64,000 nucleotides of DNA from NCBI RefSeq assembly GCF_016863135.1, contig NZ_BOOH01000013.1, forward strand, positions 1 to 64,000, given 5' to 3'. Source of the DNA: Planobispora longispora. Its GTDB lineage: Bacteria; Actinomycetota; Actinomycetes; Streptosporangiales; Streptosporangiaceae. Below, piece by piece: positions 1 through 64,000 of this stretch. A program made the translations under genes and the position numbers. How positions within the stretch are numbered: position 1 is the stretch's first letter; each line of letters starts with the position of its first letter. Below the pieces are notes generated by a model. That model ran no database searches and had not been told where the DNA came from. It was given only the letters and a program-made list of their open reading frames with translations.

Positions 1-149
1 GGTGATCCCGCCCGGGACGGTTCCGAGGCCCTGCCTGGGGCGATCCCGTGGCCCCGTCCGAGGCGGTCCCGAGGCTCCGTCCGGGAGCGTGAGACGCGCC
101 GCCGGGCGCGGCTCGGCCCGGGAGGGTCGGGAGGCGGCGCCTCTACGGG

Positions 150-155
150 TACAAT
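150..155 (+). promoter_or_regulatory. Candidate -10 element for rpsB
   Basis: TACAAT matches the actinobacterial housekeeping -10 consensus at five of six positions and is the only AT-rich hexamer in the upstream region. No TTGACA-like -35 lies 16-19 bases upstream. Transcription from about 162 would give a leader of roughly 170 bases before the GTG at 330. Confidence 0.4.
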
Positions 156-209
156 TTCCGATGGCCTGTCACCGGCAGGCCGACTTCGCATGCCCCAGCA
201 GGGGCCGTT

Positions 210-249
210 CCCCCGGTCCGGGCTCAGCCCGGCGGGAGCGGTCCGGGGG
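210..249 (+). promoter_or_regulatory. Two-tier hairpin in the rpsB leader
   Basis: CCCCCGG at 210-216 pairs with CCGGGGG at 243-249, enclosing an inner hairpin CCGGGC/GCCCGG (218-223 with 227-232, loop TCA). It lies inside the presumed 5' UTR of the S2 gene. Autogenous leaders are known for S2 in other bacteria; assignment of that role here is inference. A terminator of an upstream gene is the alternative. Confidence 0.45.
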
Positions 250-329
250 CATCAGGGCGGCAACCGAGGGTTGCCGCGTCAACCGCAACCGCGCCCAGCG
301 ATGGGCGCCACGACTTGGAGGACAATTCC

Positions 330-1247
330 GTGTCCACCCCCGTCGTCACCATGCGACAGCTGCTCGAGAGCGGCGTTCACTTCGGCCACCAGACCCGTCG
401 CTGGAACCCGAAGATGAAGCGCTTCATCTTCACCGAGCGCAACGGCATCTACATCATCGACCTGCAGAAGTCGCTGTCCTACATCGACCGTGCCTACGAC
501 TTCGTCAAGGAGACCGTCGCGCACGGTGGCACGATCATGTTCATCGGCACGAAGAAGCAGGCCCAGGAGGCCATCGCCGAGCAGGCCTCCCGCGTCGGCA
601 TGCCGTACGTCAACCAGCGCTGGCTGGGCGGCATGCTCACCAACTTCTCCACCGTGCACAAGCGGCTCCAGCGTCTGAAGGAGCTCGAGGAGCTCGACTT
701 CGACAACGTCGCCGGCTCGGGGCTCACCAAGAAGGAGCTCCTCATGCGCCGCCGCGAGAAGGAGAAGCTGGAGCGCACCCTCGGCGGCATCCGCGACATG
801 TCCCGCGTGCCCAGCGCGGTGTGGGTCGTCGACACCAAGAAGGAGCACATCGGGATCAGCGAGGCCCGCAAGCTCAACATCCCGGTCGTCGCGATCCTCG
901 ACACCAACTGCGACCCGGACGAGGTCGACTACCCGATCCCGGGTAACGACGACGCCATCCGCGCCGTCGACCTGCTGACCCGGGTCGTCGCCGACGCCGT
1001 CGCCGCCGGTCTCATGGCCCGCGCCGGCGCCGGCCGTGGCGGCGACGACAAGCCGGCCGTCGCCGGTGGCGCCGAGCCGCTGGCCGAGTGGGAGCAGGAG
1101 CTCCTCGAGGGCGCCGGCGCCCGCGAGGCCGAGGCCGCCCCGGCCGTCGAGAACGACGCCGAGGCCGAGGCTCCGGCCGCTGAGGCCGAGGCCGCTCCGG
1201 CCGCCGAGGCTGAGGCCGCTCCGGCCGCCGAGGGCGAGCAGGCCTAG
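330..1247 (+). CDS. rpsB: 30S ribosomal protein S2
   Basis: Small-subunit protein S2, which binds late to the 30S body and helps recruit S1-type proteins and mRNA. The 305-residue product opens with the classic S2 pattern [19 protein letters not shown] and carries the conserved [12 protein letters not shown] and [20 protein letters not shown] blocks (about residues 85-225). After about residue 245 it continues in an Ala/Glu/Pro-rich tail of repeated AEAEAAPAA-type units, typical of actinobacterial S2 and probably disordered. The GTG at 330 is chosen because GGAGG sits at 317-321 with eight bases between; an in-frame TTG at 315 would put the ribosome site inside the gene. It is followed by a strong hairpin and then tsf, the usual rpsB-tsf pair. 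Confidence 0.98.
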
Positions 1248-1275
1248 GACCGCGACCGCCGGGATCCGCCCGATG

Positions 1276-1322
1276 AGCGGACCGGGGCGACGGCACCCGT
1301 CGAGGTGCCGCCCCGGGCCGCT
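1276..1322 (+). terminator. Hairpin terminator after rpsB
   Basis: Arms 1276-1297 and 1304-1322 form AGCGG/CCGCT, CCGGGGC/GCCCCGG and CGGCACC/GGTGCCG with only small interruptions and a six-base loop. There is no U-tract, as is common for actinomycete terminators. It probably reduces rpsB read-through into tsf. Confidence 0.75.
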
Positions 1323-1710
1323 CGACGGGTGAAGACCGGTGGGAGGGGCACCAGGACTGTCTGGCGAATGCTGCCCGTCGCGAGCGAGATCCGGACGGAC
1401 GCCTCGCGAGGCGGAGGACGTGGCCGAGTCCACGGCCGACGACTCGCCCGGGCCCCGGCGGGAACGTGAAGCTTGTGAAGCGTTCCCTCCGGGGCGAGGG
1501 CGACGACGGAGCGGGGCGCCGTCCGGGCCACGCGGCAGGGCATGATTCGTCAGACACGACTAAGTTCTCCTCGTACGGCATGCGGCCGTACGACCCGCAA
1601 GGCTCCTTCCGGGCGGGCCTCCTCCATGAGGGCGCCCACCCGGGTCCACCCAGAACCCTGATCTCATGCCGACTCCTGAGATCAGTGACGATTCCCACGA
1701 GGAAAAGACA
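1323..1710 (+). other. Spacer between rpsB and tsf with two further hairpins
   Basis: No gene seen. A palindrome GCCTCGCGAGGC lies at 1401-1412. A second hairpin pairs CCCCGG and GGGAACG (1453-1466) with CGTTCCC and CCGGGG (1481-1494). A third, CGTACGGC/GCCGTACG at 1572-1592, lies about 120 bases before tsf. The structures suggest that tsf has its own promoter and a long folded leader, but no confident -35/-10 pair was found. Confidence 0.5.
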
Positions 1711-2544
1711 ATGGCTTCCGTGAACATGGCCGACGTCAAGCGGCTTCGTGAGCTGACCGCGGCCGGCATGATGGACTGCAAGAAGGCGCTGGAGGAGTCT
1801 GAGGGCGACTTCGACCGCGCCGTCGAGATCCTGCGCCTCAAGGGCGCCAAGGACGTCGGCAAGCGCGAGGCCCGCACCGCCTCCAACGGCCTGGTCGCCC
1901 TGAAGCAGGACGGCGACTCCGCCGCCGCGCTGCTGGAGCTCAACTGCGAGACCGACTTCGTCGCCAAGGGCGAGCGCTTCCAGGAGCTGGCCTCCCAGGT
2001 CGTCGCGCACATCCTGGCCACCAAGCCGGCCGACGTGCCGACCCTGCTCGAGTCGCAGTTCGACGGCAAGACCGTCAAGGAGCAGCTCGACGAGGCCAAC
2101 GCCGCGCTCGGCGAGAAGATCGAGATCCGCCGCTTCGCGGTGCTCGAGGGCGGCTACGTCGGCGCCTACATGCACAAGACCGACCCGCAGCTCCCGCCGG
2201 CGGTCGGCGTGCTCGTGCAGCTCGACAGCGCCAACGCCGAGGTCGCCAAGGACATCGCGCAGCACGCCGCCGCGATGGCCCCCAAGTACCTCAGCGCCGA
2301 CCAGGTCCCCGCCGACGTCATCGAGAAGGAGCGCGCGCTCTTCGAGGAGATGACCCGCGAGGAGGGCAAGCCCGAGGCTGCCATCGCGAAGATCGTCGAG
2401 GGTCGCGTCAACGGCTGGTACAAGGACTTCACCCTGCTCCAGCAGGCGTTCGTCAAGGACAACAAGAAGACGATCGAGAAGTACGCCGCCGAGAACGGCG
2501 TCGAGGTCCGGGCTTTCGTCCGTTACAAGGTCGGCCAGGCCTAA
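1711..2544 (+). CDS. tsf: Translation elongation factor Ts
   Basis: EF-Ts is the guanine nucleotide exchange factor that regenerates EF-Tu-GTP. The 277-residue product has the N-terminal UBA-like helix block ADVKRLRELTAAGMMDCKKA, the signature LNCETDFVAKGERFQELA (about residues 77-94), and the second core repeat ending in FVRYKVGQA. The length matches actinobacterial EF-Ts. ATG 1711 is preceded by ACGAGGA with a normal spacer; an upstream in-frame ATG at 1666 would add 15 residues not found in the family. It lies between rpsB and pyrH in the conserved order and is flanked on both sides by hairpins, so it is likely transcribed largely as its own unit. Confidence 0.98.
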   Translation: MASVNMADVKRLRELTAAGMMDCKKALEESEGDFDRAVEILRLKGAKDVGKREARTASNGLVALKQDGDSAAALLELNCETDFVAKGERFQELASQVVAHILATKPADVPTLLESQFDGKTVKEQLDEANAALGEKIEIRRFAVLEGGYVGAYMHKTDPQLPPAVGVLVQLDSANAEVAKDIAQHAAAMAPKYLSADQVPADVIEKERALFEEMTREEGKPEAAIAKIVEGRVNGWYKDFTLLQQAFVKDNKKTIEKYAAENGVEVRAFVRYKVGQA

Positions 2545-2585
2545 AGGTCCGTTCCCCGGATCCTCGCCGCGGCGGGGGTCGGTTC

Positions 2586-2610
2586 GACGGACGCCCCGCG
2601 AGGCGCCGTC
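2586..2610 (+). terminator. Short hairpin just after tsf
   Basis: GACGG and CGCC (2586-2590, 2592-2595) pair with GGCG and CCGTC (2602-2605, 2606-2610). It is a compact GC-rich stem without a U-tract, 40 bases past the tsf stop. Confidence 0.5.
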
Positions 2611-2625
2611 CGGGTGACCGCGGTA

Positions 2626-2691
2626 GGCGTGTCTGATGGATCCTCTCCGCGCGGGCGACCGCGGCGGGCGAGGAGATCCATCGGACACGCC
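2626..2691 (+). terminator. Long 17-bp stem-loop between tsf and pyrH
   Basis: GGCGTGTCTGATGGATC at 2626-2642 pairs with GATCCATCGGACACGCC at 2675-2691 across all 17 positions with one G-U. The 32-base loop is itself GC-rich. No U-tract follows. It could terminate tsf transcripts or protect their 3' end; it ends about 80 bases before the pyrH start. Confidence 0.7.
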
Positions 2692-2728
2692 TCAGCGAGA
2701 GGATCCGCGGGACAAGCCGTAGGCTTGA

Positions 2729-3540
<812 letters not shown>

Positions 3541-3541
<1 letters not shown>

Positions 3542-3720
3542 GGAGTGAGCCCGACGCAGCGAGCGGAGCGGTACGCGACGCAGGAGCGTCCCGCGACGTG
3601 AGTGAGGAAGGGTGAACGACCCCGGAGACAGGGAGTGAGCCTGACGTAGCGAGCGGAGCGGTACGCGACACAGAGCGGTCCGTGAAGCGCGTGAGGAATG
3701 GCGAGCGAACTCAGAAGACA
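3541..3720 (+). repeat. 90-bp tandem duplication between pyrH and frr
   Basis: Two consecutive 90-base units, 3541-3630 and 3631-3720, each begin GGGAGTGAGC and end in GACA or AGACA. The first 40 bases differ at three positions and the second halves are more diverged. A third start GGGAG at 3721 supplies the frr ribosome-binding site. Each unit contains the string GAGCGGAGCGGTACGCGAC, which resembles dispersed actinomycete intergenic repeats. Confidence 0.85.
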
Positions 3721-3730
3721 GGGAGCCGCT

Positions 3731-4288
3731 GTGATCGACGAAACCCTCCTCGAGGCCGAGGAAAAGATGGACAAGGCCGTCGCGGTGGCGAAGGACGACT
3801 TCGCCGGGATCCGCACGGGTCGTGTCACCCCGTCGATGTTCAACAAGATCAATGCCGAGTACTACGGGACGCCCACGCCGATCCAGCAGCTGGCGTCGTT
3901 CCACGTCCCCGAGGCTCGCATGGTCATCATCCAGCCTTACGACAAGGGCTCCATGGCCGCGATCGAGCGCGCTATCCGGGACTCCGACCTGGGTGTGAAC
4001 CCGGGCAACGACGGCCAGGTCATCCGGGTGGCCTTCCCCGAGCTGTCGGAGGAGCGCCGCAAGGAGTACATCAAGGTCGCCCGTACCAAGGCCGAGCAGT
4101 CCAGGGTCTCGGTGCGCAACATCCGCCGGCACGCCAAGGAGGCCCTCGACAAGATGGTCAAGGACGGCGAGGCCGGGGAGGACGAGGTGCGCCGGGCCGA
4201 GAAGGAGCTCGACGACCTCACCCAGAAGCACGTCGCCAAGATCGACGAGCTGCTCAAGCACAAGGAAGCCGAGCTGCTCGAAGTGTGA
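3731..4288 (+). CDS. frr: Ribosome recycling factor
   Basis: RRF acts with EF-G to split post-termination ribosomes. The product from GTG 3731 is exactly 185 residues, the standard RRF length. It shows the domain I helices ([24 protein letters not shown]), the domain II segment ([19 protein letters not shown]) and the C-terminal signature [18 protein letters not shown] (about residues 128-145). The ribosome-binding site AGGGAG at 3720-3725 derives from the start of a third copy of the preceding 90-bp repeat. An open frame extends upstream to 3698 through that repeat, but this would add a non-family N-terminus. A hairpin with a T-tract follows the stop. Confidence 0.97.
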
Positions 4289-4296
4289 GCAACGGT

Positions 4297-4337
4297 CCTT
4301 GTCCCGCGTGGTCCCTCCGCGCGGGGCAAGGATTTTT
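4297..4337 (+). terminator. Intrinsic terminator between frr and cdsA
   Basis: CCTTGTCCCGCG at 4297-4308 pairs with CGCGGGGCAAGG at 4320-4331 (12 bp, one G-U) and is followed by ATTTTT at 4332-4337, a textbook U-tract that is rare in this GC-rich sequence. The 3' arm contains CAAGGA, the best ribosome-binding site for cdsA at 4341, so folding would also hide that site. Confidence 0.8.
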
Positions 4338-4340
4338 CGT

Positions 4341-5177
4341 ATGAGAGTAGGACCAGTGGAACCAGCGGCGGGCGCTAGCCGTACAGGACGGAATCTCCCC
4401 GCCGCGATCGCGGTGGGCGTGGGCCTGGGAGCGGCCGTCATCGGCTCCCTCTACACCGTCAAGGAGCTCTTCCTCGCCGTGGTGATCGCGGCGGTCGGTG
4501 TCGGGATGGTGGAGCTCGTCAAGGCGTTCGGGACCAGGCAGATCGGCGTCCCGCTGGTCCCCGTGCTCGCCGGGATGGCGGCCATGCTCGCCGGCGCCTA
4601 CTGGGGCGGGCCCGGCTGGCTGCTCGCGATCTTCGCGATGACCGTCGTGGCGCTGATGGTCTGGCGGATGTTCCGGGGGACGGACGGTTACGTCCGCGAC
4701 GTCACCGCGACGGTCCTGGTCACGGTCTACCCGTCGCTGCTCGCCGGTTTCGTGGCGCTCCTGCTCGCCCAGGACCAGGGGCCGGACCGGGTGGTGGTCT
4801 TCATCGCCACCACCGTCGCCAGCGACATCGGCGGGTACGTCGCGGGGGTCCTGTTCGGCAGGCACAAGATGTCGCCGGTGATCAGCCCGAAGAAGACCTG
4901 GGAGGGCTTCGCCGGTTCGGCGCTGGCCTGCATGGCCGTGGGCGGCTGGCTGACGGTGTGGCTGCTGGAGGCCGAGATCTGGAAGGGCGTGGTGATCGGC
5001 GCGGTCGTCGTGGTCCTCGCCACGCTCGGCGACCTGGTCGAGTCAGTGATCAAGCGGGATCTCGGGATCAAGGACATGAGCAGCGTGCTGCCCGGCCACG
5101 GCGGGATGATGGACCGCCTCGACTCCCTCGTCGCCGCGGTGGTCCCGGTCTGGGCGCTGCTGAGCCTGTTCGTGTGA
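4341..5177 (+). CDS. cdsA: Phosphatidate cytidylyltransferase (CDP-diglyceride synthase)
   Basis: Integral membrane enzyme that converts phosphatidate and CTP to CDP-diacylglycerol, the precursor of anionic phospholipids and phosphatidylinositol. The 278-residue product has about eight hydrophobic segments and, near the C-terminus, the family signature in which SVIKRDLGIKD precedes PGHGGMMDRLDS. The preceding motif SPKKTWEGFAGS is also diagnostic. ATG 4341 has CAAGGA at 4327-4332 as the only ribosome-binding site, lying inside a terminator stem; a GTG at 4356 is an alternative start. The gene follows frr in the conserved order but probably depends on read-through or an undetected promoter. 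Confidence 0.95.
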   Translation: MRVGPVEPAAGASRTGRNLPAAIAVGVGLGAAVIGSLYTVKELFLAVVIAAVGVGMVELVKAFGTRQIGVPLVPVLAGMAAMLAGAYWGGPGWLLAIFAMTVVALMVWRMFRGTDGYVRDVTATVLVTVYPSLLAGFVALLLAQDQGPDRVVVFIATTVASDIGGYVAGVLFGRHKMSPVISPKKTWEGFAGSALACMAVGGWLTVWLLEAEIWKGVVIGAVVVVLATLGDLVESVIKRDLGIKDMSSVLPGHGGMMDRLDSLVAAVVPVWALLSLFV

Positions 5178-5207
5178 GGACGGGACCGTACGGCCCCGCG
5201 GGAACGG

Positions 5208-6290
5208 TCAGGTCGCCCGCCGGGTGAGCCGGTCGGCCGAGAGCCGGGGGAGCAGCGCCTCGTAGCCGTCGGCCGCCTCCTGGAGCTCGTCGGCGGTGAC
5301 GGGCATCAGCCAGAGCCACTGCACGGCGTCCCCGCCGAAGGTGAACCCCGACAGGTCGGGCAGCCCGGAGAGCCCGGCCAGCATGATGACGCCGCTGTAG
5401 GCGGAGCCGAGCGGGAAGGTCTCCGGCCGGTGGTACCAGCGGGCGGTGTGGCCGTGCCCGAGCCAGGTGACCGAGTGCCACGGGTACTGGCCCAGCCACA
5501 TGAACAGCCGGGCGGCGTCCCGCGGGTCGCGGGGGGTGGCGACGGCGAGCTCCACGCGGGCGTAGGCGTCCGGTCGGTCGATGTACTGCTCCACGGTGGG
5601 CATGCGCTGGCAGCTCATCCCGACGGTGGACAGGATGCTGTATCGGCGTCCCCGCTCCGGGGGCCGTTCGGTGATCCCCACGGTCGGCAGGCGCCCGCCG
5701 CCCGCGTCCCAGAACCGGCCCGCGGACCCGACGGCCCGGTCCAGGTGGCCCATGACGAACTGCTGGAACGAGGCCCAGGCGCCGTCGCCGCCCCGCCACT
5801 CCCAGTAGGCGCGGGCTTTGTCCAGCCGGGGCGCCAGCCCCTCGCTGGCCTCCTCCAGGGACCACGCGAACGGCGTCTCGCCGATCGCGTCACGCGAGTA
5901 GCCCGGCATCGCCCTGGTCATGTCCGCCCAGCCAGGAATGACCGCGAGCAGTTCGTCGTTCTCGTACAGGGCGACGCCGTCGCCCTCCTCGAACCAGAGC
6001 GATCGCAACGTGCCCAGCGGCGGCCTGCCGGAGGGGTGCCGGGTGTTGGCCCGGGGCGCCACCGGGGGCAGTCCGGAGTTCAGGCGGTTCAGGTCGATCG
6101 TGGGCGGGGCCGGTACGTGGTTGGCCAGCCACACGGCTCCGTGCACCGTGCCTTCGGGCGCGCACAGGTAAGCTACCGACGAAATATCGTCGCGCTCGAC
6201 CACCAGGGTCCGGCTCCCGTAGGGATTGACGTCGGACAGCACGACCTCGACGCCTTCTCCCCTCACCCCTGAGGGGCGGAATGTCGCCAT
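5208..6290 (-). CDS. Suppressor-of-fused (SUFU) domain protein
   Basis: A 360-residue cytosolic protein without signal peptide or membrane segments. The C-terminal half (about 205-355) contains STVGMSCQRMPTVEQYIDRP, then VELAVATPRD and a Trp-rich segment ending in WLWLMPVTADELQEAADG. This is the arrangement of bacterial SUFU-like proteins, whose role is unknown though some act as immunity proteins in toxin loci. The N-terminal half, with FEEGDGVALYENDELLAVIPGW, resembles the extended actinobacterial version. ATG 6290 has GGAGGT just upstream. It is oriented against cdsA and rlmN and so interrupts a normally co-directional block. No toxin gene lies beside it. Confidence 0.7.
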   Translation of the reverse strand: MATFRPSGVRGEGVEVVLSDVNPYGSRTLVVERDDISSVAYLCAPEGTVHGAVWLANHVPAPPTIDLNRLNSGLPPVAPRANTRHPSGRPPLGTLRSLWFEEGDGVALYENDELLAVIPGWADMTRAMPGYSRDAIGETPFAWSLEEASEGLAPRLDKARAYWEWRGGDGAWASFQQFVMGHLDRAVGSAGRFWDAGGGRLPTVGITERPPERGRRYSILSTVGMSCQRMPTVEQYIDRPDAYARVELAVATPRDPRDAARLFMWLGQYPWHSVTWLGHGHTARWYHRPETFPLGSAYSGVIMLAGLSGLPDLSGFTFGGDAVQWLWLMPVTADELQEAADGYEALLPRLSADRLTRRAT

Positions 6291-6362
6291 ACCTCCGGAC
6301 TCTAGATCAGGGCCGAGCGTCGCTTCGAGTGTTCACGTAATCGTGGAGAGAAGGCTTCGCAC

Positions 6363-7487
6363 GTGTCGACCGCCAGCCCGGCAGGGGCCCCCGCACCCGG
6401 CCAGCTCACCTTCGTGGCGCCCCGCCGGGCCAAGCCCGCGCGTCACCTGGCCGATCTGACCATGGCCGAGCGCCGGACGGCGGTCGCCGAGCTGGGCGAG
6501 AAGCCGTTCCGCGCCGACCAGCTCTCCCGGCACTACTTCGACAAGCTCAACGGCGACCCGCAGTCGATGACCGACCTGCCCGCCGCGGCGCGCGACAAGC
6601 TCGGGAGCGCGCTGTTCCCCACCCTCCTGACCCCGGTCAGGGAGCTGACCACCGACGGCGGCACCACCCGCAAGACGCTGTGGCGGCTGTTCGACGGGGC
6701 GCTGGTCGAGTCGGTGCTCATGCGCTACACCGACCGCACCACCATGTGCGTGTCCTCCCAGGCGGGCTGCGGCATGAACTGCCCGTTCTGCGCCACCGGC
6801 CAGGCGGGCCTGACCCGCAACATGTCGACCGCCGAGATCGTCGAGCAGGTCGTCGCCGGAGCCCGGGCCCTGGCGGAGGGGGCGGTCCCCGGCGGTCCCG
6901 GCCGGGTCGGCAACGTGGTCTTCATGGGCATGGGCGAGCCGCTGGCCAACTACAAGGCCGTGATCGGCGCGGTCCGCCGGATGACCGAGCCCTCGCCCTC
7001 CGGCCTGGGCATCTCCGCGCGCGGCATCACGGTCTCCACCGTCGGCCTGGTCCCGGCGATCGGCAAGCTGGCCGCCGAGGGCCTGCCGGTGACGCTGGCG
7101 CTGTCCCTGCACGCCCCCGACGACGAACTCCGCGACACCCTGGTGCCGATCAACACCCGCTGGAAGGTGGCCGAGGTCCTCGACGCCGCCTGGGACTACG
7201 CGGCGAAGACCAAGCGCCGCGTCTCCATCGAGTACGCCCTGATCAAGGACGTCAACGACCAGGAGTGGCGGGCCGACCTGCTCGGCAAGCTCATCAAGAA
7301 CAAGCTCGTGCACGTCAACCTGATCCCGCTCAACCCCACCCCCGGTTCCAAGTGGACCGCCTCCCGCCCCGAGGACGAGCGGGCCTTCGTCCGCCGTCTG
7401 GAGCACCACGGCGTCCCGGTCACGGTCCGCGACACCCGCGGCCGTGAGATCGACGGCGCCTGCGGCCAGCTCGCCGCCGCCGAGTAG
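6363..7487 (+). CDS. rlmN: Dual-specificity 23S rRNA/tRNA A2503/A37 C2-methyltransferase RlmN
   Basis: Radical-SAM methyltransferase that makes 2-methyladenosine in 23S rRNA (A2503) and in some tRNAs, using a cysteine-methyl intermediate. The 374-residue product contains the cluster motif CGMNCPFC (Cys136, Cys140, Cys143), the upstream catalytic Cys129 in TMCVSSQ, and the C-terminal Cys367 in GACGQLA expected to carry the methyl group. GEPLANYK and the [20 protein letters not shown] segment are also family hallmarks. GTG 6363 is preceded by GAGAAGG with eight bases between. The usual downstream neighbours dxr and ispG are absent here, so the block is broken after this gene. Confidence 0.96.
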
Positions 7488-7581
7488 CGGGTCCAGCGAT
7501 ATTCACAAAAGGGACGTCGCGGTACGACGCTCACCAGAGGGATGCAAGTGTCACACAAGTGCGCTGGTGGATCCTCAGAGG

Positions 7582-8151
7582 GTGAACATCGCAAGAACCT
7601 CCCTCCTGGCACTCATGGCGGGTGTCCTGACAGGATGCACCTTCACCGTCGAGGCCGACGTGACGACCGGCGCCGAAGCGACCAAGGCGCCCGGCTCCTT
7701 CGCCGAGCCGTTCCCCGAGAAGCTGTTCACGATGGACCGCGTCTCCGTCGTGCCGGCCGCGGAGGGCGAGGCGATCCCGGATGGGACGCACCACAAGGCC
7801 ACCGGCAAGCAGCTCACCGTGACCTACCGGAGCGGCGAGGGACCCACCGCGGGCCATCAGGTCGTCGCCACCGGGTCGCAGGCCCAGGTGAGCGACCTCA
7901 AGGCCGCCCTGGACTCGCTGACCGAGAAGGCCGGCAAGCCGGCCGGGGCGCGGACGGACTGGGTCCCGGTGAACCCCGGCGTGGGTCCCGCCGCGGCCGC
8001 CTGCCAGAACCTCGCCGAGGGCGAGGGCACCCGCTGCTACTGGGTCGACGCCGACACGGTGGGATACCTGCACATGTCGAAGGAGGCCGCCCCGTACATC
8101 CCCTTCGACAAGACCAGGCTCGCGCTGGAAGACCTGAAGAAGAGCAAGTGA
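7582..8151 (+). CDS. Putative lipoprotein of unknown function
   Basis: Not recognised as a named family. From GTG 7582 the 189-residue product begins with a short basic N-terminus, a hydrophobic stretch and the lipobox LTGC at about residues 16-19, so it should be exported and lipid-anchored outside the membrane. The mature part has VPAAEGEAIPDGTHHKATGKQLTV and two cysteines near the C-terminus (CQNLAEGEGTRCYWVD) that could form a disulfide. No clear ribosome-binding site separates from the start (GAGG abuts it), and an in-frame GTG at 7567 is possible. It follows rlmN by 94 bases and may share its transcript. Confidence 0.6.
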   Translation: MNIARTSLLALMAGVLTGCTFTVEADVTTGAEATKAPGSFAEPFPEKLFTMDRVSVVPAAEGEAIPDGTHHKATGKQLTVTYRSGEGPTAGHQVVATGSQAQVSDLKAALDSLTEKAGKPAGARTDWVPVNPGVGPAAAACQNLAEGEGTRCYWVDADTVGYLHMSKEAAPYIPFDKTRLALEDLKKSK

Positions 8152-8196
8152 CGCGGCACGCGGCCGCCCCCGGGGCCTTCGCCGCCCGTTGAACCC

Positions 8197-8565
8197 TCAG
8201 TTCTCCTGGAGCCCCAGGGCGGCGACGGCCTTCTCCGCGCTGTCGTAGGAGGAGAACAGCCGGTCCAGGCCCATGATCCGGAAGACGTGGGCGAGGTCGG
8301 GGTCCAGGCCGGCCAGGACCAGCGCGGCGCCGGCGCCCTGGGCGCGCTGGTGGGCGGCGACCAGTATCGAGATGCCGGTGGAGTCGCAGAACGTCAGGGG
8401 AGACAGGTCGATCACCAGTCCGGCTCCGGGAGCGAGCGTGACCTCCTCCAGAGCCGCCCGCAGGCGGGGAGCGGTGTGGTGGTCCAGATCACCGGCCACG
8501 ACCAGAACGTGCAGGCGGGCCGAGTGCGGGCGATGGGTGATGGTCAGACCGTGGTCATGCTGCAC
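8197..8565 (-). CDS. STAS-domain anti-sigma factor antagonist
   Basis: A 122-residue single STAS domain of the SpoIIAA/RsbV type. Such proteins bind an anti-sigma kinase when unphosphorylated and release its sigma factor. The conserved phosphoacceptor region reads LTFCDSTGISILVAAHQRA (Ser near residue 63), preceded by VIDLSPL. The gene overlaps the end of the upstream phosphatase gene by 22 bases, so the two are co-transcribed and probably translationally coupled. The partner kinase expected nearby is only a fragment at 10022. Confidence 0.88.
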   Translation of the reverse strand: MQHDHGLTITHRPHSARLHVLVVAGDLDHHTAPRLRAALEEVTLAPGAGLVIDLSPLTFCDSTGISILVAAHQRAQGAGAALVLAGLDPDLAHVFRIMGLDRLFSSYDSAEKAVAALGLQEN

Positions 8566-9902
8566 CAGGGCTCCTGAAGGGGGGCGGCCGTCGGGTGGAC
8601 AGGGACGGACAGGGCGAGCACCGCGGTGTCGTCCGAGACACCCTCGCCCAGGCTGGCGATCAGTTTATGCACTGCGACGAGAAGGTCGTCCGCGCCGGCG
8701 GGCGCGGCGGCCTCCACGTAGGAGGCGAGACCCTCCCATTCCAGCATGGCGCCGGCTCCGGTGCGGGCCTCGGTGAGGCCGTCGGTGTACAGCAGCAGCG
8801 CGTCCCCGGCGTTCAGGCGGATGCTCACCTGCGCGAAGTGGGGGTCGCGCAGGATGCCGATCAGCTGCCCGCCCTCCGGGTGGACGATCTCGACGCCGCC
8901 GTCCGCCCGCACGGCCAGGGCGGGGGGATGCCCGCCGCCGGCGAGGGTGACGGTGAACCCGTCGCCGTCGGGCTCCAGGACTCCGAAGACGGCGGTGCAG
9001 TACGGCGGCGGCGCCTGGCTGCCGGCGTGCTCCTGGTGCAGGACCGTGTCCAGGTTGGCCAGCACCGCACGCGGGTCGGGATCGTAGACGGCGGCGGCGC
9101 GCAGCGTGTAGCGGACCAGGGAGGTCAGGGCGGCGGCGTCGGCGCCCTTGCCGCAGACGTCCCCGAGGAAGAACCCCCAGCGGTTGCCGTCGAGCGGGAA
9201 CAGGTCGTAGAAGTCACCGCCCACCTCGTCGGCGGAGAAGGGGTGGTAGGCCGCGGCCGCGTGCAGCCCCGGCACCCGGGGCAGGGCCGGGGGCAGGAGC
9301 GTGCGCTGCAGGGTGCGGGCCAGGCGCTCGGCGCCGGCGCGCAGCTCGCGCTCGGCGGCGACGGTGCGCGCGGCGGCCATCCGCAGCTCCAGCTCGCCCG
9401 TCACCAGGGCGGCCAGATCCTGCAGGGCGTCCAGCTCCTCGGCGTCGGCCTGCCGGGGGCGGGTGTCCATGACGTTGACGCTGCCCAGGCGGTGACCGTC
9501 CGGAGCGGTGATCGGGGCCGCCGCGTAGAACCGGACGCCGGGACCGCCGCTGACCAGCGGATCGGCCGCGGCGCGCGGATCGGCCAGGGTGTCCGGGATG
9601 ACGAGGACGCCGCCGTGCTCGACGGCCCGGGCGCACAGGCTCGTCGCGCGCGTGCCCTGGAACGCCTGCGCCGGCAGCCCGTGGGCGGCGCCGCACCGCA
9701 CCCGTTCGCCGTCGACGACGGTCACGGTGGCGACGGGAGCGCGGAAGATCCGCGCGGCCAGCGAGGTCACCCGCTCCAGAGCGCCGTCACCGGGAGCGTC
9801 CAGGGACAGATAGCGGCTCACGGCCGCCGACCGGTGCGCTTCGTCGGCGCTGTCGATATCGGGCTCCTCCACCTCGCTGCGTGCGGCGCGCGGGGCGGAC
9901 AC
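8544..9902 (-). CDS. GAF-domain SpoIIE/PP2C-type serine phosphatase
   Basis: A 452-residue RsbU/SpoIIE-like phosphatase. Residues about 35-180 form a GAF sensor domain (VDGERVRCGAAHGLP, then YAAAPITAPDGHRLGSVNVMD). A short helical linker leads to the PP2C-like SpoIIE domain at about 205-440. Metal-binding aspartates are visible in VGGDFYDLFPL, GDVCGKGADAA, YTDGLTEARTG and SDDTAVLALS. Such enzymes dephosphorylate STAS antagonists in response to the sensed signal, here most likely the product of the overlapping downstream gene. It is cytosolic. The ATG at 9902 lies at the edge of a divergent regulatory region with a 27-bp interrupted palindrome. Confidence 0.9.
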   Translation of the reverse strand: MSAPRAARSEVEEPDIDSADEAHRSAAVSRYLSLDAPGDGALERVTSLAARIFRAPVATVTVVDGERVRCGAAHGLPAQAFQGTRATSLCARAVEHGGVLVIPDTLADPRAAADPLVSGGPGVRFYAAAPITAPDGHRLGSVNVMDTRPRQADAEELDALQDLAALVTGELELRMAAARTVAAERELRAGAERLARTLQRTLLPPALPRVPGLHAAAAYHPFSADEVGGDFYDLFPLDGNRWGFFLGDVCGKGADAAALTSLVRYTLRAAAVYDPDPRAVLANLDTVLHQEHAGSQAPPPYCTAVFGVLEPDGDGFTVTLAGGGHPPALAVRADGGVEIVHPEGGQLIGILRDPHFAQVSIRLNAGDALLLYTDGLTEARTGAGAMLEWEGLASYVEAAAPAGADDLLVAVHKLIASLGEGVSDDTAVLALSVPVHPTAAPLQEPWCSMTTV

Positions 9903-9930
9903 AGGGCCCCGGAGCGATTTGCCTCATCCT

Positions 9931-9957
9931 ACGTAACCGTTGGAGCAACCCTTACGT
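9931..9957. promoter_or_regulatory. 27-bp interrupted palindrome in a divergent promoter region
   Basis: ACGTAA-CC-GTTG-GAG-CAAC-CC-TTACGT is symmetric apart from the two CC steps and the three-base centre. It lies 29 bases from the phosphatase start and 65 bases from the kinase remnant, where an operator for both directions would be expected. Confidence 0.55.
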
Positions 9958-10021
9958 GACCTTTGGGACCACGCCGGTGGAGTCGTTCATCCGTTCACGC
10001 GGAAAGAGGAGAGGCGATGAG

Positions 10022-10168
10022 GTGGCCTTCCCCGCCGAGTCGGCGCAGCTGGCGCCGGTGCGCACGGCGCTGCGCGGCTGGCTGAACCGCTGCGGGCTCA
10101 ACCCATCCATGATCCAGAAGGTCCTGGTCGCCGTCGGCGAGGCCTGCGACAGCCGTCACCGGACCTGA
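10022..10168 (+). pseudogene. Truncated RsbW-type anti-sigma factor serine kinase
   Basis: From GTG 10022, with AGGAGAGG just upstream, the frame gives VAFPAESAQLAPVRTALRGW, then NPSMIQKVLVAVGEAC. This is the N-terminal third of a GHKL (HATPase_c) anti-sigma kinase, in which GEAC is normally followed by the ATP-binding N box (ANAVEHG). Here the frame instead reads DSRHRT and stops, giving 48 residues. In another frame, the bases just after the break run to TAG at 10182 as DLTEHR, which could be the original C-terminus. An internal deletion of the catalytic part is the simplest reading. The product could not bind ATP. Confidence 0.7.
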
Positions 10169-10178
10169 CGGAGCACCG

Positions 10179-10850
10179 CTAGGGCCGGGTACGGCGGAGC
10201 CGCGCGTAGACCGCGGCGCCGGCCGCGGACCAGAAGAGGGTGGCGGCCGTGACCTGGAGCAGGATCTCGTCGAGCGTCCCGGCGTTGGCGGCGCGCATCC
10301 ACGGCATGACCGGCACGGCGAACGCGCCGGCCGGGGTGAGGCTGGCCAGCAGCAGCGCGAGATAGCCGCCGAACAGCGTCAGCATCGAGGTCGCCGGGGA
10401 GGGCAGGATCGGTCTGCTGGTCAGCGCGCCCAGCGCGGTTCCGGCGCTCAGGCCGAGCAGGTGCAGGCCCGCGCCGCGGGCGACGTCGCCCGCGGGCGGG
10501 GTGACGGCGAAGCCGTGGAGCAGGGGCAGGGCGACCGCGATCGCCGCCAGCCCCAGGTTGACGGCCAGCGCGGCCAGCAGCCCGGCGGCGACCTCCCGGC
10601 GCGGGCCTCCGGCCGACGTCGCCGAGATCAGCCGCTGCGCCGGGGGCTCGGTGTCGAGCAGGCCCCGGGCCGCCCAGGCGAAGACGATGATCAGCAGTCC
10701 CGCGGAGTCCGCGTAGGAGGGCAGTTCCTTGCCCGGGGGGACCAGCGTCGAATAGAAGATCACCATCATGATGAACAGCCCGGTCAGCGGTTGCAGCAGC
10801 CGGTGGGAGCGGGCGTAGGCGGCCAGCTTGAACCGGATGAGGGCGATCAC
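10179..10850 (-). CDS. ABC-2-type transporter membrane subunit, putative
   Basis: A 223-residue hydrophobic protein with about six membrane segments and no soluble domain, placed directly downstream of an ABC ATPase, hence probably the permease half of an export-type ABC system. No substrate can be inferred. GTG 10850 is preferred because GGGAGG precedes it by six bases; a longer open frame to 10997 would prepend two 21-residue repeat units and a Pro-rich linker. The start overlaps the stop of the preceding small frame as GTGA, implying translational coupling. Segments such as GLLIIVFAWAARGLLDTEPPAQR and LLGLSAGTALGALTSRP are characteristic of single-pair actinobacterial exporters. Confidence 0.65.
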   Translation of the reverse strand: MIALIRFKLAAYARSHRLLQPLTGLFIMMVIFYSTLVPPGKELPSYADSAGLLIIVFAWAARGLLDTEPPAQRLISATSAGGPRREVAAGLLAALAVNLGLAAIAVALPLLHGFAVTPPAGDVARGAGLHLLGLSAGTALGALTSRPILPSPATSMLTLFGGYLALLLASLTPAGAFAVPVMPWMRAANAGTLDEILLQVTAATLFWSAAGAAVYARLRRTRP

Positions 10851-11035
10851 CTGGAGCCTCCCGGGGCCGGTCGGCCCGGACCGTGACCGGACCGGATGAT
10901 TCTGGTGGCCTGGGGCCTCACCGTGGCCGGGCACGGCAGGACGCCGTGACCGGACCGGATGGTGGTGGTCGCCTGGGGCCTCACCGTGGCCGGGCACGGC
11001 AGGACGCCGCGGCTGGACGGGGTGCGATGGATCAT
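10847..11035 (-). CDS. Small tandem-repeat protein coupled to the ABC genes
   Basis: A 62-codon frame, unrecognised. Its ATG overlaps the ATPase stop (ATGA, 11032-11035) and its TGA overlaps the permease GTG (GTGA, 10847-10850), so ribosomes could pass through all three frames. The product is built from two 21-residue repeats beginning GVLPCPATVRPQAT, preceded by MIHRTPSSR and followed by a Gly/Pro tail. Each repeat carries one cysteine and is basic. The 63-bp period keeps the frame. It may be a real peptide or a by-product of a duplication that happens to keep coupling; no Shine-Dalgarno beyond CAGGCGG is visible. Confidence 0.4.
   Translation of the reverse strand: MIHRTPSSRGVLPCPATVRPQATTTIRSGHGVLPCPATVRPQATRIIRSGHGPGRPAPGGSR
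10883..11008. repeat. 63-bp tandem direct repeat, two copies
   Basis: Units 10883-10945 and 10946-11008 both start GTGACCGGACCGGATG and end in GGCAGGACGCC. They differ only in a short segment 17-26 bases into the unit. The period is 21 codons. Confidence 0.9.
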
Positions 11036-11844
11036 GCGGGCCGCCTGGTGAGGTAACCGTCCGCGCGGAGCTTCTGCTCGACCTCGTCGGCCTCCTCCAT
11101 GCCGACGAGCACCTCGATGACCGCGTGCCGCGCCCGCTCGCCGTCGCCGACCTCCCTCGACGCCCGCTCGCGGTCGTCCTCGGCGAGTTCCCTTGATGCC
11201 CGCTCGCGGTCGTTCCCGGCGGCCGTCCGCCGTACCCGCTCGGCGTCCGGGACGGTGACCGAGGCGTCGGCGACCAGCCAGTGCTCCGCGCCGGGGAAGC
11301 TGCGCAACTGGTTCTGGTGGTCGCTGACCACGACCGTGCCCCCGCCGGAGGCGACCTCCCCGATGATCTCCGGGAGCTCGGCGCGGGTCTGCTCGTCGAG
11401 CCCGGCGAAGGGCTCGTCCAGGATCAGCAGGCCGGGCGGGGCCAGCAGCGACTGGATCAGGCCGACCTTCTGCGCGCTGCCCTTGGACAGGTCGCCGAGC
11501 GGCTGGTCGAGCAGGTGGGAGGCGCCCAGCCGCTCGGCCAGGGCCGTACCGGCCGCGGGGGAGACGCGCCGGGCCCGGGCCAGGTGGGCCAGGTAGGCCG
11601 CGACGGTGAAGGGCTGCTCCACCGGGAACACCTCGGGGGCGTAACCGACGACTCGGGGCCGCCCGGTGACCGAGCCCCGGGACGGGCGGACGATCCCGGC
11701 CAGGAGCCGCAGGAGCGTCGACTTGCCCGCTCCGTTGCGGCCGGTCACCTCCACGACGGACCCGGCCTCCAGGGCGAGGCCGACCTCCCGGAGGACCCAG
11801 GGGCCGCGGCGGGAGTAGCGGAACGACACGCTGGACAGGCGCAT
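11032..11844 (-). CDS. ABC transporter ATP-binding protein
   Basis: A 270-residue single nucleotide-binding domain. Walker A is GRNGAGKST (about residues 36-44), the signature loop is the slightly unusual LSKGSAQK, and Walker B is LLILDEPFAGLD, followed by the switch His in VVSDHQNQ. It energises the membrane subunit encoded downstream. Beyond about residue 205 there is a charged extension containing a 12-residue tandem repeat (DRERASREL, DRERASREV) that is not part of the ABC fold and looks like recent duplication. ATG 11844 has no close ribosome-binding site; GGGAGG lies about 17 bases upstream. Confidence 0.9.
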   Translation of the reverse strand: MRLSSVSFRYSRRGPWVLREVGLALEAGSVVEVTGRNGAGKSTLLRLLAGIVRPSRGSVTGRPRVVGYAPEVFPVEQPFTVAAYLAHLARARRVSPAAGTALAERLGASHLLDQPLGDLSKGSAQKVGLIQSLLAPPGLLILDEPFAGLDEQTRAELPEIIGEVASGGGTVVVSDHQNQLRSFPGAEHWLVADASVTVPDAERVRRTAAGNDRERASRELAEDDRERASREVGDGERARHAVIEVLVGMEEADEVEQKLRADGYLTRRPA

Positions 11845-11938
11845 AGGCCCGTCACCCTACCTCCCCCCGGCGCTCGCTTTACTGTCCTGATCCCCCCAGA
11901 ATGGTGGTCTCACATACAGGGACGGAAAGGATGCGGGG

Positions 11939-12934
11939 TTGAACCGCTTTCCACGGGTGCTGGGCCTGCGTTCCGGATACGACCCGGATCAGGTCGACGC
12001 GTTGGTCCGCCGGATCGAGGGCACCCTGGGCCGGGGTGAGCCGGTGGATGAGCCGATCACCGCCGACGAGATCCGGGAGGCGCGCTTCCGCGCGAAGCTG
12101 GGCGGATACAACGAGACCGCCGTGGACTTCGCGCTGGAGGCCTTCATCGTCGCGATCGAGACCCGTCCCGAGCGGGGGCGCGTCCCGCAACCGCGGGCCG
12201 CCCGGGTCCCCGCACCCGTGCCGCGGATCGACGAGACGCGGGTCCGGGAAGCGCGGATCGACGAGGCACGGGCCGCTGAAGTGCGGGCCGCCGAGGCGCG
12301 GGTCCAGGAGGCGCGGGCCGCCGAGGCGCGGGGGGCGGCGGGACCACGCGATGACGCGCCGGTGGACGAGGCCGCCACGGACGAGGTCCCGGTGGTGGGG
12401 ATCGGCGAGGCCGACGTCCTGGTGGCGGGGGGCCGCGCCGGCGACGCCCACGGTGAGGGCGTCCACGCGGGCGTCCGCGACGCCGGAGCCGCCGAGAGCG
12501 GGAGCCGGGCGGACGCCGAACGCGGCGACGAGACGCGCGCCGCCGGGCCGGAGCGGCCCGTGGCCCTGTGGCCGCACCCGCCGGAGTCCCTGCTGGCGGA
12601 CTATCCGTCGCCCGAGCCCCTGCCGGCGGACTATCCGTCGCCGGAGCCGGACGGCGTGACGCTCGCCGAGCGGGAGGAGCAGGCGATCAGGGTCGAGCGG
12701 GTCGCCTTCCGGGCCGGGCGGCTGGGCATGGGCTACGACGAGGGCGAGGTGGACGAGTTCCTCGACCGGATCGTGGCCACCCTGCGCGGGACCACCGACC
12801 AGCCCGTCACGGCCGCGGAGGTGCGCGCGGCCCGGTTCGGCACGGTGATGTTCAAGCCGGGGTACGCCGTGAGCCAGGTGGACGGCTTCCTGGCCGAGAT
12901 GGCCGACGTCCTGGAGGGCTACTTCGGCGCGTGA
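11939..12934 (+). CDS. DivIVA-domain protein with two terminal modules
   Basis: A 331-residue protein. Residues about 1-75 (FPRVLGLRSGYDPDQVDALVRRIEGTL, then ITADEIREARFRAKLGGYNETAVDF) and about 245-331 (ERVAFRAGRLGMGYDEGEVDEFLDRI, then VTAAEVRAARFGTVMFKPGYAVSQVD) are two related DivIVA N-terminal-like modules, which in DivIVA proteins target curved membranes. They are joined by about 165 residues rich in Ala, Arg, Glu and Pro, with a heptad-like ARAAEVRAAEARV stretch and a duplicated ADYPSPEP decapeptide. TTG 11939 is the likely start, with AAAGGA seven bases upstream. A polar-growth or division role is inference. It converges on the Lrp gene. Confidence 0.75.
   Translation: MNRFPRVLGLRSGYDPDQVDALVRRIEGTLGRGEPVDEPITADEIREARFRAKLGGYNETAVDFALEAFIVAIETRPERGRVPQPRAARVPAPVPRIDETRVREARIDEARAAEVRAAEARVQEARAAEARGAAGPRDDAPVDEAATDEVPVVGIGEADVLVAGGRAGDAHGEGVHAGVRDAGAAESGSRADAERGDETRAAGPERPVALWPHPPESLLADYPSPEPLPADYPSPEPDGVTLAEREEQAIRVERVAFRAGRLGMGYDEGEVDEFLDRIVATLRGTTDQPVTAAEVRAARFGTVMFKPGYAVSQVDGFLAEMADVLEGYFGA
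12591..12650 (+). repeat. 30-bp in-frame tandem duplication inside the DivIVA-type gene
   Basis: Units 12591-12620 and 12621-12650 both contain GGCGGACTATCCGTCGCC and encode two copies of a LxADYPSPEP decapeptide in the linker region. Confidence 0.85.
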
Positions 12935-12961
12935 CCCCGCGGGACGGCACGTCCCGCGGGG
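12935..12961. terminator. Perfect hairpin between convergent genes
   Basis: CCCCGCGGGACG at 12935-12946 pairs without mismatch with CGTCCCGCGGGG at 12950-12961 around a three-base loop. It starts directly after the DivIVA-type stop codon and 14 bases before the end of the opposing Lrp gene, so it can serve both strands. Confidence 0.85.
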
Positions 12962-12974
12962 GCGCCCCGGAGCT

Positions 12975-13469
12975 TCAGCGGGTGCCCCACGAGTAGGTCT
13001 GCTTGTGGAGCTTGAGATAGACGAAGGTCTCGGTGGCGCGCACGGTGGGGATGGCGCGGATCTTGCCGAGGATCTCCAGGAGGTGCTGGTCGCTCTCGCA
13101 GACGACCTCCACCATGATGTCGAGGGATCCGGCGGTCAGCACGACGTAGTCGATCTCCGCGATGGCCGACAGCTCGTCGGCCACCTCCTCCAGGTCGCCC
13201 TCGCACTTGATGCCGATCATCGCCTGCCGGGAGAAGCCGAGGGTCAGCGGGTCGGTGACCGCGACGATCTGCATCACCCCCGCGTCGAGCAGGCGCTGGA
13301 CCCGCTGGCGGACCGCCGCCTCGGACAGGCCCACGGCCTTGCCGATCGCCGCGTACGGCTTGCGCCCGTCGCTCTGCAGCTCCTCGATGATCTTCTTGGA
13401 GATCTCGTCGAGGACGACGGTGCCGGGCCGGGAGTCGTTGTCCCGGCGTACCTTCGGTGGTGTCGTCAT
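12975..13469 (-). CDS. Lrp/AsnC-family transcriptional regulator
   Basis: A 164-residue Lrp/AsnC protein. The N-terminal winged helix (about residues 20-70, LDEISKKIIEELQSDGRKPYAAIGKAVGLSEAAVRQRVQRL) is followed by the RAM effector domain (about 80-155). ATG 13469 is preferred, with GGGAG five bases upstream; an in-frame ATG at 13481 is possible. The gene diverges from an aminobutyraldehyde dehydrogenase and a polyamine transporter operon, an arrangement typical of Lrp regulators that control the adjacent catabolic genes in response to a pathway metabolite. Candidate binding sites lie in the 200-bp spacer. Confidence 0.92.
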   Translation of the reverse strand: MTTPPKVRRDNDSRPGTVVLDEISKKIIEELQSDGRKPYAAIGKAVGLSEAAVRQRVQRLLDAGVMQIVAVTDPLTLGFSRQAMIGIKCEGDLEEVADELSAIAEIDYVVLTAGSLDIMVEVVCESDQHLLEILGKIRAIPTVRATETFVYLKLHKQTYSWGTR

Positions 13470-13513
13470 CCTCGCTCCCATGGACCATGGACAAGTTTCG
13501 GGGCTGTGGCTGT

Positions 13514-13541
13514 CATGTTGCGGTTTTGGTGCGACATGTTG
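13514..13541. promoter_or_regulatory. Candidate Lrp operator: CATGTTG repeated with 21-bp spacing
   Basis: CATGTTG occurs at 13514-13520 and 13535-13541, two helical turns apart on the same face. The segment also forms an imperfect palindrome (CATGTTGC with GCGACATG). It is in the spacer between the divergent lrp and dehydrogenase genes. Confidence 0.4.
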
Positions 13542-13605
13542 TCAGTTCTGGCTGCTCTGTCAAGCGATTCCGTAGCAATTTGGTATCTTCACAACGAAAT
13601 CCCTT

Positions 13606-13646
13606 GTTGAGAGACTGTCGCTCTGTAAGAGTCGCGACAACTCAAC
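13606..13646. promoter_or_regulatory. Two-part inverted repeat upstream of the putrescine operon
   Basis: GTTGAG (13606-13611) and TGTCGC (13616-13621) are matched by GCGACA (13634-13639) and CTCAAC (13641-13646). The element ends 12 bases before the ribosome-binding site of the dehydrogenase gene, so it could be an operator or a 5' UTR hairpin. Confidence 0.45.
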
Positions 13647-13669
13647 CCCCATGCGCTAGGAGGTCGACG

Positions 13670-15127
13670 GTGACCACCCCGGTTGAGAACCCTGAGCTCA
13701 CCCGTCTTCGAAACTACGTCAACGGCGACTTCGTGGAGGCCACGAGCGGCCGGTTCTCCGACATCATCGATCCCTGCACCGGAGAAGCCTATCTGCAGGC
13801 GCCGATCTCCGGTGTGGAGGACGTGGACGCGGCCTACGCCGCCGCGGCCGCCGCGTTCGAGTCCTGGAGCCAGACCACGCCGGGCGAGCGCGCCAACCTG
13901 CTGCTGAAGGTCGCCGACGCGATCGAGGCGCGGGCCGACGAGCTGAACGAGGCCGAGTGCCGCAACACCGGCAAGCCGCGGGCGCGCATGGCCGAGGACG
14001 AGACGCCGGTGGCCGCCGACCACTTCCGTTTCTTCGCCGGCGCCGCCCGCACCCTCGAAGGGCCGACGTCCGGAGAGTTCCTGGCCGACCACACCTCCGT
14101 CATCAGGCACGAGCCGATCGGCGTCATCGGCCAGGTCACGCCCTGGAACTACCCGATGATGATGGCCGTGTGGAAGATCGCCCCCGCGCTCGCCGCCGGC
14201 AACACCATCGTGCTCAAGCCGTCCGACACCACCCCGGTCTCGACGATCAAGCTGGCCGAGATCATCGGCGGGATCCTGCCGAAGGGCGTCTTCAACGTCG
14301 TCGCCGGCGACCGCGAGACCGGCGCCCTGGTCGTCGGCCACCCGACCGCGCAGATGGTCGCGATCACCGGTTCGGTCGGCGCCGGCATGGCCGTCGCCAA
14401 GACCGCGGCCGACGACCTCAAGCGGGTCCACCTGGAGCTCGGCGGCAAGGCCCCGGTCGTCGTCTTCGAGGACGTCAAGGACATCAAGGCCGCCGCGGAG
14501 GCCATCGCCACCGCGGGCCTGTACAACGCCGGCCAGGACTGCACCGCGGCCTGCCGCGTGCTGGTCCACGAGAGCATCCACGACGAGTTCGCCGCGGCGC
14601 TCGTCGAGGCCGCCGCGAACACCAGGACCGGCGACCTGTCCGACGAGGAGGCCCTGTACGGCCCGCTCAACAACGCCAACCAGCTGGAGCGCGTCGCGGA
14701 CTTCTTCAACCGGGTCCCCGGGCACGCCAAGGTCCTGACCGGCGGCCACCGCATCGGCGACAGGGGCTACTTCTTCGCCCCGACCGTCGTGGACGGCCTC
14801 CAGCAGGACGACGAGATGGTGCAGAACGAGATCTTCGGCCCGGTCCTCACCGTCCAGACCTTCTCCGACGAGGCCGACGCGCTCGCCAAGGCCAACGGCG
14901 TCAAGTACGGCCTGTCGGGCTCGGTCTGGACCTCCGACCACGGCCGGGCGATGCGGATGTCGCGGAAGCTCGACTTCGGCGTCGTGTGGGTCAACACCCA
15001 CATCCCCTTCGTCTCCGAGATGCCGCATGGAGGCTTCAAGCACTCGGGTTACGGTAAGGACCTGTCGGTCTTCGGCCTGCACGACTACCTGCGGGTCAAG
15101 CACGTCATGCACTACATCGGCGAATAG
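13670..15127 (+). CDS. patD: Gamma-aminobutyraldehyde dehydrogenase (PatD-like)
   Basis: NAD-dependent aldehyde dehydrogenase, 485 residues, the normal length of the superfamily. The nucleophile is Cys291 within NAGQDCTAACR, a context typical of aminobutyraldehyde dehydrogenases rather than succinate-semialdehyde enzymes, and the general base is Glu256 in LELGGKAP. It should oxidise 4-aminobutanal from putrescine breakdown to GABA. GTG 13670 follows AGGAGGT (13658-13664) by five bases; the frame stays open upstream through the spacer to 13457 but without family similarity. It heads an operon with potA, potD, potB and potC, all close-spaced. The substrate assignment rests on motif and context. 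Confidence 0.85.
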   Translation: MTTPVENPELTRLRNYVNGDFVEATSGRFSDIIDPCTGEAYLQAPISGVEDVDAAYAAAAAAFESWSQTTPGERANLLLKVADAIEARADELNEAECRNTGKPRARMAEDETPVAADHFRFFAGAARTLEGPTSGEFLADHTSVIRHEPIGVIGQVTPWNYPMMMAVWKIAPALAAGNTIVLKPSDTTPVSTIKLAEIIGGILPKGVFNVVAGDRETGALVVGHPTAQMVAITGSVGAGMAVAKTAADDLKRVHLELGGKAPVVVFEDVKDIKAAAEAIATAGLYNAGQDCTAACRVLVHESIHDEFAAALVEAAANTRTGDLSDEEALYGPLNNANQLERVADFFNRVPGHAKVLTGGHRIGDRGYFFAPTVVDGLQQDDEMVQNEIFGPVLTVQTFSDEADALAKANGVKYGLSGSVWTSDHGRAMRMSRKLDFGVVWVNTHIPFVSEMPHGGFKHSGYGKDLSVFGLHDYLRVKHVMHYIGE

Positions 15128-15152
15128 CCGCGAACAGAGAGACAAGCCTGGT

Positions 15153-16298
15153 ATGACCGAAACCCAGGCGGGCACGGGGGAGGCCACGGCCTCCCCCGTC
15201 ACACCCCAGGTGCCCGCCATCGAGCTCGACGGAGTCGTCAAGGAGTACCTCGCCCACGGTGAGGTCGTCCAGGCGGTCAAGGGAGTCACCTTGTCCATCG
15301 CCGAGGGCGAGTTCTTCTCGCTCCTCGGCCCCTCGGGCTGTGGCAAGACCACCACCATGCGCATGATCGCCGGGTTCGAGGACCCGTCGCGCGGCACGGT
15401 GCGGCTCCACGGCCAGGACGTGACGAACGTGCCGCCCAACCGGCGCGACGTCAACATGGTGTTCCAGTCCTACGCCCTCTTCCCGCACATGAACGTGTGG
15501 GACAACGTGGCCTTCGGCCTGCGGCGCAAGAAGACCTCCGAGGCCGAGATCAAGCGGCGCGTCGGCGAGACGCTGGAGATCGTGGACCTCGTCGGCCGCG
15601 AGAAGCGCCGGCCCCGGGAGATGTCCGGCGGCCAGCAGCAGCGGGTCGCGCTGGCCCGCGCCCTGGTCAACCGGCCCCGGGCGCTCCTGCTGGACGAGCC
15701 GCTGGGCGCCCTGGACCTCAAGCTCCGCCAGGCCATGCAGATCGAGCTCAAGCGCATCCAGCGCGAGGTCGGCATCACCTTCGTCTACGTCACGCACGAC
15801 CAGAGCGAGGCGCTCACCATGAGCGACCGCATCGCCGTCATGCACGACGGTCTGGTCGAGCAGCTCGCCTCCCCCCGGGAGATCTACGAGCGTCCGGCCA
15901 CCGCGTTCGTGGCCGGCTTCATCGGCACCTCCAACCTGATCCGCGGCACCGTCGACCGGGTCGAGTCCGGCAACGCCGTACTCGCGCTGGACGAGGGCGG
16001 ACGGGTCCTGGTGGCGGAGGCGTCGCATCGGGCGGGGGACCCGATCACGATCACCGTACGCCCCGAGAAGATCACCATTTCCACGGAAGAGCCCGGGGGG
16101 GAGCTCAGCGCCGTGCGCGGCACCGTCTCCGAGGTGGTCTACCTGGGCCTGTACAACAGTTACGCGGTGCGCCTCGCCGACGGCGCCGAGGTCACCGTGT
16201 TCCAGCAGAATGCGCTCGACAGCAGCAGCACGGCGGAGCGTGGTGACGCCGTGTGGTTGTCGTGGCAGCCGCACCACTCGTACGCGATCGGAAGTTGA
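15153..16298 (+). CDS. potA: Polyamine ABC transporter ATP-binding protein
   Basis: ATPase subunit of a spermidine/putrescine-type importer, 381 residues. Walker A is GPSGCGKTT, the Q loop lies in [17 protein letters not shown], the signature is [15 protein letters not shown] and Walker B is [11 protein letters not shown]. The C-terminal third (about 265-381) is a TOBE-type regulatory domain as in PotA and its relatives. The first 25 residues form a Thr/Ala-rich extension before the domain. ATG 15153 lies 25 bases after the dehydrogenase stop, with a weak AGAGAGA-type ribosome site. Iron(III)- or sulfate-type importers share this architecture; the PotD-like partner and dehydrogenase favour polyamines. 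Confidence 0.9.
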
Positions 16299-16306
16299 GC
16301 CTCTCC

Positions 16307-17548
16307 ATGCACGACCCCCGCACCTCCCCCGCCTTCCTCCGCGGCATGACCCAGAGCCGCTCCGTCAACCGGCGGGACGTCTTCCGCCTGGCCGGCCTCT
16401 CGGCCGCCGGGCTCGCCCTGAGCGCCTGCGGCGTCCAGGGCCAGCAGAAGGCAGCCCCCAAGCCGTCCGAGGTCGCCGACTTCTGGGCCGGGAAGCAGAA
16501 GAACGGCAAGGTCGTCTTCGCCAACTGGCCGGAGTACATGCCCGAGGGCCGCGAGCCGCTGAAGAAGTTCCAGCAGGAGACCGGCATCGCGTTCGAGTAC
16601 CTCGAGGTCATCGACGAGAACGCCTCCTTCTTCGGCAAGTCCGAACCGCAGCTGCGGGCCGGGCAGCCGCTGGGCTACGACATCATCGTGATGACCAACG
16701 GCACGCAGTTCGCCAAGATGCAGGCCCTGGGCTACCTGGTGGGACTGGACCACAAGCAGCTGCCGAACTTCGCCGCCAACGCCGCGCCGAAGTACAAGAG
16801 CCCGGCCTACGACCCGAACAACACCTACTCCATCCCCTACACCTCCGGCATGACCGGCATCGCGTACAACACCAAGTACGTCAAGGACCCGATCAAGAGC
16901 ATCCAGGCGCTGTTCGATCCCAAGTACAAGGGCAAGGTCGGCATGATGGCCGACTCCCAGGAGATCGCCAACTTCGGCCTGCTCGCGCTCGGCGTCGCGC
17001 CGGAGCAGGCCACCAAGGCCGACTGGCAGAAGGCCGCCGACCTGCTCAACAAGCAGCGCGAGGACGGCATCGTCCGCAAGTACTACGACCAGGACTACAT
17101 CGACGCGGTCTCCAAGGGCGACGTGTGGCTGACCATGGGCTGGTCCGGCGACGTCTTCCAGCGTCAGCTCGCGGGGGAGCCGGTCGCGTTCGTGGTGCCC
17201 GAGGAGGGCGGCACGATCTGGACCGACAACATGATGATCCCCAAGGGCGCGGCCAACCCGGTCGACGCGCTCATGCTCATGGACTACCTCTACAAGCCCG
17301 AGATCGCCGCCGAGCTGACGGAGTACATCCAGTTCGTCACCCCGGTGCCCGCGGTGAAGGAGCTGCTGTCCACCAAGGCCGCGGGGCTGTCGGGTGAGGA
17401 CAAGGAGGCCCTGGAGGCGATGATCGAGAGCCCGCTGATCTTCCCCTCCGAGGCCGACTACGCCAAGCTGCACGGATACATCTCGCCCGTCCAGGCGGCC
17501 GATCAGCAGGCCTTCGAGAGCCTGTTCCAGGCCGTCACCCAGGGTTAG
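16307..17548 (+). CDS. potD: Polyamine-type ABC transporter substrate-binding lipoprotein
   Basis: A 413-residue extracellular solute-binding protein of the PotD/PotF type. The N-terminus has a twin-arginine motif (NRRDVFRLAG) followed by a hydrophobic stretch and lipobox LSAC near residue 43, so it is probably a Tat-exported lipoprotein. Mature-domain landmarks include VVFANWPEYM, YDIIVMTNGTQFAKM, IPYTSGMTGIAYNTKYV and WSGDVFQRQLAGEPVAFVVPEEGGTIWTDNM, matching the two-lobed polyamine binders. ATG 16307 is assigned; a TTG at 16295 overlaps the potA stop but leaves no room for a ribosome site. It captures substrate for PotB and PotC. Confidence 0.88.
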   Translation: MHDPRTSPAFLRGMTQSRSVNRRDVFRLAGLSAAGLALSACGVQGQQKAAPKPSEVADFWAGKQKNGKVVFANWPEYMPEGREPLKKFQQETGIAFEYLEVIDENASFFGKSEPQLRAGQPLGYDIIVMTNGTQFAKMQALGYLVGLDHKQLPNFAANAAPKYKSPAYDPNNTYSIPYTSGMTGIAYNTKYVKDPIKSIQALFDPKYKGKVGMMADSQEIANFGLLALGVAPEQATKADWQKAADLLNKQREDGIVRKYYDQDYIDAVSKGDVWLTMGWSGDVFQRQLAGEPVAFVVPEEGGTIWTDNMMIPKGAANPVDALMLMDYLYKPEIAAELTEYIQFVTPVPAVKELLSTKAAGLSGEDKEALEAMIESPLIFPSEADYAKLHGYISPVQAADQQAFESLFQAVTQG

Positions 17549-17551
17549 CGG

Positions 17552-18415
17552 ATGAGAAGGGTCAGAACGGCCGCCGCGCCGTACCTGCTGGCGCTGCCGG
17601 CGTGGATCTGGTTCGGCGTCTTCTTCGTGGTGCCGATCGCGGCCATGGCCTCGGTCTCGCTGACGACCGGCAACCTCCTGGAGGGCTTCCAGCAGACCTT
17701 CAGCTTCTCCAACTACGCCGACGCCATCGGGCAGTACCACACGCAGATGATCAGGTCGCTGGTGTACGGCGGCGTCGCCACGGTGATCATGCTGCTGCTG
17801 GCCTACCCGATGGCCTACTGGATCGCCTTCAAGGGCGGCAGGCGCAAGTCGATGTACCTGTTCCTGCTGCTGCTGCCGTTCTTCGTCTCGTTCGTGCTGC
17901 GCACGATCTCCTGGGGCTTCCTGCTGGCCGACGACGGCATCCTGTTCGGGCCGCTGAAGTCGGCGGGTCTGCTGCCCGCCGACTTCCACGTGCTGGCCAC
18001 CGAGTTCGCGGTGATCGGCGGACTGGTCTACAACTTCCTGCCGTTCATGGTGCTGCCGATCTACGTGGCGCTGGAGCGGGTGGACCCGCGGGTGATCGAG
18101 GCCGCCTACGACCTGTACGCCTCGCGGTGGGCGGCCTTCCGCAGGGTGGTGCTGCCGCTGTCGCTGCCGGGCGTCTTCGCCGGCGTGCTGATGACCTTCG
18201 TGCCGGCCACGGCCGACCCGGTCAACGCCCGGGTGCTCGGCGGCACCGGCAACACGATGATCGGCAACATCATCCAGACCGAGTATCTGACCAACAACGA
18301 CTACCCGACCGCGTCGGCGCTGTCGTTCACGCTGATGGCGGTGCTGCTGGTGGGCATCTTCGTCTACGCCCGGTCGCTCGGCACCGAGAACGTGCTGGAG
18401 GCGGCGGCCCGATGA
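17552..18415 (+). CDS. potB: Polyamine ABC transporter permease (PotB type)
   Basis: A 287-residue membrane subunit with about six transmembrane helices. The cytoplasmic coupling motif EAAYDLYASRWAAFRRVVLPLSLPGV lies near residues 183-208 and docks on the ATPase. It starts three bases after the potD stop and its own stop overlaps the next start, so it is translated as part of the operon. It pairs with the PotC-type permease downstream to form the translocation channel. Confidence 0.9.
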   Translation: MRRVRTAAAPYLLALPAWIWFGVFFVVPIAAMASVSLTTGNLLEGFQQTFSFSNYADAIGQYHTQMIRSLVYGGVATVIMLLLAYPMAYWIAFKGGRRKSMYLFLLLLPFFVSFVLRTISWGFLLADDGILFGPLKSAGLLPADFHVLATEFAVIGGLVYNFLPFMVLPIYVALERVDPRVIEAAYDLYASRWAAFRRVVLPLSLPGVFAGVLMTFVPATADPVNARVLGGTGNTMIGNIIQTEYLTNNDYPTASALSFTLMAVLLVGIFVYARSLGTENVLEAAAR

Positions 18416-19194
18416 GAGGCAAGCTCGGCGACAGGCTCCTGCACGGCTACACCTGGCTGATCATCGCGTGGCTCACCGCGCCGATCCTCGTGATGATCAT
18501 GTTCGGGTTCAACGACAAGCAGAGCAAGTCCAACACCTCGTGGCAGGGCTTCACACTCCGCTGGTACGGGGAGCTGTTCGCGGACGGCTCCCTCACCGAG
18601 GCGCTGGTCAGCTCGCTGCAGATCGCGGTGATCAGCACGGTGCTGACCACCGTGGTCGGCACCGCCCTCGGCCTGGCCCTGGGCCGCCACCGCTTCCGCG
18701 GGCGGGGGGTGAGCAACTTCCTGGTCTTCGCGGCGATCTCGACGCCCGAGCTGGTCATGGGGGCCTCGCTGCTGTCCCTGTTCGTCTCGGGGAACACCCC
18801 GCGGGGCACGCTCACCATCACCATCGCGCACGTGCTGTTCTCACTGTCCTTCGTGGTGGTGACGGTGCGCGCCCGGGTGGTCGGGCTCGACCCCTCGATG
18901 GAGGAGGCGGCCAGGGACCTGGGGGCGGGCCCGTGGACCACGTTCCGGCTGGTCACCCTTCCGGCGATCATGCCGGGCGTGCTCGCCGGGGCGCTGCTGG
19001 CCTTCGCACTGTCCGTCGACGACTACGTTGTGACCAGCTTCGTCAACGGCTCCACGCTGACGTTCCCGCTGTGGATCATGGGAGCGGTCAAGGTGGGCAT
19101 TCCACCGCAAGTCAACGTCATGGGCACGCTAATCTTCGGTATCGGAGTCGCCATCGCGATCGCCAACGCGATCGCGAGCCGGCGTCGCGCCTGA
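18412..19194 (+). CDS. potC: Polyamine ABC transporter permease (PotC type)
   Basis: A 260-residue permease with about six membrane helices. Its ATG overlaps the potB stop (ATGA, 18412-18415). The N-terminus GYTWLIIAWLTAPILVMIMFGFN and the coupling loop EEAARDLGAGPWTTFRLVTLPAIMPGV are characteristic of PotC/YdcV. FVNGSTLTFPLWIMGAVKVGI near the end is also a family block. A perfect 15-bp terminator hairpin follows six bases later, closing the dehydrogenase-pot transcript before the FAD oxidase gene. Confidence 0.92.
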   Translation: MRGKLGDRLLHGYTWLIIAWLTAPILVMIMFGFNDKQSKSNTSWQGFTLRWYGELFADGSLTEALVSSLQIAVISTVLTTVVGTALGLALGRHRFRGRGVSNFLVFAAISTPELVMGASLLSLFVSGNTPRGTLTITIAHVLFSLSFVVVTVRARVVGLDPSMEEAARDLGAGPWTTFRLVTLPAIMPGVLAGALLAFALSVDDYVVTSFVNGSTLTFPLWIMGAVKVGIPPQVNVMGTLIFGIGVAIAIANAIASRRRA

Positions 19195-19199
19195 GGACT

Positions 19200-19233
19200 C
19201 CGGGGCCCCGCGCCGTGCGGCGCGGGGCCCCGG
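19200..19233 (+). terminator. Perfect 15-bp terminator hairpin after potC
   Basis: CCGGGGCCCCGCGCC at 19200-19214 pairs exactly with GGCGCGGGGCCCCGG at 19219-19233 around a GTGC loop. No U-tract. It separates the transport operon from the downstream oxidase gene. Confidence 0.85.
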
Positions 19234-19363
19234 CATACCGTCTGCGGCAAGGAACAGGGAGGCGAGATCGGAATCAGGCGGGGGGAACCCGCGCCCGATC
19301 AACTGACTGATCGAGCAATCAACTCAAGAAAGCTTTTCAAGACTCACGTTGGGAAGTGAGATT

Positions 19364-20758
19364 GTGGATCCGCTGAAGGCACTGACTGATGCGGAGCGCA
19401 AGCCGTACTGGCTTGACAGTACGGCGAAACCCGAGCCGCAGCCGCGGCTCTTCGGGAACACGACGGCCGACCTCGCGGTGGTCGGCGGCGGCTTCTCGGG
19501 GTTGTGGACGGCCCTGATGGCCAAGGAGCGCGACCCGTCGCTGGACGTGGTCCTGCTCGAAGGACGGAGGATCGGCTGGGCGGCCTCCGGGCGCAACGGG
19601 GGCTTCGCGATGGCGACCCTCACCCACGGCATCGCCAACGGGCTGGAGCGCTGGCCCGAGGAGATCTCGACGCTGGAGCACATGGGCCTGCGCAACCTCG
19701 ACGAGATCGGCGAGACCGTCACCCGCTACGGCATCGACTGCGGCTACGAGCGCACCGGGGAACTGCACGTGGCGACCGAGCCGTGGCAGCTGGAGGAGAT
19801 GCACGAGAGCGCGCAGGTCGCCCGCGAGCTGGGCGTCCGGTTCGACGTGATGGACGCCGGCCAGGTGCGGGCGGAGGTGAACTCGCCCACCTACGCCGGA
19901 GGGATGTGGGAGCGTGACGGCTGCGCCATGCTCGACCCCGCCCGGCTGGCGTGGGGTCTGCGGCAGGCCTGCCTGGACCTGGGCGTGCGCATCTACGAGC
20001 GCACGCCCGTCCGCTCCGTCAAGGACGTCCCGGCGGGCCTGGACCTGCTGACGCCGTACGGCACGGTGAAGGCCGCCAAGGTGGCCCTCGGCACCGGCGT
20101 GTTCCAGCCGCTGCTGCGGCGGCTGAAGCACTTCCTGGTGCCGGTCTACGACTACGCGCTGATGACCGAACCCCTCTCGGCCGAGCAGCTGGCCTCGGTC
20201 GGCTGGCACAACCGCCAGGGCGTCGGCGACTCGGCCAACCAGTTCCACTACTACCGGCTGACCTCGGACAACCGCATCCTGTGGGGCGGGTACGACGCGG
20301 TCTACTACAACGGCGGGAAGATCAAGCCGGAGTACGAGCAGCGCGACGAGACCTTCGTCAAGCTGGCCGAGCACTTCTTCACCACCTTCCCCCAGCTGTC
20401 GGGGCTGCGCTTCAGTCACCGGTGGGGCGGGATCATCGACACCTGCAGCCGCTTCAGCGCCTTCTACGGGCAGTCGCACGGCGGGCGCCTGGCCTACGCC
20501 GTCGGCTACACCGGGATGGGCGTCGGGGCGACCCGCTTCGGGGCCAACGTCATGCTCGACATGCTGAGCGGACGGCGGACCGAACGGACCGAGCTGCGGA
20601 TGGTCAGGGAGAAGCCGGTCCCGTTCCCGCCCGAGCCGATCCGCTCGGCGGGCATCCAGATGACCCGCTGGTCGATCGCCCAGGCCGACCTCAACCAGGG
20701 CCGCCGCAACCTCTGGCTGCGCACCCTGGACAAGATGGGCCTCGGGTTCGACTCCTAG
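19364..20758 (+). CDS. FAD-dependent amine oxidoreductase, PuuB-like
   Basis: A 464-residue DAO-fold flavoprotein. The FAD-binding Rossmann motif VVGGGFSGLWTALMAKER lies near residues 38-55, followed by LLEGRRIGWAASGRNGGF, typical of gamma-glutamylputrescine oxidases and related glycine/amine oxidases. The C-terminal YAVGYTGMGVGATRFGANVM closes the FAD site. Beside putrescine transport and aminobutyraldehyde dehydrogenase it most likely oxidises putrescine or a glutamylated form to the aldehyde. No glutamylputrescine synthetase gene is in the window, so the exact substrate is open. GTG 19364 has GGGAAG seven bases upstream; TTG 19349 is an alternative. Confidence 0.82.
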   Translation: MDPLKALTDAERKPYWLDSTAKPEPQPRLFGNTTADLAVVGGGFSGLWTALMAKERDPSLDVVLLEGRRIGWAASGRNGGFAMATLTHGIANGLERWPEEISTLEHMGLRNLDEIGETVTRYGIDCGYERTGELHVATEPWQLEEMHESAQVARELGVRFDVMDAGQVRAEVNSPTYAGGMWERDGCAMLDPARLAWGLRQACLDLGVRIYERTPVRSVKDVPAGLDLLTPYGTVKAAKVALGTGVFQPLLRRLKHFLVPVYDYALMTEPLSAEQLASVGWHNRQGVGDSANQFHYYRLTSDNRILWGGYDAVYYNGGKIKPEYEQRDETFVKLAEHFFTTFPQLSGLRFSHRWGGIIDTCSRFSAFYGQSHGGRLAYAVGYTGMGVGATRFGANVMLDMLSGRRTERTELRMVREKPVPFPPEPIRSAGIQMTRWSIAQADLNQGRRNLWLRTLDKMGLGFDS

Positions 20759-20981
20759 CTCCCGCGGCTCCCGGTCCCGCCGGTTCCGGCGGCTCCGCAG
20801 GTTCCGGTGGCTCAGGACGCCGCTCGACCCTCCGGATCCGGTCCGACCATTCCGACCACGTTCTGTACGGTCCGCGCCGTGCGGGCACGGCGTCCACAGA
20901 CGCCTGCCCGCCTCCGCGCGTCGTCCACAGGCTCGCGCTCCGGGCTCGCCCCGGGGGCGCGGGCCGTACAGACTTGGGGGC

Positions 20982-21908
20982 ATGACCGAGAGGGTTGAGT
21001 TCACCGCCGACGGGATCACACTCGTCGGAGATCTGCGTGTGCCCGAGGGGCCGGGGCCGCATCCGGCGCTGGTCCTCACCGGGCCGTTCACCGGCACCCG
21101 TGACCAGGTCACCGGGCTCTACGCGGCCCGGCTGGCCGAGGCCGGATATACGACACTGGCGTTCGACCACCGCAACTGGGGCGAGTCCGGCGGGCAGCCG
21201 CGCCGGCACGAGGATCCACAGGGAAAGCTGCACGACCTGCGGGCCGCGGTCTCGCTGCTGCGCGCCCGGCCCGGGGTGGACGGCGACCGGATCGGCGCGG
21301 TCGGCATCTGCCTGGGCGGGGGCTACGCGCTGAGGTTCGCCGCGTTCGACCCCCGGGTGAAGGCGTTCGCCGGCATCGCCGGGGCCTACAACAACCCCTA
21401 CGCCATGCGCGCCGGGATGTCCCCGGACGGCTACCGGGGAGCGCTGGCCTCCTTCACCGAGATCCTGGAGCGCCAGGATCAGGACGGGCCGGTGGAGTAC
21501 ATGCCGGTCGTCGCGGAGGAGGGCGAGGCGGCGATGCCGGGTGACGAGCCGTTCGCCTACTACGGCACCTCGCGCAGCGCCTCGCCGCACTGGCGCAACG
21601 AGGTGACCCGGGCCTCCATCCGCGAGCTGATCACCGTGGACAACATGACCGGCGCCGACTTCCTCGCGCCCACGCCGGGGATCATCGTGCACGGGGTGGT
21701 GGACCGCTTCTGCTCGCCCGAGGGCGCGGAGGAGGCCTACAAGCGCATGGACGGGCCCAAGAAGCTCGTCTGGCTCGACGCCCGGCTGCACATCGACCTC
21801 TACGACGCCGAGCCGTACGTCACCCAGGCCGTCGAGGCCGTGACCGCCTTCCTCGGCGAGCACCTCCGCCCATCGCCCGGGGAGGGCGGGGCGCCGGGCG
21901 GCGGCTGA
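20982..21908 (+). CDS. Alpha/beta hydrolase with cysteine nucleophile (dienelactone-hydrolase-like)
   Basis: A 308-residue cytosolic alpha/beta hydrolase. The nucleophile elbow reads VGICLGGGYAL (about residues 104-114), with Cys in place of Ser as in dienelactone hydrolases. A catalytic acid is likely in HGVVDRFCSPEGAEEAY and the histidine in LDARLHIDLYD. The N-terminus GITLVGDLRVPEGPGPHPALVLTGPFTGTRDQ is typical of the fold. Substrate is not predictable. ATG 20982 has only a G-run upstream as ribosome site. It stands alone between the oxidase and the DUF418 gene, preceded by a 220-bp spacer with GC-rich hairpins. Confidence 0.8.
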   Translation: MTERVEFTADGITLVGDLRVPEGPGPHPALVLTGPFTGTRDQVTGLYAARLAEAGYTTLAFDHRNWGESGGQPRRHEDPQGKLHDLRAAVSLLRARPGVDGDRIGAVGICLGGGYALRFAAFDPRVKAFAGIAGAYNNPYAMRAGMSPDGYRGALASFTEILERQDQDGPVEYMPVVAEEGEAAMPGDEPFAYYGTSRSASPHWRNEVTRASIRELITVDNMTGADFLAPTPGIIVHGVVDRFCSPEGAEEAYKRMDGPKKLVWLDARLHIDLYDAEPYVTQAVEAVTAFLGEHLRPSPGEGGAPGGG

Positions 21909-21931
21909 CGGCGCGGGCCCGGTCGCCCCCG

Positions 21932-21990
21932 GTGACCGCCCGGAGACGGTGACCGCCCGGAGACGGAGACCGCCCGGGGACGGAGACCGA
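21932..21990. repeat. 17-bp tandem repeat, three and a half copies
   Basis: Units at 21932-21948, 21949-21965 and 21966-21982 follow the pattern GTGACCGCCCGGAGACG, with GAGACC in the third and a partial fourth. They occupy the spacer before the DUF418 gene. Confidence 0.85.
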
Positions 21991-21997
21991 AGACGGA

Positions 21998-22023
21998 GGC
22001 CGTACATCCATCGATGTACGGCC
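21998..22023. terminator. Perfect 11-bp hairpin downstream of the hydrolase gene
   Basis: GGCCGTACATC at 21998-22008 pairs with GATGTACGGCC at 22013-22023 around a CATC loop. Terminator is the likeliest role; an operator or leader hairpin for the DUF418 gene starting at 22079 is possible. Confidence 0.55.
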
Positions 22024-22078
22024 AGGTTGGGCCCGCGTGACGATGTTCTCCGCCGGCCGGGGCGGAATCGTGGGCGTT

Positions 22079-23242
22079 ATGACGAATCACCGTATCGACG
22101 TTCTCGACGTCCTCAGGGGTGTCGCCATCATGGGCACCCTGGGCACGAATATCTGGATCTTCACGGATCCCGGCGGGCCCGCCGCCGTGTTCGACACGCT
22201 GGCCCAGCCGGGAACCGTGGAGACCATCCTGAGGTTCCTGACCAACGGCAAGTTCCTGGCGCTGCTCACCCTGCTGTTCGGGGTCGGCCTGGAGCTGCAG
22301 TACCGCTCGGCGCGGCGGCGGGGCGCCCCCTGGCCGGGCTGGTACCTGTGGCGGGCGGCGCTGCTGTTCGCCGAAGGGCTGATCCACTACTTCCTGATCT
22401 TCGAGTTCGACGTGCTCATGGGCTACGCGATCACCTCGATGATCGTGGCCTACCTGATCGGCCGGAGCGACCGCGCCGTCCGGGCCTGGATGATCGGGGT
22501 GGGCTCGGTGTTCGCCGTGGTGATCGGCCTGCTCACCGCCGCCCTGGTGTACGGCCAGGACACGGCGTCCACCCCCGCCTCCGGGGAGAGCACCCTGTTC
22601 AGCGAGGGCGGCTACACCGAGCAGGTCGCCGCCCGGGCCGAGCTGTTCGGCCTCTACCGGCTGGAGGCGGTGTTCATCGTCCCGATGGGGATCGTGCTGT
22701 TCCTGCTCGGCTCGCGGCTGATGCGCGCCGGGGTGTTCGAGCGCTCCGAGCGGGGCGCCGCACTGCGCCGGAAGCTCATGATCCTGGGCCTCGGCGCGGG
22801 CGCGCCGCTGAACCTGCTGACCTCCTTCGCCGGGGAGGGCTGGTTCCTGGTGGACCGCTACCTGCTGCCCCCGCTGGTGGCGCTCGGCCTGCTCGGGCTG
22901 GTCACCTCCGTCGTCCACCGGATGTCCGGCGCCCCCGGCCTCCTCCGGCGCGGGCTGACCGCGGTCGGCCGGACGGCGCTGAGCTGCTACGTCTTCCAGA
23001 ACCTGGTGGCGGCCGTGCTCTGCTACGGCTGGGGACTCGGGCTGGCCGGGCGTCTCGACGGGCTGCGGCCGTGGTGGGTCCCGGCCGCCTGGGCGGGGAT
23101 CTGCCTGCTGTTCATGACGCTGGCCTCGCTCTGGTTGCGCCGTTTCGACCGGGGACCGCTGGAACTGCTCTGGCAGTGGGCCTACCAGGCGCCCCAGCGC
23201 TCCCGGCGAGAGCCGGAGCAGGTCCCGGTCTCCCGGCGGTGA
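22079..23242 (+). CDS. DUF418 (YeiB-like) membrane protein
   Basis: A 387-residue polytopic membrane protein with about ten hydrophobic segments. It opens with RIDVLDVLRGVAIMGTLGTNIWIF, the usual start of the acyltransferase-3-like/DUF418 family, and ends with the diagnostic DUF418 block around VGRTALSCYVFQNLVAAVLCYGWGLGL and the tail FDRGPLELLWQWAYQAP. Members are suspected membrane transporters or acyl/glycan-modifying proteins; no function is established. ATG 22079 is the best match to family starts, though an in-frame ATG at 22043 exists and no strong ribosome site is present. It converges on the giant SARP gene. Confidence 0.85.
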   Translation: MTNHRIDVLDVLRGVAIMGTLGTNIWIFTDPGGPAAVFDTLAQPGTVETILRFLTNGKFLALLTLLFGVGLELQYRSARRRGAPWPGWYLWRAALLFAEGLIHYFLIFEFDVLMGYAITSMIVAYLIGRSDRAVRAWMIGVGSVFAVVIGLLTAALVYGQDTASTPASGESTLFSEGGYTEQVAARAELFGLYRLEAVFIVPMGIVLFLLGSRLMRAGVFERSERGAALRRKLMILGLGAGAPLNLLTSFAGEGWFLVDRYLLPPLVALGLLGLVTSVVHRMSGAPGLLRRGLTAVGRTALSCYVFQNLVAAVLCYGWGLGLAGRLDGLRPWWVPAAWAGICLLFMTLASLWLRRFDRGPLELLWQWAYQAPQRSRREPEQVPVSRR

Positions 23243-23246
23243 GGCG

Positions 23247-23375
23247 GCTCAGGGCAAACGGGCTGGCGGGCGGAGGCTCAGGGCAAACGGGCTGGCGGGC
23301 GGAGGCTCCCGGCGGTGGGCCCCGCGCCTCACCGGGTCGCGCCTCACCTGGTCCCGCCTCACCGGGCCGGGTCCG
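23247..23375. repeat. 29-bp perfect tandem repeat followed by 15-bp repeats
   Basis: Units 23247-23275 and 23276-23304 are identical (GCTCAGGGCAAACGGG at their start). Directly after, about 23324-23366, a GCGCCTCACCGGGTC-like unit of 14-15 bp occurs three times. The array fills the space between the two convergent genes. Confidence 0.85.
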
Positions 23376-23398
23376 GCGGGCCCGCGCTTCGGCGGGCC

Positions 23399-26300
23399 TC
23401 AGTCCTGGAGCGCGGCGCGCAGTTCGCCGACGAGTCCGGCGCTGCGCCGTTCCATGGACCGCAGGCCCAGGCGGCGGTGCGTCTCGGCGGCCTGCTCCGC
23501 GTGCGCCAGGGCCTCCTCGATCCGGCCCGTACGGCGCAGCAGCAGCGCGACGACGTCGTGGAGCGAGCCCCACGAGACGCAGCCCGTGCCCATCGTCATC
23601 AGCTGGGAGGCGATCGGCGTCAGCTGCTCCAGCAGGCCGTGCGGGTCGGGGCGGCCGATCCGGGCGGCGACGAGCCCCCACTGCCAGACCATGTACTGCC
23701 AGGCCCAGTCACGCTCGACGGTGACGCCCCAGCGGTCGATCAGCCGGTGGGCCAGGGCCTCGTCCCCGGCCTCCAGGGCGGCCAGCACGGCGGTGGGGCG
23801 CAGCAGCCGGTTGGAGTCGTCGTCCCCGGCCTCGACCAGCTGGTCCAGCAGGCCCTGCGGCTGCCGCCCCCGCCCCCAGGCGGAGAAGAACGTGCAGGCC
23901 ATCTTGAGGGCGTCGGGTCCCCACAGACTGGTGCGCCGGTAGCTGTCGGTGGCGGCCGTCGTCAGGCGGTCGGCCTCGTCCCAGTCGCCGTCGAGCATGG
24001 CCCGCCCGACCCCGGCGTAGGTCACCTGCGTCTCGAGCTCCGGCATGCGCACCTCGGCGGTCAGCCGCTGGCAGCGCGCGAGCTCGGCGTCGAAGTCGGC
24101 CAGCATGCCCGCCCTGAGGAAGCCCGGCATGCGGTGCATCCGGGCGGTGATCTCGGTGGCGCGGGTCAGGCCCGGCAGGGTGAGGATCTCCTCGGCCGCC
24201 CGGTAGCGATCCTCGTCGTTCTCCGGCGTCCAGGCCGCGATGATGAAGTTGTTCAGGGCGCGCGCCAGCAGCTGCGGGTCCCCGGTCGCGCGGGCCAGCT
24301 CGACGGCCTCGGCGGCGTACCGCTGCCCCTCCCGCTGCCGCTCGCCGTAGTACAGCTCCACGCCGAGGGTTCCCAGCAGCTCGGCCCGCCGTCTCTCCTG
24401 ACCGGCGGGCAGCCGGGACAGCTGGTCCTCCAGAACGGCGATCATGCGCCGGTCCACGACCCCGTAGGCGCGCCAGTTCCAGAGCGTGATCCCGCCGAAG
24501 ACCGTCGCGGCCTCGATCACCGCGTCGTCGCCCAGGTCGGTGGCGAGCGTCACCGCCTCGTCCAGCGCCACCCGCGCCCCGACCACGTCGCCCGTCACCC
24601 GGCGGGCGCGGCCGAGCTCCACCAGCAGCGCGTAGCGGGAGGAGGACGCCTCCGGCGCGGACGGGTCGAGGGAGGCGAGCGCCTGCTCCCAGAACATGAC
24701 CGCCTCGTCGTAGGCGAGCCGGGCCGAGGCCTGGGCGGCGGCCCGGGCCGCGTACGAGGTGGCCTTGGCCGCGTAGCCGACCCGCGCGGCCAGGCCGAAG
24801 TGGTGGGCCAGCACCGGCAGCCGCGCGTCCAGATCGCCCCGGGCCAGGCTCTCGGCCGCCTCGCCGACCCGCCCGTGCAGCTGCGCGCGCTGCAGGCGGC
24901 TCAGCCCCGAGTACAGCGCCTCCTGGACCAGCGCGTGCGAGAAGCGGTAGTCCCAGCCGCCGTCCACCTCCGCCAGGAGCCCCGTGGCCACCGCCGGTTC
25001 CAGCAGCATCATCAGCCGCGCGCCGCCGATCCCGGAGGCGGCCTCCAGCATGTCCGCGCCGACCTCGCGGCCGATCACCGCGGCGACCCGCAGCAGCGTC
25101 TGGGAGTCCTCCGGCAGGCGCGACACCCGCTGGGCGATGACGTCGCGCACGCCGTCCGGCACGGCCAGCGCGACCACGTCGGCCGTGGTCACCCGGTCCA
25201 GCGGGTGCACGCTGGCCAGCAGGCGCAGCAGCTCGCCGAGGAAGAACGGGTTGCCCCCGGTGCGGTCGTGCAGCGCGCGGACGAGCTCCGGGTCGGTGCC
25301 GCCGAGGTAGTCGGCGATCTGCTCGGTGGTGAAGGCGGTCACGCCCATGCGCTCGGTGCCCCGCTGCCGGGTGAGCTCGCCCAGCACGTCGGTCAGCGCC
25401 TGCCGCGCCTCGGCGGGTTCGGGGCGCAGGGTGGCCAGCACCAGAAGCGGCACCCGGTGCAGGTCGCCGGCGAGGAAGGTGAGCAGTTTCAGGGAGGCGG
25501 CGTCCGCCCAGTGGATGTCCTCCATGAGGACCAGGAGGGGCCTGGCGGACGCGCGCCGGGACAGCACCCGGGAGATGGCGTCGTAGAGCAGGAAACGCGC
25601 TGTGTCGGGGTCGGCGGCGTCCGCCGAGGGGGCCGTACCGTGGGGGCGGCCGTCGCCGGTCAGCCGGCGGAGCACCTCGTGAAGATCGTCACCATCGTCG
25701 TGGAACGCCTGCAGCACCTGGATCCACGGCCAGAACGCGGGCGCGCCGCTGCCCTCGATGCACCGGCTCCACACCACGGTGAGGCCCCGCCCGCCCGCCA
25801 TCTCGGCCGCCGCCTCGGCGAGGCGGGTCTTGCCGATCCCGGACTCGCCGCTGACGAGGAAGACCCCGCCTCTGCCGATGCCGGCCTCCTCCACCCGGTC
25901 GGCGATCCGGCGCAGGTGCGGCTGCCTGCCGACGAGCCGGGGCAGGTCGCCCGCGGCGGGGACGGGGGCGAGGCCGGGCAGCGTGAGAACGGCGGGTGCC
26001 GCGGCGAGGGCGGGGACGAGGCCGGGCGCCGTGAGAACGGCGGGTGCCGCGGAGGGGGCGGGCTCCGCGGGAGCTGTGGAGACGCCGGGTCCCGCGGCAG
26101 CCGCGGAGACGTCGGATCCGGCGGGTGCGGCCGGCGCCGCCGGGGGCGTCTGCGGCCAGGGAGCGTGCGGCCAGGGGCCGTCGAGGGACGCGTCCTGATC
26201 GAGGATCGCCCGTTCCAGCCGCCGCAGCTCCGGGCTCGGGTCCAGCCCCAGCTCGTCACCGAGGAGCGTGCGGCAGCGCTGGTAGACGGCCAGGGCCTCC

Positions 26301-27007
26301 GCCTGCCTGCGGTCGCGGTACAGGGCGCGCATCAGCAGCCCCCACAGGCCCTCGCGGTAGGGGTCGTGTTCGAGCAGGCGCTCGGCCTCGACGGCCACCT
26401 CGGCGTGGCGGCCCAGGGCGAGCCAGGCCTCCGCCCGGACCGACAGCGCGGACATCCGCGTCTCGGTGAGCCGGGTGGCGAGGGATCCGGCGAAGGAGTC
26501 GTCGGGGAAGTCGGCCAGCGGCTCCCCCCGCCATTGCGAGAGGGCGGGAGCCAGGATGCGCTCGACCTCCTCCGGCCTGTTCGCGGCGAGGGCGGAGTGC
26601 GCGGCCTCGCACGCCGCGGTGAACCGGTTGGCGTCCACCTGCCCGCTGGAGATGTCGAGCAGGTAGCCGGGCTCGCGGGTGCGCAGGACGCGGGCGGGGG
26701 AGCGCGGGCTGCGCAGCGGTTCGAGGATCCGGCGCAGCTGGGAGATGTACGCCTGGAGCGTTCCCGTGGCACTGGAGGGGGGCTCGTCGGCCCACAGGCG
26801 GTCGATGAGCTGGTCGAGGGGGACGATCTGGGGGGCGTTCAGCAGCAGCAGCGCCAGGACGGCCCGCTGCTTGCGCGGGCCGATGTCGAGGACCGTTCCC
26901 GAGGAGTCCACGACCTCCAGCGGTCCCAGGATCCGGAAATCCAGCCCCGCGCCCGTCCCGTCCGCCTCGTCCACCGGGGCTCGCATGCCATCGACCGCCG
27001 TTCGCAT
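23399..27007 (-). CDS. SARP-type transcriptional activator with ATPase and TPR regions
   Basis: A 1202-residue AfsR/LAL-like regulator. Domain order: OmpR-like DNA-binding domain (about 20-115, FRILGPLEVVDSSGTVLDIGPRKQRAVLALLLL), bacterial transcriptional activator BTAD domain (about 120-265, ending LLGDELGLDPSPELRRLERAIL), an Ala/Pro-rich linker with repeated units (about 275-345), an AAA-type ATPase (Walker A VSGESGIGKTR), then about 650 residues of helical TPR-like repeats. Such proteins activate secondary-metabolism or stress genes in response to nucleotide and ligand. Its ATG shares one base with the stop of the upstream GNAT gene (TGATG), so the two are coupled. The target is unknown; a divergent oxidase gene begins 794 bases beyond its start. 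Confidence 0.9.
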   Translation of the reverse strand: MRTAVDGMRAPVDEADGTGAGLDFRILGPLEVVDSSGTVLDIGPRKQRAVLALLLLNAPQIVPLDQLIDRLWADEPPSSATGTLQAYISQLRRILEPLRSPRSPARVLRTREPGYLLDISSGQVDANRFTAACEAAHSALAANRPEEVERILAPALSQWRGEPLADFPDDSFAGSLATRLTETRMSALSVRAEAWLALGRHAEVAVEAERLLEHDPYREGLWGLLMRALYRDRRQAEALAVYQRCRTLLGDELGLDPSPELRRLERAILDQDASLDGPWPHAPWPQTPPAAPAAPAGSDVSAAAAGPGVSTAPAEPAPSAAPAVLTAPGLVPALAAAPAVLTLPGLAPVPAAGDLPRLVGRQPHLRRIADRVEEAGIGRGGVFLVSGESGIGKTRLAEAAAEMAGGRGLTVVWSRCIEGSGAPAFWPWIQVLQAFHDDGDDLHEVLRRLTGDGRPHGTAPSADAADPDTARFLLYDAISRVLSRRASARPLLVLMEDIHWADAASLKLLTFLAGDLHRVPLLVLATLRPEPAEARQALTDVLGELTRQRGTERMGVTAFTTEQIADYLGGTDPELVRALHDRTGGNPFFLGELLRLLASVHPLDRVTTADVVALAVPDGVRDVIAQRVSRLPEDSQTLLRVAAVIGREVGADMLEAASGIGGARLMMLLEPAVATGLLAEVDGGWDYRFSHALVQEALYSGLSRLQRAQLHGRVGEAAESLARGDLDARLPVLAHHFGLAARVGYAAKATSYAARAAAQASARLAYDEAVMFWEQALASLDPSAPEASSSRYALLVELGRARRVTGDVVGARVALDEAVTLATDLGDDAVIEAATVFGGITLWNWRAYGVVDRRMIAVLEDQLSRLPAGQERRRAELLGTLGVELYYGERQREGQRYAAEAVELARATGDPQLLARALNNFIIAAWTPENDEDRYRAAEEILTLPGLTRATEITARMHRMPGFLRAGMLADFDAELARCQRLTAEVRMPELETQVTYAGVGRAMLDGDWDEADRLTTAATDSYRRTSLWGPDALKMACTFFSAWGRGRQPQGLLDQLVEAGDDDSNRLLRPTAVLAALEAGDEALAHRLIDRWGVTVERDWAWQYMVWQWGLVAARIGRPDPHGLLEQLTPIASQLMTMGTGCVSWGSLHDVVALLLRRTGRIEEALAHAEQAAETHRRLGLRSMERRSAGLVGELRAALQD

Positions 27008-27525
27008 CACAGTTCCCGCCCGAACCAGATGATCGCGGGGGAGTCGAAACTTCCCATATCGTACTGATATGTCCAGCTTGTGTCCCTCGTTTCTTCCGCC
27101 GCGACGGCCACAGGAGTGAACTCCGCCGCGCGCAGCAGCGCGCGCATCCCGTCGTCCCCCGGCGTGGCCAGATAGTGCACCCGCCGTATCCCGTCGGCGC
27201 GTAACTCGGTCAGCAGGTCGCCCAGGAGCCGTCGTCCCAGCCCCCTTGCCCGGTACGGCGCCGCCACCGCCAGCGCGCGCAGGCGGGCCAGGGGCGCGGT
27301 CCGTCCCGTCTGGACCAGGGCGGCGGCCAGCGGCGGCGCCTCGGCCGGGCCGCCCAGATCGGCCAGGACGTACATGCGGCAGCGGGCCGCGGAGACCTCG
27401 CCCAGGGCCGAGGTCAGCGCCGGGCCGAGCAGCCGGGCGCCCGCCGCGTTCACGTGCGCCGGGACCTCCCGCAGCAGCAGGGTGCTGAAGGACGGGGACG
27501 ACCTGGGGTCGGGTGGCGACGGCAT
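27007..27525 (-). CDS. GNAT-family N-acetyltransferase
   Basis: A 172-residue GCN5-related acyltransferase. The acetyl-CoA-binding motif A is visible as LRALAVAAPYRARGLGRRLLGDLL, with the P-loop RARGLG (about residues 92-97), preceded by an Ala-rich beta region and followed by YLATPGDDGMRALLRAAEF, the motif B helix. The substrate is unknown. It is the first gene of a two-gene unit with the SARP regulator, overlapping it by one base, and may modify the regulator or a shared target; that is inference. The start at 27525 precedes the 275-bp spacer shared with the divergent oxidase gene. Confidence 0.8.
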   Translation of the reverse strand: MPSPPDPRSSPSFSTLLLREVPAHVNAAGARLLGPALTSALGEVSAARCRMYVLADLGGPAEAPPLAAALVQTGRTAPLARLRALAVAAPYRARGLGRRLLGDLLTELRADGIRRVHYLATPGDDGMRALLRAAEFTPVAVAAEETRDTSWTYQYDMGSFDSPAIIWFGREL

Positions 27526-27800
27526 GCCCCCAGCATCGACCGGCGCTCTAGGACGCCGCTTGGATCCGCTTCGCGACCCCTCGGATCCCCCCGCCCGCCG
27601 CCGTCGCCCGCCCGTTCCCCCTCGCCTCCCCCGCCCGCCCGCACCGGGATCACCGTGTGGTTATGGAACCTTCCAAGCCGCCTCCTGGTGGCGCACAGGT
27701 CACGCCCCAGTGCCGTCCTAGAGGCACGTGGGATAACTGGCGGCGGATCAGGCGGACCCGCCCGATCACCTCTCACCACCCCTCACCAGGAGGAGACAAC

Positions 27801-29240
27801 ATGAGCGTTCACCCGGCTTCCGGCATCGCCGGCACGGACCTAGAGATCCTGCGCAAGGACGTCCGGGGGACCGTCCTCGCCCCGGGCCAGGACGGCTTCG
27901 AGGAGGAGGCGGCCGGGTTCAACCTCGCCGTCCGGCACCGTCCCGCGGTGATCGTGGGCGCCGCCGGCGCCGAGGACGTCGCCGCCGCGCTCCGCTTCGC
28001 CACCGCCCACCGCCTGCCCGTCGCCGTGCAGGCCACCGGCCACGGGGCGGTCCAGGCGGCGGACGGCGCGGTTCTGATCACCACGTCGCGGATGCGCGGC
28101 GTCAGCGTCGACGCCTCCGCCCGCAGCGCCACGATCGCCGCGGGCTGCACCTGGGCCGAGGTCGTCGAGGCGGCCGCGCCGTACGGCCTGGCCCCGCTCA
28201 ACGGCTCGTCCTCCCGGGTCGGCGCGGTCGGCTACACCCTCGGCGGCGGTCTCGGCCCGATCGCGCGGACCTTCGGCTTCGCCGCCGACCACGTACGGGA
28301 GATCACCGTCGTGACCGCCGACGGCACGATCCGCGTCGCCGACGCCACCCGCGAGACCGACCTGTTCTGGGGACTGCGCGGCGGCAAGGGCAGCTTCGGC
28401 GTGGTGACGTCGATGACGATCGACCTGTTCCCGGTGACCTCCCTGTACGGCGGCGGCCTGTACTACGCCGCCGAGGACGCCGCCCGGGTCCTGCACGCCT
28501 ACCGCGACTGGGTCGGCGCGCTCCCCGAGTCCGTCACCACCTCCGTGGCGATGCTCCGCCTGCCTCCGGCGCCCGAGCTCCCGGAGCCGCTGCGCGGGCG
28601 TTTCGTCGTCCACCTCCGCTTCGCCTGCGTAGGCGAGGACCAGGAGGCGGAGGCCCTGCTCGCCCCCATGCGCGAGGCGGCCCAGCCGATCTTCGGAGCC
28701 GTCGGGCGGATGCCGTACACCGAGATCGACGTCGTTCACAGCGACCCGGTGGACCCCATGCCGACCTGCGAGCGCGGCGCCCTCCTGCGCGAGCTCACGG
28801 AGGAGACGGTGGAGGCGATGCTGGCGGCCGCCGGCCCCGCCGCCGAGGTCCCGCTCGCCATCGTGGAACTGCGCCAGCTGGGCGGCGCGCTGGCCCGCGA
28901 GCCCGAGGAGCCGAACGCCGTCGGCGGGCGCGACGCCGCCTTCTGCCTGCTGGTCATCGGCGCCCCGGTGCCCGAGCTGATGGACACGGTGGTCCCCGCG
29001 TGCGTCCAGGCGACCGTCGAGGCCCTGGCCCCCTGGTCGACCGGGGGCGCGCTGCTCAACTTCCTGGGCGGCGGGTTCGACGCCGAGCGGATCTCCCGGG
29101 TCTGGCCGGAGGCGGCGCTGCGCAGGCTGGTGGAGCTGAAGGACCGCTACGACCCGGAGAACCTGTTCCGCCTCGGCCACGTCGTCCCGCGCGACGGCCT
29201 GCCGGGGGGTACGGGGCGGAAGGACCACCCGCAGCACTGA
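27801..29240 (+). CDS. FAD-linked oxidase of the berberine-bridge type
   Basis: A 479-residue flavoprotein with a PCMH-type FAD domain (about 35-210) and a C-terminal BBE segment ending RYDPENLFRLGHVV. The His in ATGHGAVQAADGAV is the expected site of covalent 8-alpha-histidyl flavin attachment. The second attachment Cys of bicovalent enzymes is not evident at the YTLGGGLG segment, suggesting single linkage. Family members oxidise sugars, alcohols or natural-product intermediates. ATG 27801 follows AGGAGGAG (27788-27795). The gene diverges from the GNAT-SARP pair and is a candidate target of that activator. No signal peptide. Confidence 0.85.
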   Translation: MSVHPASGIAGTDLEILRKDVRGTVLAPGQDGFEEEAAGFNLAVRHRPAVIVGAAGAEDVAAALRFATAHRLPVAVQATGHGAVQAADGAVLITTSRMRGVSVDASARSATIAAGCTWAEVVEAAAPYGLAPLNGSSSRVGAVGYTLGGGLGPIARTFGFAADHVREITVVTADGTIRVADATRETDLFWGLRGGKGSFGVVTSMTIDLFPVTSLYGGGLYYAAEDAARVLHAYRDWVGALPESVTTSVAMLRLPPAPELPEPLRGRFVVHLRFACVGEDQEAEALLAPMREAAQPIFGAVGRMPYTEIDVVHSDPVDPMPTCERGALLRELTEETVEAMLAAAGPAAEVPLAIVELRQLGGALAREPEEPNAVGGRDAAFCLLVIGAPVPELMDTVVPACVQATVEALAPWSTGGALLNFLGGGFDAERISRVWPEAALRRLVELKDRYDPENLFRLGHVVPRDGLPGGTGRKDHPQH

Positions 29241-29250
29241 TCGGTCCTCC

Positions 29251-31143
29251 TCACGGCTCCCGGGGCGGGGCGATGACCGGGCGGAGGACGTCCAGGACCG
29301 TCGCGTCCTCGATCGTCGAGGGCACCGGTTCGTCGGCGCCCTCGGCCATGCCCCGCATGGTCTTGCGCAGGATCTTGCCCGACCTGGTCTTCGGCAGCGC
29401 CGGAACCACGTCCACCCGCTTCAGCGAGGCCACCGCCCCCACCTCGTCCCGGACCGCCCGGACCAGCTCGGCGCAGACGACGTCGGGGTCGGCCTCCACG
29501 CCGCTCTTGAGCACCACGAAGCCGCGGGGGACCTGGCCCTTCAGCGCGTCGGCGACCCCGATGACCGCGCACTCCGCGACCGCCGGGTGCGCGGCCAGCA
29601 CCGCCTCCATCGACCCGGTCGAGAGCCGGTGCCCGGCCACGTTGATCACGTCGTCGGTGCGGCCCATCACGAACAGGTAGCCGTCCTCGTCCCGGTAACC
29701 GCCGTCGCCGGTCAGGTAGTGGCCGGGGAAGGCCGACAGGTACGAGCCCACGTAACGCCCATCGTCCTGCCAGAGCGTGGGGAGGGCGCCCGGCGGGAGC
29801 GGGAGCCGCAGGCAGATGGCGCCCTCCTGACCGGGGGCGCACTCCCGGCCGTCGCCGTCGAGGACCCGTACGTCGTAGCCGGGGACGGGCACGGTGGGGG
29901 AGCCCGGCTTGATCGGCATGGGCTCCAGTCCCCGCAGGTTCGCCGCGACGGGCCAGCCGGTCTCGGTCTGCCACCAGTGGTCGATCACCGGGACGCCCAG
30001 CTTCTCCGAGGCCCAGTGGTAGGTGTCGGGGTCCAGGCGCTCCCCGGCCAGGAACAGCGTCCGCAGCGACGAGACGTCGTACTTCCCGAGCAGGGTCGCG
30101 GCCGGGTCCTCCCGCTTGATCGCCCGGAACGCGGTGGGGGCGGTGAACAGGGTGTTCACCCCGTGCTCGGCGATCACCCGCCAGAACGCGCCCGCGTCCG
30201 GCGTGCCGACCGGCTTGCCCTCGTAGAGCACGGTCGCCGCGCCGAGCAGCAGCGGGCCGTACACGATGTAGGAGTGGCCGACCACCCAGCCCACGTCGGA
30301 GGCCGCCCAGAACACGTCGTCCGGCAGGGCGCCGTAGACGTTGTGCATGCTCCACAGCAGCGCCACCGCGTGCCCGCCGTTGTCGCGCACCACGCCCTTG
30401 GGCAGGCCGGTGGTCCCGCTGGTGTAGAGGATGTAGAGCGGATCGGTCGCCTTCACCGGCACGCACCCCGCCGGGCCGGTCGCGGCGGAGGTCATGGCGG
30501 CGGCCCAGTCGACGTCCCGGCCGGGCACGAGCTCGGCGACGGCCTGCTCGCGCTGGAGGATCACGCACCGCTCGAGCCGGTGCGCGGCGAGATCGAGCGC
30601 CGCGTCGAGCATCGGCTTGTACGGCACCACCCGGCTCGGCTCGATCCCGCAGGAGGCCGAGACGACGACCTTGGGCCGCGCGTCGTCGATCCGGACCGCC
30701 AGCTCCTTCGGCGCGAACCCGCCGAACACCACCGAGTGCACCGCCCCCAGCCGCGCGCAGGCGAGCATGGCGACCACCGCCTCGGGCACCATCGGCATGT
30801 AGATCACGACCCGGTCGCCCTCGGCCACGCCCAGGTCCCGGAGCACCCCGGCGAACCGGGCGACCTCCGCCAGCAGCTCGGCGTAGGTGAAGCGGCGGAC
30901 GGTCCCGGTGACCGGGCTGTCGTAGATCAGCGCGAGCCGCTCGCCGCGCCCCGCCTCCACGTGCCGGTCGAGCGCGTTGAAACAGGTGTTCAGCTCCCCG
31001 TCGGGGAACCAGCGGTAGAAGGGCGCGTCGTCACGGTCCAGGACGCGGCCGGGTGCCCGGCTCCAGGTGACGGCCCGGGCGGCTTCGTTCCAGAAGCCCT
31101 GGGGGTCGGCGATGCTGCGGGCGAAGGCGTCAGCGTACGACAT
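29251..31143 (-). CDS. prpE: Propionyl-CoA synthetase (propionate-CoA ligase)
   Basis: AMP-forming acyl-CoA synthetase, 630 residues, the length of PrpE. The family P-loop is YTSGTTGLPKGV; ASDVGWVVGHSYIVYGPLLLGAATVLYEG and YWQTE-like WWQTETGWPVAANLRGL match PrpE closely. The hinge Asp lies in LTGDGGYRDEDGYLFVMGRTDDVINVAGHRL and the catalytic, acetylation-regulated Lys in PKTRSGKILRKT. It activates propionate, and probably acetate more weakly, in the cytosol. ATG 31143 aligns with the PrpE start (MSYADAFARSIADP); an upstream open region adds about 40 residues without similarity. A CATTAT -10 lies just before the start, so the mRNA may be nearly leaderless. It converges on the oxidase gene with a 10-base gap. 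Confidence 0.9.
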   Translation of the reverse strand: MSYADAFARSIADPQGFWNEAARAVTWSRAPGRVLDRDDAPFYRWFPDGELNTCFNALDRHVEAGRGERLALIYDSPVTGTVRRFTYAELLAEVARFAGVLRDLGVAEGDRVVIYMPMVPEAVVAMLACARLGAVHSVVFGGFAPKELAVRIDDARPKVVVSASCGIEPSRVVPYKPMLDAALDLAAHRLERCVILQREQAVAELVPGRDVDWAAAMTSAATGPAGCVPVKATDPLYILYTSGTTGLPKGVVRDNGGHAVALLWSMHNVYGALPDDVFWAASDVGWVVGHSYIVYGPLLLGAATVLYEGKPVGTPDAGAFWRVIAEHGVNTLFTAPTAFRAIKREDPAATLLGKYDVSSLRTLFLAGERLDPDTYHWASEKLGVPVIDHWWQTETGWPVAANLRGLEPMPIKPGSPTVPVPGYDVRVLDGDGRECAPGQEGAICLRLPLPPGALPTLWQDDGRYVGSYLSAFPGHYLTGDGGYRDEDGYLFVMGRTDDVINVAGHRLSTGSMEAVLAAHPAVAECAVIGVADALKGQVPRGFVVLKSGVEADPDVVCAELVRAVRDEVGAVASLKRVDVVPALPKTRSGKILRKTMRGMAEGADEPVPSTIEDATVLDVLRPVIAPPREP

Positions 31144-31433
31144 TGCGCCATAATGCATCCGCTCATGGGCATCCGGGAGATGCCCTGTCGGCCAGTGGTC
31201 GGTTCCATGCGCTCGCCGGAGTCGGAAGCGGCCGCAACCGCTGGCCGAAAAAATACGGGAAATCATAATTAATCGGGATGCTCGGGGTGGGTGAACGGCG
31301 AGCGCGCCGATTGCCGCCGTCCGCCGGCGTGAACATTTTCCCGATGCGCCTCCCCGGCCTCTCGCGTTTCCTCTCGGCGGTCTGGGATCCTTGCGTTCCG
31401 GAGTGAGGGAGAAATCAAGAGACCCGGTCAGGG

Positions 31434-32501
31434 GTGAGGGATGTGCCCGTCGCTTTGAACTCCGACGGCCGCTTGGAGGTGTTCGTCCGGAGCGGCGGAA
31501 ACGAGCTGTGGCACATCTGGCAGACCACGCCGGGCGGTCAGTGGTCCGGGTGGAGCTCTCTCGGCGGGAAGGTGTACGGAAGGCCGGCCGTGGCGGGCAA
31601 CGCCGACGGCCGCCTGGAGGTGTTCGCGCCGGGCGGCCTCACCCGGCTGTGGCACATCTGGCAGACGGCGCCCGCCGCCGGCCCGTGGTCGGAGTGGCAC
31701 CCGCTCGGCGAGATGACCTCACAAGGACCGGCCGTGGCGGGCAACGCCGACGGCCGCCTGGAGGTCTTCACCCCCGGCAACTCCAGGCGCCGCTTCGAGC
31801 ACGTCTGGCAGACCGCGCCGAACAACGGCTGGTCCGAGCCGGGCGTCCTGGGCGAACTGCGGCACTGGCCCGGATCGCCCGTCGTCGGGCGCAACGCCGA
31901 CGGCCGCCTTGAGGTCTTCAGCCGCTCCTATCGCGATTCCGAGCTGGTGCACGCCTGGCAGATCTTCACCCCCTCGGGCATCACCTGGTCCGACTGGCAC
32001 CCGTTCGGCGGGAACGGGCCGGTAGCCGTCGGCGGCAACGCCGACGGGCGGCTGGAGATATTCATGATCGGTTCCGACAAGGCCCTCTGGCACCGGTGGC
32101 AGATCTTCACCCCCTCGGGCATCACCTGGTCCGGCTGGCGCTCGCTCGGCGGGGTGCTCGACGCCGAGACGCTCGCCGTGGGACGCAACGCCGACGGGCG
32201 GCTGGAGGTGTTCGCCCGCCCGGAGGTCCGGTCCGACGACGGGATCACGCGCCGGCCGGGACCGATATTCCACATCTGGCAGACGGCACCGGGCTCCGCC
32301 TGGTCGGAATGGGAGCCTCTCGGCGGGCTCGACACGCGCTTCGATGGAGGCCCGGTGGTCGGGCGGAACGCCGACGGCCGCCTGGAGGTGTTCGCCCGCG
32401 GTTTCGGGGGCCCGCTGTGGCACATCTGGCAGATATCCGAATCCGGGGGGATCTCCTGGTCGCATTGGGAATCGCTGGACGGGTCGGTTCAGGAAATGTA
32501 A
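31434..32501 (+). CDS. Seven-bladed beta-propeller lectin, PLL type
   Basis: A 355-residue protein made almost entirely of seven repeats of about 45-55 residues. Each has the pattern NADGRLEVF, then WHIWQT, then a WSxW step and LGG (for example VGRNADGRLEVFARG and LWHIWQI). This is the repeat of the PLL/PHL lectins of Photorhabdus, whose seven blades bind fucose and related sugars between blades. Seven repeats would close one propeller. There is no signal peptide, as in the known PLLs. GTG 31434 is assigned with low certainty (GTG 31443 also possible; CAGGGG abuts the start). It is followed 18 bases later by an 886-aa gene, probably in one operon. Confidence 0.82.
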   Translation: MRDVPVALNSDGRLEVFVRSGGNELWHIWQTTPGGQWSGWSSLGGKVYGRPAVAGNADGRLEVFAPGGLTRLWHIWQTAPAAGPWSEWHPLGEMTSQGPAVAGNADGRLEVFTPGNSRRRFEHVWQTAPNNGWSEPGVLGELRHWPGSPVVGRNADGRLEVFSRSYRDSELVHAWQIFTPSGITWSDWHPFGGNGPVAVGGNADGRLEIFMIGSDKALWHRWQIFTPSGITWSGWRSLGGVLDAETLAVGRNADGRLEVFARPEVRSDDGITRRPGPIFHIWQTAPGSAWSEWEPLGGLDTRFDGGPVVGRNADGRLEVFARGFGGPLWHIWQISESGGISWSHWESLDGSVQEM

Positions 32502-32519
32502 GCCGATCGGAGAGCGAAC

Positions 32520-35180
32520 ATGCTGGTGTCCATCTTCCTCGCCGACAACGCCTTCGAACGCCTGGTCAAAATACGGCTTCTCGCGGAGTTCCGTCCGATC
32601 GACGAGCCGCTGCCCTACAAGGGCGAGTCCTGCTATATGGATGGGTTCGAAATAACGTCGATGCGGATCGGCCGGTCGTCGCGGCCGTTCACCTTCGCCC
32701 TCAACCGGCCGCAGCCCGACGGGACCGTCGCGCCGGCGGGTCCCGTCCTCGGGGTGGCGCCGATGGCCGTCAAGGTCAGCGGCGCGCTCCTGCTCGTCTC
32801 GTCCGCCGCGGTCAAGGCCGCGAGCCCCCCCGGGCCGGACGGGCGCCACGGCCTGCCGGACCGGCCGGAGCACCTGCGGGTGCCGATCATCGACGCCGAG
32901 CTCGACGCCTTCTTCACGGTCGCACCGGACGGCACGCCGCTGCTGAACCTCCCGCTCCGGGCGGTCCCCGGCGCCGAGCTCCTCGGCGACGTGCCGACCT
33001 TCCTCGGCGACCTGACCTCCCTGACCGTGCCCTTCCCGGTCAGGGACGCCTTCGCCGAACTGCTGGGACCGCAAGGGGGCCGGGTCCTCAACGCGGGCGT
33101 CGTCGCACTGACCGAGGGCCGGGGCGTGGAGATCCGGCTGGAGCTCGAACCGATCGCCCAGGGCGACGCCGCGGCCGAGAACGGCCGCCTGAGAGACTGG
33201 GCCGCCTTCTTCGCGGGCGGGCAGCCCGCGCTGCTCGCCGGCCACGACTGGGCGATCGACCTGCCGGCGGGGCCGCTCGCCGACAAGGGCGCGCGCGAGC
33301 TCGACGAGCAGTTCGGCAAGCCCGGCGTCGCCGCGCACTTCACCTCCAGCGGCGACGCCGGGGGCGCCTTCTCCCCCGGCAGACCGGGGTTCGACTTCCG
33401 CAAGCACGGCTTCTTCCCCGGCGGCTGCGCGGGCCTCGACATCCGGGCCACGGTGGAGTCGTCGACGACCCTGTCCGTCCCCGCCCCGGACACGCTCCGG
33501 ACGAGCGTCGAGCTCGACGTCGACCTCGACGACTGGGACTCCTTCAAATGCATGCTGATCTCCCTGGTCAACCCCCTGGCGGGCATCATCACCACCTTCG
33601 ACCAGGAACTGCCGTGGTTCGCGTTTCCGCTGGTCGGCGCGTTGCTGCCGCTGGTGCCGATAGCCTTCGGGCTCGGCGGCGACGACGTCCTGACCCGTGA
33701 AGCGATCAAGGAGGCGCAGAGCGCGGCCGCCGACAAGGACGGGACGGTCGTCGTCCGGACCGGCCTGAACAGCTTCCGCGTCGACGTCACCAAGAAGGTC
33801 ACGACCCCGCTGACCCGCGACTGGCTGGTCGTGGAGGACGTCGCCGGCGCCGGGGACCGCCTCGTGCTGCGCGGCCGCTTCACCGCCCCGGACCTGCGGA
33901 CGCTGCCGCGCCTGCGGGGGACGCTGAGCGACCCCTTCGGGTTCTGGACGGAGCGGGACCGCTGCTCCACCGCCGGGGAGTGGGAGACCTTCGCGACGCT
34001 GACGCTCGGCCTGGAGGACGAGACCGGCAGGCCGGTCCACCGGCCGGCGCTGCCGATCCGCTACGGCATCGACGTCCAGCCGGTCGACGGCAAGTACGCG
34101 GTGGTCGGCCAGACGACATGGAGGATCGTCGACGACGCGCAGCGGGTCTACACCGGCCCGGCCACGCTGGTCCGCTGGACCGGAAGCCCGCCGGGCGTCT
34201 TCGAGATCCAGGTCATCAACCCGCCCGAGCCCTTCCGCTCGGCGCCGTACCCGTTCCGCATGCGCTTGTTCACCTCGACCGGGGTGCGGGAGTTCGAGAT
34301 CCCGGCGCCGCCGCCGGTGCCCCGGCCGCCGGAGACCGAGGAGGAGCGGATCGCCGAGGCGGCCAAGCGGATCTCCGACTGCTACACCTTCTCCACGCTG
34401 CTCACCCGGGTGAAAGCCCTCCAGGTGTTCTGGCTGCCCACGCCTCAGCCCGTGATCAGGACCGCCCAGCACTGGCTGGTCGCGATCCGCGGGCTCGACG
34501 GGGAGGACCGGGTCAACGTGTGGGACGCGCACACCCGCGAACTGCTCGCCGAGACCCGTCCCTACGCCGGGGGACTGACCGAGGTCTCGCTGGTCCTGCC
34601 CGCCGGGCAGGCGGTGCGGGCGCTGCAGCTCACGTTGAACGAGGAGCCGCCGATCCCGATGGAGACGTACGCCCGCCGGGTGGCCGCCCTGCGGGGCCGG
34701 GACGGGGCCGCCCAGCACACCGTCCTGATCCGCCAGACACCCCTCCACACCGTGGCCGAGATCGCGCTCGGCCGGGCGGCCGAGACGGTCGTCCCCCAGC
34801 GGGACCGGGAGCGGCTGAGCCTCTTCACCCGCGGCCCGGACGGGTTCGGACGCATCGACCTCGACCCTCTCGACCCGGGACGGCACCCGGTCGGCACGCG
34901 CGTCGAACCCGATGCCGCCCCCGGGGGGCAACTTCCCGGAGCCGGCATGCGGGTCACGCGGGCGTCCCACGAGGGACGCGCGGTGACCGAGATCGTCGAG
35001 ACGGGCCTCGCCGGGCGGGAGCGGCTGGTCGGGCGCTACCGCGCCCGCCCCTGGTACGACCGCGGCGGCGTCGCCGGCGGTTTCTTCGCCCAGCTCGACG
35101 AGGCGGGCACGACGGTCACGCTGTACGTGCGGGGGGCGACGCGCACCGTCATGCCCGACATCGGCGCCCGCCGGCCATGA
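32520..35180 (+). CDS. Unrecognised 886-residue protein linked to the PLL lectin
   Basis: I do not recognise this family. The start is firm: ATG 32520 with CGGAGAG six bases upstream. The protein has no signal peptide; a single hydrophobic stretch (FAFPLVGALLPLVPIAFGLGG, about residues 363-383) follows a region reading LISLVNPLAGIITTFDQELPW and could insert into a membrane. Residues about 1-110 are beta-rich (SIFLADNAFERLVKIRLLAEF). Residues about 480-620 also look like beta strands separated by proline-rich turns. A helical segment PETEEERIAEAAKRISDCYTF precedes a C-terminal region with MPDIGARRP at its end. Its base composition is like its neighbours. Co-transcription with the lectin suggests a secreted-by-lysis or intracellular effector pair; that is inference. 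Confidence 0.75.
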   Translation: MLVSIFLADNAFERLVKIRLLAEFRPIDEPLPYKGESCYMDGFEITSMRIGRSSRPFTFALNRPQPDGTVAPAGPVLGVAPMAVKVSGALLLVSSAAVKAASPPGPDGRHGLPDRPEHLRVPIIDAELDAFFTVAPDGTPLLNLPLRAVPGAELLGDVPTFLGDLTSLTVPFPVRDAFAELLGPQGGRVLNAGVVALTEGRGVEIRLELEPIAQGDAAAENGRLRDWAAFFAGGQPALLAGHDWAIDLPAGPLADKGARELDEQFGKPGVAAHFTSSGDAGGAFSPGRPGFDFRKHGFFPGGCAGLDIRATVESSTTLSVPAPDTLRTSVELDVDLDDWDSFKCMLISLVNPLAGIITTFDQELPWFAFPLVGALLPLVPIAFGLGGDDVLTREAIKEAQSAAADKDGTVVVRTGLNSFRVDVTKKVTTPLTRDWLVVEDVAGAGDRLVLRGRFTAPDLRTLPRLRGTLSDPFGFWTERDRCSTAGEWETFATLTLGLEDETGRPVHRPALPIRYGIDVQPVDGKYAVVGQTTWRIVDDAQRVYTGPATLVRWTGSPPGVFEIQVINPPEPFRSAPYPFRMRLFTSTGVREFEIPAPPPVPRPPETEEERIAEAAKRISDCYTFSTLLTRVKALQVFWLPTPQPVIRTAQHWLVAIRGLDGEDRVNVWDAHTRELLAETRPYAGGLTEVSLVLPAGQAVRALQLTLNEEPPIPMETYARRVAALRGRDGAAQHTVLIRQTPLHTVAEIALGRAAETVVPQRDRERLSLFTRGPDGFGRIDLDPLDPGRHPVGTRVEPDAAPGGQLPGAGMRVTRASHEGRAVTEIVETGLAGRERLVGRYRARPWYDRGGVAGGFFAQLDEAGTTVTLYVRGATRTVMPDIGARRP

Positions 35181-35209
35181 GGGGACGCCGGGACGCCTGA
35201 GCGGGGCGC

Positions 35210-37993
35210 TCAGCCGGACGCCCGTCCGGGTCCCGTCCCGCCCGCCGGGCGGGACCCATCCGGCGGACGGGACGACGCTCGGGGTGTGGTGACCGTGCCC
35301 GAGGTGCCGTCCACGGTGATCTCGTGCCCGGTGTCGACGCGCTCGGTCGCGCGGGCCACGCCGACGACCGCCGGGATGCCGTACTCGCGGGCGACCACCG
35401 CGCCGTGCGAGTTGGCCCCGCCCATCTCCATCACCAGGCCGCCCGCGGTCAGGAACAGCGGGGTCCAGCCGGGGTCCGTGGACGGGCAGACCAGGATCTC
35501 GCCGGGTTCCAGGTGCGCCCCGGCCGGGTCGAGGACCACCCTGGCGAGGCCGGTCACCGTCCCGGCCGAGGCCGGCGTGCCGGTCAGCGCGCCGTCCGCG
35601 GCGGCGGGGGCGGCGACCGCCTCCGGCTCCGTGCCGTCCGACAGGATCACGCGAGGGAGGTGCCTGCGGCGTCCCTCACGCGCGGCCTCCTCGCGCCGCT
35701 CGGACACGAGCGCGCGCAACGGGCGGGTCCCGTCCGGACCGGACGCGGAGACCGGTTCCGGCGCCGCCGGGGCCTCGTCCGGGCCGGGCGCGGAGGTGAG
35801 GGCGGCGCGGACCTCCGGCAGGGTGAGGAAGAACACGCCGTCCGGGGAGTCGAGGACGCCGCGGGCGGTCAGCTCGGCGCCGATGGTCCGCAGCTCGGCG
35901 CGCATCGCGGCGAAGGTCGTGACCATGAGGAACTTGGGCAGCTCCCGCAGGCCGGCCAGGGCGCGGGCCCGGCCGAGGGCGAAGCGGACGATCCGGCCGC
36001 GGAGGCCGCCCGCGCGGGTGCTCAGGGCCGTGATCGTGCGGGCCGCCTCGGCGGCGCCCGCGGCGAACACGGCGTCGGGGGCCAGCGCCGGGTCGTCCAG
36101 CCGCAGATAGTTGGCCACCACGCCGATGATGTGCGTCGGATCCTCCGACCAGCGGGGCACCCCGATGTCGATCTCGGCCACCGCGCGGACGCCGTACGTC
36201 GCCAGGAACTCGCGCAGCCCCCCGTCCACCGCGGCGGGCAGCGATCCCGCGTGGAAACGCGCGGCGAGGTCGGCGGCGGGAGTGGTCAGCAGCAGGGACG
36301 CGGCCTCGGCGTCCCGGCGGATCCGGGTGGCCAGGTCCCACAGGGCCAGGTCCATCTCGGTGGTCACGTTGTGCGGCAGGCCGCGCAGGACGGTGAGCAT
36401 CTCGCCGGGGCGGGCGCGGTCGCCCAGCAGCCGGGAGGCCAGGCCGAACATGGCGAGCCCGGCCAGCGCGCTCGGCAGGATCGTCGGGACGACCGGGAAG
36501 ACCTTGGCGGCTATCGTGCGCTCGACGAGGTCGAGCCGTTCGAGCGGGGTGGCGTCCTCCGGGGAGGCGAGCCGTGCCCGCAGCTCCGCCTCCACCCGTG
36601 CCGCGTCGCGGTGCGCGGCCTCCGGGCTCAGCAGGGCCCGGACGATGCGCGGGGGGACCCGGTAGCGGGTCGCGATCCGCGCGACCCGGCGCAGAGCGGG
36701 ACGGACGGAGCGCTGGGTCACGCTGAACCGGGGGTCGCGGGCCAGCTCCCGCAGGACCACGGCCGACCTGGCCTCCATCAGGTCCAGCAGCCGGGGCGCG
36801 AGCGTCCGCCCGACCCGGCTCCGGATGACCCCGGTGACGTCGAAGAACAATCGCCCGCCGCCGACGGCGAGGATCGGCGCTCCCTCGCGGGGGTCGGGCA
36901 CCGTGATGCCGTACACCCCGGCGGCGACCGACGAGACCAGCCGGAGGACCCCCTGGCCCATCGGCGTCAAGGGCTGGTAGACCCCCTGCGCGACGCTGAA
37001 CGAGAAGTAGATCCGGGGGCCGGAGGGCGCCGGGGCGGTGGGCAGGCGCCGGGGGATCGGGAAGAGCGTGGTGATCGGGCGTGACTGGGTCAGCCAGAGG
37101 ACGCCGTCGCCGTCGATCGCCCACTCGGTGTCCTGGGGCGCCCCGTAGTGGTCCTCGACCCGCCCGCCCAGCTCGGCCAGGGCCCCGATCTGCTCGTCGG
37201 TGAGGCACGCGCCGTCCGCCGCCGTCTCGACGTGCTCGACGCCGCCCTCCGGCAGGGGCCGTACGGCCAGCAGCTTGTCTCCCAGCCGCCGCTCGGTGAT
37301 CCGCCCGGTGGCGATGTCCACCACGAAGTGGTCGGGGTTGACCGCGCCGGAGACGACGGCCTCACCGAGGCCGGGACTGGCGTCGATCACGGCCTCGCGC
37401 CGCCGCCCGGTGACGGGGTTGGCGGTGAACATCACCCCGGCGACCTCGGCCCGCACCATCTCCTGGATCACGACGGCCAGCCGCACGGTGCGGTGGTCGA
37501 TGCCGTTCGCCGCCCGGTAGGCCACGGCCCGGTCGGTCCACAGGGACGCCCAGCAGTTCCGGACCGCCTCCAGCACGGCGTCCGGGCCGATGACGTTGAG
37601 GTAGGTGTCCTGCTGCCCGGCGAAGCTGGCGTGCGGCAGGTCCTCGGCGGTGGCGGAGGAGCGGACGGCGACGGGGCCGCGCGCGCCGCGTCGTACGGCC
37701 TCGGCGATGTCGTCGGGAACCGGCGCGTCGAGAATGATCTTCCGGGCCATCGCGGCCAGCTCGCCCAGTCCCCGCGTGTCCGTGGCGGGGGTCGCCTCCA
37801 GGGAGTCGAACACCGCCTCCAGGCTGCCGGACCGCTCGGTGACCCGCCGGTATGCCTCGGTGGTGACGCACCGGCCCGGCGGGACGGGGAGCCCGGCGGC
37901 GGTCAGCACGCCGAGATTGGCGGCCTTGCCGCCGACGAGCGGCAGCGCGTCCGCTCCGATCTCGTGAAATTCCAGGATCAGTGGAGCGTTCAT
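35210..37993 (-). CDS. PEP-synthase-like dikinase, rifampin phosphotransferase type
   Basis: A 927-residue three-domain enzyme. Residues about 1-325 form the ATP-grasp-like PEP/pyruvate-binding domain (LVGGKAANLG near 15-25, VRSSATAEDLPHASFAGQQDTYLNV near 110-135, GLGEAVVSGAVNPDHFVV). A large variable middle domain follows. The C-terminal swivelling domain has the phosphohistidine at about His863 in GGANSHGAVVAREYGIPAVVGV; the HGAVVAREYGIP form is that of rifampin phosphotransferases, not of PpsA (TSHAAI). It may inactivate rifamycins or phosphorylate another compound. ATG 37993 has AAGGAGG seven bases upstream. No rifamycin-associated palindrome was seen in front. Confidence 0.75.
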   Translation of the reverse strand: MNAPLILEFHEIGADALPLVGGKAANLGVLTAAGLPVPPGRCVTTEAYRRVTERSGSLEAVFDSLEATPATDTRGLGELAAMARKIILDAPVPDDIAEAVRRGARGPVAVRSSATAEDLPHASFAGQQDTYLNVIGPDAVLEAVRNCWASLWTDRAVAYRAANGIDHRTVRLAVVIQEMVRAEVAGVMFTANPVTGRRREAVIDASPGLGEAVVSGAVNPDHFVVDIATGRITERRLGDKLLAVRPLPEGGVEHVETAADGACLTDEQIGALAELGGRVEDHYGAPQDTEWAIDGDGVLWLTQSRPITTLFPIPRRLPTAPAPSGPRIYFSFSVAQGVYQPLTPMGQGVLRLVSSVAAGVYGITVPDPREGAPILAVGGGRLFFDVTGVIRSRVGRTLAPRLLDLMEARSAVVLRELARDPRFSVTQRSVRPALRRVARIATRYRVPPRIVRALLSPEAAHRDAARVEAELRARLASPEDATPLERLDLVERTIAAKVFPVVPTILPSALAGLAMFGLASRLLGDRARPGEMLTVLRGLPHNVTTEMDLALWDLATRIRRDAEAASLLLTTPAADLAARFHAGSLPAAVDGGLREFLATYGVRAVAEIDIGVPRWSEDPTHIIGVVANYLRLDDPALAPDAVFAAGAAEAARTITALSTRAGGLRGRIVRFALGRARALAGLRELPKFLMVTTFAAMRAELRTIGAELTARGVLDSPDGVFFLTLPEVRAALTSAPGPDEAPAAPEPVSASGPDGTRPLRALVSERREEAAREGRRRHLPRVILSDGTEPEAVAAPAAADGALTGTPASAGTVTGLARVVLDPAGAHLEPGEILVCPSTDPGWTPLFLTAGGLVMEMGGANSHGAVVAREYGIPAVVGVARATERVDTGHEITVDGTSGTVTTPRASSRPPDGSRPAGGTGPGRASG

Positions 37994-38100
37994 GGTCGGG
38001 CCTCCTTGAACTCCACGATAAATCCGCGCGGCCATTAAATCAACAAGTGATGAAATAGTGGTCCGCCCGGAAGGGCTCAGGGGGCCAAGGGCTCAGAGGC

Positions 38101-38937
38101 TCAGGAGGTCGGCCGGAGGCGCACGCAGCACAGGCCGGGGGCGGGGGCGAGGCGGGCGGTCATCTCGGCGAGGGCCATGCCGTCCAGCACCCCGTCGAGC
38201 AGGTGCAGGTTCATCCCGCAGACGAGATCGGTGTGCTCGCGCGCCAGGACGTGGAAGGGGCAGTTGCGCAGGACGATGTCCCCGTCCCCGTCCCCGTCCC
38301 CGTCCCCGTCCCTGTCTGCGTCCCCGTCCCTGTCCGCGATGCGGGGCTCGTAGCCGTGGGCCGCGAGGGCGGCGAGCAGGGCGGCGCGGGCATCCTCGGC
38401 CTCGGCGACCCCTCCGGGTCTCCCGGCCCCCTCGTCACGTCCGGCTTCCCTGGTCTCCCCGCTCTTCCCGGCTCCTCCGGCTTCCCGGTCGCCCGCGGCC
38501 GGGCGCGCCGCCTGACCGATCTCCCTGCCCAGCCGGTGCGCCCGCCGCTCCAGCGCCGCCCGCGGCGACTCCCCGGACCGCTCGGCCTCCTGGAGGGCGC
38601 CGGCCAGCAGCAGGCCGGCCAGGTCGTAGTGGCGCTCGGGCAGGGAGACGGCGACGTCGCAGGCCGCGCGCCGGTACAGCTTGGCGGGGCGGCCGGCGCC
38701 GGGCCCGGTCCGGCCGGTGCGCCGGGCGAAGACCGTCTCCAGCAGTCCCTGCTCGGCGAGCCGTTCGAGATGGAAGGCCGCGGTGGTGCGCGGCAGGTCC
38801 AGAGCCTCGGCGACGTCGTCGCGGCTCACGGGCTCCGGCCGCCCTGTGACGTGGTCGTACACCTGGCGGCGCGTCGGCTCGCCGAGCGTGGCGACGGCGG
38901 TGATCCGGGCGGCCCTGAGCTCCTCGTGTTCGTCCAC
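38101..38937 (-). CDS. HTH regulator with C-terminal cysteine cluster, SufR-like
   Basis: A 278-residue regulator. Residues about 5-75 form a winged helix (TRRQVYDHVTGRPEPVSRDDVAEALDLPRTTAAFHLERLAEQGLLETVF). The C-terminal region carries cysteines in NCPFHVLAREHTDLVCGMNLHLL and GLCCVRLRP, an arrangement like the Fe-S-binding Cys of SufR. It may therefore sense redox or iron-sulfur status. Between them lies a low-complexity stretch ending in (DG)n encoded by a six-base repeat, which makes this protein longer than its relatives. The start is GTG 38937, with a TATAGA -10 about ten bases upstream, so the transcript is probably leaderless. It diverges from the doxX-flavoprotein genes. Confidence 0.8.
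   Translation of the reverse strand: MDEHEELRAARITAVATLGEPTRRQVYDHVTGRPEPVSRDDVAEALDLPRTTAAFHLERLAEQGLLETVFARRTGRTGPGAGRPAKLYRRAACDVAVSLPERHYDLAGLLLAGALQEAERSGESPRAALERRAHRLGREIGQAARPAAGDREAGGAGKSGETREAGRDEGAGRPGGVAEAEDARAALLAALAAHGYEPRIADRDGDADRDGDGDGDGDGDIVLRNCPFHVLAREHTDLVCGMNLHLLDGVLDGMALAEMTARLAPAPGLCCVRLRPTS
38278..38332 (-). repeat. Six-base microsatellite inside the SufR-like gene
   Basis: CCCCGT (GGGGAC on the coding strand) is repeated about five times in perfect register, then in degenerate copies with CTGTCC and TGCGTC variants. It encodes alternating Asp-Gly. Copy-number change would alter length without shifting frame. Confidence 0.85.
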
Positions 38938-38945
38938 GGAACCAC

Positions 38946-38991
38946 TCTATAGCCAACTTCCATTGACTAAATGAGGGGAGGGGGCTAGCTT
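38946..38991. promoter_or_regulatory. Divergent promoters between the SufR-like regulator and doxX
   Basis: On the plus strand TTGACT (38963-38968) and TAGCTT (38986-38991) are separated by 17 bases, a good housekeeping promoter for doxX. On the minus strand TATAGA (38951-38946) is a good -10 for the regulator with a weak -35. The two overlap back-to-back, which would let a regulator bound here affect both. Confidence 0.6.
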
Positions 38992-39030
38992 TCTAACTGA
39001 AGTGAATCCTGTCTTTAGAAGGAGAAAACC

Positions 39031-39471
39031 ATGCTCTCCAGCACTCCCGCCACGGGCTCTACGGGCGAGGCGGCCCTGTCCGACCCCGCCTACCGGGCGT
39101 TCCTGCTCCTGCGCGTGGTGTTCGCCGCGGCGCCGATCCTGTTCGGGCTGGACAAGTTCGCCGGCCTGCTCACCGACTGGCCGCGCTACCTCGCGCCGTG
39201 GATCGACGGCATCGTCCCGGGCACCGCCGAGCAGGCCATGTACGCCGTCGGCGTCATCGAGATCGTCGCCGGGATCACGGTCGCGCTGCTGCCGCGGTTC
39301 GGCGGCTGGATCGTGGCCGCCTGGCTCGCCGGGATCATCCTCAACCTGCTGACCGGCCCGGGCTTGTACGACGTCGCCCTGCGGGACTTCGGACTCCTGG
39401 CCGCCGCCGTGGCGCTGGCCCTGCTCGCCTCCCGGTACTCTCCCGCCCGGCGCGACCGTTCCCCATACTGA
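39031..39471 (+). CDS. DoxX-family membrane protein
   Basis: A 146-residue protein with four hydrophobic segments in the DoxX/DoxD-like arrangement (RAFLLLRVVFAAAPILFGLDKFAGLLTDWPRYLAPWID, then GVIEIVAGITVALLPRFGGWIVAAWLAGIILNLL). Members are linked to quinone or thiol redox at the membrane, including a mycobacterial complex with superoxide dismutase. GAAGGAG at 39018-39024 precedes ATG 39031 by six bases, and a clear promoter lies 40 bases further upstream. It is followed 62 bases later by a flavoprotein reductase, with which it may form a redox pair. Confidence 0.85.
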   Translation: MLSSTPATGSTGEAALSDPAYRAFLLLRVVFAAAPILFGLDKFAGLLTDWPRYLAPWIDGIVPGTAEQAMYAVGVIEIVAGITVALLPRFGGWIVAAWLAGIILNLLTGPGLYDVALRDFGLLAAAVALALLASRYSPARRDRSPY

Positions 39472-39533
39472 GTTCTCAGGCCGTACCGGCTTCTCAAGCT
39501 GTGCCGGCGTCCGAGCCGAGAGAAAGGGCTCCC

Positions 39534-40769
39534 ATGGCCACCGAGCAGACGTTCGTCATCGTCGGAGCGGGCCTCGCGGGGGCGAAGGCCGCCCAGACCC
39601 TGCGGGAGGAGGGGTTCGCCGGCAGGATCGTCCTCATCGGCGCCGAGACCGAGCGGCCGTACGAACGTCCGCCGCTGTCGAAGGGCTACCTGCTCGGCAA
39701 GGAGGAGAGGGCCAAGATCTACGTCCACGACGAGGGCTGGTACGGCGAGAACGCGGTGGAGCTGCTCTCCGGCAGGCGCGTGACGCGTCTCGACCGGAGC
39801 GCCCGCCAGGTCGAGCTGGACGACGGGGGCCGCCTCGCCTACGACAAGCTCCTGCTGGCCACCGGCTCGTCCCCGCGCCGCCTCGACCTGCTGGGCGCGG
39901 ACCTGGAGGGCGTGCACTACCTGCGCACCGTCGCCGACTCCGAGCGGCTCCGCGACGCCCTCCGGGGCGGCGGCCGGGTGGTCGTGGTGGGGGCCGGATG
40001 GATCGGGCTGGAGACCGCCGCCGCCGCGTGGGAGCACGGCTGCGAGGTGACCGTGGTCGAACCCCGGCCCGTGCCGCTGGAGGCCGCGCTCGGTCCGGAG
40101 ATGGGCGCGTTCTTCGCCGACGTCCATCGCGGTCACGGCGTCGAGGTGCGGCTCGGCCTGGCGGTGGCCGGGTTCATCGGCGACAAGCACGTCCGCGCGG
40201 TGGCGGTGGACGGCGGCGACCAGATCCCGGCCGACGCGGTGGTCGTGGGCGTCGGCGCGCGGCCGGAGACCGGCATCGCCGAGCGGGCGGGCCTGACCGT
40301 CGGCAACGGCGTCCGCGTCGACGCGGCCCTGCGCACCAGCGACCCCTCCGTCTACGCCGCCGGCGACGTGGCCGAGGCCTTCCATCCGCGGTTCGGCACG
40401 CACATCCGCGTGGAGCACTGGGCCAACGCCCTCAACGGCGGACCGGCCGCGGCCAGGTCCATGCTCGGGCAGGAGGTCGTCTACGACCGCCTGCCGTACT
40501 TCTACACCGACCAGTACGACGTGGGCATGGAGTTCTCCGGCTGGTTCGTCCCGGGCGGCTACGACGAGGTGGTCGTCCGCGGGGACCTGCGGGCGCGCGA
40601 CTTCCACGCCTTCTGGCTGGCCGGGGGGCACGTCGTGGCCGGGATGCACGTCAACCGGTGGGACGAGGGCGTCGCCCCGGTCCAGGAGCTGATCCGCATG
40701 GCCGCCCCCGTCGACCGCGACCGCCTCGCCGATCCCGCGGTCCCCCTGCCGGACCTCGCGAAGCTCTGA
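39534..40769 (+). CDS. FAD/NAD(P)-dependent ferredoxin reductase-like oxidoreductase
   Basis: A 411-residue pyridine nucleotide-disulfide-type flavoprotein of the ferredoxin/rubredoxin reductase (BphA4-like) class. The FAD motif is FVIVGAGLAGAKAAQTLREEG (about residues 7-27), the NAD(P) motif VVVVGAGWIGLETAAAAWEHG (about 146-166), and the second FAD contact YAAGDVAEAFHPRFG. A C-terminal reductase domain contains YFYTDQYDVGMEFSGW. It would pass electrons from NAD(P)H to a ferredoxin, which is not encoded nearby. ATG 39534 has AGAAAGG about seven bases upstream. Likely co-transcribed with doxX. Confidence 0.9.
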   Translation: MATEQTFVIVGAGLAGAKAAQTLREEGFAGRIVLIGAETERPYERPPLSKGYLLGKEERAKIYVHDEGWYGENAVELLSGRRVTRLDRSARQVELDDGGRLAYDKLLLATGSSPRRLDLLGADLEGVHYLRTVADSERLRDALRGGGRVVVVGAGWIGLETAAAAWEHGCEVTVVEPRPVPLEAALGPEMGAFFADVHRGHGVEVRLGLAVAGFIGDKHVRAVAVDGGDQIPADAVVVGVGARPETGIAERAGLTVGNGVRVDAALRTSDPSVYAAGDVAEAFHPRFGTHIRVEHWANALNGGPAAARSMLGQEVVYDRLPYFYTDQYDVGMEFSGWFVPGGYDEVVVRGDLRARDFHAFWLAGGHVVAGMHVNRWDEGVAPVQELIRMAAPVDRDRLADPAVPLPDLAKL

Positions 40770-40800
40770 CCGCTCCCCGCCGGGCCGGCAGGGGCGGTCC

Positions 40801-40870
40801 GGCGGGTGGTGCGACGGCGGAGAGCGGGATGGCGGGTGGTGCGACGACGGGGAGCGGCCCGGCGGGTGAG
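40801..40870. repeat. 30-bp tandem repeat, two copies plus a partial third
   Basis: Units 40801-40830 and 40831-40860 both begin GGCGGGTGGTGCGACG and differ at few positions; a third start GGCGGGTGAG follows at 40861. The array fills the space between the flavoprotein and lipoprotein genes. Confidence 0.85.
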
Positions 40871-40923
40871 ATCCGATCCGCATCGGGCCGAACCGCCGGC
40901 GGCTCCGCGGGGTAGAAAGATTT

Positions 40924-41595
40924 ATGAGGTCTCGTCTCCTCCCCGCCGTTCTGCTGGCTCTGACGGTCGCCGGGACGGTCTCCGGCTGCCAGCCGGACCC
41001 CTTCCCGCCCGCCGGAGCCGGGAGCGGGAGCACCGCGCCGGAGCCCACGGGCGCCGTGCCGGGGTCCGCAGGCATCACACCGGACTTCGGGAGCGCCACG
41101 CCGGATCCCGCGGCGAAGCTGCGCCGCCCGTGGCCGGACTCACGGCTCGGGCCGGGGGAGCGCTGCCCGGTCACCACCGAGACCACGCGCCCGGACCCGG
41201 AGCTCGCGCCGCTGCAGGGCACGGGCCGGGCAGGGCCGGTGGGGCTGGGCGCGGACGGCCGGCTGGAGTACCTCCACCCCGACGACGGCGGCTGGACGGA
41301 CCGCTCCTGGGGCGGGCAGAAGGTGCTGTGGGCGGTGGACCCCGGGCTGGACACGCTCGTGCTGGTCCGCGGCCGCCGGCTCGACGGCCCCGGCGAGGTG
41401 GCCTTCGGCGACCCCGCCGCACCCGAGCTCCTGCTCGACCCGGCCGAGGACGCCAAGCCCGGCGGCTGGCGGGACCATCCGTCCTACACGCGGCTGCGCG
41501 CCCCCGGCTGCTACGCCTACCGGATCGACACGGAGGCGGGCTCCTTCATGATCGTCTTTCGTGCCGTCGGTCCCGCGGTGACTCCCGGCGGCTGA
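40924..41595 (+). CDS. Putative lipoprotein of unknown function
   Basis: Unrecognised. The 223-residue product begins MRSRLLPAVLLALTVAGTV and continues into the lipobox VSGC (Cys about 22), so it should be anchored outside the membrane. A Pro/Ser/Gly-rich spacer of about 45 residues leads to a globular part with CPVTTETTRP, DDGGWTDRSWGGQKVLWAVDPGLDTLVLVRGRRLDG and GCYAYRIDTEAGSFMIVF, the two cysteines being possible disulfide partners. The ending resembles small actinobacterial lipoproteins with a beta-sandwich. It stops just before a strong bidirectional terminator. Confidence 0.65.
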   Translation: MRSRLLPAVLLALTVAGTVSGCQPDPFPPAGAGSGSTAPEPTGAVPGSAGITPDFGSATPDPAAKLRRPWPDSRLGPGERCPVTTETTRPDPELAPLQGTGRAGPVGLGADGRLEYLHPDDGGWTDRSWGGQKVLWAVDPGLDTLVLVRGRRLDGPGEVAFGDPAAPELLLDPAEDAKPGGWRDHPSYTRLRAPGCYAYRIDTEAGSFMIVFRAVGPAVTPGG

Positions 41596-41598
41596 GCC

Positions 41599-41642
41599 CT
41601 CCCCCCGGCCCGGCGACCCGCTCACGCCGGGCCCGGGGGGAG
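41599..41642. terminator. Bidirectional terminator between convergent genes
   Basis: CTCCCCCCGGCCCGGCG at 41599-41615 pairs with CGCCGGGCCCGGGGGGAG at 41625-41642, with one bulged base and a nine-base loop. It lies between the lipoprotein stop and the end of the opposing zinc-finger gene. Confidence 0.85.
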
Positions 41643-41653
41643 GAGCCGGCGGC

Positions 41654-42025
41654 TCATTCCTCCCCGGAGAACCTCTCCCAGGCGGACTGCCGCGTCATGC
41701 CCAGGGCCGCGCCGATCCTGGCCCAGGTGACGCCGCGGGCGCGCAGCCTGCCGACCCAGGTCTGCAGGTCGTCCTCGACCTGGGAGGCCACCGCCGCGAC
41801 GCGGGGCAGGTGGTCGAGCATCTGCTCGTCGGTCATGCTCTCGGCCCAGGGGATCTCGGGCTCGGACGCGGCCTCCCGCACCTGGCTGAGGATGTCGTTG
41901 CAGAGCCGGACGCACTCGTCGCAGATGTGCACACCGGGGCCGGCGATCAGCTTGCCCACCTCGGTGCCGGCCTTCCCGCAGAAGGAGCAGCGGAGCTTCT
42001 CGCGGGTGGGGGACGTGGTGCTCAT
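41654..42025 (-). CDS. ClpX-type C4 zinc-finger protein with helix-turn-helix tail
   Basis: A 123-residue protein. Residues about 10-50 match the ClpX zinc-binding domain (CSFCGK and [14 protein letters not shown] give the four Zn cysteines), but there is no AAA+ ATPase. The rest is helical and ends in [32 protein letters not shown], which reads like a DNA-binding helix-turn-helix. It could be a small regulator that uses the zinc finger for dimerisation. ATG 42025 has GAGGAGGA four bases upstream; ATG 42043 is an alternative. Two identical palindromes flank its promoter, suggesting repression, possibly autoregulation. Confidence 0.85.
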
Positions 42026-42048
42026 CGAGTCCTCCTCGATCATCGCCT

Positions 42049-42105
42049 GTCAGGCTGAGCCTGACGCCATGGGGTGACCGTACGCCGTCAGGGATAGCCT
42101 GACAA
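42049..42105 (-). promoter_or_regulatory. Promoter framed by two GTCAGG-N5-CCTGAC operators
   Basis: GTCAGGCTGAGCCTGAC (42049-42065) and GTCAGGGATAGCCTGAC (42087-42103) share GTCAGG-N5-CCTGAC and are 38 bp apart. On the minus strand TTGTCA (42105-42100) and TACGGT (42082-42077) form a promoter with 17-bp spacing. The upstream operator covers the -35 and the downstream one covers about +5 to +21, a standard repressor layout. Confidence 0.7.
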
Positions 42106-42353
42106 GAGGCGTCGCGCGATGACCGGAACCCGGCCGGGGGCGGATGGTGCGGGTGTGACGGGAGGGGCTTCAGAGGGTCACGGTAAAATGAGTCCAATTT
42201 GTGGCATAAGATGGCTTGTTGGTGCGTTCTGAACGGATGCACGCAATGACCGCACGGCGGCCGCTATGAGCGGTATCTACCCCGGTCGAAGCCCAAGCAC
42301 GACGGGGCGCTCCCGACCGGGGAGCGCTCCGTCTGGACTCGGACGGAGACCCG
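42106..42353 (+). other. Spacer and leader before the MFS gene
   Basis: No gene seen. It contains an AT-richer patch (TAAAAT at 42184-42189 and TAAGAT at 42206-42211 are possible -10 elements without good -35 boxes). A stable hairpin pairs GACGGGGCGCTCCC (42301-42314) with GGGAGCGCTCCGTC (42320-42333), 14 bp with one G-U, ending 20 bases before the MFS start. It may act as an attenuator or RNA stabiliser. Confidence 0.5.
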
Positions 42354-43580
42354 TTGAAGTCTTACCTCGCCGTTCTCGGCTCCCCCGGCGCCTGGCGATT
42401 CCTCGCCCCCGCCTTCCTGGCCCGCCTGCCGTACGCCATGTTGCAGCTCGGCATCCTCCTGCTCGTGGAGTGGTCCACCGGCTCGTACGGCGCCGCGGGC
42501 ATCGCCTCCGCCGCCGCGGCCGTGACGCAGGCGCTGGTCGGGCCGCGGACCGGACGCCTGGCCGACAGGTACGGCCAGGCCAGGGTGCTCCTGCCGCAGA
42601 TCGTCGTCCACGCCGTCGCGCTCGGCACGCTGCTGGCGCTGGCCGCGACGCAGGCCCCGGCCGCCGTGCTGGTGGCCGTCTCGGCGCTGGCCGGCGGGTC
42701 GATGCCGCAGGTCGGCTCGATGGTCCGGGCCCGGTGGGCGCACGTTCTCGGCGGGACGGGGAAGCTGAACACGGCCTTCGCCCTGGAGTCGATCACCGAT
42801 GAGCTGACCTTCACCCTCGCCCCGGTCCTGCTGGTCGCTCTCTCGACCGGTTTCTCCCCGGTCTGGGCCCTGTCGGCGGCGCTGGTCATGGTCGTGGCGG
42901 GCACGCTGATGTTCGCCGCGGTCCGCAGGGGCGCCCCCGAGCCGATGCCGGTCCGCGTCAGGTCCCAGGGCGGCGTGCTCCGGCTGCGCGGGGTGGCCGT
43001 GCTCGCCCTCGCCTTCGTCGCCCTCGGCACCGTCTTCGGCAGCCTCCAGGTCGGCATCACCTCCACCACCGCCGCCCTCGGCCAGCCCGGCGCGGCCGGG
43101 CCGATCTACGCGACGTTCTCCGGCGCCAGCCTCGTCGGCGGCGCCCTCTACGGCGTCACGCGATGGCGGGTGGGGGCCGAGATCAGGCTGGCGGCGACGG
43201 TCGCCCTGCTCTCCGCGGCCACGGTCGCGCTGAGCTTCGCCGGATCCGTGCCTCCGCTGTACGGCGCCGCCGCCCTGGCCGGGTTCGTGATCGCCCCCGC
43301 GGTGATCACGGGTTACACCCTGGTGGAACGGCTCGTCCCGGCCGAGGTCAGGACCGAGGCGTTCACCTGGCTGAACGGCGCGATCGGCCTGGGCATCGCC
43401 ACCGGCGCCGCGGTCGCCGGCCAGCTCGTGGACCGGTTCGGCTCCACTTTCGCCTTCCTCGTTCCCCCGGTGACCACCGGCCTGGCCGCCCTGCTGGTGC
43501 TGTCCTTCCTGCGCACGCTGCGGCCCGGAGGCAGGGGGCGGTCCCGGGCCCGGGACCGCGAGCTCGTCACGACGTCATGA
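42354..43580 (+). CDS. Major facilitator superfamily transporter
   Basis: A 408-residue membrane protein with about twelve helices. The cytoplasmic loop 2-3 motif is GPRTGRLADRYGQARVL, a variant of the MFS A-motif (GxLaDrxGrr). The family resembles YfcJ/NepI-like actinobacterial drug or sugar exporters; no substrate can be named. The TTG at 42354 has a GGACGGAG ribosome site four to six bases upstream and directly follows a leader hairpin. Loop regions with RAGGVLRLRGVAVLALAFVALG-type sequence separate the two six-helix halves. It converges on the desaturase gene. Confidence 0.85.
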   Translation: MKSYLAVLGSPGAWRFLAPAFLARLPYAMLQLGILLLVEWSTGSYGAAGIASAAAAVTQALVGPRTGRLADRYGQARVLLPQIVVHAVALGTLLALAATQAPAAVLVAVSALAGGSMPQVGSMVRARWAHVLGGTGKLNTAFALESITDELTFTLAPVLLVALSTGFSPVWALSAALVMVVAGTLMFAAVRRGAPEPMPVRVRSQGGVLRLRGVAVLALAFVALGTVFGSLQVGITSTTAALGQPGAAGPIYATFSGASLVGGALYGVTRWRVGAEIRLAATVALLSAATVALSFAGSVPPLYGAAALAGFVIAPAVITGYTLVERLVPAEVRTEAFTWLNGAIGLGIATGAAVAGQLVDRFGSTFAFLVPPVTTGLAALLVLSFLRTLRPGGRGRSRARDRELVTTS

Positions 43581-43644
43581 TCCCGGCGCCGTGATCTCGC
43601 CGCCGCCCGGGGGTGAGCCTCGCTCCGGCCCGAGCGGGCCCGGC

Positions 43645-43695
43645 CCGGAAGCGGGCGCGGGCGCGGGCCGGAAGCGGGTGCGGGCCGGAAGCGGG
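43645..43695. repeat. Threefold CCGGAAGCGGG repeat between convergent genes
   Basis: CCGGAAGCGGG occurs at 43645-43655, 43668-43678 and 43685-43695 in GC-only flanks, spaced 23 and 17 bases. Confidence 0.7.
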
Positions 43696-43704
43696 CCGCC
43701 CCGG

Positions 43705-44637
43705 TCAGGCGCGGGCGGCCTGGGCCGCGCGGCGGGCCGCGCGACGCTCGACGAAGCGGGAGGCGGTGGTCTCCGTACGGTCCAGGAACTCGGCGAGCTC
43801 CTCGCGGGCCTTCTCGCCCTCGGCGTCGAGGCCCTTCAGGTCGAAGACGGCCCACTGGCGCAGGACCGGCATGAGCACGTCGTCCAGGTGCAGGCGCAGA
43901 TCGTAGATCCCGGCGTTGGCGATGATCATCGCCTTGCGGGTGAAGCCCTCGATGCCGGTGCCGGGCATCTGGAAGGTGGTGACCACGTCGGTCACGGCGC
44001 GCATGGTCTGGCTCGGGGTGAGCTCGAAGGCCGCGTTGAGCAGGTTCCGGTAGAAGAGCATGTGCAGGTTCTCGTCGGCCGCGATCTTGGCGAGCAGGCG
44101 CTCGCAGTTCGGGTCGCCGGAGGCCTTGCCGGTGTTGCGGTGCGAGATGCGGGTGGCCAGCTCCTGGAAGGAGACGTAGGCCAGCGAGTGCAGCACCCCC
44201 TCGTAGGAGTTGGTGAAGCCCTCGCCCATGTGGACCATCCGGGCCCGCTCCAGCGCGACCGGGTCGACCGCCCGGGTGACGGTCAGGTAGTCGCGGATGG
44301 CGGTGCCGTGACGGCCCTCCTCGGCGGTCCAGCGGTGCACCCAGGTGCCCCAGGCGGCGTCGCGGCCGAAGGTGGTGGCGATCTCGTGGTGGTAGCTGGG
44401 GAGGTTGTCCTCGGTCAGCAGGTTGACGATGAGGGAGACCCGGGCCTCCTCGGGGATCGTCGAGTCCGTCTCGGACCAGGCCTCGCCGCCGAAGATCCCG
44501 TCGTAGTCGCGTCCTTCCGACCACGGGATGTACTCGTGCGGGAACCACTCCTTGGCGGTACTGATATGCCGGTTCAGCTCGCCGGCCACGACGGGCTCAA
44601 GTTCGTGCAGAAGCTCGGTCTGGCTGAGCTCTCGCAT
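43705..44637 (-). CDS. Acyl-ACP desaturase (DesA type)
   Basis: Soluble di-iron fatty acyl-ACP desaturase, 310 residues. The iron ligands are visible as TEDNLPSY (Glu), AEEGRHGTAIRDYL (ExxH), the Glu of FQELATRISHRN and DENLHMLF (ExxH), in the order of plant and mycobacterial enzymes. It introduces a cis double bond into acyl-ACP using O2 and reduced ferredoxin and so adjusts membrane fluidity. The C-terminus is Ala/Arg-rich. ATG 44637 has GGGGAG five bases upstream. Two neighbouring TACG-N4-CGTA palindromes just upstream suggest control by a TetR-like repressor. Confidence 0.92.
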   Translation of the reverse strand: MRELSQTELLHELEPVVAGELNRHISTAKEWFPHEYIPWSEGRDYDGIFGGEAWSETDSTIPEEARVSLIVNLLTEDNLPSYHHEIATTFGRDAAWGTWVHRWTAEEGRHGTAIRDYLTVTRAVDPVALERARMVHMGEGFTNSYEGVLHSLAYVSFQELATRISHRNTGKASGDPNCERLLAKIAADENLHMLFYRNLLNAAFELTPSQTMRAVTDVVTTFQMPGTGIEGFTRKAMIIANAGIYDLRLHLDDVLMPVLRQWAVFDLKGLDAEGEKAREELAEFLDRTETTASRFVERRAARRAAQAARA

Positions 44638-44656
44638 AAGGTCTCCCCACGCAGAC

Positions 44657-44683
44657 TACGGAACCGTAACTTACGTTAACGTA
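44657..44683. promoter_or_regulatory. Twin palindromes upstream of the desaturase gene
   Basis: TACGGAACCGTA (44657-44668) and TACGTTAACGTA (44672-44683) both follow TACG-N4-CGTA, with centres 15 bp apart. They lie 20-46 bases before the desaturase start, where they would overlap the promoter. Confidence 0.65.
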
Positions 44684-44883
44684 GGTAAAACCTCCGACCG
44701 TAAGTGGGATTGGTCCTATTTATCGGTCTGAGGTTTGTGGTGTTCCACCTTGTGTCCCCCCGGCGCCTCCCCTCGCCGTCTCACCGCGTCCCCACCCCCG
44801 GGACCGTGGGGATTCCCTCGCCGAACCCGTATTAGTGCATGGTCGCCCCGCGCCCCGGCGGTGAAGGTGGGGAGGTGGAATTC

Positions 44884-47850
44884 ATGATCCTCGGCCCGCT
44901 GGAGGTACGGCGGGACGGAAAGGCCGTCGAGGTGACCGGCGACCGGCAGCGCGCCCTGCTGACGGGCCTGCTGCTGCGCCGGGGCTCCGTGGTCCCCTTC
45001 GAGCAGCTGGTGGACGAGGTCTTCGCCGACCGGCTGCCCCGCCACGCCCGCAACACCCTCCATACCTGCGTGACCCGGCTGCGGCAGTTCCTCGGGCAGG
45101 ACGGGATCGTGCTGACCCGCTCGCCCGGCTACCTGCTCGACGCCCCGGGGGACAGCGTGGACGCCGAGCGCTTCGCCGCGCTGGTGACCCGCGCCGGGCG
45201 CGCCGGCGACCCGCGGTCCCGGCTCGGCCTGCTGGAGGAGGCGCTGGGCCTGTGGCGGGGGCCCGCCCTGGCCGGGTTCGACTTCGCCAGGGCCGAGGCC
45301 GCCCGCCTGGAGGAGATGCGGCTGGCCGCCCGGGAGGAGCGCGCCGCCGCCCTGCTCGCCCTCGGCGAGCCCGAACCGGCCGCGGCGGACCTCGACGCGC
45401 TGGCCATCGCCCACCCGTGGCGCGAACGCGCCGTCACGCTCCTGGTCACCGCGCTCGCCCGGGCCGGACGGGCGCCCGACGCCCTGGCCGCCTACACCCG
45501 CCACCGCGACGCGCTCCGCGACGAGCTGGGCCTCGACCCCTCGGCGGACCTGCGGGAGCTGCACCGGCGCGTGCTCCGCGGCGAGCTGCGCCCCGCGCCC
45601 GGCCCCGTCGCGGCCGCCGCCCCCGCGCGCCGGGAGCGCCGTCCCCGTCCCCGCCCCGGCGACCTCATCGGACGCGAACCCGAGCTGGCGGCGGTCCGCG
45701 GGACGCTGGCCCCCGGCCGGATCGTCACCCTCGTCGGCCCCGGCGGCGTCGGCAAGACCAGGCTCGCCCAGCAGGTCGCCGACGACTACGTCGGCGAGCA
45801 CGGGGAGCGCGGTGAGCACGGGGAGCACGTCTTCTGGGCGGACCTGGCGTCGCTCCGGGACGCCGCGGCCCTGCCGTACACGGTCGCCGCCGCCGTCGGC
45901 CTGGAGGTCGAGCCGGGCGTGGCGGTCGTGGACGCGCTCGGCGAGTGGGCCGGTACCGCGCGCGGGCTGCTCGTCCTGGACAACTGCGAGCACCTGCTGC
46001 CGGCCGTGCCGGAACTGGTGGACCGCATGCCGGGGGTGAGCGCGCTGGCCACCAGCCGCGAGCCGCTCGGCGTCGCGGGGGAACACGTCCTGGACATCCC
46101 GCCGCTGGAGTGCCGCCACGCGGTCGAGCTGTTCCGGGCCCGGGTCCCGATCCCCGGATTCGCCGCCGAGCCCGGCCAGGAGGAGCGGATCGCCGAGATC
46201 TGCCGGGCGCTGGACGGGCTGCCGCTGGCCGTGGAGCTGGCGGCGGCCAGGATCGGCTCGCTCACCGTGGACGACCTCGCCGGCCGGTTGGACGGGTGCT
46301 TCACGCTGCTGCGCCGTACCCACGCGGCGGGCCGTCACGGCGCGCTGGAGACGGTGATCGACTGGTCCTACGACCTGCTCTCCGCCGAGGAGCAGCGGGT
46401 CTTCCTCCGGCTCGCGGCCTTCGCGGGCACTTTCGACCTGGCCGCCGCCGAGGCCGTGGCCGGGCCGGAGACCGCCGACCTGGTGATCCGGCTCGCCGAC
46501 CGGTCGATGCTGACCCGGCCCGGCCACGCGGGCGTCGGCCGCTACCGGATGCTGGAGACCGTCCGCGCCTACGCCCTGCGCCGCCTGGACGGTGCGGAGC
46601 TGCCGCGGCTGCGGCGCCGGCACGCCACGGTGATGGCCGAGCTGGCGGAGGAGGCCGAGGCGGGGCTGGCGGGACCCGAGGAGATCCGCTGGGCGCGGAC
46701 GCTGGACACCTGGCTCGCGGACATGCGCCTGGCCTGGACCTGGGCGGGCGAGGCCGGAGAGCACGACCTGATGGTGCGGATCGCCGCCGCGCTCGTGCGC
46801 TACGGCTACTGGCGCGGCCGCCGCGACGTCCTGGCCTGGGGCGAGGCGACGGCGGCCGCGGTCTCCGGGCACCGGAGGCTGATGACGGCCTACGGCGCCG
46901 CGGCCTTCGCCGCCTGGGGCGACGGCCGCCTGGCCGAGGCCGCCGCGTTCGCGCGCGAGGGCGTCGCCCTGGCGGAGGGGACGCCGGGGGCCAGGCGGGG
47001 GGACGTGGCGATGGCGCTGGCGGCGCTCGGGGACGTGGCGCTGGTCAGCGGCGATCTGGTCGCCGCGCTCGACGCCTACCGGGCCATGGAGAAGGCCGGC
47101 GGCGGTCCCTTCGCCTCGGCCGTCGCGGTCGCGGGCCAGGCTCTCGCGCACTGCTACGGCGGCGACGAGATCGCCGCCCCGCGCGCGGCCCGCCGGGCGG
47201 TCACGCTGGCCGCCGAGTCGGGCAACCCGAGCATCATGGCCTTCGCCCGCTTCGCCGAGGGCGAGACCCTGGCGGATCTCGACCCGGCCGCGGCGGAGGC
47301 GTCGCTGACGGTGGCGCGGACCTTGTGCGAGGAGACCGGCAACCGCCTGATCACCGGCCTGGTGCTCACCTCGACCGTGGCGCTGCGCGGACGGCACGGC
47401 CCGGCGGGACCCGCACTGGAGCTGTTCCGGGAGGCGATCGCGCACTGGCGCCGGGTGGACAACCGCACGCTGATCGCGACCGCGCTGCGCAACCTCGTCA
47501 TGCTGTTCGCGCGTACCGGCATGGACGAGGCCGCGGTGACACTCGCCGCGACGTTGAGGCGGGCGTCACCGGGCGTCTCATACGGAGCCGAGGCCGATCG
47601 GCTCGCGCGGGCGCTGGCGGCCGTCCGGGCCCGGCTGGGCGGGGACCGCCACGCCCGGGCGGAGCGGGCCGGCGCCGGCCGGTCGCTGGAGGAGGGGGCG
47701 GACCACGCCCTGGCCGTCCTGCACGCCCGCGCCGCGGGCCGCCAGGAAGACCAGCGCGATCTCGGCGAGCAGCAGCAGGCGTTCGAGCAGCCCGTAGTAG
47801 TCCGGGCCGCCGATGAGGTCCGCGGTCAGCGAGCCGGGGTGTGCCGCTAG
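44884..47850 (+). CDS. AfsR-like SARP regulator with NB-ARC and TPR regions
   Basis: A 988-residue regulator. Residues about 1-85 form the SARP DNA-binding domain (MILGPLEVRRDGKAVEVTGDRQRALLTGLLLRRGSVV), 90-240 the BTAD domain, 260-560 an NB-ARC ATPase (Walker A LVGPGGVGKTRLAQQ, Walker B LLVLDNCEHLL, then SREPLGV and GLPLAVELAAARIG), and the rest TPR-like helices. The ATG at 44884 has GGGGAGG eight bases upstream; GTG 44875 and ATG 44839 are less likely. The last ~90 codons run over the end of the opposing DUF998 gene, although similarity to AfsR proteins extends to about HALAVLHARA. Target genes are unknown. Confidence 0.9.
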   Translation: MILGPLEVRRDGKAVEVTGDRQRALLTGLLLRRGSVVPFEQLVDEVFADRLPRHARNTLHTCVTRLRQFLGQDGIVLTRSPGYLLDAPGDSVDAERFAALVTRAGRAGDPRSRLGLLEEALGLWRGPALAGFDFARAEAARLEEMRLAAREERAAALLALGEPEPAAADLDALAIAHPWRERAVTLLVTALARAGRAPDALAAYTRHRDALRDELGLDPSADLRELHRRVLRGELRPAPGPVAAAAPARRERRPRPRPGDLIGREPELAAVRGTLAPGRIVTLVGPGGVGKTRLAQQVADDYVGEHGERGEHGEHVFWADLASLRDAAALPYTVAAAVGLEVEPGVAVVDALGEWAGTARGLLVLDNCEHLLPAVPELVDRMPGVSALATSREPLGVAGEHVLDIPPLECRHAVELFRARVPIPGFAAEPGQEERIAEICRALDGLPLAVELAAARIGSLTVDDLAGRLDGCFTLLRRTHAAGRHGALETVIDWSYDLLSAEEQRVFLRLAAFAGTFDLAAAEAVAGPETADLVIRLADRSMLTRPGHAGVGRYRMLETVRAYALRRLDGAELPRLRRRHATVMAELAEEAEAGLAGPEEIRWARTLDTWLADMRLAWTWAGEAGEHDLMVRIAAALVRYGYWRGRRDVLAWGEATAAAVSGHRRLMTAYGAAAFAAWGDGRLAEAAAFAREGVALAEGTPGARRGDVAMALAALGDVALVSGDLVAALDAYRAMEKAGGGPFASAVAVAGQALAHCYGGDEIAAPRAARRAVTLAAESGNPSIMAFARFAEGETLADLDPAAAEASLTVARTLCEETGNRLITGLVLTSTVALRGRHGPAGPALELFREAIAHWRRVDNRTLIATALRNLVMLFARTGMDEAAVTLAATLRRASPGVSYGAEADRLARALAAVRARLGGDRHARAERAGAGRSLEEGADHALAVLHARAAGRQEDQRDLGEQQQAFEQPVVVRAADEVRGQRAGVCR

Positions 47851-48417
47851 GAAGGCCGCCAGCAGCGCCACCGACGCCGCGCTCACCGTGAGCAGCGCGG
47901 TGTCGCGCCCGCGGCGGCCGAGCAGCCAGCCCGCGCAGGGCAGCGCGGTGAACACCACGGCCGCCGCCCAGCGGTGGATCTCCCCGGTGATCGAGACCAC
48001 CGCGGGCGCCGCGTCCGTGGGGAACGACGCGGTCAGCAGCAGGCCGAGCGCCCCGCCGACCAGCAGCACCCGGGCGGCCGCGCTGCCCGACGGGTCCGTC
48101 CGGGCCAGGCCGTACGCGGTCCACAGGCAGCCCGCGGCCAGCGCCAGCGTGCCCCCGACCAGCGCCCAGGCGGTGCCCTCGGCCAGCGCGTAGTCGCTGA
48201 TCAGGCCGCTCATCGGGGAGACGGCGCCCCCGGCGGCGAGGTGCGCGTAGACCATCGCCACCAGGGCGAGCGCGGCCCCGCCCATGCCGAGCCCGCGCCA
48301 GGCCGGCTCCCGGCCCGCCGGCCGGGCGGCCTCCACGTCCCCGCTTCCCGTCATTTCCGTCTCCCCGCTCTCCGCCGTCTCCGCGTCCCCGCCACGGCCC
48401 GCCGCGCCACGGCTCAT
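47578..48417 (-). CDS. DUF998 membrane protein
   Basis: A 279-residue membrane protein with six hydrophobic segments in the DUF998 pattern (VSPMSGLISDYAL near the first external loop, then TAYGLARTDPSGSAAARVLLVGGALGLLLTASFPTD, and a penultimate loop EIHRWAAAVVFTALPCAGWLLGRRGRD). An N-terminal Glu/Ser/Thr-rich extension precedes the first helix. ATG 48417 overlaps the glycosyltransferase stop (ATGA) and has GGGAGGTGG upstream, so it is the last gene of a three-gene coupled unit. Its C-terminal ~50 codons, after RLLLLAEIALVFLAARGAG, extend past the family into the end of the opposing SARP gene. Confidence 0.78.
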   Translation of the reverse strand: MSRGAAGRGGDAETAESGETEMTGSGDVEAARPAGREPAWRGLGMGGAALALVAMVYAHLAAGGAVSPMSGLISDYALAEGTAWALVGGTLALAAGCLWTAYGLARTDPSGSAAARVLLVGGALGLLLTASFPTDAAPAVVSITGEIHRWAAAVVFTALPCAGWLLGRRGRDTALLTVSAASVALLAAFLAAHPGSLTADLIGGPDYYGLLERLLLLAEIALVFLAARGAGVQDGQGVVRPLLQRPAGAGPLRPGVAVPAQPGPDGRQRPREPIGLGSV

Positions 48418-49679
48418 CGGGCCACCTCCCGGTAGATCTCCTCGAACCGGGCCAGCGAGGCCTGGTGGTCGTGGGTCAGCGCGATCGCGCGGCTGGCCGC
48501 GCCCATGGTGGAGCGCAGGCCGGGCGAGGTGATCAGGGAGGTCAGGTCGCGGGCCAGCCCCTGGACGTCGCCGGGGCGGTACAGGTAGCCGTTCTCGCCG
48601 GATCGGACCAGGTGGGGAAGGGCCATCGCGTCGGCGGCCACCACCGGCAGGCCGGTGGCCATGGCCTCCAGGGTGGCGATGCTCTGCAGCTCCGCGACCC
48701 CCGGCATGGCGAAGACGTCGGCGGCGGCGTAGGCCCGGGGCAGGTCCTCGTCGTGGACGAACCCCAGGAAGGTCACATGCCCGCCGACCCCGATGCGCCG
48801 GGCCAGCCGTTCCAGCGTGGCCCGCTGCCCGCCGGTGCCGACCAGCACGAGCTGCACGTCGTCGCCGTTGAGGATGTACGGCAGGGCGCGGATGAGCTCG
48901 TCCAGCCGCTTCTCCTCGTCCAGCCGCCCGACGAACAGCACGGTGTCCCGGTCGGGCAGGCCGAACGCCGCGCGCGCCCGGGACTTCGGCTCCGCCGCGG
49001 GCCGGAAGCGGCTCAGGTCGATGCCGCAGGAGACCGGCTCCACGGGCAGGGCGAACCCCTTGCCGGACAGCAGCCCGGCGGCGGTCCGGGTCGGCGTGGT
49101 GATCCGGTCCGCGCGGGAGAAGATCCGGTTGAAGTCGCGCCAGGCGAGCTCGCCCGCGCGGTCGCGGAACCGGCCGGGCACGTGCGCGAACTGGAAGAGG
49201 TTGTCGGGCATGAAGTGGTTGGTCGCGACCACCGGCACGTCCCCGCGCCGGGCGGCGGCGATCGCCGCCCGGCCGACCACGAAGTGGCCCTGCGTGTGGA
49301 CCACGTCCGGGGCGACGTCGGCGATCAGCCGGTCGAGCCGGGCGGGAAGGGAGACCCGCATGCTCGGGTGGACCAGCAGCGGCGCCGAGCGCAGCCGGTG
49401 CACGGTCACGTCGCCGTCGCGCTCGGTCCTGGCCGGGCCCGTGTCCGAGGCGCAGACCACGTGGACGTCGTTGCCCCGCCCGGCCAGGCCCTGGGCGAGC
49501 CGGTGGGTGAAGTAGGCGGCGCCGTTCACGTCCGGCGGGTAGGTGTCGGTCGCGATGAGCACCCGGCGGGGCCGGACCGGGAGGGACGCGGGGACGGGAA
49601 CGGCGGAGGGGACGGGAACGGCGGACGAGACGGCGGAGGGTGCGGCGGGGGACATGACCATGGAGCGGACTCCGTTCAT
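48414..49679 (-). CDS. GT4-family glycosyltransferase
   Basis: A 421-residue GT-B glycosyltransferase. The N-terminal domain has the glycine-rich TYPPDVNGAAYFTHRLAQGLAGRG and HTQGHFVVGRAAI; the C-terminal domain has FVGRLDEEKRLDELIRAL and the donor-binding ATLEAMATGLPVVAADAMALPHLV. Such enzymes transfer sugars to lipids or glycans at the cytoplasmic face of the membrane; it resembles diacylglycerol or phosphoinositol glycosyltransferases, but the acceptor is not certain. The first 35 residues are a Pro/Val/Ala repeat. ATG 49679 overlaps the stop of the EamA gene (ATGA), with the next gene overlapping in turn, giving a tightly coupled operon. Confidence 0.85.
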   Translation of the reverse strand: MNGVRSMVMSPAAPSAVSSAVPVPSAVPVPASLPVRPRRVLIATDTYPPDVNGAAYFTHRLAQGLAGRGNDVHVVCASDTGPARTERDGDVTVHRLRSAPLLVHPSMRVSLPARLDRLIADVAPDVVHTQGHFVVGRAAIAAARRGDVPVVATNHFMPDNLFQFAHVPGRFRDRAGELAWRDFNRIFSRADRITTPTRTAAGLLSGKGFALPVEPVSCGIDLSRFRPAAEPKSRARAAFGLPDRDTVLFVGRLDEEKRLDELIRALPYILNGDDVQLVLVGTGGQRATLERLARRIGVGGHVTFLGFVHDEDLPRAYAAADVFAMPGVAELQSIATLEAMATGLPVVAADAMALPHLVRSGENGYLYRPGDVQGLARDLTSLITSPGLRSTMGAASRAIALTHDHQASLARFEEIYREVAR

Positions 49680-50506
49680 CTGGCTGTGGGGTCGGGGGCG
49701 GACGACAGCGGAGTGGTGCGGGCGAGGGCGACGGTCCCGGCCGCGGCGAGCGCCGCGGCCGCCAGGGCGACGAGGGTGTCCGCCGCACCGGAGGGCAGGG
49801 GCTCGCCGAGCAGGAGCGCCCCGAACGTGAAGGCGGTGAGCGGGTCGGCCACCTGGAGGGCGGCGAAGGCGACGCCGAAGTGGCCGAGGGCGTAGGCGCG
49901 CTGCAGCAGGGCCAGGGCGACGAGTGCGGGGATCGGGGCCGCGGCCAGGAACCAGAGCTCCCGGTTGCCGTCGACCAGGACGCGGGCGAGGGTGGAGGTC
50001 GCGCCGTACAGCACGCCCGCTCCCGTCGCCAGCAGCCCGGCCCGCGCGGCCGGGGAGGCCCGGCGGGCGGCGGCCCCCATCAGCAGGGCGGCGGTGGCCG
50101 CCCCCGCGAGCAGGGCCACCGCCTCCCCGGTGCCGAGGTGCGGGGGGCCGGAGGATTCGGGGACGACGAGGACCAGGCCGATGAGCCCGGCGGCGACCAC
50201 GGCCGCGGCGGCCAGTTCACCCGCCCGCAGCCTGCGGCCGTGCAGGGCGGCGGCGCAGGGCAGGGCGAACAGGAGGCTGGCCACGCCCAGCGGCTGCACC
50301 ACGGTGAGCGGGCCGTACTTGAGCGCGACGATGTGCAGGACCGTGCCCGCGGCGATGGCCAGACCGCCGAACAGCCAGCGGGGCCGCCGCAGCAGGCCGC
50401 GCAGGCCGGGCTCGGCCGCGCCCGCCGCCTCGAACTGCTGCAGCGCGGCGCCGAGTGCGAAGAACAGCGAACCCAGCAGTGCCAGAGCGACGGCCAGCAC
50501 GGTCAT
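49676..50506 (-). CDS. EamA/DMT-type membrane transporter
   Basis: A 276-residue protein with about ten short hydrophobic helices in two repeated halves, typical of drug/metabolite (EamA) transporters; AAGTVLHIVALKYGPLTVVQPLGVASLLFALP is a characteristic half-repeat. The ATG at 50506 has GGGAGGAG six bases upstream and a longer open frame to 50521 is not needed. It heads the operon EamA - GT4 - DUF998, all joined by four-base overlaps, suggesting that it moves a precursor or product of the glycosyltransferase; that is inference. Confidence 0.82.
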   Translation of the reverse strand: MTVLAVALALLGSLFFALGAALQQFEAAGAAEPGLRGLLRRPRWLFGGLAIAAGTVLHIVALKYGPLTVVQPLGVASLLFALPCAAALHGRRLRAGELAAAAVVAAGLIGLVLVVPESSGPPHLGTGEAVALLAGAATAALLMGAAARRASPAARAGLLATGAGVLYGATSTLARVLVDGNRELWFLAAAPIPALVALALLQRAYALGHFGVAFAALQVADPLTAFTFGALLLGEPLPSGAADTLVALAAAALAAAGTVALARTTPLSSAPDPTAR

Positions 50507-50631
50507 GCGTACTCCTCCCACAGCAGATCAAGACATGACGAGATGGCCGCGACGCCTCGTGGAGGCATCCGGTTCGTGGTTTTCCGGTGGACTAGTGGAA
50601 GCGTCCCGCGCCGGAGGAGTCCGGACCATAG

Positions 50632-50669
50632 GGGATCTCCCTGACTTCGATGGGAGATCCCTGAGATCC
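50632..50669. promoter_or_regulatory. Perfect 10-bp inverted repeat between EamA and DedA genes
   Basis: GGGATCTCCC (50632-50641) and GGGAGATCCC (50652-50661) are exact inverse copies around ten bases. The second arm leads into CCCTGAGATCC (50659-50669), a string that recurs upstream of dedA at 51492-51502. Confidence 0.5.
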
Positions 50670-50758
50670 GCGTCGGGGGAGCGGTGGGAGAGCGCTACCC
50701 CTCAGGTCTGGTTCCGGCTGATCCGGAGTCGTCCGGGAGGGACGGTGGCACGCCCCGG

Positions 50759-51394
50759 TCAGTCGGCGGCGTAGGCCGGCTCGGCCTCCGGGGACTGCGG
50801 GACGACCTCCCGGCGGCGGCGCGCGTACCGGACGACCTCGACGATCACGGTGATCGTCACGGCGATGCCGAGACCCAGCAGCAGGCCCTTGATCGGGTCG
50901 TGCTCGAAGGCGGCCCCGCCCACGTAGCCGATCAGGGCCGAGTAGACGGCCCAGGAGGAGGCGGCGATCCCGTCGAAGAAGGCGAAGGAGCGGCGGGGGT
51001 AGGCGACCGCGCCCATCGTCAGCGTGCACGCCGTACGGCCGCCGGGGATGTAGCGGGCCACCACCAGGACCAGCCCGCCCCGCTCGGCCAGCGCCTGCTC
51101 GGCCCAGGCGAACGCCTTGCCGCTGCGCTTGCCGTTGCGCAGCTTGTCGTTGGTGGTGCGGCCGATGGCGTAGGAGATGTGGTCGCCGGCGAACGCGCCC
51201 AGCGCCGCCACCACGATCACCAGCGCCACGTTGGGAGCGCCGGTGGAGGCTGCGAACACGCCCGCCGTGATGACGGAGGTCTCGGCGGGCACGATCGGGA
51301 AGAACCCGTCGAGCATCGCCAGCGCGAACAGCGCCAGGTAGATCCAGGGGGAGGACATCACCTGCTGGACGACGTCGAGGATGGCATGGGTCAT
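50759..51394 (-). CDS. DedA-family (VTT domain) membrane protein
   Basis: A 211-residue DedA/SNARE-associated protein. The conserved signatures are FPIVPAETSVITAGVFA near the re-entrant helix and ARYIPGGRTACTLTMGAVAYPRRSFAFFDG, with YAIGRTTNDKL between. DedA proteins are thought to be lipid scramblases or undecaprenyl-phosphate/PE flippases that help membrane energetics and antibiotic tolerance. ATG 51394 is a good start. Unlinked by overlap to the EamA operon downstream (250-bp gap), but both promoter regions carry the same 11-bp string. Confidence 0.9.
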   Translation of the reverse strand: MTHAILDVVQQVMSSPWIYLALFALAMLDGFFPIVPAETSVITAGVFAASTGAPNVALVIVVAALGAFAGDHISYAIGRTTNDKLRNGKRSGKAFAWAEQALAERGGLVLVVARYIPGGRTACTLTMGAVAYPRRSFAFFDGIAASSWAVYSALIGYVGGAAFEHDPIKGLLLGLGIAVTITVIVEVVRYARRRREVVPQSPEAEPAYAAD

Positions 51395-51491
51395 GACCGG
51401 GCTCCAGGGGGTCTCGGGTGATTCTCACAGCACGCTGACGGCCCGGTGGTTTCCAGACATCGGGGAGGGCCCCGGAGTCCGCGGGGCGTAC

Positions 51492-51512
51492 CCCTGAGAT
51501 CCCTCAGGGATC
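51492..51512. promoter_or_regulatory. Overlapping palindromes upstream of dedA
   Basis: CCCTGAG/CTCAGGG (51492-51498, 51503-51509) and, shifted, GATCCCT/AGGGATC (51498-51504, 51506-51512) share bases and cannot fold together. They lie about 100 bases upstream of the dedA start. Confidence 0.5.
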
Positions 51513-51693
51513 CGTCACGTGGACCGTATGGGTGGCATCTGTCATGTGGCTTGCATGTGGATTGACCGTATGAATTGTGCAGGTTTTCCGGCATCGCACG
51601 AACGGCCCCGACCGCCCCCTACTTTCGTCGGGGGTGCGCGTGCTCCCCGAGACGGAGGGACGGGCCGCGGAACGGCTGTAGCGTCACGGAGTG

Positions 51694-53016
51694 ATGGACG
51701 AGAGGAAACCGGCGAAGGCTGTTCCCCGGGCCTGGAGAGGGCTGCTGCTCTGGGCGGTGTTGTGCGTCCCGGCGCTCCTCGCGCCGCCCCTCCCCACGTG
51801 GCTGGGCCCGGGTGACGGCGGCTGGACGCGGGCGTGGGCGGTCCTGGCGGGAGCGGCCCTCCTGGCGGCGGTCATGCTCGCCCGCCGGCGGGCGCCGCTC
51901 GCCGTCGCGCTGGCGGTCCTGGCGGCGGGGTCGCTCAACGTCGAGCAGGGCTGGGCCACCACCAGGCTCTGGTGGGTGCAAGAGCCGGTGAAGCTGGGAC
52001 CGCTGAACGGGTTCACCCTCGCGGTCGTCGCCCTCAGCTACCGGGCCGGCCGCCGGATGCCCCGCGCGCGGCCCGCCGCCCGGGCCTACGCCGCGGTCGT
52101 CGGCGCGGTCGCCGTCCTGACCGCGGTGGTCTCCCTCGGTCCCGAGCCGGCCCCCGCGGCGGCGTCCTGGTCCTCGGTCCTGTCCGGCGTGCTGCTCTGG
52201 GCGGTCCTGCCGTGGTCGGCCGGGCTGGCGGTACGGCAGCGCGCGGAGTCACGCGCCCGCGAGCAGGGCCTCGTGGCCGCCCAGGCCCGCCTCCGCGAAC
52301 GCAACCGGATCGCCCAGGACATGCACGACTCGATCGGTCACGACCTGGCCCTGATCGCGCTGCGGGCCGCCGCCCTGGAGATGGCCCCCGACCTGGACGA
52401 ACGGCACCGCAAGGCGGCGGGCGAGCTGCGCGGCGCCGCCGCCGAGAGCACCGAGCGCCTGCGCCGGGTCATCGGCGTCCTGCGCGAGGCGGACGAGGGA
52501 GACGGCGGGGCGGGCGCGGCGCCGCTGACCCCGCCCCAGGAGAGCGTCGCGGAGATCGTGGAGCGGGCCCGGGACTCGGGCCTGGAGGTGGAGTTGCGCG
52601 GGGACGGCGGCCTGCGGGACCGTACGGCCTGCCGGGTCGTCCAGGAGGCGCTGACCAACGCCGCCAAGCACGCCCCCGGGGCCCCGGTGACGGTCGAGGT
52701 GCTGGACGGGGCCGGAAAGCCGGACGGGGCCGGGAGGTCCGACGACGCCGGAGAGATCACGGTGATCGTCCGCAACCGGGTCCCGGACGTCTCGCCCGCC
52801 CGATCACGCGGGGGCGGCCTGGGGCTGATCGGCCTGCGCGAGCGGGTACGGCTCGCCGGCGGCGCCTTCGAGGCCGCCCGCGGCCCGGAGGGCTTCCTGG
52901 TCCTGGCCCGCTTCCCCGTCGAGGCGGCGGAGCCTTCCCGGGAGGTCCCGGCGGAGCCTTCCCGGGAGACCGGCGTGAGCGAGGCGGGCCGTATCCTGCC
53001 GGACGGAGTCACATGA
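51694..53016 (+). CDS. Two-component sensor histidine kinase (NarX/DesK type)
   Basis: A 440-residue kinase. Four or five membrane helices (to about residue 180) are followed by a coiled segment RERNRIAQDMHDSIGHDLALIALRA with the phosphorylatable His of the HisKA_3 domain near residue 215 and an ATPase domain with CRVVQEALTNAAKHAP (N box) and GGGLGLIGLRERVRLAGG (G box). It should sense a membrane or external signal and phosphorylate the NarL-type regulator encoded downstream. ATG 51694 is used; GTG 51691 is adjacent. Its TGA overlaps the ATG of an 18-codon frame (53013), which in turn ends one base before the regulator start. Confidence 0.9.
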   Translation: MDERKPAKAVPRAWRGLLLWAVLCVPALLAPPLPTWLGPGDGGWTRAWAVLAGAALLAAVMLARRRAPLAVALAVLAAGSLNVEQGWATTRLWWVQEPVKLGPLNGFTLAVVALSYRAGRRMPRARPAARAYAAVVGAVAVLTAVVSLGPEPAPAAASWSSVLSGVLLWAVLPWSAGLAVRQRAESRAREQGLVAAQARLRERNRIAQDMHDSIGHDLALIALRAAALEMAPDLDERHRKAAGELRGAAAESTERLRRVIGVLREADEGDGGAGAAPLTPPQESVAEIVERARDSGLEVELRGDGGLRDRTACRVVQEALTNAAKHAPGAPVTVEVLDGAGKPDGAGRSDDAGEITVIVRNRVPDVSPARSRGGGLGLIGLRERVRLAGGAFEAARGPEGFLVLARFPVEAAEPSREVPAEPSRETGVSEAGRILPDGVT

Positions 53017-53077
53017 TCCACATATCGCCCGACGGAGCGACACGATCCGCGCCCTGCCGAACGGAGTGACATGATCC
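53002..53077 (+). repeat. Three tandem copies of a start-site unit between kinase and regulator
   Basis: GACGGAGTCACATGATCC (53002-53019), GACGGAGCGACACGATCC (53031-53048) and ACGGAGTGACATGATCC (53061-53077) recur every 29-30 bases. Each contains a GGAG ribosome site six or so bases before ATG or ACG. Confidence 0.8.
53013..53069 (+). CDS. 18-codon relay frame between kinase and response regulator
   Basis: MIHISPDGATRSAPCRTE is encoded from ATG 53013, which overlaps the kinase stop (ATGA), to TGA 53067-53069, one base before the regulator ATG 53071. The ribosome site GGAG (53005-53008) is present. The first residues (MIH) echo those of the regulator (MIR), consistent with duplication of the regulator's start region. 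It probably works to pass ribosomes on and the peptide itself may be meaningless. Confidence 0.45.
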   Translation: MIHISPDGATRSAPCRTE

Positions 53078-53730
53078 GGGTGCTGCTGGCCGACGACGAG
53101 GCCATGATCCGGGCGGGGGTCCGGGCCATCCTGGCCGCCGACCCGGAGATCGAGGTGGTCGCCGAGGCGGGCGACGGACGGGAGGCGATCGACCTGACGC
53201 TCTCCCACCGCCCCGACGTCGTCCTGCTCGACATCCGCATGCCCCGGCTGGACGGCCTGGCGGCGGTCGCCGAGCTGCGCCGTACCGCGCCGGAGACCGG
53301 TGTGCTGATGCTGACCACGTTCGGCGAGGACGAGTACATCGCCCGGGCGCTGGGGGAGGGCGCGAGCGGGTTCCTGCTCAAGGCGGGCGACCCGCGTGAG
53401 CTGCTGGCCGGGATCCACGCCGTCGCCGAGGGCGCCGCCTACCTGTCGCCGAAGGTCGCCCACCGGGTCATCACCGAGCTGACCGGCGGCCGGATGAGCC
53501 GCACGGCCGCCGCCCGCGAGCAGATCTCCGGCCTCACCCCACGCGAGCGCGACGTCCTCGCCCTGGTCGGCGCGGGCCTGTCCAACGCCCAGATCGCCCG
53601 CAGGCTCCACCTGGTGGAGGGCACCGTCAAGGCCCACGTGAGCGCGATCCTCACCCGCCTGGACGCCCGCAACCGCGTCCAGGCCGCCATCCTCGCCCAC
53701 GAGGCGGGCCTGCTCGACCCGGAGGGGTAG
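53071..53730 (+). CDS. NarL/LuxR-family response regulator
   Basis: A 219-residue response regulator. The receiver domain (about 1-120) has the acidic pair ADDE, the phosphoacceptor Asp in VVLLDIRMPRLDG (about residue 54) and the Lys in GFLLKAGDP. The C-terminal LuxR helix-turn-helix reads LTPRERDVLALVGAGLSNAQIARRLHLVEGTVKAHVSAILTRLDARNRVQAA. It is the cognate partner of the upstream kinase. The ribosome site GGAG six bases before ATG 53071 is the third copy of a duplicated motif. A perfect CCCCGGCCGGGG palindrome lies about 10 bases past the stop. Confidence 0.93.
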   Translation: MIRVLLADDEAMIRAGVRAILAADPEIEVVAEAGDGREAIDLTLSHRPDVVLLDIRMPRLDGLAAVAELRRTAPETGVLMLTTFGEDEYIARALGEGASGFLLKAGDPRELLAGIHAVAEGAAYLSPKVAHRVITELTGGRMSRTAAAREQISGLTPRERDVLALVGAGLSNAQIARRLHLVEGTVKAHVSAILTRLDARNRVQAAILAHEAGLLDPEG

Positions 53731-53773
53731 AGGCGGTTCCCCGGCCGGGGGAGCGGGGTGGGAGAGTCGCACC

Positions 53774-54757
53774 ATGACTCAGTTGATCAATGACCCCCGG
53801 ATCGGAGTCCCCCGTCTGGCGGCGACCGCGGTGGCGGTCGTGGGCATTCTCCCCTACCTCGCCCTCAAGCTCATCTGGCTGGCCGGCGGCACCCTCGGGA
53901 TCCAGGACCCCTCCGTCCTGGAGGACGCCGGTTTCTTCGGGCTCAACCTGCTCACCTTCGGCATGGACGCGGTGGCGCTGGTCATCGTGCTCGCGTTCGT
54001 CCGCCCCTGGGGGCGGCGGATCCCGGCGGGGCTGGTCCTGCTCCCCACGTGGGTCGGGATCGGCCTGCTGGCCACGATCCTCGCCCAGGTCCCGTTGAGC
54101 GCCTTGGCCGGAGTGCTGAGCGGGACCCCGCTCCTGTCGGAGGACAGCCCGGTGGCCGGGTGGGTCTATCTCGTCGTCTACGCCGGGTTCTGCTGCCAGG
54201 GGCTCGGCCTCATCATCGGGTTCCGGTACCACGCGCGCCGCCGCTGGCCCTGGGTGTTCACGCGCGGGGTCTCGGACGGCACGGCGGGCGCCACCGGCGA
54301 GTTCCAGGGGTTCGCGGCATGGGGGGTGGTGATCGTCGCAGGAGTCCTGGTGTTGATCAACCTGAGCTGGATGCTCGGCGCGACGTACGGCCTGCCCGCC
54401 GCGCTGGTCGCCGACCGCACCTTCGCGTTCTACCTGAACAGCGGGGTGAACACGGTGCTGGCCGTGGCCGCGGCGGCGGGCCTGCTGGTGATCGTCCGGC
54501 GGCGCTCGGGGCGGCCCCTGTGGATCCCGGTGACGCTCGCCTGGGTCGGCTCGGGCGCGATGTTCGGCTGGTCCCTCTACTCGATGATCATCACCTTGAC
54601 GCCGAACCCGCTGAATCCCGGCGGCGACCAGGGCATCCTCGGCATGGTCAGCCTCTTCACCCTGCTCACCGGGGCCGTCGTCGGCCTGACCGGCATCGTC
54701 GCGCTGGCCGAGCACGCCTCCGCCTCGCGTCCGGCTCCGCCGGGCGCGGCGGGGTAG
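53774..54757 (+). CDS. Multispan membrane protein of unknown function
   Basis: A 327-residue protein with about eight to nine hydrophobic segments, not recognised as a named family. Its first helices (LAATAVAVVGILPYLALKLIWLAGGTLGI) and the loop GDQGILGMVSLFTLLTGAVVGLTG resemble actinobacterial membrane proteins often found beside two-component systems. It starts 43 bases after the response regulator with GGGAGAG upstream, so it may be in the same transcript and could be a target or an accessory of the sensor. There is no known transporter motif. Confidence 0.7.
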   Translation: MTQLINDPRIGVPRLAATAVAVVGILPYLALKLIWLAGGTLGIQDPSVLEDAGFFGLNLLTFGMDAVALVIVLAFVRPWGRRIPAGLVLLPTWVGIGLLATILAQVPLSALAGVLSGTPLLSEDSPVAGWVYLVVYAGFCCQGLGLIIGFRYHARRRWPWVFTRGVSDGTAGATGEFQGFAAWGVVIVAGVLVLINLSWMLGATYGLPAALVADRTFAFYLNSGVNTVLAVAAAAGLLVIVRRRSGRPLWIPVTLAWVGSGAMFGWSLYSMIITLTPNPLNPGGDQGILGMVSLFTLLTGAVVGLTGIVALAEHASASRPAPPGAAG

Positions 54758-54812
54758 GCGTCCCGCGGGCCGCACCTGGTCGAGGGCGCCGTCCACGGCC
54801 CGGGAAGGTTCG

Positions 54813-55172
54813 TCAGCGGGCCTCTTCGCCGGTGTCGTCGAACAGGTCGTGCACGGTCGGGGCGGTCGCCGCGCGGGCCGCCCACGACTCCAGCCGGGTC
54901 AGATCGGTGCAGGCGGTGACGCGGGTCCGGATCTCATCGGAAACCGGCAGGCCGCGGGCGGCCAGCACCACCAGCACCATCCGGGCCGCCTCCTCGGTCT
55001 TGCCCTCCGCCTTGCCCTCGGCCAAGCCCTCCGCCTTGCCCTCCGCTCTGCCCACGGTTTTGCCTTCTTCCAGGCCGCGGCCGTAGTGCTCGCGAGCGAA
55101 GGGACTGTAGACGGGCCAGGCGGTGGACGTCATGATCTCCTCCAGGAGGCGTCGGATCTCAGGTGTGGCCAT
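54813..55172 (-). pseudogene. C-terminal remnant of an Rpn/PD-(D/E)XK nuclease-family gene
   Basis: The 119-codon frame from ATG 55172 begins MATPEIRRLLEEIMTS and continues YSPFAREHYGRGLEEGK and (EGKAEGLA)n, then ARMVLVVLAARGLPVSDEIRTRVTACTDLTRLESWAARAAT. This is the usual C-terminal half of actinobacterial Rpn-like (recombination-promoting nuclease) proteins, which normally have about 170 residues of nuclease domain before it. That domain is missing, so it is a truncated relic. The Glu-Gly-Lys stretch is coded by a 12-base tandem repeat. Confidence 0.65.
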
Positions 55173-55421
55173 GCTGAACGCGGAACAGCTAGATGACGGC
55201 GTCATGTTGAGGGGATGGCGCGTCACTCATTGTGACATGTAGAGCACGGAAAGCGATTATATTTTCGAGAACTCATGCCCATGAAGCCGTACGGCCCGTG
55301 GGGGCGTTCGTTCGATGAGTTCCGGAATGGCGTTCCGGCTCCCGGGTACGCCCTCGGTCGTACGGCGAGAGCCGCCCCCCGAAGGATGCGGGGCGGCGGG
55401 CGGCCCGGAAGGCTTGAGGCC

Positions 55422-56294
55422 ATGAAGGTGAGCCTGAACATCACGAACTACTCGTGGCCGGAGGGTGCGGCGGGCCTCGCCTCCCGGCTCGGCGGGATCG
55501 TCCGCGCGGCCGACGAGGCGGGCCTGGACACCGTGTGGGTCTCCGACCACCTCATCCAGGCCGCTCCGGGGAGCACTCCCGAGGCGGAGATGCTCGAGGC
55601 GTACACGACGCTGGGCTTTCTCGCGGGGCGGACGCGGCAGGTGAGACTCGGCACGATGGTGACCGGCGTCACCCATCGTCCGCCCGCCCTGCTGGTCAAG
55701 GCCGTCACCACGCTCGACGTGCTCACGGGCGGGCGCGCCTGGCTCGGGGTCGGAGCCGGATACCACGAGGAGGAGGGGCGGGCCATGGGCCTGCCGCTCC
55801 CGCCCGTGGCCGAGCGGTTCGAGCGGCTGGAGGAGACGCTCCGGCTCGCGGTCCGGATGTGGTCGGGTGACGAGAGCCCCTTCGAGGGGCGGCACCTCCA
55901 CCTGGAACGCCCGCTCGGCAGTCCGCGCCCGCTGTCTTCGCCCCGCCCGCCCATCCTGATCGGGGGCATGGGGGAGCGGCGGACCCTGCCTCTGGTGGCG
56001 CGGTACGCCGACGCGTGCAACCTCTTCGACGTCCCCGACGGCGGCCGGACGGTCAGGCGCAAGCTGGAGGTCCTGGCGCGGCACTGCGAGGAGCTCGGCC
56101 GGTCCTATGACGCGATCGACAAGACGCTGAGCACCCGGCTGGACCCGGGGGAGACGGCGGAGGCGTTCGCCGGGCGCTGCGCGGCGCTGACGGAGCTCGG
56201 GATCGGGCACGTGGTCGTGATCACCGGCGGCCCGTGGACGGAGGAATCGGTGGGGACGCTCGGCGCCGCGGCCTCCCGGGTGCGCTCACTCTGA
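55422..56294 (+). CDS. LLM-class F420-dependent oxidoreductase
   Basis: A 290-residue luciferase-like (beta/alpha)8 barrel enzyme. NYSWPEGAAGLASRLGGIVRAADEAGLDTVWVSDHL at the start, GTMVTGVTHRPPALLVKAVTTLDVLTGGRAWLGVGAGYHEEE and RPPILIGGMGERRTLPLVARYADACNLF are typical of the F420-dependent branch. It likely uses reduced F420 for reduction or desulfonation; the substrate is unknown. ATG 55422 has GAGG two to five bases upstream; the frame stays open upstream to 55275 but that adds a non-family Arg/Gly-rich stretch. TATATT at 55258-55263 is a likely -10. It converges on the next gene with an 83-bp gap. Confidence 0.88.
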   Translation: MKVSLNITNYSWPEGAAGLASRLGGIVRAADEAGLDTVWVSDHLIQAAPGSTPEAEMLEAYTTLGFLAGRTRQVRLGTMVTGVTHRPPALLVKAVTTLDVLTGGRAWLGVGAGYHEEEGRAMGLPLPPVAERFERLEETLRLAVRMWSGDESPFEGRHLHLERPLGSPRPLSSPRPPILIGGMGERRTLPLVARYADACNLFDVPDGGRTVRRKLEVLARHCEELGRSYDAIDKTLSTRLDPGETAEAFAGRCAALTELGIGHVVVITGGPWTEESVGTLGAAASRVRSL

Positions 56295-56377
56295 CCCGTG
56301 CGGATGGAGCTGCTCCGACGTGCGGGAGCGGTCGCCCCGGCCTGCCGGCGCCGCACCTCCCGGCGGCCGTCGAAGGG

Positions 56378-57022
56378 TCAGGCGGCGGGGGCGGGGGCGG
56401 GATCGTGGTGCAGGCGGCGCAGGACGCGCCGGAAGGCCCAGATGGAGAAGGTCGCGGCGGTGCCGGTGATGGCGGCGACGATCAGGGTGCGGGTCAGCAG
56501 GTAGGTGCCGACCGAGTTGTGGAGCAGGAGCCAGATGCTCACGGTGGAGTTGGCCAGCAGCACGAAGGCCCACAGCAGGGTGATGCGGGCGAAGAAGCGG
56601 CGGACCCGCTCGTTGCGCAGCACCACCGAGGGCAGGTGGACGTAGTCGAGGGTCAGCTTCTGCACCAGCGGGCGGCCCAGCCGCACCGAGGCGAGGAAGA
56701 CCATGCTGATGCAGATCGTGCCGAGCTCGGGCTGGAGGAAGAAGACCGTCATGCTCCCGGACCAGATCCCGATCAGGGCGCGGGCGGTGATCGCCAGGGC
56801 GGCGAGGAACATCGTCGCGGGCACCCGGGTCCGCCGGATCAGCCGCCAGCCGATCCCGGCGTACACCCAGGTGGCCACCGCGATCATCGCGCCGTTCTCG
56901 CCGAGTACGGCGAAGGCGGTGTAGAAGACGGCGAGCGGCGCCACGACTGCTTCCAGGAGCCGTGGCACCGCCTGGCGGGCGAGCACGGTCAGGCGGGGAA
57001 GGGTGAAGGGCGTATGGCTCAC
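56378..57022 (-). CDS. Integral membrane protein, VC0807-like
   Basis: A 214-residue protein with five or six hydrophobic segments. VVAPLAVFYTAFAVLGENGAMIAVATWVYAGIGWRLIRRTRVPATMFLAALAITARALIGIW resembles the VC0807-type septation-related membrane proteins (DUF3159-like); the match is by eye and modest. GTG 57022 has GGAG about seven bases upstream. Upstream of it lies a 240-bp spacer to the LeuE gene. Function unknown. Confidence 0.5.
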   Translation of the reverse strand: MSHTPFTLPRLTVLARQAVPRLLEAVVAPLAVFYTAFAVLGENGAMIAVATWVYAGIGWRLIRRTRVPATMFLAALAITARALIGIWSGSMTVFFLQPELGTICISMVFLASVRLGRPLVQKLTLDYVHLPSVVLRNERVRRFFARITLLWAFVLLANSTVSIWLLLHNSVGTYLLTRTLIVAAITGTAATFSIWAFRRVLRRLHHDPAPAPAA

Positions 57023-57263
57023 TGCTGCTCCACGGGACGGCGGATACGACCGGCGCTCGGAGTTCGCGCCTACCCCAGCAATAGACGACCAGGCCTGCCG
57101 GGGCCTTGAGACGCACTTGCGGAATGGTTACTCCGGTGTGCGCCGGCGACTCACGCTACCGGGCGCGTACGGACGCCACCGGGTAATTCGACATCCTGTC
57201 CGTGTGAGGCAGATCACGACGGTGTGTCGCATTCTTGCTGATCAAGGATGGTGGAGCGGGGAG

Positions 57264-57914
57264 TCAGCCGATGCTGGCGGTGGCCAGCTTCGCGCCGAAG
57301 CCGAGGAAGAGCGCGCCTGTCCCCGCGGTGAAGCCCGCCGCCAGCTTGCGCCGCTGCCGGAACTGCGCGGCGAGGTAGGTGCCGCCGAAGATCAGCGCGC
57401 TCAGGTAGAGCATGCTGAAGATCTGCAGGATCGTGCCGAGGATGAGGAACGACAGGGCGGGCGCGCTGTAGCCGGGGTCCACGAACACGATGAAGAAGGA
57501 GATGAAGAACAGGATCGCCTTCGGGTTGAGCAGGCTGACGACGAGCGCCCGGCGGAACGGGTTCGCGGCCGGCTCCGCGGTCTCCTGCGCCGAGGCGGCC
57601 GTCCGCGGGGACCGCCACGACCGCCAGGCCCCCCGGATCATCTGGAAGCCCATCCAGCCCAGGTAGGCGGCTCCGGCGTACTTCACGACGGCGAACAGCA
57701 GCGGCGCGCTCTGCAGCACCGAGGCGGCCCCGGCCGACGCCAGGGCCATCAGGACCGTGTCGCCGACGAACACCCCCGCCGCCCCGAGGTATCCCTGCCG
57801 CACCCCGTGCCGCGCGGCGGTGGCCAGGACGTAGAGGGAGTTGGGACCGGGCAGCAGGATGATCAGGAAGGCGCCGATGGCGTAGGCCCAGATGTCGGTG
57901 ATGCCGAAGAACAT
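57264..57914 (-). CDS. LysE/RhtB-family amino-acid exporter, LeuE-like
   Basis: A 216-residue exporter with six hydrophobic segments. The start MFFGITDIWAYAIGAFLIILLPGPNSLYVLATAARHGVRQG with the PGPNS signature, and the later NPKAILFFISFF block, match the leucine efflux protein LeuE. It should expel leucine or related amino acids from the cytosol. ATG 57914 has CTGGAG nearby; an in-frame upstream start at 57977 would add 21 residues that do not fit the family. An Lrp/AsnC regulator lies just upstream in the same direction and may respond to the same amino acid. Confidence 0.88.
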   Translation of the reverse strand: MFFGITDIWAYAIGAFLIILLPGPNSLYVLATAARHGVRQGYLGAAGVFVGDTVLMALASAGAASVLQSAPLLFAVVKYAGAAYLGWMGFQMIRGAWRSWRSPRTAASAQETAEPAANPFRRALVVSLLNPKAILFFISFFIVFVDPGYSAPALSFLILGTILQIFSMLYLSALIFGGTYLAAQFRQRRKLAAGFTAGTGALFLGFGAKLATASIG

Positions 57915-58035
57915 GGTGGTGCTCCAGGGGGCGGAGGGGATCCTGCACCACGGTACTCCCACCGGCGCGTTCACCACTCCGCGGCTGGTCGCGGCCCGCG
58001 GCCTCCGGCGAGGGCGCTTCGTGGGCGGAGGCGGG

Positions 58036-58509
58036 TCAGCCGAGGTCGGCCAGGGGGTGGACGCGGTGGGGGACGACCGCGGACAGGGTGATCACGGTGC
58101 TGCTGCGCCGTACGCCCGGGATGGCCAGGGCGCGGTCGATGACCTCCTGGATGTGCTCGTGGTCGCGGCCGGCGATGCGGCACCAGACGTCGCCGGGACC
58201 GGTGACGATGTGGGCCTCCAGCACCTCCGGGATCGCCCCCAGGGCGGCGGAGATGCCGGCGCGGGAGACCTGCTCGACCTCCAGGGTGGTGAACGCCTGC
58301 ACCGGGTAGCCGAGGGCGCGGGGGGAGAGGTTCGGGCCGAAGTCGGTGATCACGCCGTCGGCGACCATCCGGTCGAGCCGGGCCGAGACCGTGCCCCGGG
58401 CGACGCCGAGGAGGCGGGCGATCTCCAGCAGGCCGGTCCGGGGGCGCTCCCTGATCAGCTGGAGGAGCCTGCGATCGAGATCGTCCAGGCCGTGCTTCCG
58501 TACTGCCAA
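58036..58509 (-). CDS. Lrp/AsnC-family transcriptional regulator
   Basis: A 157-residue Lrp-type protein with winged helix (LDDLDRRLLQLIRERPRTGLLEIARLLGVARGTVSARLDRM, about 10-50) and RAM effector domain ending RVHPLADLG. TTG 58509 is preferred because GGAGG precedes it by eight bases; an in-frame GTG at 58545 lacks a ribosome site. It lies upstream of leuE (121-bp gap) and diverges from the deiodinase-like gene, so it is a candidate regulator of either. Confidence 0.88.
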   Translation of the reverse strand: MAVRKHGLDDLDRRLLQLIRERPRTGLLEIARLLGVARGTVSARLDRMVADGVITDFGPNLSPRALGYPVQAFTTLEVEQVSRAGISAALGAIPEVLEAHIVTGPGDVWCRIAGRDHEHIQEVIDRALAIPGVRRSSTVITLSAVVPHRVHPLADLG

Positions 58510-58668
58510 TCTGTCCACCTCCGGGATGCGGGTCGCGGCCGGCACTGACGATCTGACAGTGGAACGGCGGGGGTGTTGCCCGGTCTGCCGGTGAGATTCA
58601 CACTACGCCTGCATATTCGCCACCTGAACCAGGGTGGATCTGAACAGCAGGAAGCCGCGGAGGTCACC

Positions 58669-59340
58669 ATGGCACGGCAGCACTCCCACCCGTTCGTCCC
58701 GTACCGGCCGGTCCGGTACCCCGAGCCGGAGATGATCGCCCGGGGCCGGGAGTTCTACGAGCACATGGACGGGCGGCGCAGCGTGCGCTTCTTCAGTGAC
58801 GAGCCGGTGCCGCGCGAGTGCGTCGAGCTGGCGATCAAGGCGGCCGGCACCGCGCCGTCCGGGGCGCACCAGCAGCCGTGGAAGTTCGTGATCGTCGGCG
58901 ACCCGGAGACGAAGCGGCGGATCAGGGAGGCCGCCGAGGTCGAGGAGCGGCAGAACTACGAGGGCGGGCGGCTGACGCCGGAGTGGCGCGAGGCCCTGGC
59001 CCCGCTGGAGACGGGCTCCGACAAGGAGTACCTGGAGACGGCGCCGTGGCTGGTGGTGTGCTTCGCCGAGAAGTACGGCGTGCGCCCGGACGGCACCCGG
59101 GTCAAGCATTACTACGTCAACGAGAGCGTCGGCATCGCCTGCGGGTTCCTCATCGCGGCGCTGCACACGATGGGTCTGTCCACGCTCACCCACACGCCCA
59201 ACCCGATGGCGTTCCTGAGCGAGATCTGCGGGCGGCCGGGCAACGAACGGCCCTACATCCTGTTCCCGATCGGTTATGCCGCGCACGACGCGGAGGTGCC
59301 GGATCTGGTCCGCAAACCGTTTTCCCAGGTGGTCGGGTAA
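58669..59340 (+). CDS. Nitroreductase-fold enzyme, iodotyrosine deiodinase-like
   Basis: A 223-residue FMN enzyme of the nitroreductase superfamily. The phosphate-binding RRSVRFFSDEPVP and AGTAPSGAHQQPWKFVIV segments are those of the iodotyrosine deiodinase (IYD) branch. The substrate-zwitterion residues are all present: Glu and Tyr in EERQNY and Lys in KEYLETAP. The C-terminal KHYYVNESVGIACGFLIAAL and VPDLVRKPFSQVVG also match IYD. It should reductively dehalogenate halotyrosines. ATG 58669 has GCGGAGG five bases upstream. It diverges from the Lrp gene and ends in a strong terminator. Confidence 0.85.
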   Translation: MARQHSHPFVPYRPVRYPEPEMIARGREFYEHMDGRRSVRFFSDEPVPRECVELAIKAAGTAPSGAHQQPWKFVIVGDPETKRRIREAAEVEERQNYEGGRLTPEWREALAPLETGSDKEYLETAPWLVVCFAEKYGVRPDGTRVKHYYVNESVGIACGFLIAALHTMGLSTLTHTPNPMAFLSEICGRPGNERPYILFPIGYAAHDAEVPDLVRKPFSQVVG

Positions 59341-59357
59341 TCGGCCGGACGGAATGG

Positions 59358-59402
59358 AGCCTGTGCGGGAAGGGCGGCGCGCAGGGCCTTCCCGCACGGG
59401 CT
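59358..59402 (+). terminator. Strong terminator after the deiodinase-like gene
   Basis: AGCCT and GTGCGGGAAGG (59358-59373) pair with CCTTCCCGCAC and GGGCT (59387-59402), 16 bp with one G-U and a 13-base loop. Confidence 0.8.
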
Positions 59403-59519
59403 CCGCGCTTCGGAGCGCGCCTTCCCAGGCCCTTCGGGCCGCGTCTTCCTCAATCGTTGAAAATCAAAGCTTTTGGGCCTTGTGAGCGGCCTCTGTCAAA
59501 GCTACGATCGCCACAACTC

Positions 59520-59536
59520 TTAGGAAACTTTCCTAA
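59520..59536. promoter_or_regulatory. 17-bp palindrome upstream of chitinase genes
   Basis: TTAGGAAACTTTCCTAA is perfectly symmetric around one C. It lies 373 bases before the first chitinase start. I recall similar AGGAAA/TTTCCT motifs before secreted hydrolases of related actinomycetes and consider it a candidate operator for a carbohydrate regulator, but this is not confirmed. Confidence 0.5.
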
Positions 59537-59755
59537 AAGAAATTGCGAACGGGAGTATCCGTATCCCGTTCCAAATCGAGAAGACAGACGTTCAGCTGCG
59601 GAAACTCAAAGATGAGAGCCGTCGCCACCCGAGGGTCGGCCGTCCCGACACACCTCACCTCCCGGTTCCCTCCCGCGTGTGAGTGATCATGAAACGCATC
59701 CCCGCCTTACTGGTCCTGACAGCTTCTGCAAGCTTCCGCGCCCCCCGTTGAGCCG

Positions 59756-59876
59756 GGGCGCCCTCCTGCCGGGCCTCGCACGGCAGGAGGGCGCCCTTCC
59801 CGCCGTACGGCTTGTGCCGCGCCCTCCTCGATCCCCTCCCGAGGAGCTCCCCCCGATCGGGCGCAAGCCGTACGGC
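59756..59876 (+). promoter_or_regulatory. Structured leader of the first chitinase gene
   Basis: GGGCGCCCTCCTGCCG (59756-59771) pairs exactly with CGGCAGGAGGGCGCCC (59781-59796). Next, a 17-bp stem with one G-U joins GCCGTACGGCTTGTGCC (59802-59818) to GGCGCAAGCCGTACGGC (59860-59876), and within it CTCCTCG (59824-59830) pairs with CGAGGAG (59840-59846). The structure ends 32 bases before the chitinase start. It may act as a terminator, attenuator or mRNA stabiliser. Confidence 0.65.
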
Positions 59877-59908
59877 CACCCCCCGAACCAGCGTCCAACG
59901 AGGTCAAC

Positions 59909-61531
59909 GTGAAATCTCGCGTCATCGTCCGATGTCTCGTCTCCCTGGCGGCGCTCCTGCCGGTCGCCTCGCTCACGCCCCCCGCCCACGCCGCCCCGGC
60001 CGCCGTGACCGCCACGGCCACCGCCGCCGGGGCCACCGCCACGTTCACGAAGGTCGGTGACTGGGGATCCGGCTTCGAGGGCAGGTACACGATCAAGAAC
60101 GGGACCGCCGCCACGATCCCCTCCTGGAAGGTCGAGTTCGACCTCCCCGCCGGGGTGAGCGTCGGCTCCTTCTGGGACGCCGCCCTGACCCGCAGCGGCC
60201 AGCACTTCACCTTCTCCAACGTCGGCTGGAACGGCACCCTCGCCCCCGGCGCCAGCGTGACCTTCGGATTCCTCGGCTCGCCCGGCGGGGCGTCGGCCGT
60301 GCCGGCGAACTGCAAGCTCAACGGCGCCGCCTGCGCCGGAGACGACGGCGGGCCGACCGACCCCGTGCTGCCCGGCAAGCCCGGCACGCCCACCGCGAGC
60401 GGCGGGGCCAAGAGCATCGCGCTGTCGTGGGGAGCGTCGTCCGGCACCGTGACCGGTTACCGCGTCTACGAGGGAAGCGCCCAGCGGGCGCAGGTCACCG
60501 GGACCAGCGCCACGATCTCCGGGCTGGGCGACTGCGAGACGCACACCTACACCGTCAAGGCGTACAACGCCGAGGGCGAGTCACCGGCCAGCGCCGAGGC
60601 CACGGCCACCACCACCGGCTGCCCGCCGAGCCCGCTGCCCAAGCACTTCCTCACCGGCTACTGGCACAACTTCGTCAACGCCGCCGTCGAGCTGAAGCTC
60701 TCCGCGGTGCCCGCCGAGTACGACCTGGTCGCCGTCTCCTTCGGCGAGGCCACCAGCACGCCCGGCGAGGTCGTCTTCGGTGTGGACCCGGGCCTGTCGA
60801 CCGCCCTCGGCGGCTACACCGAGGCCCAGTTCAAGGCCGACGTCGCGACCCTGAAGGCACGCGGCCAGAAGGTCATCCTCTCGGTCGGCGGCGAGCTGGG
60901 CCGGGTCCAGGTGGCCAGCGCCACGGCGGCGACGAAGTTCGCCGACACCGTCTACGCGCTGATGCAGCAGTACGGCTTCGACGGCGTCGACATCGACCTG
61001 GAGAACGGCCTCAACGCCACCTACATGGGTCAGGCGCTGCGCTCGCTGCGCGCCAAGGCCGGCGCGAACCTGATCATCACGATGGCCCCGCAGACCATCG
61101 ACATGCAGTCGACCGGCGCCGAGTACTTCAAGCTCGCGCTGAACATCAAGGACATCCTCACCGTCGTCCACACCCAGTTCTACAACTCCGGCTCGATGCT
61201 CGGCTGCGACCAGATGGCCGCCTACTCCCAGGGGACGGTCAACTTCATGACCGCGCTGGCCTGCATCCAGCTGGAGAACGGCCTCCGCCCCGACCAGGTG
61301 GCGCTCGGCCTGCCCGCCGGGCCCGGCGCGGCCGGCGGCGGGATCGTCGCCCCCTCCCTGGTGAACCAGGCGCTCACCTGCCTGGCCACCCGGACCGGCT
61401 GCGGAAGCTTCGTGCCGCCGCGCGCCTACCCGGGGATCCGGGGCGCGATGACCTGGTCGATCAACTGGGACGCCTCGAACAACTGGAACTTCTCCAAGAC
61501 CGTCAAGCCGCACCTCGCGACCCTCCCCTAG
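59909..61531 (+). CDS. Secreted GH18 chitinase with CBM2 and FnIII domains
   Basis: A 540-residue exported enzyme. A Sec signal peptide (VRCLVSLAALLPVASLTPPAHA) is followed by a cellulose/chitin-binding CBM2 module (about 32-145, GDWGSGFEGRYTIKNGTAATIPSWKVEF), a fibronectin type III domain (about 155-235) and a GH18 catalytic domain (about 245-540). The catalytic motif is FDGVDIDLEN (DxxDxDxE), with the acid Glu in it. It cleaves chitin in the medium. GTG 59909 has GAGG five bases upstream. It heads a set of three chitinase genes, the second 12 bases downstream, and has a long folded leader. Confidence 0.93.
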   Translation: MKSRVIVRCLVSLAALLPVASLTPPAHAAPAAVTATATAAGATATFTKVGDWGSGFEGRYTIKNGTAATIPSWKVEFDLPAGVSVGSFWDAALTRSGQHFTFSNVGWNGTLAPGASVTFGFLGSPGGASAVPANCKLNGAACAGDDGGPTDPVLPGKPGTPTASGGAKSIALSWGASSGTVTGYRVYEGSAQRAQVTGTSATISGLGDCETHTYTVKAYNAEGESPASAEATATTTGCPPSPLPKHFLTGYWHNFVNAAVELKLSAVPAEYDLVAVSFGEATSTPGEVVFGVDPGLSTALGGYTEAQFKADVATLKARGQKVILSVGGELGRVQVASATAATKFADTVYALMQQYGFDGVDIDLENGLNATYMGQALRSLRAKAGANLIITMAPQTIDMQSTGAEYFKLALNIKDILTVVHTQFYNSGSMLGCDQMAAYSQGTVNFMTALACIQLENGLRPDQVALGLPAGPGAAGGGIVAPSLVNQALTCLATRTGCGSFVPPRAYPGIRGAMTWSINWDASNNWNFSKTVKPHLATLP

Positions 61532-62056
61532 GCAGGAACGCTCATGAGATCACGCCGTACGGCCGTCGCCGTACTCGCCGCCCTGGCGATGACCTCCGCC
61601 GGGATCGCCACCACCGCCACCGTCGCCGCGGCCGCCGCCGCGCCCCGGACGAGCGCCGTGCTCGCCGCCGCCCCCGCCTGGCAGCCGTACACCTCCTACG
61701 CCGTCGGCGCGCAGGTGAGCTACAACGGCGTCGACTACCAGGCCATCCAGGCCCACACCTCGCTGCCCGGCTGGGAGCCGCCGAACGTCCCGGCCCTGTG
61801 GAAGGTCGCCACCGGCGGCCCCACGAACCCGCCCGGCACGCCCGGCCAGCCCGGCGCCCCGTCGGTGACCGGCACGACCGACTCCTCGATCTCCCTGTCG
61901 TGGGGCGCGTCGTCCGGCACCGTGACCGGCTACCGCGTCTACGAGGGAAGCACCCAGCGCGCCCAGGTCACCGGGACCAGCGCCACGATCGGCTCCCTCG
62001 GGACCTGCACCACCCACACCTACACCGTCAAGGCGTACAACGCCCAGGGCGAGTCG
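60422..62056 (+). repeat. Nearly identical FnIII-coding segments in two adjacent chitinase genes
   Basis: 60422-60517 and 61895-61990 align over 96 bases with five mismatches and no gap. After 24 diverged bases, 60542-60583 and 62015-62056 agree at all but one position. The pair lies 1473 bases apart. Confidence 0.85.
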
Positions 62057-62986
62057 GTCGCCAGCAGCCAGGTCACAGGCACCACCGCCGGCTGCACCAA
62101 CCCCGACCCGCCCGGCAAGATGGCCGGCGCGCCGTACCTCTACATGGGCTGGGGCAACCCGCCGAGCCCGGCGACCGTCATGAACGCCACCGGCGTCAAG
62201 TCCTTCACCATGGCGTTCATCCTCTCCAGCGGCGGCTGCACCCCGGCCTGGGACGGCAACCGGCCGCTGACCGGCGGCGCCGACGCGCAGGCCATCTCGC
62301 AGATCAAGGCCGCGGGCGGCAGCGTGCAGATCTCCTTCGGCGGATGGAGCGGGAACAAGCTCGGCCCGAACTGCTCCACCCCGCAGGCCTTCGCCGGCGC
62401 CGTGCAGCAGGTCATCAACGCCGTCGGACCGGCGGTCGTCGACTTCGACATCGAGAACACCGACGAGTTCGAGAACTACACGGTCCAGGACCGCATCCTC
62501 AACGGCCTGAAGATCGTCAAGGCGAACAACCCGAACGTCAAGGTCGTGGTGACCTTCGGCACCACCCGCACCGGCCCGAACGCCCACGGCATCCGCCTGA
62601 TCAACCAGGCCAAGGCGCTGAACGTGCCGATCGACAACTTCACGATCATGCCGTTCGACTTCGGCAGCTCCAACATCTACACCGACACCGTCAACGCCTC
62701 CGAGGGCCTGAAGAACGCGCTGAAGTCCGCCTACGGCTACACCGACGCGCAGGCGTACGCCCGCATGGGCATCTCCGGCATGAACGGCCTGTCCGACCAG
62801 CAGGAGCTGACCTCCCCGGCGACCTGGCAGCAGATCACGAACTGGGCCAGGTCCAAGGGCCTGACCCGCCTGGCCTACTGGGCGGTCAACCGCGACCGTC
62901 CCTGCCCGGGCGGCGGCGTCACCTCCAACTGCAGCGGCATCGCCCAGGCCGACTGGGAGTTCACCAGGATCACCGCAGGCTTCTAG
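61544..62986 (+). CDS. Secreted GH18-type chitinase with CBM5/12 and FnIII domains
   Basis: A 480-residue exported protein. The signal peptide (TAVAVLAALAMTSAGIATTAT) precedes a short chitin-binding CBM5/12 module (about 42-82, AWQPYTSYAVGAQVSYNGVDYQAIQAHTSLPGWEPP with Trp at both ends), an FnIII domain (about 95-180) and a GH18-fold domain (about 195-480). The catalytic strand reads VVDFDIENTDEFEN, which fits the DxDxE of the ChiC-like GH18 subgroup. Its FnIII DNA is nearly identical to that of the preceding gene. ATG 61544 has CAGGAA upstream. A perfect terminator follows. Confidence 0.9.
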   Translation: MRSRRTAVAVLAALAMTSAGIATTATVAAAAAAPRTSAVLAAAPAWQPYTSYAVGAQVSYNGVDYQAIQAHTSLPGWEPPNVPALWKVATGGPTNPPGTPGQPGAPSVTGTTDSSISLSWGASSGTVTGYRVYEGSTQRAQVTGTSATIGSLGTCTTHTYTVKAYNAQGESVASSQVTGTTAGCTNPDPPGKMAGAPYLYMGWGNPPSPATVMNATGVKSFTMAFILSSGGCTPAWDGNRPLTGGADAQAISQIKAAGGSVQISFGGWSGNKLGPNCSTPQAFAGAVQQVINAVGPAVVDFDIENTDEFENYTVQDRILNGLKIVKANNPNVKVVVTFGTTRTGPNAHGIRLINQAKALNVPIDNFTIMPFDFGSSNIYTDTVNASEGLKNALKSAYGYTDAQAYARMGISGMNGLSDQQELTSPATWQQITNWARSKGLTRLAYWAVNRDRPCPGGGVTSNCSGIAQADWEFTRITAGF

Positions 62987-62992
62987 CCGGTA

Positions 62993-63024
62993 CGGCCCGC
63001 GCCCCCGCCCCGGGGCGCGGGCCG
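62993..63024 (+). terminator. Perfect 13-bp hairpin after the second chitinase gene
   Basis: CGGCCCGCGCCCC (62993-63005) pairs exactly with GGGGCGCGGGCCG (63012-63024) around a six-base loop. It lies between the second and third chitinase genes. Confidence 0.85.
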
Positions 63025-63065
63025 CACGCCCATGACACCCCCCATGATCTTGTGAGGCAGACCGG

Positions 63066-64000
63066 ATGAGATTCAGGAAGCTCGCGGCGGTGACCGCGCT
63101 GGCGCTGGGCGGCACGGTGCTGGCCGCCGCGCCCGCGTACGCGGCCAACATCGCCACCAACCCCGGTTTCGAGGACGGGCTGACCGGCTGGACCTGCTCG
63201 GCCTCCTCCGGCGCGGCCGCGGTGTCCTCGCCGGTGCACGGCGGATCGAAGGCGCTGCAGGCGACCCCGGCCGGCTCCGACACCGCCCGCTGCTCGCAGA
63301 CCGTCAGCGTCAAGCCGAACTCGTCGTATTCGCTGTCGGCCTGGGTGCGCGGCGGCTACGTCTTCCTGGGCGCCACGGGCACCGGGACCGGGGACGTGAG
63401 CACCTGGGCCTCGTCCCCGTCGGCGTACACCCAGCTGACCCGGACCTTCACCACCGGCCCGTCGACCACGACGGTGACGGTCTACGTCAACGGCTGGTAC
63501 GGCCAGGGCGCCTACCAGGCCGACGACGTCGTCCTGGACGGCCCGCCCGGTCAGGGCACCCCGACCGACACCACCCCGCCGACGGTCCCGGCGAACCTGG
63601 CCGTGGGCAGCCCGACGGCGACCTCACTGGCGTTGAGCTGGTCGGCCTCCACCGACGACTCCGGAACGGTGGCCCGCTACGAGGTCTCCCGCGACAACGG
63701 CGCCGCCGTCAGCGCGGGCGCCGCCACGAGCTACACGGCCACCGGGCTGGCCGAGAACACCACCTACGGCTTCCGCGTGCGCGCCTGCGACGGCTCCGGC
63801 AACTGCTCGGCCTACAGCCCCCCGGTCAGCGGCAAGACCACCGGCGACGACACCCCGCCGCCCACCGACCTGCCCGAGCGGGTGCTCGTCGGCTACCTGC
63901 ACGCCTCCTTCGCCAACGGATCGGGATACGTCCGGATGGCCGACGTGCCGGACGAGTGGGACGTCATCAACCTGTCCTTCGGCGAGCCCACCTCGGTGAC
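63066..64000 (+). CDS. Secreted GH18 chitinase, N-terminal part (cut by window end)
   Basis: The frame is open from ATG 63066 to the window end (311 codons). GTGAGG lies eight bases upstream. A signal peptide (KLAAVTALALGGTVLAAAPAYA) is followed by a carbohydrate-binding module of the CBM4/9/16 jelly-roll type (NIATNPGFEDGLTGW through YQADDVVLDG), a fibronectin type III domain (TPPTVPANLAVGSPTATSLALSWSAS through GKTTG) and the beginning of a GH18 domain (ERVLVGYLHASFANGSGY, then WDVINLSFGEPTSV). The active site is beyond the window. Its FnIII domain differs from that of the first two chitinases. Confidence 0.88.
   Translation, partial: MRFRKLAAVTALALGGTVLAAAPAYAANIATNPGFEDGLTGWTCSASSGAAAVSSPVHGGSKALQATPAGSDTARCSQTVSVKPNSSYSLSAWVRGGYVFLGATGTGTGDVSTWASSPSAYTQLTRTFTTGPSTTTVTVYVNGWYGQGAYQADDVVLDGPPGQGTPTDTTPPTVPANLAVGSPTATSLALSWSASTDDSGTVARYEVSRDNGAAVSAGAATSYTATGLAENTTYGFRVRACDGSGNCSAYSPPVSGKTTGDDTPPPTDLPERVLVGYLHASFANGSGYVRMADVPDEWDVINLSFGEPTSV

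What the first reader, a model, noticed from the sequence alone, without database searches (positions are those of the whole stretch)
31434..35180. PLL-type seven-bladed lectin operon with an unrecognised 886-residue partner
The sequence shows seven NADGRLEVF/WHIWQT/WSxW repeats in one protein, the architecture known from Photorhabdus PLL lectins, and 18 bases downstream a large gene with its own good ribosome site that I cannot place in any family. Neither product has a signal peptide. Flanking genes are metabolic and unrelated. A glycan-binding propeller paired with a large beta-rich protein having one hydrophobic segment could be a toxin-lectin or host/competitor-directed pair; that role is inference.
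Basis: partly seen in the sequence, partly recalled or inferred. Interest (0 to 1): 0.75.

Follow-up and report, generated by a model that had tools for sequence, protein, structure and literature searches.

The report
Lectin gene paired with orphan gene
A bacterium carries, inserted between two metabolic genes, a sugar-binding lectin like those of insect-killing Photorhabdus next to a large protein for which no clear relative was found; the two may form a lectin-guided pair, but their role is unproven.

Summary
ORF 31434-32501 (355 aa) has seven blades of the PLL/PropLec7A lectin family; PDB lectins match down to E 1e-140. Residues of the Photorhabdus galactose-type sites are kept in 7 of 7 blades, the first fucose-site Trp in 4 of 7. 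Eighteen bases on, 32520-35180 (886 aa) looks truly coding but is an orphan: no accepted family, PDB, plasmid, phage or genome relative in the searches made. Both genes lie in ~4.1 kb (31157-35290) absent from a congener. The recurrent pairing hoped for was not seen for the 886-aa protein, and its fold could not be predicted. A marginal hint of two decayed lectin blades near its C-terminus (about 1% of shuffles score as high) is unresolved. In related genera four free-standing PLL lectins adjoin another unknown ~260-aa family, found in 4 of 297 genomes, each time beside a lectin; elsewhere the propeller is often fused to peptidases. Best reading: an acquired lectin-plus-effector cassette. A toxin role is inference.

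The parts
31434..32501 (+). Free-standing PLL/PropLec7A-type seven-bladed beta-propeller lectin, 355 aa (possible true start GTG 31443)
   Evidence: ORF; seven blades; eight distinct PDB sequences, E 1e-140 to 2e-80; FG-GAP_3 2.7e-12; site residues and codon log-odds
32509..32514 (+). Shine-Dalgarno-like GGAGAG, 5 nt before the ATG of the 886-aa gene
   Evidence: sequence
32520..35180 (+). Orphan 886-aa protein with two hydrophobic segments (around residues 75-98 and 364-387) and no accepted family match; marginal hint of two decayed blade motifs at residues 725-734 and 765-775
31157..35290 (.). Stretch holding both genes and absent from congener G195 (L109), where the flanking genes' homologous stretches are about 103 bp apart
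   Evidence: blastn; local alignments (homology ends at window 31156 / L109 12794 and resumes at window 35291 / L109 12690)
29251..31266 (-). Flank: acetyl-CoA-synthetase-type AMP-binding enzyme (not part of the cassette)
   Evidence: AMP-binding 2e-80, ACAS_N 9e-21
35210..38035 (-). Flank: PEP-synthase-like PPDK_N/PEP-utiliser protein (not part of the cassette)
   Evidence: PPDK_N 1.7e-96, PEP-utilizers 8.3e-26

Best explanation
A gained two-gene cassette. The first gene makes a multivalent glycan-binding propeller of the PLL type without a recognisable export signal; the second, in what looks like one operon, makes a large orphan protein with two hydrophobic segments that acts at a glycan-bearing surface or membrane. 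The lectin would work in trans as the binding part for its partner, as fused propellers presumably do in cis on peptidases in relatives. Shown: the lectin family, the coding look of both genes, the shared stretch absent from a congener, the lack of relatives in the searches made. Inferred: gain rather than loss elsewhere, co-transcription, interaction, release from the cell, target and activity.
For: Lectin identity, and polar-site residues kept in 7 of 7 blades. 18-nt gap, own ribosome site, same strand, no terminator-like site between the genes. Both genes are inside one stretch bounded by conserved flanks. 20 of 28 relatives' lectin ORFs scanned with Pfam, chosen mainly for length, carry an enzyme domain beside the propeller: 10 M10, 2 M12A, 2 S8, 2 C13 (one, L040, below the curated cut-off), 2 C1, 1 GH43, 1 protein kinase. 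In sister genera four free-standing lectins of one clade adjoin an unknown ~260-aa protein with a hydrophobic stretch; that family is in 4 of 297 genomes, each time beside the lectin. Photorhabdus PLLs bind fucosylated and O-methylated glycans and their authors place their main role in pathogenicity rather than symbiosis (PMC12203525, passages).
Against: No accepted relative of the 886-aa protein is found with any other lectin, so the pair rests on one example. No fold, no interaction data, no secretion signal. The ~260-aa neighbours lie divergent or convergent to their lectins, not downstream in one operon, and are unrelated to the 886-aa protein in sequence; L039, in the same lectin clade, has no such neighbour in the locus held. 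Host, glycan target and activity are unknown.
Confidence: 0.42

Rival explanations
1. Passengers: the two genes share one insert but are functionally unrelated; the lectin acts alone.
For: Only one example of the pair in the data. The same site holds other cargo in congeners G196 and G197, which I read by eye as a sugar-transport operon and a chitinase, so it accepts varied genes. 36 of 76 classified lectins are free-standing, 12 of them Photorhabdus copies, with no 886-aa relative found in their loci.
Against: 18-nt spacing on one strand with a ribosome site suggests an operon; no other ORF in the stretch looks coding by the tests made.
Confidence: 0.27
2. Self-surface role: lectin and large protein decorate the producer's own hyphae or spores (adhesion, aggregation), with no other organism as target.
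For: Hydrophobic segments of the 886-aa protein could sit in a membrane. Surface proteins without classical signals in actinomycetes are recalled, not searched.
Against: Neither gene was found in the three congeners sampled, G195-G197, odd for a core surface structure; the lectin sits on a long branch (0.93).
Confidence: 0.17
3. The 886-aa protein is a tubular-lipid-binding (TULIP-type) carrier that works like P47/OrfX-class accessory proteins, and the lectin brings it to a target membrane.
For: Only by eye: mixed strand/helix patterns and hydrophobic segments. P47 and OrfX2 gave no significant hits but each other in a published remote-homology search (PMC6791001, passages), so lack of a match is weak evidence against.
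Against: No Pfam match to such families for the whole protein (E up to 1) or for eight overlapping segments (E up to 10); no fold prediction was possible.
Confidence: 0.08

Closest known systems
Photorhabdus PLL/PHL lectins (PropLec7A, seven-bladed bangle lectins)
   Same: Seven NADGRLEVF / WHxWQT / WSxW blades, free-standing, no signal-like N-terminus by eye, polar-site residues kept in 7 of 7 blades.
   Different: Single copy in its genome, not an array as in Photorhabdus loci; lacks their ~40-residue N-terminal extension; first fucose-site Trp in only 4 of 7 blades; no Cys; long branch with no supported sister.
Peptidase-propeller fusions (M10 matrixin, M12A astacin, S8, C1, C13 with C-terminal propeller)
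   Same: Same seven-bladed propeller, up to 57% identity (L013).
   Different: There the propeller is the C-terminal part of one protein; here it is a separate gene beside an orphan.
Free-standing lectins beside the ~260-aa unknown family (L129, L131, L133, L134)
   Same: Same bacterial family by handle (f1), free-standing lectin, adjacent protein with a hydrophobic stretch and no Pfam match.
   Different: The partner is unrelated in sequence, about three times smaller, and divergent or convergent rather than downstream.
P47/OrfX TULIP proteins
   Same: Large size and hydrophobic segments only.
   Different: No profile match; fold untested.

Membership tests
PLL / PropLec7A lectin | Seven tandem ~48-residue blades with DGRLEVF and WHxWQ / WSxW motifs | tested here: met
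   blade 3 has WSEP in place of WSxW, and blades 3, 4, 6 lack the first Trp of WHxWQ
PLL / PropLec7A lectin | Strong sequence similarity to solved PLL structures | tested here: met
   eight distinct sequences, E 1e-140 to 2e-80 (three labelled only as Photorhabdus genome segment)
PLL / PropLec7A lectin | Polar (galactose) site residues Arg, Glu, Trp, Gln, Trp (from PHL, PMC5584973) | tested here: met
   7 of 7 blades; residues from passages, mapped to the blade motif by me
PLL / PropLec7A lectin | Hydrophobic (fucose) site: two Trp and a Thr | tested here: inconclusive
   first Trp in 4 of 7 blades, second in 6 of 7; Thr position not kept by my reading of the printed loops
PLL / PropLec7A lectin | Binds fucosylated or O-methylated glycans | not testable with these tools
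   needs protein
Peptidase-propeller fusion | Catalytic domain in the same polypeptide | tested here: not met
   only FG-GAP_3 in the 355-aa protein
PLL-type propeller in the 886-aa protein | Recognisable blade repeats | tested here: inconclusive
   two partial motifs 46 residues apart; blade models score 2.5, 1.5 and -0.9 bits, reached by 9, 9 and 10 of 998 shuffles; 6 lectin ORFs among 16 BLAST hits of E up to 10, reached by 0 of 200 shuffles (maximum 5)
P47/OrfX or other TULIP family (886-aa protein) | Match to a Pfam profile | tested here: not met
   none at E up to 1; eight segments at E up to 10 gave only DUF1454 (0.09 and 0.17) and PAS_4 (0.38), below cut-off
P47/OrfX or other TULIP family (886-aa protein) | TULIP fold | not testable with these tools
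   structure prediction busy, interrupted, then switched off
Conserved toxin-lectin two-gene system | Recurrent co-occurrence of both genes | tested here: not met
   no accepted 886-aa relative in 81 lectin neighbourhoods (best phmmer E 0.08) or 32 lectin-bearing genomes

The most novel reading that the evidence does not exclude
Free-standing PLL propellers are exchangeable glycan-binding parts that actinomycetes pair, gene by gene, with different orphan membrane-active proteins: the 886-aa protein here (perhaps itself carrying a decayed propeller) and the ~260-aa family in sister genera would be two such effectors of one undescribed, fast-turning-over lectin-guided effector system.
Probability: 0.2. 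Interest if true: 0.75.

Novelty: new variant of a known kind. Interest (0 to 1): 0.42.

Why it matters
PLL lectins have been studied in Photorhabdus as stand-alone proteins, and the authors believe their native ligands are still unidentified (PMC12203525, passages). If other bacteria pair such lectins with separately encoded effector proteins, the propeller would be a general targeting part, and its gene neighbours a source of unknown effector families.

Tried and rejected
1. Family and PDB searches of the 886-aa protein, whole and in segments. Weak hits (glutaminase 0.45-0.94, DUF1454 0.09-0.17, PAS_4 0.38) were taken as chance.

2. A match in genome G186 (E 1.3e-4, for one genome of 345) was rejected: it lies in an open frame of 108 residues and realigns over only 56 residues at 41%. 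Five fragments (14-16 bits, two with stops inside) were rejected likewise.

3. A decayed propeller in the 886-aa C-terminus: first set aside (score -1.0, exceeded by 12 of 300 shuffles), then retested because 6 of the 16 weak BLAST hits were lectin ORFs. Left open: about 1% of shuffles score as high, the test was chosen after seeing the hits, and lectin ORFs are related to each other, so their hits are not independent.

4. Antisense ORFs over the pair (e.g. 31719-34970, 1083 aa): rejected on codon log-odds.

5. Insert ends: no inverted repeats of 20 nt or more in 31100-35400; the five direct-repeat families listed all lie in the lectin. No integrase or IS search was made.

6. A profile of the ~260-aa neighbours matched a 33-residue stretch of repeat-type clostridial chains in PDB (best E 5.5e-4, eight sequences up to E 10). 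Treated as a repeat-motif resemblance; not followed up.

7. The WD40 search of the own genome bore on nothing.
Full report
WHAT IS THERE. ORF 31434-32501 (+) encodes 355 aa, and 18 bases later ORF 32520-35180 (+) encodes 886 aa, with GGAGAG five bases before its ATG. Both have the codon make-up of genes here: third-position GC 91% and 95%, and positive codon log-odds only in the ORF's own frame. No sigma-70-like promoter was found in 31150-35400 (0; shuffles 0.0), and the one terminator-like site (35063-35076) is inside the second gene and no more than chance (1 found, shuffles 1.1). Co-transcription is therefore inferred from spacing.

THE LECTIN. Seven blades of 47, 48, 50, 48, 50, 60 and 46 residues carry DGRLE[VI]F. 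phmmer against PDB gives eight distinct sequences at E up to 0.001: PLL, PLL2, PLL3, PHL and others labelled Photorhabdus, E from 1e-140 to 2e-80. Pfam calls FG-GAP_3 (2.7e-12). LectomeXplore says Pfam DUF346 is likely a PLL-like lectin, PropLec7A (PMC7778903, passages); DUF346 was called in many fused relatives, not in this one. Using the site residues given for PHL (PMC5584973, passages), which I mapped to the blade motif, the galactose-type polar site (Arg, Glu, Trp, Gln, first Trp of WSxW) is kept in 7 of 7 blades. In the fucose site the first Trp is kept in 4 of 7 (blades 1, 2, 5, 7) and the second in 6 of 7 (all but blade 3); the Thr is not kept by my reading. There is no Cys, so the disulphide-linked oligomers described for PHL and PLL are not expected. 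In a 60-row propeller tree the window lectin stands on a long branch (0.93) with no supported sister; its highest identity is 57% to L013. It is the only match in its own genome at E up to 0.01.

THE 886-AA PROTEIN. No accepted family in Pfam, NCBIfam, PHROGs or PADLOC and no PDB sequence. Single copy in its genome. tblastn at E up to 0.1 finds nothing in 72,556 plasmid and 50,697 phage records. Pattern scans of genome contigs and viral contigs, which reach close relatives only, find nothing. Whole-genome searches: order, 2 of 345 (itself, and G186, rejected); phylum, 6 of 396 at E up to 0.01 (itself and five 14-16-bit fragments); class, 1 of 296 (itself); 0 of 32 genomes of named lectin loci (34 of 41 loci asked, 2 not held); 0 of 249 from the phylum of G982. 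The samples overlap. For some searches the tool warns that an empty answer without a known positive shows nothing, so distant relatives may exist. There are two hydrophobic segments (windows of mean 1.6 or more start at residues 75-80 and 364-369) and no internal duplication by BLAST. Fold prediction did not run to an end.

A MARGINAL HINT. Six of the 16 weak BLAST hits (E 0.16-8.2) of the 886-aa protein among 672 proteins of the lectin neighbourhoods are lectin ORFs (41 of the 672), and five of the six align to residues 689-775. None of 200 shuffles gave six (mean 0.54, maximum 5). Two partial blade motifs, RGRDGAAQH (725) and RLSLFTRGPDG (765), have their RG-x-DG parts 46 residues apart, about one blade. 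But profile models of one blade, two blades and the whole propeller score only 2.5, 1.5 and -0.9 bits, reached by 9, 9 and 10 of 998 shuffles. The test was chosen after seeing the hits. It is a lead for a decayed propeller in the C-terminus, not a finding.

THE INSERT. In the three congeners sampled neither gene is found. In G195 (88% identity in the flanking PEP-synthase-like protein) homology to the window ends at 31156 and resumes at 35291 with about 103 bp between: 4.1 kb of the window is absent there. In G196 and G197 the same site holds about 6.8-6.9 kb with frames that I read by eye as a sugar kinase, a sugar ABC transporter, a LacI-type regulator and a chitinase (not profile-tested). 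The site is variable. That the pair was gained here, rather than lost elsewhere, is likely but not proven.

RELATIVES OF THE LECTIN. PLL-like matches at E up to 1e-10 occur in 42 of 342 genomes of the order, the own genome included, and 41 loci were found in named genomes, 12 of them Photorhabdus. I examined 81 neighbourhoods: those 41, and 40 from 39 of the 41 other genomes (G272 and G156 were not fetched). 76 gave an ORF with at least four blades: 40 carry 150 or more further residues on one side (called fused; this overcounts where starts are uncertain) and 36 are free-standing (some are cut by contig ends). I scanned 28 of these ORFs with Pfam, chosen mainly for length: 20 carry an enzyme domain (M10 in 10, M12A 2, S8 2, C1 2, C13 2 of which one is below the cut-off, GH43 1, protein kinase 1), 8 do not. 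No accepted relative of the 886-aa protein was found in these neighbourhoods (tblastn on 78 loci held at that time; phmmer, best E 0.08; blastp, best E 0.16).

A RECURRING NEIGHBOUR ELSEWHERE. Four free-standing lectins of the order (L129, L131, L133, L134; one clade with L039, support 100/100) have an adjacent protein of 263-284 aa as called, with no Pfam match at E up to 0.1, 45-81% identical to each other, with a hydrophobic stretch (sequence). A profile search finds the family in 4 of 297 genomes, and the four matches are these lectin neighbours (set). Orientation differs: divergent in L129 and L133, convergent in L131 and L134. Adjacency that survives a change of orientation suggests a functional link. 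The family was picked because it lies next to lectins, so its presence there is no test; its absence from the other 293 genomes is. L039, of the same clade, shows no such neighbour in the locus held.

MECHANISM. I judge most likely that the lectin serves as a multivalent binding part for the co-encoded orphan (0.42). Passenger genes (0.27), a self-surface role (0.17) and a TULIP-type carrier (0.08) remain open. Nothing here shows that the product acts as a toxin.

NOVELTY. The lectin is a new member of a known family. A free-standing PLL lectin with a separately encoded orphan partner is a variant that I did not meet in the papers searched (listings; passages of six papers). The library lacks most subscription journals, and no paper was read whole.

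The blade hint was moved from rejected to open, the statement on the G186 frame was corrected, and counts were completed.

Noticed in passing
L129:9926-10717, L133:10059-10910, L134:8101-8937, L131:10235-11089: A ~260-aa family without Pfam match sits next to a free-standing PLL lectin in the 4 of 297 genomes that have it, in divergent or convergent orientation.
   Followed up: partly
L013, L016, L017, L019, L022, L025, L033, L035, L037, L038, L042, L046, L047, L116, L118, L122, L126: The PLL propeller is a C-terminal part on five peptidase classes (M10, M12A, S8, C1, C13), in records titled Actinomycetota, Pseudomonadota, Bipolaricaulota and Chlorobiaceae among others.
   Followed up: partly
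window 31157-35290; L109 12690-12794; L110 3474-10244; L111 8628-15537: The site between the AMP-binding enzyme and the PEP-synthase-like gene is variable in the genus: about 103 bp in one congener, 6.8-6.9 kb read by eye as a sugar-transport operon with a chitinase in two others.
   Followed up: partly
window 33241-35177 region, residues 725-775 of the 886-aa protein: Two partial lectin-blade motifs 46 residues apart; about 1% of shuffles score as high.
   Followed up: partly
window 31949-32012 and 32090-32153: Blades 4 and 5 share a 64-nt stretch at 89% identity, with an identical run encoding WQIFTPSGITWS, suggesting recent duplication or conversion.
   Followed up: no
window 23207-29250: About 6 kb, with long ORFs at 23399-27010 and 27657-29240, is also missing between conserved stretches in congener G195.
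   Followed up: no
L009:8454-9308 and L028:13258-14190: Photorhabdus lectin arrays include frames in which only five blades were detected.
   Followed up: no
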